Of a DNA stretch of 33,962 nucleotides, positions 1-33,962 are shown in pieces. Under the pieces are notes generated by a model. It was given only the letters and a program-made list of their open reading frames with translations, ran no database searches and had not been told where the DNA came from. The position numbers and the translations under genes are program-made. Source of the stretch: a candidate division WOR-3 bacterium (lineage in GTDB: Bacteria; Hydrothermota; Tepidihabitantia; Tepidihabitantales; Tepidihabitantaceae); NCBI GenBank assembly GCA_039801245.1, contig JBDRUF010000017.1, positions 1 through 33,962 on the forward strand, given 5' to 3'. Position 1 is the first letter of the stretch. Each line of letters opens with the position of its first letter.

Positions 1-1
1 G

Positions 2-1267
2 ATTCTGGTGCGGTTTCAGACCGGCCTGCGCCTCTGGCTACCAAAGAGCCGGGTGCGCCCCCTGTTTGATATTGATGAGGGGCTTTTAGACTCGGCGGTG
101 GCGGCGGCGGTTGGGATTGACAGGGTGAGCGCCTGCCGGATGATTGAGGCGTTCCGGCTGGGAATCGTCCCCCATCAGGATGTGGAACTCTTCACCTTTG
201 GCAGGGATAAGGAGCTGCGGCTTTTAGAGGAGGCGCTTGACGGACTTGCCCGCAGCCGGGGCGATGTCTATATGATTGAGGGCGAGTATGGCACCGGCAA
301 GACCCATCTTTTAGAACTCATCCATCACCGGGCTTTAAAGAAGGGGATGGTCGCAAGCCTGGTGCAGTTTGATCCCCAGGAGGTCGCGCCCCACCGACCG
401 AAAAGGGTCTATCGGGAACTGGTCCGCAACATCAGATTTATCCACGAGGGCAGGGAGTGTGGATTTCGGGAACTTCTGCGGATGGCGCTTGACCTTGACC
501 TGAAAGACCATGTCTTCTTTGGACCGCTTTTAAGGAAGATGAAGAAACTTGACCCGCTTGCGACCGAAACCGAGGTGTTCTGGCAATGGGTTGAGGGTGA
601 AAGCACGAAAGAGTATGCCACGGAGATGCGCGCACCCTACCGGGTTCGGGGTGCCCAGGGGATTCCCGCACTTTATGACTTCTCCACCGCTGCGGACTTC
701 TATGGCAACATCATCTCGGCAATCTCCTATATCTGCCGGCAATTAGGCTTTAAGGGCCTGGTGCTTTTGATTGATGAGGCGGAGACCGTTACCCGGCTCT
801 GGGATATCATCTACCTCTCCAAAAGCATCAACTTTATGGAGGGGCTGGTCCGGATTGCCCAGAACGACCCCCAGCTGCGCCAGATTAGCGACCGGCTGAT
901 TCACAATCAGGTCCGACCCGTCCCTTATATCTACCGTGAGCCGGCACTTTTAGTAATCTTTGCCACCACCCCAACCCCGGGCGAATACGGTTATTTAAGA
1001 CTTGCCAACTCTATCCGGCACCGTATAGAACTTTCACCTTTGAGTGACCAGGCGCTTGCCAATGCCTTTGCCACAATGATAAATGTTTACGAGCGGGCAT
1101 ATCCCAATTTCCATCTGCCGGTAGAGGAGCAGAAGCGACTGCTTGCCCGAACCGCGCGCCAGAACAGCGCTGGCATCAGGGCGTTTATCAAAGGTTGTGT
1201 TGAGGCGCTTGACATCGCCCGGATGCGCCAGCAGGGGGTCTTGCCCCAAAGAGCGGCTGTGGCTTAG
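2..1267 (+). CDS. BrxC/BrxD-type (DUF2791) P-loop ATPase, 5' partial
   Basis: This is a P-loop ATPase of the DUF2791 family, to which the BREX protein BrxD belongs. The frame is open to the left edge, so the true start may lie outside; the first in-window start is a GTG at 8. Counting from it, Walker A is GEYGTGKT (about 92-99) and Walker B is LVLLIDEAE (about 251-259). The stretch after Walker A (LLELIHHRAL, then PHRPKRVYRELVRN) is characteristic of the family. It ends 6 nt before a helicase gene, so the two are almost certainly one operon. In BREX the family accompanies a helicase and acts in phage defence, but DUF2791 ATPases also occur with helicases outside complete BREX loci. The substrate is unknown. 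No methylase or PglZ gene is visible next to it, so a full BREX system cannot be claimed. Confidence 0.8.
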   Translation: MLVRFQTGLRLWLPKSRVRPLFDIDEGLLDSAVAAAVGIDRVSACRMIEAFRLGIVPHQDVELFTFGRDKELRLLEEALDGLARSRGDVYMIEGEYGTGKTHLLELIHHRALKKGMVASLVQFDPQEVAPHRPKRVYRELVRNIRFIHEGRECGFRELLRMALDLDLKDHVFFGPLLRKMKKLDPLATETEVFWQWVEGESTKEYATEMRAPYRVRGAQGIPALYDFSTAADFYGNIISAISYICRQLGFKGLVLLIDEAETVTRLWDIIYLSKSINFMEGLVRIAQNDPQLRQISDRLIHNQVRPVPYIYREPALLVIFATTPTPGEYGYLRLANSIRHRIELSPLSDQALANAFATMINVYERAYPNFHLPVEEQKRLLARTARQNSAGIRAFIKGCVEALDIARMRQQGVLPQRAAVA

Positions 1268-1273
1268 AACAAG

Positions 1274-3331
1274 GTGCCTTCTTCGCTTGAGGAACAGAAA
1301 GAGATAAGGACCGCGCTGGCACACACCTGGCCAGCATTCTTTGCCCGTTTCGGCTCATTGACCGAGGTCCAGGTCAAGGCGATTCCGGAAATCCTTTCCG
1401 GCAACAATTTGGTGCTCATTTCACCCGCAGCATCAGGCAAGACCGAGGCGGTTGTTGCCCCGGTTGTGGAAAGGCTGTTAAGCCAGGATTGCCGCAACTT
1501 TTCCGTCCTCTACATCTCGCCCACCCGCGCCCTGGTCAACGACCTCTATCGCCGTCTGGTTGAGCCCTTAGAATATTTAGGATTAAAACTTGAGCGCAAG
1601 ACCGGCGACCATCCAACAGTCAGGGAAAAAAGCCTGCCCTTTATGCTCTTGACAACGCCGGAGTCATTTGACTCCCTCCTCTGCCGGCACCCGCGCATAT
1701 TCTCAACCCTGAAGGCGGTGATTTTGGATGAGATTCACCTCTTGGATAACACCCCGCGCGGGGACCAGTTAAGGGTCCTTTTGGAAAGGCTGCGGCTCAT
1801 CAACAGCAATCTAAATTATTATGCCCTTTCCGCAACGATTGACGACGAGAAAATCGGTGAACGCTACTTCTCCAATGCCCGAGTGGTAAAGGTGGCAAAG
1901 GAGCGGGAGATTGAGGCAGAACTCATCAAGGCTGGTCCGGACTGGCAGGGAAGGGTTATCCAGAGGCTTGTGGCTCAGGGCTGCCATAAGGTCTTGGTTT
2001 TCTTTAATGCCCGCTCACTTGCCGAGGCAAATGTTAAGCTGTTTGACCGGCCGCCTTTTACCGGCAAGGTCTGGGTTCATCATGCCAGCCTGACAAGGCA
2101 GGTGCGCGAGGAGGTTGAGGCAAAGATGAACAAGGAGCGCATCGGCATCTTGTGCTGCACCTCCACCCTTGAACTGGGGATTGATATCGGTGATGTTGAT
2201 GCGGTGGTGTTGTTTCGCCCGCCATTCAATGTCTCCTCCCTATTACAGCGCATCGGCAGGGGAAACCGGCGCTCGGGGAACGGGTTGTATATGATTGGTG
2301 TCTATCTTGACTCCTGGGAAAGGCTGCTTTTTGAGACCTTTATTGACTGCGCGCGCAAAGGCGAACTTTATGAGAAGCGCTATACCCCCTGCCTTGCCAT
2401 CCTGCCCCAGCAAATCATCTCCTACTGTTTTCAGCGCCGGCGCATCGGCACCACCTTTGATGCGCTTAGGCGCATATTTCAGCCGGTTTATGGCTCAAGC
2501 CCGGTGGTGGAGAAGGTTTTTGCGCATCTCCTTGACGAACGGGTTCTCCAGGAAAGGTCAAACGGTATTTTCTTCCTGACCGATGCCCTTGAGCACAAGG
2601 TGGAACTGGGCAAGATTCACTCCAACATCCAGGAGAAAAGTTTTGGCCAGTATCAGGTGATTGACATCACCTCCGGTCAGGAGATTGGCACGGTCTATTT
2701 TGTCCTTGAGCGGTTTGTTCTTGCCGGCAGGTCCTGGCAGACAATTGAACGCAAGGAGAGGGACAAAAAGATTCTTGTCAAACCCTTAGAGGCAATCTCC
2801 ACCAGCACCAAGGTTTTTGAAGGCACTGGCACTGGCGGCTACTGCTATCTTATGGCTGAGGTCTTAAAAGCCAGGATTTTCCCGGGTCTGAAAAAGGGCG
2901 AGTTTCCATTTTACACAGATGGAGACCGGTCATATATTGTCCATCTCCTGGGCACAACCTATGGCGGGCTTCTCGCTGCGGCTCTGCAGGTTGAGGGCAA
3001 AGATGCCGAGGACTTGGGGGGCAAGGTTTTGATAATCAGCAATCACCGGGGGGGTGGTCCCCCCCACAGGAATATGGAGAGGTTTCCTTTGCCCACAAGA
3101 GAGGCGATCAAGGCGGTGGTACGCGCGCATCTTGAGATGTTTGAGGATAGCCTCGGCTCAGGCGCATTCTTTGACCTTCTCCCTGAGGAGTTAAAGGTTG
3201 AAGACCACCTCTTGACCCTTGATGTTGATGGGCTCTGGGAATACCTTGATGCCATCCAGCTGGTGCGGATGGAGCCTGCCGCGCTCAGGGCGCAGATTGG
3301 CGAGCATCTGCCGGAAATGGTTCAGGAATGA
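1274..3331 (+). CDS. Lhr-like DEAD/DEAH-box SF2 helicase (BrxHI-like)
   Basis: This is a superfamily 2 helicase of 685 residues. Motif I is SPAASGKT (about 50-57), Ia is PTRAL (about 88), II is DEIH (about 152-155), III is SAT (about 186-188) and VI is QRIGRGNR (about 325-332). The DEIH box and the QRIGRGNR form point to the Lhr branch, which includes BREX helicase BrxHI. The C-terminal 350 residues are poorly conserved and carry a Gly-Pro-rich turn (RGGGPPHRN) encoded by a perfect G7/C7 palindrome. The start is a GTG with no clear Shine-Dalgarno, 6 nt after the ATPase stop, suggesting translational coupling. Its stop overlaps the next gene as ATGA. It probably unwinds or translocates on DNA with the ATPase as partner. 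Confidence is high for the helicase family and moderate for the defence context. Confidence 0.85.
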   Translation: MPSSLEEQKEIRTALAHTWPAFFARFGSLTEVQVKAIPEILSGNNLVLISPAASGKTEAVVAPVVERLLSQDCRNFSVLYISPTRALVNDLYRRLVEPLEYLGLKLERKTGDHPTVREKSLPFMLLTTPESFDSLLCRHPRIFSTLKAVILDEIHLLDNTPRGDQLRVLLERLRLINSNLNYYALSATIDDEKIGERYFSNARVVKVAKEREIEAELIKAGPDWQGRVIQRLVAQGCHKVLVFFNARSLAEANVKLFDRPPFTGKVWVHHASLTRQVREEVEAKMNKERIGILCCTSTLELGIDIGDVDAVVLFRPPFNVSSLLQRIGRGNRRSGNGLYMIGVYLDSWERLLFETFIDCARKGELYEKRYTPCLAILPQQIISYCFQRRRIGTTFDALRRIFQPVYGSSPVVEKVFAHLLDERVLQERSNGIFFLTDALEHKVELGKIHSNIQEKSFGQYQVIDITSGQEIGTVYFVLERFVLAGRSWQTIERKERDKKILVKPLEAISTSTKVFEGTGTGGYCYLMAEVLKARIFPGLKKGEFPFYTDGDRSYIVHLLGTTYGGLLAAALQVEGKDAEDLGGKVLIISNHRGGGPPHRNMERFPLPTREAIKAVVRAHLEMFEDSLGSGAFFDLLPEELKVEDHLLTLDVDGLWEYLDAIQLVRMEPAALRAQIGEHLPEMVQE

Positions 3332-4539
3332 ATAGGCTTTTGGTCGTTGCCTATTACACCCCGCCGCTCGGACTTTCCGGGGTGATGCGGGTGACAAAAC
3401 TGTGCAAGTTTCTGCCCGATTTTGGCTGGGAGCCTATCATCCTCACGGTCAAGGATGTTGCCTATTATGCCTATGATGAAAGCCTCTTAAGCGACCTGAG
3501 CCGGGCAAAAATCTTCCGCACCGAAAGCCTGGACCCAAACCGGATTTTAAGAACACTGCAAAATGTAAAAGGCAAAAGGCAGAAGGCAAAAAGAGAACCA
3601 CCATTGGGCAGCAGGTATGATTTAGCACGAGGGGCAAGGCTATTGAATTTCATCTTCCTTCCTGATGCCAAGGTTGGCTGGATGCCATTTGCGATTAAGG
3701 AGGGTAAAAGGCTCATTTGGGAACTGAAACCTCAGGCGGTTTTGGCAACAGCCCCGCCCTGGAGCGCACTACTAATTGGTTTGAAACTGGCGCAAAATGG
3801 CAACCTGCCTTTTATTGCCGACTTCCGCGACCCCTGGCCCGCGGGTTTTCAGGCACCCCCATTTTACCAGCGACCGTTTCTCAAGAAAATACTTAAGAGG
3901 ATATTTGCCGGTGCCAGTATGGTCTTAGCGGTGAACAAAGGAACCGCACAAAGGATTGCGCACTACGGTGAAGAAAAGATAGCGATTTTGGAAAACGGTT
4001 TTGACCCGGATGAGTTTATTATAGCCCCGGAAAAACTGCCGGGCTTCAGCATCCTCTATGTAGGCAATCTTTATGAGAACCAGCAGGAGATCGCCGGTTT
4101 CCTCTCAGCACTCACTCAACTACCTGATGTCAGGTTTTACCTTGCTGGCAATATTGACAAAGAGAGCCAGAAAATGCTTCAGAAAAACAAACAGGTCACG
4201 CTTTTGGGCAGGGTTCCCCATTCCCGGGCGCTTGCCCTGATGAAGGGTGCGGATGCACTTTTGTACATCGGCAAACCCGGTCAGCCGGTCGGTTTGAAAC
4301 TTTATGAGTATTTGGGCGCGCAAAAGCCGATAATTGTCTGGGCAGAGAACGCCCTCGAAGCGGCAGATTTGGTGAAGGAAATGGATGCCGGCAGCTCCTG
4401 CAATGATGCCGTATCTTTGGGCAGATTTATCCAGGAGATAAAGGAAAATCCAAACCGCTTTTCCGGGAAGGACCGCAGCCGGTTCAATCGCAGGAATCAG
4501 GCAGAATGGCTGGCACTACGCCTAAAAAGCCTGTTGTGA
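3328..4539 (+). CDS. Glycosyltransferase family 4-like protein
   Basis: This 403-residue protein has the two-domain GT-B layout of family 4 glycosyltransferases. The N-terminus (RLLVVAYYTPPLGLSGVMR) holds the acceptor-side glycine loop. FIADFRDPWP near residue 160 is typical of a bacterial GT4 subgroup. The nucleotide-sugar side is GLKLYEYLGAQKPII near residue 320, matching the usual conserved Glu region. Its ATG overlaps the helicase stop (ATGA), yet by function it belongs with the downstream sugar genes. It runs tail-to-tail into the GT2 gene with a 43-nt overlap. Residues about 80-92 (KGKRQKAKRE) are encoded by a heptamer repeat that looks inserted. It probably transfers a hexose to a lipid-linked or surface glycan; donor and acceptor cannot be read from the sequence. 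Confidence 0.8.
   Translation: MNRLLVVAYYTPPLGLSGVMRVTKLCKFLPDFGWEPIILTVKDVAYYAYDESLLSDLSRAKIFRTESLDPNRILRTLQNVKGKRQKAKREPPLGSRYDLARGARLLNFIFLPDAKVGWMPFAIKEGKRLIWELKPQAVLATAPPWSALLIGLKLAQNGNLPFIADFRDPWPAGFQAPPFYQRPFLKKILKRIFAGASMVLAVNKGTAQRIAHYGEEKIAILENGFDPDEFIIAPEKLPGFSILYVGNLYENQQEIAGFLSALTQLPDVRFYLAGNIDKESQKMLQKNKQVTLLGRVPHSRALALMKGADALLYIGKPGQPVGLKLYEYLGAQKPIIVWAENALEAADLVKEMDAGSSCNDAVSLGRFIQEIKENPNRFSGKDRSRFNRRNQAEWLALRLKSLL
3567..3594 (+). repeat. Heptamer repeat inside the GT4 gene
   Basis: Three 7-nt units in a row (AAAAGGC twice, then AGAAGGC) are followed by a degenerate fourth. Seven is not a multiple of three, so each unit is read in a different frame, giving a basic linker (KGKRQKAK). 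The unit size matches the arrays flanking rpmB. Confidence 0.6.
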
Positions 4540-5381
4540 AGTTGCCAGTTAATAACCCGGATTAGGGCTGAGATTTCAAGAAGGGGCAAAAGGACAACCG
4601 CCTTCAGGAAAAAGGGGGCACCGGTGTTATATTTCTTCAAGAAGCGGAAAAGGGAGCGATGCGCCTCATAAACCATTTTTGGCTTTATTTGCCCGGTGCT
4701 AGCACCAAGTTTGTGATAAACCCTTGCCTCAGGCAGATATGCGGTCCTGCCGCCCTTTTGATAAAGCCGATAGGAGAGGTCAACATCATTGTAAAAGATG
4801 GGAAATGTTTCATCAAACCCTCCCAGCTCAGTGAAAACGGTGCGCCGGATTAAAAGGCAGGATGCCATCGGCTGCTCAACATACTGAAATTTGTCGTAGT
4901 CAAAATAGCGCAGGCGCCACTTGCCAATTTTTTTGAATTTCGGAAAGATTCTCGGCAGACCGGTCATCTCCCATAAAACCGATGAGAAAGTTGGAAATGA
5001 ACGGATGGAGAGTTGCTTTGTGCCATCAGGGTTTAAAAGCCTTGGTGCCACCGCGGCAACAAGAGGGTTCTTGTCAAGGAACTCAACCATTCTGTCAAGC
5101 GCATCATCTCTAATGATGGTGTCCGGATTTAAAAAAAGGAGATATTCCCCCTGAGAGGCTGCCGCACCCTGATTGTTGGCACAGGCATAGCCAAGGTTCT
5201 TCTCATTCAGAATCAGTTTTAAATGAGGTGCGCTATAAGAAAGAAGTATCTCCCTGGTTTTGTCCCTTGATGCGTTGTCAATTACAATTGTCTCAAAGTC
5301 TGATGAGCACCTGATTGAACCAAGGCAGGCTTTGATATCCTCAGCGCTGTTATAGGTGACGATGATGATTGAAACCTTCAA
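4497..5381 (-). CDS. Glycosyltransferase family 2 (rhamnosyltransferase-like)
   Basis: This is a 294-residue GT-A fold glycosyltransferase of family 2. The N-terminus VSIIIVTYNSAEDI is the nucleotide-binding strand, VIDNASRDKT follows near residue 35, NEKNLGYACANNQGA near 60, and LLFLNPDT near 80 supplies the metal-binding Asp. A hydrophobic C-terminus (about 255-280) may contact the membrane. The start is a TTG: no ATG is available, and GAGG lies about 5 nt upstream within a hexamer array. It is the last gene of a minus-strand run after gmd and rmd, so transfer of D-rhamnose from GDP-D-rhamnose is a reasonable inference. Its 3' end overlaps the opposing GT4 gene by 43 nt. Confidence 0.82.
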   Translation of the reverse strand: MKVSIIIVTYNSAEDIKACLGSIRCSSDFETIVIDNASRDKTREILLSYSAPHLKLILNEKNLGYACANNQGAAASQGEYLLFLNPDTIIRDDALDRMVEFLDKNPLVAAVAPRLLNPDGTKQLSIRSFPTFSSVLWEMTGLPRIFPKFKKIGKWRLRYFDYDKFQYVEQPMASCLLIRRTVFTELGGFDETFPIFYNDVDLSYRLYQKGGRTAYLPEARVYHKLGASTGQIKPKMVYEAHRSLFRFLKKYNTGAPFFLKAVVLLPLLEISALIRVINWQLHNRLFRRSASHSA

Positions 5382-5383
5382 CT

Positions 5384-5413
5384 CAACCTCTACCTCAACC
5401 TATTCCTATTCCT
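5384..5413 (-). repeat. Hexamer array between rmd and GT2 carrying stop codon and RBS
   Basis: Read on the minus strand, five 6-nt units follow the pattern AGGNNK: AGGAAT twice, then AGGTTG, AGGTAG and AGGTTG. The rmd stop codon TAG falls inside the array, and the last units provide the AGG ribosome binding site for the TTG-started GT2 gene. Confidence 0.6.
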
Positions 5414-6332
5414 GGTTGCGGTAGTACTCCAAGAGGTCGGCAAGGGTTTTTTCAAAGGGTATTTCTGGCTGCCAGGAGGTGAGGCGCTGAAACTTTTCCG
5501 CGCTACCTGAGAGATAGGGGATGTCATAGGGACGGATTTCGGTTGCACCGGAACGAACCTCAACCGGCTTATTTGCCATCTTTAAGAGAATATCAACCCC
5601 GTCGCGCAAGCGGATACAATTCCCAGAGGTTATGTTATAGGTCTCGCCGCTCAGGCAGTTTTCCATCGCCAAAACATAGGCGCGACAGATGTCCCTGACA
5701 TCGGTATAGTCCCGGCGCACGCTCAAATCGCCCATCTTCAGAACCGGCTCCTGCCTACCCTTTTCCACCAGCGCAATGTGACGGGCAACCTTGGGAAACA
5801 CAAACCTCGGCGCCTGACCGGGTCCAGTATGGCTGAAGGGTCGGACAATCACAATGTCCATCTCCCAGGTCCGATAATAAAGCCTGCCAATCTCCTCAGC
5901 CAAAAGTTTACTCCTGGCATAGGCGGTCAAAGGATTGGGTAGGTCATCTTCGGTGTGCGGCTTTTCACCCCGACCATAAACATCAGCAGATGATACCAAA
6001 AGAATCCGGCATGGGAGTCGCAACTGATGAACCGCAAGAAAAAGTTTCAGGGTCCCTAAAGTATTTACCTGATAACAGGGAACCGGCTCTTTCTCAGCAT
6101 CGGCAACCGAGGAAATCCCGGCAAGATGGAAAATCCATTCCGGCCGGCTCTCTTCAAGAACCCTCTTTATCTCCTCAAATCGGCAGATGTCCGCATGGAA
6201 AAGTTCGGCAGCCAAGGGTGTCTTTGGCTCAGTATGATGAATCCCGTAAACCTGATACCCCTTTTCATTAAGATAATTGCAAAGATGGGTGCCAACAAAA
6301 CCCTCAATGCCGGTGATGAGAACCCGCTTCAT
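5406..6332 (-). CDS. rmd: GDP-4-dehydro-6-deoxy-D-mannose reductase (Rmd-like SDR)
   Basis: This extended short-chain dehydrogenase of 308 residues should reduce the 4-keto sugar made by Gmd to GDP-D-rhamnose. The Rossmann glycine motif is GIEGFVGTH (about 8-16). The catalytic set is SSADVYG (about 115) with YARSK (about 139-143). The substrate-side motifs PFSHTGPGQ and RRDYTDVRDICRAY, and the C-terminal RPYDIP, fit Rmd better than the fucose synthase GMER. It starts with ATG 12 nt after the gmd stop and has no strong Shine-Dalgarno. Gmd lies upstream and GT2 downstream on the same strand. The alternative is another NDP-sugar epimerase/reductase; pairing with Gmd is the main reason for the call. 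Confidence 0.8.
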   Translation of the reverse strand: MKRVLITGIEGFVGTHLCNYLNEKGYQVYGIHHTEPKTPLAAELFHADICRFEEIKRVLEESRPEWIFHLAGISSVADAEKEPVPCYQVNTLGTLKLFLAVHQLRLPCRILLVSSADVYGRGEKPHTEDDLPNPLTAYARSKLLAEEIGRLYYRTWEMDIVIVRPFSHTGPGQAPRFVFPKVARHIALVEKGRQEPVLKMGDLSVRRDYTDVRDICRAYVLAMENCLSGETYNITSGNCIRLRDGVDILLKMANKPVEVRSGATEIRPYDIPYLSGSAEKFQRLTSWQPEIPFEKTLADLLEYYRNQE

Positions 6333-6344
6333 TGAGAACTCAAA

Positions 6345-7298
6345 TCAAACCCGTTCGCGCCAGTAGTTGAGCAAATCCTCAAGGGTTTTTTCAAAAGGAA
6401 TCTCCGGCTCCCAACCGGTTGCCTCCTTGAGTTTGGTGGCATCGCCAATCAGAAGTTCAACATCGCTTGGGCGCAGCCTCTTTGGGTCCTGCCTCACCTC
6501 AAACTTCACTTTCGCAAACCCTTTAAGAATCTCAACCACCTCCTTGATTTTGCGCCCCTTGCCCGTAGCAACATTGTAAACATCACCAGGCGTTCCCCTT
6601 TCCAGAATCAAATAATAGGCGCGCACCGTATCCCTGACATCGGTAAAGTCCCTGACCGCATCAAGATTACCCACATAAAGAATTGGCTCCCGCTTTCCTT
6701 TTTCCATCTCGGCAATCTGTTTGGCAAAATTTGATGTGACAAAAACCTGCCCCCTTCTCGGTCCGGTGTGATTAAAACCGCGGGTGCGGACGATGAACAT
6801 CTTATAACTCTGGTGATACTGATAGCCCATCAAATCCTGCGCCACCTTGCTCACCGCATAAGGAGAGAGTGGTCTTAATGGGTTGGTCTCCTTTATCGGC
6901 ACCTCATCCGGCAGAACCAGACCATACTCCTCGCTGGAGCAGGCAATCTGAATCCGGCATTCGCAACCACAGGCGCGCACCGCCTCAAAGATGTTGGTCT
7001 GACCAATCACATTGGTGACAAATGTCTCTGCCGGCGCTGCCCAGGACATCGGCACAAAACTCTGGGCAGCAAGGTGATAAATCCGGTCGGGCTTCACGAG
7101 GGAAATAACCTGATTGACCGAATAGGCGTCGCGCAGGTCGCAGTCATGGAGAAAAATCTTGCCCATAAGATGCTCAATGTTTTCGGTTCTTGAGCGCCAC
7201 CGGATGATGCCATGAACCTCGCCCTTACCCAGCGTTAAAAGATAATCAGCCAGATGACTCCCAGCAAAACCGGTAATACCAGTAATCAAATATTTCAA
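6345..7298 (-). CDS. gmd: GDP-mannose 4,6-dehydratase
   Basis: This 317-residue extended SDR converts GDP-D-mannose to GDP-4-dehydro-6-deoxy-D-mannose. It shows GITGFAGSH (about 6-14) for NADP binding, the GMD signature SSEEYG (about 121-126; the Glu is part of the catalytic set) and YAVSK. RGFNHTGPRRG and RDFTDVRDTVRAYY are characteristic. It is shorter than the 370-residue proteobacterial form, as are many bacterial and archaeal GMDs. The start is TTG, chosen because a strong AAGGAGG lies 5 nt upstream and the glycine motif follows at once. It is the first sugar gene after rpmB, from which it is separated by 97 nt containing a heptamer array. Confidence 0.88.
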   Translation of the reverse strand: MKYLITGITGFAGSHLADYLLTLGKGEVHGIIRWRSRTENIEHLMGKIFLHDCDLRDAYSVNQVISLVKPDRIYHLAAQSFVPMSWAAPAETFVTNVIGQTNIFEAVRACGCECRIQIACSSEEYGLVLPDEVPIKETNPLRPLSPYAVSKVAQDLMGYQYHQSYKMFIVRTRGFNHTGPRRGQVFVTSNFAKQIAEMEKGKREPILYVGNLDAVRDFTDVRDTVRAYYLILERGTPGDVYNVATGKGRKIKEVVEILKGFAKVKFEVRQDPKRLRPSDVELLIGDATKLKEATGWEPEIPFEKTLEDLLNYWRERV

Positions 7299-7319
7299 CT
7301 GACCTCCTTCGCAAATATT

Positions 7320-7389
7320 AGTTCGTAGTTATTGGTTTTTAGTTCATAAGACCAAGAACTTAGAACTAAGAACCAGAAACTAAAATTAT
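7320..7389. repeat. Heptamer array A (opposed orientation), between gmd and rpmB
   Basis: From 7320, four 7-nt units of the form RGTTNNT (for example AGTTCGT, AGTTATT) are followed by about five units of the opposite sense (for example AGAACTA, AGAACCA). The halves are roughly complementary and could form an imperfect stem. Confidence 0.7.
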
Positions 7390-7395
7390 TTTCCA

Positions 7396-7584
7396 TTACG
7401 CCTTCTGCACCTTGCCCGAGCGGAGACAGCGGGTGCATACCCAGATGCGCTTGGTCGCAGTTCCTTCCTTCACCCGCACCCGCTGCAGGTTCGGCTCCCA
7501 GCGCCTTTTGGTAACATTATGGGCGTGGCTGATATTTGAGCCAACCATACCGACCTTGCCGCAAATCTCACAATGCTTAGCCAT
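7396..7584 (-). CDS. rpmB: 50S ribosomal protein L28
   Basis: This is a 62-residue L28, a structural protein of the large ribosomal subunit. It starts [23 protein letters not shown], the usual L28 opening, with [14 protein letters not shown] in the middle and [12 protein letters not shown] at the end. CEIC and CTRC form the Cys4 zinc-binding type of L28. AGGAGG lies 6 nt before the ATG. A consensus promoter (7691 to 7663) lies upstream, and a heptamer array forms its untranslated leader. It stands alone rather than with rpmG, and gmd follows on the same strand after a second heptamer array. Confidence 0.95.
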
Positions 7585-7606
7585 TAAATCCTCCTGTTAT
7601 CAAGAT

Positions 7607-7655
7607 AGTTCATAGTTAATCGTTTTCGGTTCCTGGTTCAGAAAACCAAAAACTA
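7607..7655. repeat. Heptamer array B, in the rpmB leader
   Basis: Five 7-nt units of the form NGTTNNN (AGTTCAT, AGTTAAT and so on) are followed by two opposite-sense units (AAAACCA, AAAACTA). It has the same design as array A on the other side of rpmB, and lies between the predicted rpmB transcription start and its ribosome binding site. Confidence 0.7.
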
Positions 7656-7662
7656 ATATTCA

Positions 7663-7691
7663 AAGATAAGGTATAAACCTTGACCTGTCAA
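7663..7691 (-). promoter_or_regulatory. rpmB promoter
   Basis: On the minus strand TTGACA (7691-7686) is followed by 17 nt and TATCTT (7668-7663). The predicted start near 7656 gives a leader of about 72 nt that carries heptamer array B and then AGGAGG. Confidence 0.65.
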
Positions 7692-7736
7692 ACAAAAGCA
7701 GGGGAATATTTACCATTTTTAATATAAAGATTTTAC

Positions 7737-7763
7737 TTGACAGGGGGGGTAATTTTATAAAAT
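7737..7763 (+). promoter_or_regulatory. Promoter of surface-protein operon, with G7 in the spacer
   Basis: TTGACA (7737-7742) is followed directly by seven G (7743-7749), eight A/T bases and TAAAAT (7758-7763). The spacer is 15 nt, two short of optimal. The homopolymer sits exactly where length changes would alter promoter strength. The promoter is back-to-back with that of rpmB. Confidence 0.5.
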
Positions 7764-7769
7764 TTCGTG

Positions 7770-8001
7770 TGTTGACTGAGTCTTCAATTTTCGTCTCTCT
7801 CTTACCCTGCAGTTATAATCTCTTGGTTTTGAGTTGCGCACAAAGGTTTCGAAAGACAGAAACCAACCGTTTTAGAAAATTTTTAACATTCGCCCTATGC
7901 GTGCGACCCTTCTTCTGCCGAAGCAGCGCGGCAGAAGGGGTGAAGAAATTAACGCTGCATCCCGGTTTTACCGGTTATTAATATTTCAAAAGGAGGTTTA
8001 A
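7770..8001 (+). other. Long structured untranslated leader of the 8002 gene
   Basis: About 230 nt separate the predicted transcription start from the 8002 ATG. I see no gene: the one open frame (7769-7981) has a TTG start, no ribosome binding site and a non-protein-like composition. A hairpin has a perfect 9-bp stem (7912-7920 with 7929-7937) and an 8-nt loop. A second small one, CCGGT-TTT-ACCGG, lies near 7963-7975. AAAGGAGG stands just before the ATG. Confidence 0.4.
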
Positions 8002-9624
8002 ATGATAGTAAACATAATAGCGGCAATCCTGCTGGCGACTACTCCTGTTGTCTCAGAAAACGCCAATGTGCCAGCAGCACCAGTCTCAACCGTTACGATT
8101 GGTGATGTGGAGGTAACCTGGACCGAATTTGGCGTCCCGGAGCGAATAAACATCCAGGGCTATGTGACAACTGTTGCAGGTGAAACCCTCAGCGGCAATC
8201 GCTCAATGACTTTCAAACTTTATGATGCAGGGAGCGGCGGGAATGAATTGTGGAGTTATTCTGGCAGTGTGGAATTCCGAGCAGGTCTTTTCAGTATTGC
8301 CTTAGGAATCCCCGCTACTCACTTCTCATCTGGTGCTCAGCGCTGGCTTGAAGTAACTATTGAAGGTCAAACGCTCTCACCCAGAGTAGAAGTTACGAGC
8401 GCAGCATTCGCATACCGCAGTATCAAAAGCGACACGGCGAATTACAGCACATCTGCCTCACCTTCAGGTCCTGCTGGAGGTGACTTGACCGGAAACTACC
8501 CTAATCCAAGTATCGCCAACAATGCTGTTACATCGGCAAAGATTCAGGATGGAACAATCCAACAAGCAGATTTAGGATTTACCTGCGGTGACATTACCGG
8601 TGTTTACGCTGGAACTGGATTAACTGGTGGTGGTAGTTCGGGTGAAGTAACACTCAGTTTCAATACCAGTTACACTGTTCCCAATGCCGACAAGGTGGAC
8701 AATTACCATGCCGGAAATTCCTCTGGGCAAGTTCCGATTTCAAACGGCACCCTCTGTTCCAACCTGAATGCGGATATGCTTGACGGCTACCACGCCAGCA
8801 ATTTGCCTGTTCCTTCGCACAGTCATAGCCTTACATTGTCCGGTGATGTTACTGGCTCTGGCAATGTTCCGGGCACAATTACGACAAACATTGCCAGCGG
8901 GGCGGTTGGCACAAGTGAATTGGCGGATGAGGCTGTGACAATCGACAAAATAGCAAATCCATTATTCACAAGTGAACCTTTTTACATTCAAAGAACATCC
9001 GGGTGTCCAACCGTGAGTGTACGTAATACTGCCACTAGCGGTGACGCCGATGTTTTATATGCAAGGGCACTTTTATCTAATTCATCATCTACTTGGTGTC
9101 TGAGCTCAATTACTCAAAAAGGTTATGCTCTTTGGGTAGCGAAAAACGCGGACGATAATGTATATGCACTATATGTCGATGCTTATGGATCTGGTTCCGG
9201 TGCAGAGGGTATTTATACCGATGGTAGATTAGTTGCTGAAGGAGGGAAGTCAACGGTAGTAAGGACTTCTAAGGGAAAAGAAGTTCTCTTTTGTGTCGAA
9301 TCGCCCGAAGAAGAATTTTACTCTAACGGAACAGCACAACTCAGTAATGGGATGGCCTCAGTCACCTTTGATAGACTCTTTAGCGAAGCGATTTCACCAT
9401 ATATACCTGTAAGGGTTATAATTACCCCGGTAGGTTCTTGGAGTGGTATATATGTGCAAAATACAACAGCAAATGGCTTCATAGCTCGATGTGAAACTGG
9501 AAATATGAATGCTGAATTTAATTGGATAGCTATTGGAAGAAGAAAAGGTTCGGAAAAAAGACCTGTCATTCCTATTCCCAACGACGAAGAGATTGAACAA
9601 ATGAAAGAAAAAAAGATTCAATAG
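8002..9624 (+). CDS. Secreted surface protein with tail-fibre-like repeats
   Basis: This is a 540-residue exported protein of unknown function. A short hydrophobic signal segment (about 2-15) is followed by an Ala/Pro-rich stretch. Residues about 30-140 resemble a beta-sandwich domain (SGNRSMTFKLYDAGSGGNELW). The middle has tail-fibre-like repeats: GDLTGNYPNPSIANNAV near 155, two LDGYHAS/VDNYHAG units near 230-270, then SGDVTGSG. The last 130 residues (GTAQLSNGMASVTFD ... FNWIAIGRRKG) resemble C-terminal modules following such repeats. AAAGGAGG precedes the ATG. A smaller sorting-domain protein follows after 8 nt, so they are co-transcribed. The DNA is more AT-rich than that of the flanking housekeeping genes. 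A surface fibre or adhesin is an inference. Confidence 0.7.
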   Translation: MIVNIIAAILLATTPVVSENANVPAAPVSTVTIGDVEVTWTEFGVPERINIQGYVTTVAGETLSGNRSMTFKLYDAGSGGNELWSYSGSVEFRAGLFSIALGIPATHFSSGAQRWLEVTIEGQTLSPRVEVTSAAFAYRSIKSDTANYSTSASPSGPAGGDLTGNYPNPSIANNAVTSAKIQDGTIQQADLGFTCGDITGVYAGTGLTGGGSSGEVTLSFNTSYTVPNADKVDNYHAGNSSGQVPISNGTLCSNLNADMLDGYHASNLPVPSHSHSLTLSGDVTGSGNVPGTITTNIASGAVGTSELADEAVTIDKIANPLFTSEPFYIQRTSGCPTVSVRNTATSGDADVLYARALLSNSSSTWCLSSITQKGYALWVAKNADDNVYALYVDAYGSGSGAEGIYTDGRLVAEGGKSTVVRTSKGKEVLFCVESPEEEFYSNGTAQLSNGMASVTFDRLFSEAISPYIPVRVIITPVGSWSGIYVQNTTANGFIARCETGNMNAEFNWIAIGRRKGSEKRPVIPIPNDEEIEQMKEKKIQ

Positions 9625-9632
9625 GAGGAAAT

Positions 9633-10184
9633 ATGCGTAAATCTTTCTTATTTGCTATTACCTTGCCTATGTTGATATCCAATCTTTCTATTGCCCAAAA
9701 TTACATCCTTAAAGCCGATATTCTTGATGGAGGCGGTACAAAGACAACTTCTTCTGATTATATCTGTCAATTGAGCATCGGGCAATCGGTTGCATCGGGA
9801 ATTGTTACAAGCGGCAATTATAAAGGCATCATCGGCTTCTGGCATAATCCTTATGGGGGTGGATTGCCGGGAATTGAAGAGGTATCTACACACTCTCTTT
9901 CTCCAGTAGTTTTTAATCTTGCGCAGAATCTTCCCAATCCATTCGCCAATCGCACGGTCATTCAGTATTCTCTTCCCAAAGAGACAGAAGTTTGTCTAAA
10001 GGTCTACAACTCAACTGGTAGAGTGGTAACAACACTTGTGCAAGGAAAACAGCAGGCAGGTATCTACAATGTCGTCTGGAATGTTCGTAATGTGCCTAAA
10101 GAACAATTGCCAGCCGGAACCTACTTCTACCGACTTAAAGCAGGTGAATTCACGGCGATAAGGAAGATGGTGAAGTTGGAGTAG
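9633..10184 (+). CDS. T9SS type A sorting-domain protein
   Basis: This is a 183-residue secreted protein. The signal peptide covers about residues 1-21 (hydrophobic, ending SIAQ). A short domain follows (DGGGTKTTSSDYICQLSIGQSVASG), ending in GFWHNP, a pattern common before C-terminal sorting domains. Residues about 98-183 form the sorting module: LAQNLPNPFANRTVIQYSLP, a central VYNSTGRVVTTL and the final GTYFYRLKAGEFTAIRKMVKLE. In Bacteroidota such modules route proteins through the type 9 secretion system; the similar FlgD-type Ig fold is widespread in FCB-like candidate phyla. AGGAGG lies 5 nt before the ATG. It follows the 8002 gene in one operon that ends at the terminator at 10236. Confidence 0.85.
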   Translation: MRKSFLFAITLPMLISNLSIAQNYILKADILDGGGTKTTSSDYICQLSIGQSVASGIVTSGNYKGIIGFWHNPYGGGLPGIEEVSTHSLSPVVFNLAQNLPNPFANRTVIQYSLPKETEVCLKVYNSTGRVVTTLVQGKQQAGIYNVVWNVRNVPKEQLPAGTYFYRLKAGEFTAIRKMVKLE

Positions 10185-10235
10185 GCATTTACCTCACTTT
10201 AATCCTCTTCCATTAAGGAAGAGAGGAGAAAGGAT

Positions 10236-10266
10236 AATGGGCGGGGATTTCTCCTCGCCCATTTTA
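10236..10266 (+). terminator. Rho-independent terminator of the surface operon
   Basis: A 12-bp stem (10236-10247 with 10252-10263, one G-T pair) with the loop TTTC is followed by a short T-rich tail. It separates the surface operon from hicBA, whose promoter begins 5 nt later. Confidence 0.8.
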
Positions 10267-10270
10267 ATAG

Positions 10271-10298
10271 TTGACCAGGACCTGTTTTTGAGTATCAT
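10271..10298 (+). promoter_or_regulatory. hicBA promoter, leaderless type
   Basis: TTGACC (10271-10276), 16 nt, TATCAT (10293-10298), then 6 nt to the ATG at 10305. Transcription should start at or next to the ATG, and no Shine-Dalgarno is present. Confidence 0.65.
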
Positions 10299-10304
10299 TA
10301 ATTG

Positions 10305-10553
10305 ATGAAGCAGAAACTATCCCCTTATCGTAACATCAATGCATTTATCCGCAAAGGGGAGAAGTATTATGTGGCAGAATGTGTTGAAATTGGTGTAGTT
10401 ACTCAGGGTAAAACGGTTGACGAGACCATCGCCAATCTCAGAGAGGCGGTGGCACTACACTTAGAAAATGAGGACCTTGCGGAGTTGGGGTTTGCCCGGA
10501 ATCCTTCTTTAATAATTACGATGGAATTAGAGCCCATCCTAAGTGCCATCTAA
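10305..10553 (+). CDS. hicB: HicB-family antitoxin
   Basis: This 82-residue antitoxin should neutralise the HicA toxin encoded next and may repress the operon. The partial RNase H-like HicB fold is visible: GEKYYVAECVEIGVVTQGKTVDETIANLREAVALHLE is the typical strand-strand-strand-helix pattern. No C-terminal ribbon-helix-helix or HTH DNA-binding domain is present, so autoregulation would need another route. I chose the ATG at 10305 over an in-frame TTG at 10302 because the promoter spacing places transcription start at that ATG. The gene overlaps hicA by 11 nt; the order antitoxin then toxin is one of the two known hic arrangements. Confidence 0.85.
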   Translation: MKQKLSPYRNINAFIRKGEKYYVAECVEIGVVTQGKTVDETIANLREAVALHLENEDLAELGFARNPSLIITMELEPILSAI

Positions 10554-10791
10554 ACTAAAAAGGCTCACAGGTCCGGAGGTCATTAAAATTCTACAACAAT
10601 TTGGGTTTGAGGTCCATTCCCAAAGGGGAAGCCATATTAAGTTGCGAAGGATAAGTTCAGCCGGTGAGAAGCAGACTTTGACCCTCGTAACCCACAAAGA
10701 ACTTGATACCGGCACTATTTATGCGATATTCCGGCAGGCATGCCGCTATTTGCCCGAAGAGCAATTGCGACGATATTTTTATACCGAGTAA
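10543..10791 (+). CDS. hicA: HicA-family mRNA interferase toxin
   Basis: This 82-residue toxin of the HicA double-stranded-RNA-binding fold cleaves mRNA when free of HicB. It opens with LKRLTGPEVIKILQQFGFEVHSQRGSHIKLRR; the His in GSHIKLR is the catalytic residue of the family. THKELDTGTIYAIFRQA is the usual second half. The start is a GTG inside the end of hicB (11-nt overlap), a coupling that keeps toxin synthesis tied to antitoxin. It extends about 15 residues past the usual HicA end (RYLPEEQLRRYFYTE). The protein seems intact and active by sequence. Confidence 0.88.
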   Translation: MPSKLKRLTGPEVIKILQQFGFEVHSQRGSHIKLRRISSAGEKQTLTLVTHKELDTGTIYAIFRQACRYLPEEQLRRYFYTE

Positions 10792-10850
10792 TATCGCTTG
10801 GTCGCCAATCAAAATGGTGTAACCTGCTTTAACTGTCTTTTCATCTATTT

Positions 10851-12314
10851 TTATTTTGGTTTTACAATCGGTTTGACTCTCTGACCTGAGGTGGTTGGAA
10901 TTTGCAAAAAATAAACACCGGCGGGTAACCGTTCAAAATTTTTTAGATTGACCCTTCTGCCGGATTTGTCATAAAGGGAGAAGTTGCCGGTCAATGAGTT
11001 AAGAAAGGAGCCGGTAAGAATTGTTGGTATCCCCGGCGCAACGCTTAAATTTTTTTCCTCAGGGCTGTTAATCCCCTGTCCGATAAATATGTCTGCAGGA
11101 ACGCGGAGATAAATCACCGGATTTAATCTCCTTTCACCCTCACCCAGCTCCCACGAGCCCGCCTCCTGGTCGGCAAAGTAAAGGATGTGCAATGTGTCGT
11201 CAACAACCTCGGCAAGATAGGGAAACCGTTTGCTCGCCTCATCCGGCTGGGTGAGCCTTAAGGGCTCGGTCCAGGTTCTGCCGTTATCAAATGAAGCAGC
11301 AGCCCAGATGTCAGCACGGGCGATATTGGTTCTGGGGTCAATGTTTTGCGGGTCAAACTGCTCCCAGACACAATAAAGCCGGTTGAAATCGGAGTGAAAC
11401 CTTCTGCGGTCAATTCCGATTGATGGACGGCAGAGCGCAGCGGTGTAAAAACCGAGTTTGCTGGTGTCGGCAAAGGTGCATTCGGTGATAAAACTCCAGT
11501 TAGGCTCCTGATACTGGCAGTAGTGCCAGAGCTGAACCCTGCCTCGGTTTTCACCGTCATAAAGGTCGCAGACCAGATGGGGCTGGACCGAGTCGTAGGT
11601 TAGACAGCCGCCAAAAAGGGAGCGGTTGCAGTCTGATGGCACAGAGTCAGAAAGGCTCCTTGTCCCGTACCAGGTGCCACCACCATCAGGTGTCTCGCGC
11701 AGATAAATCTTTTTTGTCCGATATTCGGTCCAGACAAAGCCCAGCCTGCTGGAGATTTTTGAGGCGAAGATGTTGTGCAGGGCAAAAGGCCCAATCGGTC
11801 CGAGGTTGCGCCTTGACCACTGGGTGTAATAGTAAAGGCTTTCGTTCCTAATCGCGGCAAACTTGGGATAGCCAAACCTGGCAGCGGCAACAAGGTTGAA
11901 CTGAAGATTGGGACCAATTGTGGTCTCCTCAAACCTGCCCGCGCCACAGGCAGAGTCAATAAAAAGGGTGATGAGCCTTCTGCCTTTGAAGAGATAGTCC
12001 GTGGCGATTAAAGCCCTGCCATTGGTGATGTCATAGTCAAGGCAGCCAAGGTTGCGCTGATAAGGGTTGACAGTTACCCCTTCATCCCAGCGCCAGTTGC
12101 CATTCTTTGGTCTAAAGTTATACCGGATTTCGCCATAACCGGTCTTGTAGATGGCATGAAACCCGCGTGCGGTGTCATAGGCAAGATAGCGCACAGCCGG
12201 ACCCAAAAACTGCCGGTCCCGGTCGGTCCAGCCGATGGTGTCGCACGGAAACTGGGCAGAGGAAAAAGAAATCCACAAAAGGAGAAAAATAGCCAACCAC
12301 CGCCGGCTTAACAT
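10851..12314 (-). CDS. Secreted sialidase/BNR-like protein with C-terminal sorting module
   Basis: This is a roughly 487-residue secreted protein. The signal peptide (about 1-20, ending SSAQ) is followed by a region with BNR/sialidase-like strands: WTEYRTKKIYLRETPDGGGTWYGTR and ASFDNGRTWTEPLRLTQ have Asp-box-like S/D-x-D/N-x-G-x-T-W motifs. A six-bladed propeller is likely, but no sialidase catalytic Arg triad is evident, so an enzyme call is not justified. The C-terminus (about 425-487) reads as a degenerate sorting module: SLYDKSGRRVNLKN then LPAGVYFLQI. I chose ATG at 12314 over an adjacent TTG because a -10 box lies 7 nt upstream. It lies convergent with hicA, 59 nt apart. Confidence 0.7.
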   Translation of the reverse strand: MLSRRWLAIFLLLWISFSSAQFPCDTIGWTDRDRQFLGPAVRYLAYDTARGFHAIYKTGYGEIRYNFRPKNGNWRWDEGVTVNPYQRNLGCLDYDITNGRALIATDYLFKGRRLITLFIDSACGAGRFEETTIGPNLQFNLVAAARFGYPKFAAIRNESLYYYTQWSRRNLGPIGPFALHNIFASKISSRLGFVWTEYRTKKIYLRETPDGGGTWYGTRSLSDSVPSDCNRSLFGGCLTYDSVQPHLVCDLYDGENRGRVQLWHYCQYQEPNWSFITECTFADTSKLGFYTAALCRPSIGIDRRRFHSDFNRLYCVWEQFDPQNIDPRTNIARADIWAAASFDNGRTWTEPLRLTQPDEASKRFPYLAEVVDDTLHILYFADQEAGSWELGEGERRLNPVIYLRVPADIFIGQGINSPEEKNLSVAPGIPTILTGSFLNSLTGNFSLYDKSGRRVNLKNFERLPAGVYFLQIPTTSGQRVKPIVKPK

Positions 12315-12321
12315 CAAAATT

Positions 12322-12349
12322 AATATAGCCCGGATTGTTCAAAAATCAA
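12322..12349 (-). promoter_or_regulatory. Promoter of the 12314 gene, leaderless type
   Basis: On the minus strand TTGATT (12349-12344), 16 nt, TATATT (12327-12322), then 7 nt to the ATG at 12314. No Shine-Dalgarno. Confidence 0.6.
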
Positions 12350-12704
12350 GGTTTTATATCTCCCAACCTGCCCTGTTTAGCCGCGGAAAGAGTACTGTTA
12401 TATTTTCAGGGTATAATTTTCTAAGTATTTGATTTTTCAAGCGATAAAGAAAACAGGTAGGTCCTCCCCACCCTCCCCTCTATCCTCTCCAGTATGATAA
12501 TGTTTTCGTGGTTAACATTAAACCCCAAGTTCAGTTTTACATTGAATTTGATTTTAATAACAAGGGAAGGGGTAATCGCAGAAACAGAGCCAAAATCTTT
12601 CCAGACAAATGATTGAAAATGAATCGGAAAAGGGGAAATCTTGGCGATTTTAGCAAACCGCTCAACTTTGAGGCAAAGGTTGGGTTTAATTTAAAAGCCT
12701 GAAT
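12350..12704. other. Intergenic stretch with an open but start-less minus-strand frame
   Basis: This 355-nt gap lies between two divergent leaderless promoters. I see no confident gene. A minus-strand frame is open for 89 codons from 12690 to a TAG at 12421-12423, but it has no ATG, no ribosome binding site and a stop just upstream. It could be a gene remnant or chance. Confidence 0.35.
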
Positions 12705-12732
12705 TTGACCCGATGGTTATGGTTGTTATGAT
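12705..12732 (+). promoter_or_regulatory. Promoter of the M20 peptidase gene, leaderless type
   Basis: TTGACC (12705-12710), 16 nt, TATGAT (12727-12732) preceded by TGT (extended -10), then 6 nt to the ATG at 12739. The run of five G before the ATG is too close to serve as a normal ribosome binding site. Confidence 0.7.
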
Positions 12733-12738
12733 TGGGGG

Positions 12739-13995
12739 ATGTGGGAAAAACAAATATTTGAAAAAATCTGTCAGGAGATTGAAAGGCTTGAGCCGGAGAT
12801 GATTGAAATGCAGCGCCGCCTGACCGCGCTCCCTGCAATCAGCCCGAGGTCAGGTGGTGAGGGTGAAAAGGCAAGGGTTGATTATCTCAAACCCTTACTT
12901 GACTCCTGGGGTCTTGAGGTTCTGGAGCTGCGCGCACCTGACCCTTCGGCTCCGTGCGGCTATCGACCAAGCATTATCGCCAAACTTGCCGGTAAAAGGG
13001 CAAGACCAACTATCTGGGTTATGACCCATCTTGATGTTGTGCCTTCAGGACCAAAGGAGTTGTGGCTTTCTGACCCGTTTGCTGCCCGAGTTGAGAATGG
13101 CAAAATCTTTGGTCGCGGGGTTGAGGACAATCAGCAGGAGATGGTGGCAAGCATCTTTGCCTTAAAGGCGCTTTTAAATCTTGGTCTGAAACCACAACTG
13201 ACGGTTGGGCTGATGCTGGTTGCGGATGAGGAGACCGGCTCTGAGTTCGGGGTTGACTGGCTCTTAAACAATCACAAATTCTGCGCCCCTGACGATTTGG
13301 TTGTTGTCCCGGATGCCGGTAATGAGGAAGGCACCCTTCTTGAGATTGCCGAGAAGTCCATCTTGTGGCTCAAGTTTACAACCTATGGTCAGCAGGCGCA
13401 CGGCTCAACACCCCATCATGGCAACAACGCCCATCGGGCAGGTGCCAACCTCCTTTTACGGCTGGATAAGGTTTTGCACCACACCTTTGCTGCCAAGGAT
13501 GAGCTCTTCACACCCCCCTACTCAACGATTGAACCGACCAAAAAGGAGGCAAATGTCCCCAACATCAACACCATTCCGGGAGAGGATGTCTTCTATTTTG
13601 ATATGCGGATTTTACCTCAATACCAACTTGAAGAGGTCTTAAATAAGGTAGAGGAGGTGAAGGCAGAGATTGAGGCGGAGTTCAAGGTGAAAATCAAGGT
13701 AGAGGTTGAGCAAAAGGCGCAGGCAGCACCGCAGACATCTCCGGATGCGCCGGTGGTAAAGATGCTTGCGCACGCGGTACGAGCGGTTTACAACAAAGAG
13801 CCGTTTCCCAAAGGGATTGGCGGTGGCACGGTTGCTGCCTTTTTCCGGAGGCTGGGGATTCCGGCGGTTGTCTGGGGCAAAAACTGCGGTCAGGCACATA
13901 AGCCCAACGAGTTCTGCCTGATTGCCAATATGGTGGGCAATGCCAAGGTTTATGCCCATCTCTTTGGGCAAAAGGTTGAGGATGTTCAAGGTTGA
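12739..13995 (+). CDS. M20 family metallopeptidase/deacylase (ArgE/DapE-like)
   Basis: This 418-residue cytoplasmic zinc hydrolase belongs to the M20/ArgE-DapE-CPG2 family. The first metal ligand and its companion Asp lie in MTHLDVVPSG (about 94-103). The bridging Asp is in FGRGVEDNQQ (about 127-136), and the catalytic Glu pair is ADEETGSE (about 160-167). The third metal site is PDAGN. An inserted dimerisation domain follows (QAHGSTPHHGNNAHRA with its conserved His), and the C-terminal ligand His is in NCGQAHKPNEF. It probably cleaves a small N-acyl or peptide substrate; family naming often gives 'M20 dipeptidase', but specificity is not readable here. The following unknown gene has its own promoter overlapping this stop codon. 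Confidence 0.85.
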   Translation: MWEKQIFEKICQEIERLEPEMIEMQRRLTALPAISPRSGGEGEKARVDYLKPLLDSWGLEVLELRAPDPSAPCGYRPSIIAKLAGKRARPTIWVMTHLDVVPSGPKELWLSDPFAARVENGKIFGRGVEDNQQEMVASIFALKALLNLGLKPQLTVGLMLVADEETGSEFGVDWLLNNHKFCAPDDLVVVPDAGNEEGTLLEIAEKSILWLKFTTYGQQAHGSTPHHGNNAHRAGANLLLRLDKVLHHTFAAKDELFTPPYSTIEPTKKEANVPNINTIPGEDVFYFDMRILPQYQLEEVLNKVEEVKAEIEAEFKVKIKVEVEQKAQAAPQTSPDAPVVKMLAHAVRAVYNKEPFPKGIGGGTVAAFFRRLGIPAVVWGKNCGQAHKPNEFCLIANMVGNAKVYAHLFGQKVEDVQG

Positions 13996-14019
13996 CTTAT
14001 GCCTTGTAATGGTTAAATT
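13992..14019 (+). promoter_or_regulatory. Promoter of the 14025 gene, leaderless type
   Basis: TTGACT (13992-13997), overlapping the M20 stop codon, then 16 nt, TAAATT (14014-14019) and 5 nt to the ATG at 14025. No Shine-Dalgarno. Confidence 0.6.
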
Positions 14020-14024
14020 GAGTT

Positions 14025-14396
14025 ATGGAGCTTCGCTCACCTGAGGAGTTAAGACAGTTTGTTGACCTTGACCGGGCCGAGGTTGTTGACCAGAGGGCAC
14101 GTGGGGGTGAGGTGATTTTAATCCCGCTCCTAAACCCTCTTGCACCTCTGCCCGCACTCAGCGCCATTGCCGACAACCTCTCCTGGTTTATGGAACAGGT
14201 TACCGGCAGGGGCTATCAGAAGGCGGAAGAGGTTTACGATATCGGGTTTGTGGTGCGGGAGCCCGGACATCACGCCTACGGTCTCAAGGTCAATGCCGAT
14301 GGTCCAATGGTGGTGATTTCCCGGGTTTCGGTCTTAGAGGATGAGACCGTTTTCCAGCGCTATGTGAACTACCTTCATACCGGCATCTTCCTCTGA
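14025..14396 (+). CDS. Hypothetical protein
   Basis: I do not recognise this 123-residue protein. It is acidic to neutral, without signal peptide or membrane segment, and looks like a compact alpha/beta domain: a helical start (SPEELRQFVDLDRAEVVDQ), a hydrophobic middle (GEVILIPLLNPLAPLPALSAIADNLSWFMEQV) and a beta-rich end (AYGLKVNADGPMVVISRVSVLED). A leaderless promoter directly upstream and good coding composition support it as real. Its 3' end overlaps the opposing BatA-like gene by 22 nt. It follows the M20 peptidase but has its own promoter, so functional linkage is not implied. Confidence 0.65.
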   Translation: MELRSPEELRQFVDLDRAEVVDQRARGGEVILIPLLNPLAPLPALSAIADNLSWFMEQVTGRGYQKAEEVYDIGFVVREPGHHAYGLKVNADGPMVVISRVSVLEDETVFQRYVNYLHTGIFL

Positions 14397-16255
14397 TTGC
14401 GTTCAAGGGCAAGAATCAGCATCTCCAAGAAAAAGCAAAAGGCGGCAAGGTAAAAAAGCCACTGGGCGAGTTCGGTGATGGCTGCGCCTGAGCCGGTGCG
14501 AACCTTTATCCCTTTTTTACTAACCTGGCTTAAGGGTACTGGTGTCAAATCCCCCTCTTCAGGCAAAGGGTTAACCACGATTGTCAGGGTATCGCTATTA
14601 ATCACCCTATAGATACCCGGAACCTTTGTCTCGGTAATAAGGAGATAAGGACGGGGTAGAGCCGGTTCAGGGGTTAAGCTCCTTTCATAAACCGGCGTTG
14701 AGAGCAGATGGGGTCGAGAACTGGCAACATCAAGCCGGATGGTCTCACCCGCAGTAAATTCAGATTTCAATGCGAGGCTGGTGAGATGGGCAAGGGTGCG
14801 ATGGAGTAGCGGGGCAAAGGCTGCCTTGTACACCAAATCGGTTGCCTCAGGAACAGGCGCAAACGACCAGATGATAACAGGCTTCTCTAAAAGCTCCAGG
14901 ATTAGCGGGTCACCGCTGCTCAATTGGACAAGGGTATGCGCGCCTGCAAAGCGAGAGTAGCGAAAGACCCTAATCTGAGCAAGGTCGGTTTTGCGAAATA
15001 TGTCAAGGACAGGATGGCTGGTGTCAATCTCACTGACAGCGACAAACCCGGCAGGCTGGGCTTGCCCGATGAGTTTGAGATACCTGCCCAACCCTGAATT
15101 CTCCGGCAGGGTTGGAGCCGCGCAGACCAAGGCAGAACCGCCGGAATGAAGATAAAACTCAAGCCGGTCAAAATCAGCATCCTGAAGCGCTCCGGCATCG
15201 GTGATGATGATAACCGGATACTTGCGCAGCTCAGTTTTCCGCAACTGGGTGATGTCCAAAAGGAATGGTTGAAAAAGAGTGGTATCGGCCAAGAGCGCAA
15301 GATAGATGTATTCTCCTGGCACTGCCGCAGAGGCAAAAATCGGCACCGGGGTCTGCTTCGGAATGGTAAAGGCAAAGTAACGGATGTTGTCAATGGTTAA
15401 GGAATCAAAGACAAGTTCAACCGTGCCGGTATAGGTGCCCGGCTTTTCCAAACGATAGCTGAAGTTTATTTTTGTCTTTGTCTTGGGCTTGAGGTCAACA
15501 GCCTGCTCCTCAAGGTGGTTCCCAATTTTCAGCTGGACAATGCGACTAATTGCTGAATTTGAGTAATTGGCAATCTCCGCCTTGATGGTGTTATCCTCAA
15601 GATAAACACGGGCGATACCGGCATTTTCGAACCTCACGCCCCCAACATTGATAACCTCAAGAAATTCTATAAGGCTTGCCGGCAGGGAATCGGGAAATGT
15701 GCGCTCCTGCAGGTCGGTGATGAGCACAACCGGCATCGGACTACTATTGACAAAGGCTGCTGCCCGATTGAGCGCAGGATAAAGAAGGGGCGCAAGTGTG
15801 GATGGCTTGATGGCGTCAAGGATGTTGTGAACCGCAGTTTGACCGGCGAACAATGTCTCCGGTTGACTGGCAAGGAGAAGATAAGGGCGAGAGGTGGAGT
15901 TGCTGATTTGCCGGCAGGCAGCCAGCGCCTGATGCCAGCGGTCACCATAACCCATACTGTAGGAGTCGTCAAGAATCAAGAGCAGCCGCTCGGTCCTGAG
16001 AAAGCCGGGACTTCTTACCGGCAGATACGGACGGGTCAAGGCAAAAAGCAGCAAGAGCAGGGTAAGGGTTCTCAGGACAAGCAGGATGATTTCCTTGAGC
16101 CGAAGCCATGAGAAGCGCTCACGGCGCACCGTCTGCAAAAGCAGAAGCGAAGGGAAATCCTTGCGCCGCAAACGCAAACGGCTCAAAAGATGGATGATAA
16201 AGGGGATTGCGGCCAGGGGCAAAAGCCAGAAAAACTGAGGTGAGAAAAAGCGCAT
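14375..16255 (-). CDS. BatA-like protein with membrane anchor and VWA domain
   Basis: This 626-residue membrane protein starts with the BatA (aerotolerance N-terminal) module: FFSPQFFWLLPLAAIPFIIHLL is the first membrane segment, then RLRLRRKDFPSLLLLQ, then a second segment (about 52-75). A VWA domain follows with the MIDAS motif DDSYS in LLILDDSYSMGYG (about 90-102). The long central part probably includes a DUF4159/glutamine-amidotransferase-like fold (VIIITDAGALQDADF). A third membrane segment ends the protein (about 600-620). The start overlaps the DUF58 stop by one base (TGATG), so the two are coupled. Such pairs normally serve with a MoxR ATPase in envelope or metalloprotein maturation; no moxR gene is in this window. 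Confidence 0.8.
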   Translation of the reverse strand: MRFFSPQFFWLLPLAAIPFIIHLLSRLRLRRKDFPSLLLLQTVRRERFSWLRLKEIILLVLRTLTLLLLLFALTRPYLPVRSPGFLRTERLLLILDDSYSMGYGDRWHQALAACRQISNSTSRPYLLLASQPETLFAGQTAVHNILDAIKPSTLAPLLYPALNRAAAFVNSSPMPVVLITDLQERTFPDSLPASLIEFLEVINVGGVRFENAGIARVYLEDNTIKAEIANYSNSAISRIVQLKIGNHLEEQAVDLKPKTKTKINFSYRLEKPGTYTGTVELVFDSLTIDNIRYFAFTIPKQTPVPIFASAAVPGEYIYLALLADTTLFQPFLLDITQLRKTELRKYPVIIITDAGALQDADFDRLEFYLHSGGSALVCAAPTLPENSGLGRYLKLIGQAQPAGFVAVSEIDTSHPVLDIFRKTDLAQIRVFRYSRFAGAHTLVQLSSGDPLILELLEKPVIIWSFAPVPEATDLVYKAAFAPLLHRTLAHLTSLALKSEFTAGETIRLDVASSRPHLLSTPVYERSLTPEPALPRPYLLITETKVPGIYRVINSDTLTIVVNPLPEEGDLTPVPLSQVSKKGIKVRTGSGAAITELAQWLFYLAAFCFFLEMLILALERNQRKMPV

Positions 16256-17148
16256 CAGCCCAAACGGCGCCGGCGCTCAAGATAGGCAAGCAGCGCCTGG
16301 TCAAAAGGGGTGGCGGTGCTTATCGGCTGATAGTCAATTGCCGCCTCCGCGCAGCCGCGGCGAAACTCCTGAACGCGCCTGGCAAAACCGGCGCGGTATT
16401 GCGCCTGAATCAGCCGCGGGTCAACGGTTATCTCCTGCCCGCTCTCAAGGTCGCGCAAAACCACAGGATTGCGGAAGTCAAGTTTCTCCTCATCCGGATG
16501 AAAGATGTGGAAGAGCAGCAGTTCGTGCTTGCGCGCCCGGAAGTGGCGCAGGGCAGATATGATTGCCTTTTCATCGTCCCAAAGGTCAGAGATGATTATC
16601 ACCAGCCCCCGCCGCTTGATGCGCTCGGCAAGTTCATGCAGGGTTCTGCTCAAATCGGTTTCGCCCCCGGGTTTCAAGTTCTCCAGTTCGCGCCAAAGGA
16701 TGCGCAGATGGCTGGCACGGGCACGGCAGGGGATATAGCGGTCAATCTTACTTGAAAAGGTGACAAGACCGGTTGAATCCTTCTGACGGTTCAAGAGATA
16801 GGCAAGCGCCGCACAAAGCCAGCAGCCATAGTCAAGTTTGGTATAACCGCCGGTTGCATACGCCATTGAGTTGGACGCGTCAAGCACAAGATAGGCGCGC
16901 AGGTTGGTCTCCTCCTCGTACTCGCGCACAAAAAACCGGTCGGTGCGGGCATACACGCGCCAGTCAATCCGCTTGAGTTCATCTCCGGGCATATACTGGC
17001 GGTGCTCGGCAAACTCAACCGAAAACCCCTTATAAGGCGAGCGGTGCAGACCGGCAAGAAACCCCTCAACCACCAACCGCGCCTTCAGGTCAATCCCTTT
17101 CAGTTTGGCGATGAGTTCCGGTTTCAAAGGCTGAGTTACCAAGGGCAT
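16255..17148 (-). CDS. DUF58 domain protein (VWA-like)
   Basis: This 297-residue DUF58 protein has the family signature in GFSVEFAEHRQYMPGDELKRIDWRVYARTDRFFVREYEEE (about 41-80), followed by the VWA MIDAS motif DASNS in LVLDASNSM (about 87-95). A later LVIIISDLWDDE stretch is the second VWA strand. No membrane segment is present, as in most DUF58 proteins. It is normally encoded after moxR and before batA-type genes; here batA follows with a one-base overlap, but moxR is not upstream, where a divergent dciA lies instead. The start has no Shine-Dalgarno and sits 5 nt after a -10 box. Confidence 0.88.
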   Translation of the reverse strand: MPLVTQPLKPELIAKLKGIDLKARLVVEGFLAGLHRSPYKGFSVEFAEHRQYMPGDELKRIDWRVYARTDRFFVREYEEETNLRAYLVLDASNSMAYATGGYTKLDYGCWLCAALAYLLNRQKDSTGLVTFSSKIDRYIPCRARASHLRILWRELENLKPGGETDLSRTLHELAERIKRRGLVIIISDLWDDEKAIISALRHFRARKHELLLFHIFHPDEEKLDFRNPVVLRDLESGQEITVDPRLIQAQYRAGFARRVQEFRRGCAEAAIDYQPISTATPFDQALLAYLERRRRLG

Positions 17149-17153
17149 AAATC

Positions 17154-17183
17154 AGTTTAACGACGAACAGGGCTATCTGTCAA
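17154..17183 (-). promoter_or_regulatory. Promoter of the DUF58-batA operon, leaderless type
   Basis: On the minus strand TTGACA (17183-17178), 18 nt, TAAACT (17159-17154), then 5 nt to the ATG at 17148. Taking TTAAAC as the -10 gives a 17-nt spacer and 6 nt. Confidence 0.65.
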
Positions 17184-17241
17184 ACAATTATCTCCCTGAG
17201 AGACAAATTTTTTATACCATTTTTCACTGCCAGGCTCACCT

Positions 17242-17256
17242 GGGGGGTCACCCCCC
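17242..17256. other. G6-TCA-C6 hairpin between divergent promoters
   Basis: Six G, TCA, then six C form a perfect 6-bp hairpin midway between the divergent DUF58 and dciA promoters. It has no T-run on either side, so it is not an obvious terminator. The 240-nt gap holds no gene. Confidence 0.5.
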
Positions 17257-17355
17257 TCCTGATTTCAGGCTTTGTTTAAGTTATGAATTTACGAATCTTA
17301 GCCGATTTTCAGCCTGTTCGCGGGTTACGGGTAGGCTTTCTCGGGCTTTCTTTTA

Positions 17356-17383
17356 TTGATTTGTCTTTTTGTGCTTTTATTAT
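17356..17383 (+). promoter_or_regulatory. dciA promoter, leaderless type
   Basis: TTGATT (17356-17361), 16 nt, TATTAT (17378-17383), then 7 nt to the ATG at 17391. It decides the start: the upstream in-frame ATG at 17283 would lie before the promoter. Confidence 0.65.
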
Positions 17384-17390
17384 AGAACAA

Positions 17391-17710
17391 ATGGCAAAGA
17401 GAAAGGCAAAAGGGTTTAAGAGCATGCAGGACCGATTGCCCGCGGTCCTGCGGCAGCTCGGTCTTAATGACAAGATGCTGGCTTACCGGGCGGTGGCGGA
17501 CTGGAGCCTTATTGCTGGCGAAGGGCTTGCCAAGCACTCAAGGGCGTTTGCGGTTGAGGACAAAACACTGGTGGTGGCGGTTGATTCGCCCGCCTGGATG
17601 GCGCAGCTTTATTATCTTAAAGGCGAACTTTTGACAAAAATCAGCCGCCATATCGGCAAGGGGCTCATAACCGATGTCCGCTTTGTCCTCAAAAGCACGC
17701 CCTTCAACAC

Positions 17711-17714
<4 letters not shown>
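17391..17714 (+). CDS. dciA: DciA-like replication protein (DUF721)
   Basis: This 107-residue protein matches DUF721/DciA, which helps load the replicative helicase DnaB in bacteria without DnaC. The conserved core is visible: LPAVLRQLGLNDKMLAYRAVADWSLIAGEGLAKHSRAF, then LVVAVDSPAWMAQLYYLKGELLTKI, containing the W-x2-IAG and W-x-QL patterns of the family. A basic N-terminal tail (AKRKAKGFK) is typical. I chose ATG 17391 rather than an in-frame ATG at 17283: the extra 36 residues look non-coding and a good promoter lies just before 17391. gyrB follows after 31 nt, a common dciA-gyrB neighbourhood, though gyrB has its own promoter. Confidence 0.82.
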
Positions 17715-19638
<1,924 letters not shown>

Positions 19639-19640
19639 TA

Positions 19641-19698
19641 AAAACCGGCCCTGCCTCCTTTCATTCAAAAACAGGGCCGGCGCTTTGTTTGTTTTTAT
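19641..19698. terminator. Bidirectional rho-independent terminator between gyrB and pilC
   Basis: A perfect 9-bp stem CCGGCCCTG/CAGGGCCGG (19645-19653 with 19672-19680) with an 18-nt loop. T-rich tracts follow on both strands (TTTGTTTGTTTTTATT on plus, TTTTTATT on minus), serving both convergent operons. Confidence 0.88.
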
Positions 19699-19703
19699 TA
19701 TTA

Positions 19704-20945
19704 TTACATGCCGTAACCGCCGCCCGAGCCGAAACTGGTGAGAATCGACATATAGGGCATGATGATGGCAACAATCAGAAAGACCGCGGCCACACCCATC
19801 ATGAGAATCATTATCGGCTCAATCATCCCGGTGAGGTTCTTAACAGCATACTCCACCTCGCTGTCGTAATAGTCAGAAATCTGCTTTAACATCTCATCGA
19901 GCGCACCGGACTCCTCGCCGGTTGCCACCATCTGGACAACCATCGGTGGAAATACACCCAACTCCCGCATCGGTGCGGCAAGACCCCGACCGCGGCGAAC
20001 ACTCTCTGTAAGGCTGTCAACCGCCTGGGACAGATAGACATTGCCAATGGTTTTGGATACGAGGTTGAGGCTCCGGAGAATCGGCAGACCGGTGCGGTCA
20101 AGGGTCTCAAACATCCGGGCAAACCGTGAAAGTGCCATCTTGTAAACGATAGGTCCGAAAATCGGCAGGCGGAGTTTGGTCCGGTCCCACCACATTCTGC
20201 CCGCACTGGTACGGATAAACATATAGAAAAGGACAACGACCGCGGCAAGCAGAAGAGCAATGATATACCAGTACTTGCCCATAAAGTTCGTGACCGCGAT
20301 GAGAATCTGAGTCGGTAGCGGCATCTTGCCACCAACTGTGGTTAAGAGCGAGACAAACTTGGGCAAAACAAATGTGGCAAGAACGATGACCGCGATGACA
20401 AAGAAGACCATCAGGATTATCGGGTAACGCATGGCACTCCCGACATCAGACCTGAGTTTCCGCTCGTGCTCAAGGAGCATCACCAGCCGGTCAAGGATGT
20501 CATCAAGCACACCGCCGGTCTCACCTGCCCAGACAGAATTGACATAGAGGTCGTTGAAGATACGTGGGTGCTTTGCCATCGCCACTGACAGACCGGCACC
20601 GCCCATCAGGTCTTTGCGGATGGCATCAAGCGCCTTTGCCAGGGGCTTGGATTTGGTCTGTGCCTGCAGGGCACCGATTGCTGTCAGCATCGGCAGACCG
20701 GCGCGGTGCAGTGTGACGAACTGCCGCGTGAAGTTGATGAGGTCAACAAGTTTTACCCGCTCAAAATACTGACTGAGGTTGAGTTGCGGACCCCGAATGG
20801 CAGCCCTTTTCTCTTCGCGGATGGAAATCGGAATATAGCCGAGGGCGTCAATCTGGTCGGTTACGGTTTTTATATCCGCACCTTCAAGGGTTCCGGATAC
20901 AATCCTCCCTTGTTTGTCACGAACCTTGTAACGAAAGAGTGGCAT
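19704..20945 (-). CDS. pilC: Type IV pilus/type II secretion inner-membrane platform protein (PilC/GspF)
   Basis: This 413-residue polytopic membrane protein carries two GspF domains. The N-terminus MPLFRYKVRDKQGRIVSGTLEG is the standard PilC opening. Domain 1 starts NFTRQFVTLHRAGLPMLTAI (about 72-91), with WAGETGGVLDDILDRL near 139. Domain 2 repeats the pattern (FARMFETLDRTGLPILRSL near 272, VATGEESGALDEML near 342). Membrane segments lie near 170-193, 220-243 and 380-403. The protein anchors the assembly ATPase and helps add pilin subunits. AGAGGAG precedes the ATG. It lies 19 nt after pilB in one operon; PilT, pilins and secretin are absent, so pilus versus secretion use cannot be fixed. 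Confidence 0.9.
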   Translation of the reverse strand: MPLFRYKVRDKQGRIVSGTLEGADIKTVTDQIDALGYIPISIREEKRAAIRGPQLNLSQYFERVKLVDLINFTRQFVTLHRAGLPMLTAIGALQAQTKSKPLAKALDAIRKDLMGGAGLSVAMAKHPRIFNDLYVNSVWAGETGGVLDDILDRLVMLLEHERKLRSDVGSAMRYPIILMVFFVIAVIVLATFVLPKFVSLLTTVGGKMPLPTQILIAVTNFMGKYWYIIALLLAAVVVLFYMFIRTSAGRMWWDRTKLRLPIFGPIVYKMALSRFARMFETLDRTGLPILRSLNLVSKTIGNVYLSQAVDSLTESVRRGRGLAAPMRELGVFPPMVVQMVATGEESGALDEMLKQISDYYDSEVEYAVKNLTGMIEPIMILMMGVAAVFLIVAIIMPYMSILTSFGSGGGYGM

Positions 20946-20964
20946 ATCTCTCCTCTCTTATAGG

Positions 20965-22551
20965 TTACTCAACCTTTTCTGCTTCTTCCATCACCTCTTC
21001 AATAGTGGTGATTCCAGCAACAACCTTGCGCAGTCCATCCTCCCAGAGGGTCTTCATCCCGAATTCCCGTGCCAGCGCCCGCACCGAAGATGTTGGTGGT
21101 CTGGTCACAACCAGTTCCCGGATGCGGTCGTTCATCCTCATAACCTCAAAGATGCCGATTCTACCTCGATAACCGGTATTCCGGCAGTGCTCACACCCTG
21201 TGCCCTTGTAGAACTTTGTACCAGGTGGTAATTCAAGAGCCTCGAGCATCTTTGGTGGTGGCTCATACTCAACCTTGCATTTCGGGCAGATACGACGCAC
21301 CAGCCTTTGGGCAACAACACCCTCAAGACCGGAGGCAACAAGGAAGGGCTCGATACCCATATCGATTAAACGGGTAACCGTTCCTGGTGCATCGTTAGTG
21401 TGAATAGTGGAGAAAACCAGCTGACCGGTCAGAGCGGCACGAATCGCCACGCTTGCGGTCTCTGCGTCACGAATCTCACCAATCATTATCACATCCGGGT
21501 CCTGACGGAGAATATGACGCAGACCGACAAGGTAGGTGTAACCAGCACGCTCATTCACCTGAGACTGACAGATGTCATCAATATCATATTCAACCGGGTC
21601 CTCAATAGTAATGATATTTTTGTCCAAAGAGCGGATCTCAGCAAGGATGGCGTAAAGGGTGGTGGACTTTCCGCAACCAGTGGGGCCGGTGACTAAGATA
21701 ACGCCGTGAGGTTTGGCAATCATCTCCCGCAGCGCCGCATTGGCTTCATCAACCAGACCCAATTCGTCAATTGACAAAAGGCGGGTACGGTCAAGGATAC
21801 GCATTACCACCGTTTCGCCGTAAGTTGTCGGGAATGTAGAAACACGGAAGTCAATTTCGCGTCCGTCAACAAAGGCACCATAACGACCATCCTGAGGCAC
21901 ACGCTTTTCCGCGATGTTCATTCGGGACATAATCTTGATACGAGAGACAACCGCCAACTGCAAGGCCTTCTTCGGAGAGACAATCGGATGGAGAACACCG
22001 TCAATCCGGAAACGAACCCGCAACCCTTCACGGGTTGGTTCAATATGGATGTCACTGGCACGTTCGCGCACCGCCCGAATTATCATCTGATTCACCCATC
22101 GGACAACCGGTGCTTCTGATGCGAGCGCCTCTAATTTCTGAGGCTCCAGCCCCTGTTCTGCCGCCACCCCGGTCTCCTCCTCAACCGGGAGGTCGTCCAA
22201 ATCTGCCAGCTCGAGATCCTCCTGGGCTTCATCAGGTGACGGTGCCGAGTAATACTGGTTTAGCGCTTGGTAGAGGTCGGTTTCCCGACAGACCATAGGT
22301 GTAATATCCATACCGGTTGTTCTCCGTACCTCATCAATCGTAAATATGTCCCCAGGATCGACCATTGCTACTGCGAGCGTGTTTCCCGAGCGGAAAAGTG
22401 GAATGACCCGGTTTTTGCGAAGAAAATCCTCAGTAAATAACTGCATTACCTCAGAGTCCAAACGAAATGTATTTAAATCAATAAACGGTACGCCGTATTT
22501 CTGTTCTAATGCGGCACCGCCATCATCAATCGGTGTCTGTTCATTCGCCAT
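20965..22551 (-). CDS. pilB: Type IV pilus/type II secretion assembly ATPase (PilB/GspE)
   Basis: This 528-residue hexameric ATPase drives extension of a type IV pilus or type II pseudopilus. A single GspE N-terminal domain (about 15-102) is followed by an acidic linker (about 105-140). The motor domain has Walker A GPTGCGKST (about 289-297), the Asp box, Walker B VIMIGEIRD and the His box LVFSTIHTND. A Cys4 zinc site (CPKC and CEHC, about 30 residues apart) precedes the C-terminal IGIFEVMRM. At 528 residues it has one N-terminal domain where long PilB have two. AAGGAGG lies upstream of the ATG, and a consensus promoter lies about 50-75 nt upstream. pilC follows after 19 nt. Confidence 0.92.
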   Translation of the reverse strand: MANEQTPIDDGGAALEQKYGVPFIDLNTFRLDSEVMQLFTEDFLRKNRVIPLFRSGNTLAVAMVDPGDIFTIDEVRRTTGMDITPMVCRETDLYQALNQYYSAPSPDEAQEDLELADLDDLPVEEETGVAAEQGLEPQKLEALASEAPVVRWVNQMIIRAVRERASDIHIEPTREGLRVRFRIDGVLHPIVSPKKALQLAVVSRIKIMSRMNIAEKRVPQDGRYGAFVDGREIDFRVSTFPTTYGETVVMRILDRTRLLSIDELGLVDEANAALREMIAKPHGVILVTGPTGCGKSTTLYAILAEIRSLDKNIITIEDPVEYDIDDICQSQVNERAGYTYLVGLRHILRQDPDVIMIGEIRDAETASVAIRAALTGQLVFSTIHTNDAPGTVTRLIDMGIEPFLVASGLEGVVAQRLVRRICPKCKVEYEPPPKMLEALELPPGTKFYKGTGCEHCRNTGYRGRIGIFEVMRMNDRIRELVVTRPPTSSVRALAREFGMKTLWEDGLRKVVAGITTIEEVMEEAEKVE

Positions 22552-22598
22552 ATTTAAACCTCCTTAAAGGTATTAAATTCCAATTCATTAAGTATATA

Positions 22599-22627
22599 AT
22601 ATTACACCAAACCAACTTTTTTGTCAA
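22599..22627 (-). promoter_or_regulatory. pilB promoter
   Basis: On the minus strand TTGACA (22627-22622), 17 nt, TAATAT (22604-22599). The leader of about 40 nt ends in AAGGAGG. Nothing else is seen between pilB and the 5S gene (22630-22819). Confidence 0.75.
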
Positions 22628-22819
22628 CTAAATCTTTCAAACCAAAAACAAAGCGGTGGGTTGTGATATTTATAATATTGGGCAAAACGGATTTATGGTT
22701 GCGGTAATTATTCGGGTAAGGCCACAAGGGACAATTTCACGCACCACGATTCACTGAGCAAAGAAAGGCCACTTTCTCTTTGAGAAGATTCGCTAGTAGA
22801 TTTTTTTACAAAATTAAAA

Positions 22820-22935
22820 CCCGGCAGCGACCTACTCTCCCACGCCGTTGCCAGCGCAGTACCATCGGCCCTGGAGGGCTTAACGGCTCTGTTCGGTATG
22901 GGAAGAGGTGTTTCCCCTCCGGTATCACCGCCGGG
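22820..22935 (-). rRNA. rrf: 5S ribosomal RNA
   Basis: The minus strand holds a 116-nt 5S rRNA. The ends pair (CCCGGC with GCCGGG), and the conserved CCGAACAG loop C and the TGGGAGAGTAGG segment near the 3' end are present. It lies 44 nt downstream of the 23S 3' end in the same transcription unit. A, T-rich DNA follows; I saw no strong separate terminator. Confidence 0.95.
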
Positions 22936-22959
22936 AATACAAAACTCCAAACTCTTTAA

Positions 22960-22977
22960 GGAGAAGAAGCAGACTGA
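22960..22977 (-). other. 23S rRNA processing stalk, 3' arm
   Basis: These 18 nt are fully complementary (two G-U pairs) to 25999-26016 on the other side of the 23S gene. Together they form the long stem normally cut by RNase III to release pre-23S. Confidence 0.75.
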
Positions 22978-22979
22978 AC

Positions 22980-25992
<3,013 letters not shown>

Positions 25993-25998
25993 TGAATA

Positions 25999-26016
25999 TC
26001 AGCCTGCCTCTTCTCC
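25999..26016 (-). other. 23S rRNA processing stalk, 5' arm
   Basis: Partner of 22960-22977; the 18-bp helix would close the whole 23S domain just outside the mature ends. Confidence 0.75.
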
Positions 26017-26020
26017 AAAT

Positions 26021-26032
26021 TGTCAAAGAGCA
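26021..26032 (-). promoter_or_regulatory. boxA antitermination site of the 23S-5S operon
   Basis: The minus strand reads TGCTCTTTGACA, one base from the classic rRNA boxA TGCTCTTTAACA, about 20 nt after the predicted transcription start. It should recruit NusB-NusE for processive rRNA synthesis. Confidence 0.75.
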
Positions 26033-26058
26033 AAATCTCGAAAATTTTGGCTACCAAT

Positions 26059-26087
26059 ATAATAATCATTTCTTTGCCACAAGTCAA
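26059..26087 (-). promoter_or_regulatory. Dedicated 23S-5S rRNA promoter
   Basis: On the minus strand TTGACT (26087-26082), exactly 17 nt, TATTAT (26064-26059). The upstream 60 nt are very A/T-rich, like an UP element. It lies downstream of the SWIB terminator, so the 23S-5S unit is transcribed independently. Confidence 0.8.
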
Positions 26088-26179
26088 GCAGAAAATTAAA
26101 TTTATTTTAACATTTTTGTAGATTCATAACACTTTGATAAAACTAAACTTAAAAAATAAATTGACTTCTCTTTCTTCGG

Positions 26180-26224
26180 TATAATAAAAAGGCTGACCCC
26201 GGGGGTCACCGGGGGTCTGCCTTT
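26180..26224 (-). terminator. Terminator of the SWIB gene
   Basis: A 13-bp stem (26188-26200 with 26212-26224, one mismatch), whose loop region contains a further GACCCC/GGGGTC self-complement, is followed on the minus strand by TTTTTATTAT. It ends the SWIB transcript before the 23S promoter. Confidence 0.8.
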
Positions 26225-26240
26225 CTTAGTTTATGTTTTC

Positions 26241-26522
26241 TTAAAAGAGCTTGTTCTTGTTGATATAAGCCCAGAGCAGTTTCATCATCTCGCCGACCTT
26301 GACCGATGTTTTCTTGCCCATAATCGCCTGCAGGTCAGGGGTCAGCTTGATGGAGCGCTTCATCAACGGTCCGGTCCCGGTCATCAGATTGTGTTTCTTG
26401 ATATAAGCCCAGAGCTTCTTATTGATATCCTTTACCTTGATAGCCTTCCCCGGGCCAAAAACCGGCTGCATCGCATCGGTCAACTTCACCGTGCGTTTCA
26501 TTAATGCTTCGCCACGAGGCAT
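26241..26522 (-). CDS. SWIB/MDM2-domain small protein with internal duplication
   Basis: This 93-residue protein matches the SWIB/MDM2 fold, known from eukaryotic BAF60 and from chlamydial proteins and topoisomerase tails. Residues about 12-47 (VKLTDAMQPVFG ... INKKLWAYIKKHNLM) carry the hallmark KLWAYIKK. Residues about 54-93 repeat it closely (IKLTPDLQAIMG ... MMKLLWAYINKNKLF), whereas in ordinary SWIB domains the second half lacks the WAYI motif. AAGGAG lies 7 nt before the ATG, and a strong terminator follows. It lies upstream of the 23S gene. A role in chromatin or DNA binding is likely by family but unproven in bacteria. Confidence 0.82.
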   Translation of the reverse strand: MPRGEALMKRTVKLTDAMQPVFGPGKAIKVKDINKKLWAYIKKHNLMTGTGPLMKRSIKLTPDLQAIMGKKTSVKVGEMMKLLWAYINKNKLF

Positions 26523-26628
26523 ATACCTACTCCTTTCTGCCCGTAAGGGCGGTTAGTAAACCATCGTCATCCTGTTACACGCTGGTGGTGTAACTATCTC
26601 ATTGTGAGCAGAAATCCCCCTCTGTCAA
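26523..26628 (-). promoter_or_regulatory. SWIB gene promoter and hairpin leader
   Basis: TTGACA (26628-26623), 17 nt and a weak -10, ACAATG (26605-26600). The leader of about 70 nt has a perfect 7-bp hairpin GTTACAC/GTGTAAC (26574-26580 with 26588-26594). A 4-bp GCCC/GGGC hairpin stands directly before AGAAAGGAG, where it could affect ribosome access. Confidence 0.45.
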
Positions 26629-26778
26629 GCGAAACCTGAAGGGAAATTTTTGGTCATCTTTTGCCTACTTTCCTCTCTTCTTCTATTAGTGCTACCCATC
26701 TCCTGCTTCTGTTGAGCGGTCTTGATTGAAATTGCCACCCATTGACTATTTGGAAAAAAATTATAGGCTATAGATTCT

Positions 26779-28053
26779 ATGGCGACGGTTGCTATCCTCG
26801 GACGCCCCAATGTCGGCAAATCAACCCTTTTCAACCGAATAGTTGGTGGCAGGGTTGCCATCACTCTTAAAGAGCCTGGTGTTACTCGCGACCGAATAAT
26901 CCGGCTGGCGCACTGGCAGGGCAAGGAATTCTTTGTAATTGACACCGGCGGCTTTGTCCCCGATTCCACTGAAGAGATGGAAAGGGAAATCGCCCGCCAG
27001 ATTGAAATCGCAATTGCGGATGCCGATGTGATTGTTCTTGTCGTTGATGGCACCGCCGGACTCCTGCCCCTTGACCAAGAAATCGCCGACCGCCTGCGCC
27101 GCCAAGGGAAAACATTTCTCCTTGCGGTTAACAAGAGTGATATCAAGCAAAAATTTGACCCGAGCGAATTTCATCGCCTTGGTGCAAGGAGACTCTTTTC
27201 CATCGCTGCCGAGCATGGCACCGGTGTTGATGAACTCCTTGACGAGATTATCCTCCACCTACCAACCGCAACCCTCCTCCAACCTAAATGTCCTCTCCTT
27301 GCCCTTCTGGGCAGACCCAATGTCGGCAAATCAACCTTTCTCAACCGCCTCCTTGGAAAAGAACGGGCAATTGTCACACCCACCCCAGGAACCACCCGTG
27401 ATACCGTTGAAGAAATTCTTGAGTTTGAAGGCGAAAAGTTTTGCCTCATTGACACCGCTGGTATCCGCCGCCGCACGCGCATCGACCAGCCGGTGGAGTA
27501 TTATTCGGTTAGCCGCGCCCTTGACACCATCAGCCGCTGTGATATTGCCCTGATAATAATTGACGCCACCGAAGGACCAACTGCCCAGGACAAGCGCATT
27601 ATCAATCTGGCTCAAGAAAATGGTAAAGGGCTGGTCATCGTCGCCAACAAGATTGACCTCATACCACCAGAACTCTACAAAAAGGTGCAGGAGTACATTA
27701 CGACAAAACTACACTTCGTCAATTATGCCCCCTTGGTCTACACCTGTGCGCTCACAGGTAAAGGTGTGTATAACGCCATCCGCCAGGCAAAGGCGGTCTA
27801 TCATTCCGGTGGTATGCGCTTGAGCAGAACCTTTCTCCACAGCACAATCCTTGAAGAACTCAAGCAAAACCCGCCCGCACCCAACTGCCATATCATCGGT
27901 TTAACTCAAACAGGTATCAGACCCCCAATTTTTCGCTTGCGTCTTTCACGACCGGAAACCGTCACCAGCCGTTACGAGCGCTATGTCCTCAACCTCATTC
28001 GGACCAACTTCCGTTTCACCGGCTACCCTATCAGGCTCAAAATAACCCGTTAA
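26779..28053 (+). CDS. der: Ribosome-associated GTPase Der (EngA)
   Basis: This 424-residue GTPase with two tandem G domains is needed for 50S subunit assembly. G1 of domain 1 is GRPNVGKS (8-15), with DTGGF (G3) near 57 and NKSD (G4) near 119. Domain 2 repeats this: GRPNVGKS near 178, DTAGI near 225 and NKID near 293. The C-terminal KH-like domain ends RFTGYPIRLKITR, as is usual for Der. The start has no Shine-Dalgarno; TATAGA ends 4 nt before the ATG, so a very short leader is possible, but a matching -35 is not convincing. An LCP gene follows after 3 nt, forming an operon. Confidence 0.95.
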   Translation: MATVAILGRPNVGKSTLFNRIVGGRVAITLKEPGVTRDRIIRLAHWQGKEFFVIDTGGFVPDSTEEMEREIARQIEIAIADADVIVLVVDGTAGLLPLDQEIADRLRRQGKTFLLAVNKSDIKQKFDPSEFHRLGARRLFSIAAEHGTGVDELLDEIILHLPTATLLQPKCPLLALLGRPNVGKSTFLNRLLGKERAIVTPTPGTTRDTVEEILEFEGEKFCLIDTAGIRRRTRIDQPVEYYSVSRALDTISRCDIALIIIDATEGPTAQDKRIINLAQENGKGLVIVANKIDLIPPELYKKVQEYITTKLHFVNYAPLVYTCALTGKGVYNAIRQAKAVYHSGGMRLSRTFLHSTILEELKQNPPAPNCHIIGLTQTGIRPPIFRLRLSRPETVTSRYERYVLNLIRTNFRFTGYPIRLKITR

Positions 28054-28056
28054 AAT

Positions 28057-29160
28057 ATGAAGCGGCAAAAAATCTGGCGCTGGCTCTTACCCGCTGCTGG
28101 CATTATCATCGCCCTCATCATTGCAGCATTAATCTTCTTCCTGACCCCGCGCCCAGGAAGGACAAGGGCAACCACGCTTTTATCTGTACCAGGAGGTGAA
28201 ATCAACATCCTCCTCATTGGCAAGGACGCCCGCGCCCTTAACCCCTCGCTGGACAAAGGTGGTATCACCCGTATTCCGAGAGAAGAGGTGGCTCATTCCG
28301 ACATCGTCATCATCGCCCACATCAACATCAACCTCAACCGGGTAACCCTTTTTGCCATTCCCCGTGATTTGCTCGTCATCGTCCCGAAAGTAACCTCGGC
28401 AGGCTCCCGAACCGATTTCAACAAAATGGAAAAACTTACCCATACCTTTGCCATTGGCGGCGAGCCACTCTTGCGCCGCACCCTTGAAAACCTCCTCGGC
28501 ATAAAAATTCACCGCTTTATCGCCCTTGACTTTGACACCTTCCGCATGCTCATTCGCACGCTCATCAATTACATCGGTCCGGTTAAACTCAATCAGACTC
28601 ACCTTACCGACCCAGACCAGGCGCTCAAATTTGTCCGCCAGCGCAACAACCTGCCCTATGATGACCTTGACCGCTGCCGTAACAGCCTCAATCTCATCAA
28701 AACCATCAGCAGCCGCATCTGGCCCCTTGCCGATACCAGGCTGGGTGATATTCTCATCCACCGGTTCTTTGACATCATTGGCACCGATACCGACATGACC
28801 CCCGACGAGGCAAAAGGGCTAATTTCCTCTTTACGGCAAATGGGGTTCAAACCCGAAAAAATCCAGTTGGCGGTAATGGTCAGTGAAGGCAGACCGGTTA
28901 CCCTTGACCGCTATGCAATGACCCTATCCTGCTATCTACCCATTTATCCGGAGATGGAGAAACAGATTAAACACTACCTCCACGACCAGGATGACATTCC
29001 TGCCCTTGACTTTATGACCCAGCAAAAATACTCCTGGCCCGACTATATGACCATTGAATACGACCTCCTCCCCGATTACCACTTTGACAGCCTCGAACGC
29101 CAGCGCCTGGTTAAAAAACTTTTGGAACTTCAACTGCCGGCTGGAGACAGCCGCTTCTAA
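28057..29160 (+). CDS. LytR-CpsA-Psr (LCP) family protein
   Basis: This 367-residue membrane-anchored protein of the LCP family transfers lipid-linked glycans to the cell wall or modifies surface polymers. A single N-terminal membrane segment (about 9-31) places the domain outside the cytoplasm. The core motifs are present: INILLIGKDAR, then HSDIVIIAHININ, IPRDLLV, KLTHTFAIGGEPLLRRTLENLLGI and RFIALDFDTF. The C-terminal part is DPDQALKFVRQRNNLPYDDLDRCRN, where the Arg pair and Asp bind pyrophosphate lipid. It starts 3 nt after der and ends in a 4-nt tail-to-tail overlap with alaS (shared CTAA). In a bacterium with a T9SS-like outer surface, its acceptor is open; the nearby GDP-rhamnose genes make a surface-glycan role plausible. 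Confidence 0.85.
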   Translation: MKRQKIWRWLLPAAGIIIALIIAALIFFLTPRPGRTRATTLLSVPGGEINILLIGKDARALNPSLDKGGITRIPREEVAHSDIVIIAHININLNRVTLFAIPRDLLVIVPKVTSAGSRTDFNKMEKLTHTFAIGGEPLLRRTLENLLGIKIHRFIALDFDTFRMLIRTLINYIGPVKLNQTHLTDPDQALKFVRQRNNLPYDDLDRCRNSLNLIKTISSRIWPLADTRLGDILIHRFFDIIGTDTDMTPDEAKGLISSLRQMGFKPEKIQLAVMVSEGRPVTLDRYAMTLSCYLPIYPEMEKQIKHYLHDQDDIPALDFMTQQKYSWPDYMTIEYDLLPDYHFDSLERQRLVKKLLELQLPAGDSRF

Positions 29161-31748
29161 CCCTCAACCAGTAGATTTTCCAGTTCCTTACGGAACGCCA
29201 TCCTCCCCGCCTCCAGATTGTCCACTCCACCACCCCCCTCACCAATATCCTGCCTGCCGCCGCCACCACCGCCAAGGGCATTTCCCACCACCTTTGCCAG
29301 TTTCCCTGCAGGCAACCGCGCCTGTAAATCCGGACTGACAAAAACAACATAACGCAACCTTGAACCGCTCACCGCGCCGCTCAAAAATCCGGCATAATTA
29401 CTTACCAGCAACTCCCGCACCCGGTCGCAGATTATCCTTAACTCATCAACCTCAAAAAAGGCAAAGTGCCCGATGATCAGCCTGATATTACCTTTGATCT
29501 CAGCATGCTGAACAAGAACCGCTGCCTCCTGACGGGCAAGCTGGGCTGAAAGCTGCCGCACCCGTGCACCCAGCCTTTTTGCCTCATCGCTCAGCGCCTC
29601 CACCCGCTTGATGAGCCCCCCCTCACTCACGCCCAAAAACTCCTGCAACCTGTCAAGAGTTTGCCGCTCGGCCCGCAACCGCTCAAAAGCCTGCCTGCCC
29701 ACCAGCGCCTCAATCCGCCTGATTCCGGCAGCCACACCGGTCTCAGCCACAATCCGGAAAAACCCGATCTCCCCTGTCCGGCGCAGATGGGTGCCACCGC
29801 ACAACTCAACAGAAAAATCCCCAATCCGTAAAACATTCACCCTCTCGCCATACTCCTCGCCAAAAAATGCCAAGGCGCCCATCCGCTTTGCCTCGCCGAG
29901 AGGCACATCCACCAGCCGCTCAACTGGCACATCCCGGATAATCTGCTCATAAATTAGCCGCTCTACCGCCTCAATCTCTGCCGGTTTTAAAGGCTCAAAT
30001 GCGGCAAAGTCAAACCTGAGCCTACCCGGCTCAACCAACGAACCCTCCTGTTTCACATAATCACCAAGAACCCGGCGCAGTGCCGCATGCAGCAGATGGG
30101 TTGCGGTATGCGCCCGCTCAATCTCCCTGCGCCGCTCCTTATCAATCGCAGCAAAAACCGTCCCCTTCTTCGGTTCGCCCTTCTTCAAAACCGCCCGCGC
30201 CAGCCTCACCCCGTGCCGAAAATAACTGTCCTTAACCTCAAACTCAAAACCCTCGCCCATCACCCTGCCGGTATCCCCAACCTGACCACCCTTCTCAGAA
30301 TAAAACGGCGTCCTTGCCAAAATCAGTTCATAACTCCCGTCGTCCAGCCGCTGGAAATCAACCAGTTCGGTCTCAGTCTCATCCATATCATACCCAACAA
30401 ACTCTGACATCAGCGCACCTGAATCCACTACCGCCGCCTCCTTACCCTCGGCAATAAATGTTGCCTTTCTGCTCCGCTCCCGCTGCTCCTGCATCGCCTG
30501 CTCAAAACCCTCCTGGTCAAGTTTCAACCCCGCCTCATCTGCCAATTCCTGCACCAGTTCAATATGAAACCCATAGGTGTCGTGCAGCCGGAAGAGCTCC
30601 TCACCCGGAACCACACCCTCATCCTTGTAACGACTTAAAACCTCCTGCCATATCTCCAGACCGGCAGCAAGCGTGCGCAAAAATCGCTCCTCCTCTGCCT
30701 TGATAATCAATGCCGCCTGCTCCCTTTTTGCCCCAAGTTCTGGATACCATTGCCGCATCAACTCCACCACCACACCTGCAACCCGGTAAAGAAAAGGCTC
30801 AGACACCTTCTGCCGCTGGGCAAACAAAAGCGCCCTTCTCAAAATATTGCGCAGGATATACCCCCTGCCCTCATTTGACGGTATCCCACCATCCGCAATC
30901 GCAAACACCAGCGCCCGCGTATGGTCGGCAGCAACATAAAACATCTGCCGGTTATCAATGGTTAAATCCATCCCTAAAATCTCCTCAATTCCCTTCACAA
31001 TCGGTGCAAACAGGTCGGTCTCAAAGATGCTCTTTTTCATCTGCGAAACCATTGCCAGCCGCTCCAGCCCCATACCCGTGTCAATTCCCCGGTTCTTCAA
31101 AGGCACCCTCGTGCCATCTGGCAACTGATTGAACTGGGGAAAAACAATATTGTAAATCTCGCTGAACCGGTCGCAATCACAACCAGGACCACATCCCTCC
31201 TTGCCGCAACCAAACTCCGCTCCTAAGTCGCAGTAAATCTCAGAACAGGGACCGCAGGCGCCAGTTCCACCTGCCGGACCCCAGAAGTTGTCCTCCTCGC
31301 CCAGCCGAAAAATCTTATCCTCTGGCAACCCGACAACCTTATGCCAAACCTCATAAGCCTCATCATCCTCCCGATAAACCGAAACATAAAGCCTTGAAGG
31401 GTCAATTTTCACCACCTCGGTGAGATACTCCCAAGCCCAGGGAATCGCCTCAGCCTTAAAATAGTCGCCAAAGGAAAAGTTGCCCAGCATCTCAAAAAAG
31501 GTGCAGTGCCTTGGTGTCTTGCCAACCCGCTCCAGGTCCGATGCCCGCAGACACTTCTGAATTGAGCATGCCCGCTTATAAGGCAGCTCAACCGCACCTG
31601 CCCAGAGCGCCTTGAACTGGACCATTCCGGCATTGGTAAAAAGCAGCGTTGGGTCATCCCGCGGGATTAAAGAGGAACTGGGAACAATCTTATGCTCCCG
31701 CTGGGCATAGAACTCCAAAAATGTCCGGCGCAACTCACGATGATTCAT
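29157..31748 (-). CDS. alaS: Alanine--tRNA ligase
   Basis: This 863-residue class II aminoacyl-tRNA synthetase charges tRNA-Ala. It opens RRTFLEFYAQREHKIVPSSSLIPRDDPTLLFTNAGM, with motif 1 and 2 regions following, including GNFSFGDYFK. The editing domain has HTATHLLHAALR near residue 550 and CGGTHLRRTGEIG near 650, providing the zinc ligands that clear Ser- and Gly-tRNA-Ala. A coiled coil (about 690-720) leads to a C-terminal DHHA1-like domain whose glycine tract is unusually long: two runs of Gly (GGGGGG and GEGGGG). CGKEGCGPGCDCD near 185 is a Cys-rich insertion that may bind zinc. The start is an ATG with no Shine-Dalgarno, 10 nt after a -10 box. The WG-repeat gene lies upstream on the same strand. 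Confidence 0.96.
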   Translation of the reverse strand: MNHRELRRTFLEFYAQREHKIVPSSSLIPRDDPTLLFTNAGMVQFKALWAGAVELPYKRACSIQKCLRASDLERVGKTPRHCTFFEMLGNFSFGDYFKAEAIPWAWEYLTEVVKIDPSRLYVSVYREDDEAYEVWHKVVGLPEDKIFRLGEEDNFWGPAGGTGACGPCSEIYCDLGAEFGCGKEGCGPGCDCDRFSEIYNIVFPQFNQLPDGTRVPLKNRGIDTGMGLERLAMVSQMKKSIFETDLFAPIVKGIEEILGMDLTIDNRQMFYVAADHTRALVFAIADGGIPSNEGRGYILRNILRRALLFAQRQKVSEPFLYRVAGVVVELMRQWYPELGAKREQAALIIKAEEERFLRTLAAGLEIWQEVLSRYKDEGVVPGEELFRLHDTYGFHIELVQELADEAGLKLDQEGFEQAMQEQRERSRKATFIAEGKEAAVVDSGALMSEFVGYDMDETETELVDFQRLDDGSYELILARTPFYSEKGGQVGDTGRVMGEGFEFEVKDSYFRHGVRLARAVLKKGEPKKGTVFAAIDKERRREIERAHTATHLLHAALRRVLGDYVKQEGSLVEPGRLRFDFAAFEPLKPAEIEAVERLIYEQIIRDVPVERLVDVPLGEAKRMGALAFFGEEYGERVNVLRIGDFSVELCGGTHLRRTGEIGFFRIVAETGVAAGIRRIEALVGRQAFERLRAERQTLDRLQEFLGVSEGGLIKRVEALSDEAKRLGARVRQLSAQLARQEAAVLVQHAEIKGNIRLIIGHFAFFEVDELRIICDRVRELLVSNYAGFLSGAVSGSRLRYVVFVSPDLQARLPAGKLAKVVGNALGGGGGGRQDIGEGGGGVDNLEAGRMAFRKELENLLVEG

Positions 31749-31758
31749 AACATCTGGG

Positions 31759-31787
31759 ATTTTAGCAGGATTTTGGATTTACTGCAA
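31759..31787 (-). promoter_or_regulatory. alaS promoter, nearly leaderless
   Basis: On the minus strand TTGCAG (31787-31782), 17 nt, TGC-TAAAAT (extended -10, hexamer 31764-31759), then 10 nt to the ATG at 31748. The expected leader is about 1-6 nt. No Shine-Dalgarno. Confidence 0.65.
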
Positions 31788-31807
31788 CTGCTGCACAGAG
31801 AAAATGG

Positions 31808-32842
31808 TTAAGGTTGACCCTTCCTCCACTCAAACACAAACTTACCGCTCTTATTTATATACCCCTCCTTATCACCCATCCGCACAAATCCCAGACCACC
31901 CTCAAAACTGCGGGCATAATCAAACTGAAGTTCTATCACCATCCTGCCAGTCGTATCAATGTAGCCCCATTTATTATCTATTCTCACCGGCGCGAGCCCG
32001 TCAGAAAAACTTCCCGGCTCATCAAACTGTGGTTCAATCACCATCTTTCCGGTTTTGTCTATATATCCAAACTTCCCATTCAAGAACACCGGCGCCAGCC
32101 CATCAGAGAAACTCCAGGCATTTTCAAACTGCGGTTCGATGACCACCCTGCCTTGCGGGTCAATATAGCCCCACTTTTTGTCTATTCGCACTGCGGCCAG
32201 ACTCTCCGAGAATGTCAGCGCCCTTTCAAACTGGAGCGGGATGGCAAATTCACCCCGATGGTCAATATAGCCCCACTTCCCACTTGCCGAATCCCACACG
32301 CAGGCAAGACCCAACGAGAAATCGCCAATTACCTCAAACTTTGGTGGCAAAAGAAATCTCCCCCTTTTATCTATTAATGACCATTTGCTGGTCTTATAAT
32401 CGCGCACCCGGGCAAACCCTTCCTTGAACTTCCATGCCCAGAGAAACTGCGGTCTGATGACCATTTTACCTTGCCGGTCAACATAACCCCACAGGTTGCC
32501 AACCTGCACCGCTGCCAGACTTTCCGAAAAATCCCTTGTGGCAGCAAACTGCGGCTTAATAACAAACTCCCCGCTCGTGTTGATATAGCCCCCGGCATTT
32601 CCAACCCGCACACCCGCAAGACCCTCAGAAAACTCCCGCGCCCATTCAAACTGCGGCTTAATGACAAACCTGCCGCTGGAGTTGATATAGCCCCATTTAC
32701 CATCCTTTTGCGCAGGAAAAAGGCCGCTGTGCTCACTTTGCCCCTTCTTTCCTGTGGGTGGTGATTGCTTTGAACATCCTATTACGGCAAGAATTAGGGC
32801 CAGAGCAATAAAAAACCCAATCACAAACCTGCTCTTATTCAC
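31808..32842 (-). CDS. WG-repeat lipoprotein
   Basis: This 344-residue predicted lipoprotein has eight full WG repeats and a partial ninth. The signal segment ends in the lipobox VIGC (about 20-23), followed by a Ser/Pro linker. Each repeat of about 35 residues has the form KWGYID-xx-G-x-hV-I-PQF-x-x-A-x-x-FS-x-G-hA-hV. Repeat 4 is the most divergent (KWSLIDKRG). I start it at the GTG at 32842, not an ATG seven codons earlier: AAGGAGG lies 4 nt before the GTG, and the ATG variant would place charged residues ahead of the signal. The upstream gene stops 17 nt before. WG repeats are thought to mediate protein contacts; function here is unknown. Confidence 0.8.
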   Translation of the reverse strand: MNKSRFVIGFFIALALILAVIGCSKQSPPTGKKGQSEHSGLFPAQKDGKWGYINSSGRFVIKPQFEWAREFSEGLAGVRVGNAGGYINTSGEFVIKPQFAATRDFSESLAAVQVGNLWGYVDRQGKMVIRPQFLWAWKFKEGFARVRDYKTSKWSLIDKRGRFLLPPKFEVIGDFSLGLACVWDSASGKWGYIDHRGEFAIPLQFERALTFSESLAAVRIDKKWGYIDPQGRVVIEPQFENAWSFSDGLAPVFLNGKFGYIDKTGKMVIEPQFDEPGSFSDGLAPVRIDNKWGYIDTTGRMVIELQFDYARSFEGGLGFVRMGDKEGYINKSGKFVFEWRKGQP

Positions 32843-32859
32843 ATCCCCTCCTTTTTGTT

Positions 32860-33417
32860 TCATCTTAACCTTTTCAACACCGCCTTTTGAATCACCGAGA
32901 AGCGATCTTTGACCCCAAAGTCTTTATAAAGGCTCTCGGTTAGCGAGCCTTCAGGGTAGTTAGTTTTCTCCTGTATCGCCATCAGTTCGGTGACAACAAG
33001 CAGAAATTCAACAGTAAACTCGCCCACTCTGTCCAACTCCTTGAATTGCTCAATATGTTCTGGTTTAAAAAACTGCAGGCTGGGCGGAAATGAGTTTACT
33101 GGCCTTACTTGGCTCAACATCGCCAAGATATGTTCCTTCAATCTCATGGTCAACGAAGGGTTATGGGCGTGCTTCACATACATTTCAACAATTAAATGGA
33201 CATGGGCAGGTGTGCGCTCACGTTTGCCAGGCTCTCTAAATTTTACAATAAAATCAAAAGGGGATTCGGGCTTCCTACCAGGATAGACCCCAATTTGGAC
33301 ATTCGCCTTGGTTGTATAAATAAGGTCGTCTTTTTGTTCTCGCCTGAGTCGCCATATTTTATAAGAGGATTTCAGGTAATAGTAGATAACCCTCAACCGA
33401 TTTAAAAACCCCTTCAT
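32860..33417 (-). CDS. Conserved companion of DNA-methylase-like gene
   Basis: This 185-residue protein has no name I can assign with confidence. Its central part (DFIVKFREPGKRERTPAHVHLIVEMYVKHAHN, about 55-86) resembles proteins I recall beside DNA methylases in other bacteria, some described as restriction-modification partners. Later stretches are EHIEQFKELDRVGEFTVEFLLVVTELMAIQEKTN (about 119-152) and a C-terminal helix (KDRFSVIQKAVLKRLR). No PD-(D/E)xK or HNH nuclease motif is visible; PAHVH is a weak candidate metal site. It overlaps the methylase-like gene as ATGA and is translationally coupled. It is followed by the WG lipoprotein after 17 nt. Confidence is high that it is a gene and low for function. 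Confidence 0.7.
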   Translation of the reverse strand: MKGFLNRLRVIYYYLKSSYKIWRLRREQKDDLIYTTKANVQIGVYPGRKPESPFDFIVKFREPGKRERTPAHVHLIVEMYVKHAHNPSLTMRLKEHILAMLSQVRPVNSFPPSLQFFKPEHIEQFKELDRVGEFTVEFLLVVTELMAIQEKTNYPEGSLTESLYKDFGVKDRFSVIQKAVLKRLR

Positions 33418-33962
33418 TTTTTCACTTCATAAACCAGCAGGTATTGATGAACTATCTTTAAATCCTCACCTAATACCTGCGGACCTGGATCCCTTTTCTC
33501 TTGAACAACAACTACTATCTCCTTGAGCCATAAATCCTCAGCAGTTAAAATATCTATTAGCCTTTTGGCAAGAGGTTCAATGTAGCCATTTATTCTTACA
33601 TCCTGGATTTGAATTGCCAAAAACCCACCATTTTCCAACCTAGTCAACTGCTCCTTTGCAAATTTTTTAATATTCTCTAAATAAAGTTCAATCTCAGCAC
33701 TAGAACAGCAATTGTTAAAAATGGGGGATTTTATCAAAACCAAATGGTTCTTCATCCTGCTTTTTCTCTGAAATAAGTCCTTTGCATTCCCGATGTGTGC
33801 GGCAAAACTAATAACTGAATACCCCTTACCCTCTGAATATCTATCAATCACATTTTTATTAAAACACGCCTCAAATTCCTTTTCCGGGAAAATCCAAACC
33901 GTGGTTGTTTGCAGTTTATCCATTTTTCTTTTTAGTGATGGTCTCTCGAATACTGGTATTAA
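33414..33962 (-). CDS. DNA-methylase-like protein lacking catalytic motifs, 5' partial
   Basis: The frame is open to the right edge, and the residues before the first ATG (IPVFERPSLKRKM) read as protein, so this is probably the 3' part of a longer gene. It resembles amino-DNA methylases: KLQTTTVWIFPE matches the 'LQTTTVWDFP' start of one methylase group, GGFLAIQIQDVRINGY matches the post-motif strand, and IVHQYLLVYEVKK matches the closing 'HEYLLVFKK'. Where the cofactor loop DPFAGSG is expected it has SFAAHIGNA, and where DPPY/SPPY is expected it has KSPIFNN. Both catalytic sites are therefore degenerate by eye. It overlaps the companion gene (ATGA). It may be a non-catalytic DNA-binding or regulatory relative, or a decaying methylase. 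Confidence 0.6.
   Translation of the reverse strand, partial: LIPVFERPSLKRKMDKLQTTTVWIFPEKEFEACFNKNVIDRYSEGKGYSVISFAAHIGNAKDLFQRKSRMKNHLVLIKSPIFNNCCSSAEIELYLENIKKFAKEQLTRLENGGFLAIQIQDVRINGYIEPLAKRLIDILTAEDLWLKEIVVVVQEKRDPGPQVLGEDLKIVHQYLLVYEVKK

Follow-up and report, generated by a model that had tools for sequence, protein, structure and literature searches.

An open reading frame at a contig end as the probable inactive C-terminal domain of a tandem amino-DNA methyltransferase

Two active/inactive methylase pairs are established, METTL3–METTL14 (PMC5023411) and MTA1–MTA9 (PMC9174199), and a duplicated bacterial DNA methylase, one copy of which lost its activity, has been proposed as the ancestor of the eukaryotic m6A writers (PMC5023411). 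The members of both pairs are separate eukaryotic proteins, and MTA1c additionally has separate small DNA-binding subunits. A single-chain arrangement is found in RsmC, the 16S rRNA guanine-N2 methyltransferase, which carries tandem methylase domains in one polypeptide, the N-terminal copy being inactive. A further point of comparison is provided by the DpnII-type (GATC) restriction–modification operons. We know of no described DpnII system in which the methylase is fused to a degenerate copy, and a short search of titles and abstracts turned up no report of a bacterial methylase that carries a dead copy in fusion.

The window analyzed here is the entire 33,962-nucleotide contig C17 of the candidate division WOR-3 genome G000, and a methylase-like open reading frame (ORF) on its reverse strand runs open off the contig end (33414–33962, 182 open codons; 169 amino acids when counted from an apparent ATG, 33414–33923). 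The original prediction had described this ORF as a DNA-methylase-like protein with both catalytic motifs degenerate, and the sequence agrees with that description. The methylase-like start (TTTVWIFP) and end (HQYLLVYEVKK) are both present, with TTVW (33894–33905, reverse strand) as the counterpart of the motif X segment TTVWSF of catalytic domains. SFAAHIGNA (33783–33809, reverse strand) sits at the position of motif I, the SAM loop, without the pattern FxGxGT, and KSPIFNN (33711–33731, reverse strand) sits at the position of motif IV, which reads HPPY in the active domain. There are no internal stops. Taken alone, the ORF thus has neither motif I nor motif IV of an amino-DNA methyltransferase (PF01555), and its score against the Pfam N6_N4_Mtase model (19.1, E = 0.0013) lies below the curated cut-off of 26.7. 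The likeness is nevertheless above chance, as a profile built from 13 relatives matched the intact methylase profile with a probability of 96.8% (hhalign, E = 2e-10).

Is the ORF a whole gene with a natural start at position 33923? We observed that the frame continues upstream of this ATG as a stop-free stretch of 13 codons, LIPVFERPSLKRK (33924–33962, reverse strand), which can be aligned either with the linker of full-length relatives, reading VVPTLEKPLLKK in L002, or with YLPIFEKP, where the catalytic domain ends. The match of G000 to a full-length relative reaches into this stretch, and inspection by eye gave no clear ribosome-binding site ahead of the ATG. The stretch is evidence that the gene in the window is fused. 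The N-terminal methylase part was not found on any other G000 contig and so is missing from the assembly; the fusion in G000 consequently rests on the 13 in-frame codons together with the relatives.

These relatives are widespread. Searching 100 relatives gave 11 genomes with the ORF sequence, G000 among them, and the degenerate domain, hereafter psi, is present in 14 of the 147 genomes of the phylum, spread over nine families. It is joined to a catalytic domain in 12 of the 14 carriers, the other two (G000 and G056) being cut by contig ends. One further copy lies in a Fidelibacterota genome (locus L002), with none elsewhere among 245 genomes of that phylum, and plasmid and phage collections gave matches to the catalytic half only. 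The homologues are thus not restricted to one genome. In every relative that is not cut by a contig end, psi forms the C-terminal third of a longer protein: approximately 170 residues, 38–56% identical to the window, in a protein of 490–550 amino acids that begins with a DNA-binding-like segment and continues with an intact methylase domain.

Within the full protein, residues 10–66 look like a helix-turn-helix, for which AlphaFold predicted three helices with a local pLDDT near 80. The overall model of this full-length relative was too weak (mean pLDDT 45.9, with little alignment depth) to reveal an interface between the domains, and a Foldseek search of the PDB with it returned generic methylases, to which we give no weight. 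In three loci (L032, L035 and L076), a zinc-finger-like Cys-Cys-His-His pattern stands ahead of the helix-turn-helix-like segment. Residues 67–318 make up the methylase domain, with the motif order X-I-IV. Motif I, LDYF(C/A)G(A/S)GTT (LDYFCGAGTT or LDYFAGSGTT), and motif IV, HPPY, are intact in all 11 full-length members. The catalytic part matches Pfam N6_N4_Mtase with E = 2e-33 to 2e-31 and matches the PADLOC MTase_II model PDLC03376 end to end (E ~ 1e-94), a model that spans the 249-residue catalytic domain only. Residues 350–517 correspond to the domain seen in the window.

Since the relatives carry intact motifs upstream in the same frame, an intact active site is almost certainly encoded in the front part that the contig lacks, and the product of the whole gene is most likely an active methylase rather than a non-catalytic protein. 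The original prediction of a free-standing non-catalytic methylase therefore fails at the level of the gene, as every relative of sufficient length has LDYFCGAGTT-type and HPPY motifs upstream.

What, then, is the psi domain? When the sequences were aligned with MAFFT without holding the domains apart, psi and the catalytic domain aligned along their length, and corresponding segments could be recognized throughout (catalytic/psi: TTVWSF/TTVWIF, RNVILKYS/KNVIDRYS, DLICAHPPY/LVLIKSPI, ILIGDNR/IQIQDVR and HEYLPIFEK/HQYLLVYEV). A gap in psi extends from motif I to motif III and covers the ~60–70 residues found after motif I in the active domain. All psi members share the same motif losses: motifs I and IV are missing from every one, the first residue of motif IV is replaced by Lys in 12 of 13 relatives, and 20 columns are invariant across the 13 sequences. 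As far as sequence comparison goes, these results show psi to be a shortened, inactive second copy that shares common ancestry with the active domain.

The second copy is also maintained, since dN/dS in informative pairs was 0.14–0.24 for psi (0.03–0.06 for the catalytic domain). The very close pair L030/L074 gave 0.58 and 0.21, respectively, values that derive from few changes. Psi is always the less conserved half, with 31–71% identity in non-sister pairs compared with 67–91% for the catalytic domain. In a tree of catalytic domains, all fused members fall on one side of a branch with 100/98 support and all standalone methylases fall outside. On the viral contig L045, the catalytic domain and psi are two adjacent genes; because this contig sits inside the fused clade, the split is secondary. 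A third methylase gene with intact PFVGIGTT and SPPY motifs (L045:7248–8138) overlaps the free-standing psi gene. The tree and the substitution rates together show that, in the sampled family, the degenerate copy arose once and has been kept by purifying selection. The maintained non-catalytic role that had been proposed for the ORF therefore holds for the psi domain, with its shared losses and purifying selection, but not for the gene as a whole, which has intact upstream motifs in the relatives.

The ORF is followed by a companion gene for a protein of 185 amino acids (32860–33417, reverse strand), and the predicted ATGA coupling between the two was confirmed as an exact overlap with the methylase stop. 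The companion belongs to an uncharacterized family with the motifs TPxHxH and QE(K/D)xN; none of Pfam, NCBIfam, PADLOC, PHROGs and the PDB gave a match to it above threshold, and its AlphaFold model was weak (pLDDT 56.6). Directly 3′ of it lies a WG-repeat protein with about ten repeats (31808–32863, reverse strand; PF14903, E = 6e-105), and the next gene beyond is alaS. The companion family also follows the fused methylase in L002, L027, L033 and L036, and a more distant relative of it does so in L032, L034 and L035. In L030, L031, L074 and L076, the following gene encodes a 377–386-residue protein with a DpnII-like C-terminal part (E = 1e-17 in L030 and 2e-11 in L076); L028 has a third gene type and L029 a stub. 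An uncharacterized 407–445-residue protein with a weak DUF2400 match is encoded 3′ of two fused methylases, directly after the methylase in L075 (1459–2796) and as the third gene in L028 (9–1232). It reads like a helix-hairpin-helix glycosylase and might be the effector of these two systems. In the Fidelibacterota locus L002, the fused methylase is immediately preceded by genes for an AlwI-family restriction nuclease and for two N6_N4 methylases (52–3444).

Six standalone relatives of the catalytic domain (L073, L079, L080, L082, L083 and L084) adjoin DpnII-family nucleases, which Pfam identified in L073 and L079 (E = 5e-109 and 3e-70) and which were assigned by homology to these two in the remainder. 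The companion superfamily also occurs 3′ of standalone methylases without psi (L078 and L081), and in L116 it is part of a psi-free operon of the order DpnM–DpnII–companion–DpnA, the genes being named by sequence resemblance. The four genes of this operon overlap and include a Dam-like methylase; its companion homologue, of 258 amino acids (L116:629–1405, genome G102), has an apparently duplicated front half and lies between the DpnII nuclease and the DpnA-like methylase. Further companion homologues (DFIVKYREPGKRLRTPSHTHW) are found in viral contigs (L087–L097), with a sigma-factor gene near at least one, and no methylase neighbor was detected beside them. The earlier view of the companion as a protein found beside methylases thus holds for most relatives but not for these phage homologues. 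With no match over threshold in the libraries searched, a known nuclease or defense protein was rejected, and a restriction nuclease is unlikely, since the L116 operon holds both a DpnII nuclease and a relative of the companion. The companion is most simply read as an accessory protein that serves the methylase or its restriction operon.

Could the base composition reveal the target site? Of the palindromic tetramers, GATC shows the strongest depletion in the window (16 seen, 149 expected), and in a 114-kb sample of G000 (contigs C1–C4) it was seen 78 times against an expected 519, or 0.15 of expectation. GGCC, CTAG and CATG are likewise depleted. The depletion of GATC showed no association with the fused gene across relatives, however (14 genomes with the gene and 23 without it, medians 0.41 and 0.39, p = 0.47). 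GATC was therefore rejected as a candidate target and, since its depletion is equally common in relatives that lack the gene, no target can be claimed for the fused methylase.

We consider it roughly 60% probable, taking the explanation as a whole, that the ORF in the window encodes the C-terminal part of an amino-DNA methyltransferase with tandem methylase domains, the second of which is a built-in inactive partner. The gene would encode a helix-turn-helix-like segment, an active-looking methylase domain and then the degenerate copy, an architecture that is seen in the relatives and presumed for the window. Methyl transfer would be carried out by the first domain only. The second domain would pack against the first as its inactive partner and would complete the DNA-binding surface and/or stabilize the active domain, on the model of METTL14 for METTL3 and MTA9 for MTA1. 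By this analogy, the psi tail most likely helps the active domain to bind DNA or to fold, and the free psi gene beside the methylase in L045 is as expected of a partner that can act in cis or in trans.

The main rival, which partly overlaps with the built-in partner, is that psi serves as a target-recognition domain and owes its faster divergence among relatives to switches in the site recognized. Psi follows motif VIII in an enzyme of the order X-I-IV, which is where gamma-order methylases keep their recognition domain; it is the more divergent half, and the closest standalone relatives have no domain of this type. On the other hand, psi is a copy of the methylase fold rather than a known recognition fold, its dN/dS is well below 1, and the standalone catalytic relatives pair with DpnII-type nucleases without it, so that the active domain presumably finds its site alone. 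A recognition role seems unlikely. Slightly less likely again is that psi is a docking platform for a partner gene, either the accessory protein or a restriction nuclease, and couples methylation to restriction. In its favor, nearly all fused methylase genes are directly followed by one for a companion-superfamily protein or for a divergent nuclease resembling DpnII, but the same accessory superfamily occurs beside the psi-free methylases of L078 and L081 and in the operon of L116, and hence does not need psi.

The two other readings concern the contig end. That psi is a separate protein starting at the ATG at 33923 and acting in trans beside a methylase gene past the contig end has a precedent in L045, where psi is a free gene whose start coincides with this ATG. 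It is improbable, given that the frame is open upstream with linker-like sequence, that all same-phylum homologues uncut by contig ends are fused and that the splitting in L045 is secondary. The location and the lost motifs would also suit a pseudogene, that is, a decayed second methylase copy or an assembly artefact, yet the identical losses across homologues and the dN/dS values contradict decay, and the 20 invariant residues, the lack of internal stops and the conserved downstream companion make a remnant of either kind very improbable.

As in METTL3–METTL14 and MTA1–MTA9, an active amino-methylase occurs together with a homologous copy that lacks the SAM and catalytic motifs and is yet maintained; by sequence, the inactive copy is homologous to the active one, conserved and under selection. 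The family differs from both pairs in being bacterial and fused in a single chain. Furthermore, METTL14 keeps the whole fold, whereas psi lacks the part that spans motifs I to III; because motifs II and III are absent, psi may not form a dimer of the METTL14 type, and the pairing that we propose for the fused family is an inference. RsmC, a weak Foldseek match (2pjd), likewise has tandem domains with one inactive, but its inactive copy is the N-terminal one. The connection to DpnII-type operons (PF04556) is seen in the standalone relatives beside DpnII nucleases (L073, L079 and L080), in the divergent DpnII-like nuclease that follows four fused members and in the companion relative inside the L116 operon; G000 departs from these systems in that no DpnII nuclease (PF04556) was found in it.

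What emerges is a bacterial tandem methylase with a conserved dead half. We tentatively suggest, at somewhat less than even odds, that it is a bacterial counterpart of METTL3–METTL14 and MTA1–MTA9, with a same-chain inactive partner that governs DNA recognition, is split off in a virus and is associated with an accessory protein of DpnII operons. If this is true, a half-dead bacterial family that is mostly fused and split in a virus would open the step in the evolution of the m6A writers to direct study, as the dead half could be removed, swapped or separated and the resulting loss measured.
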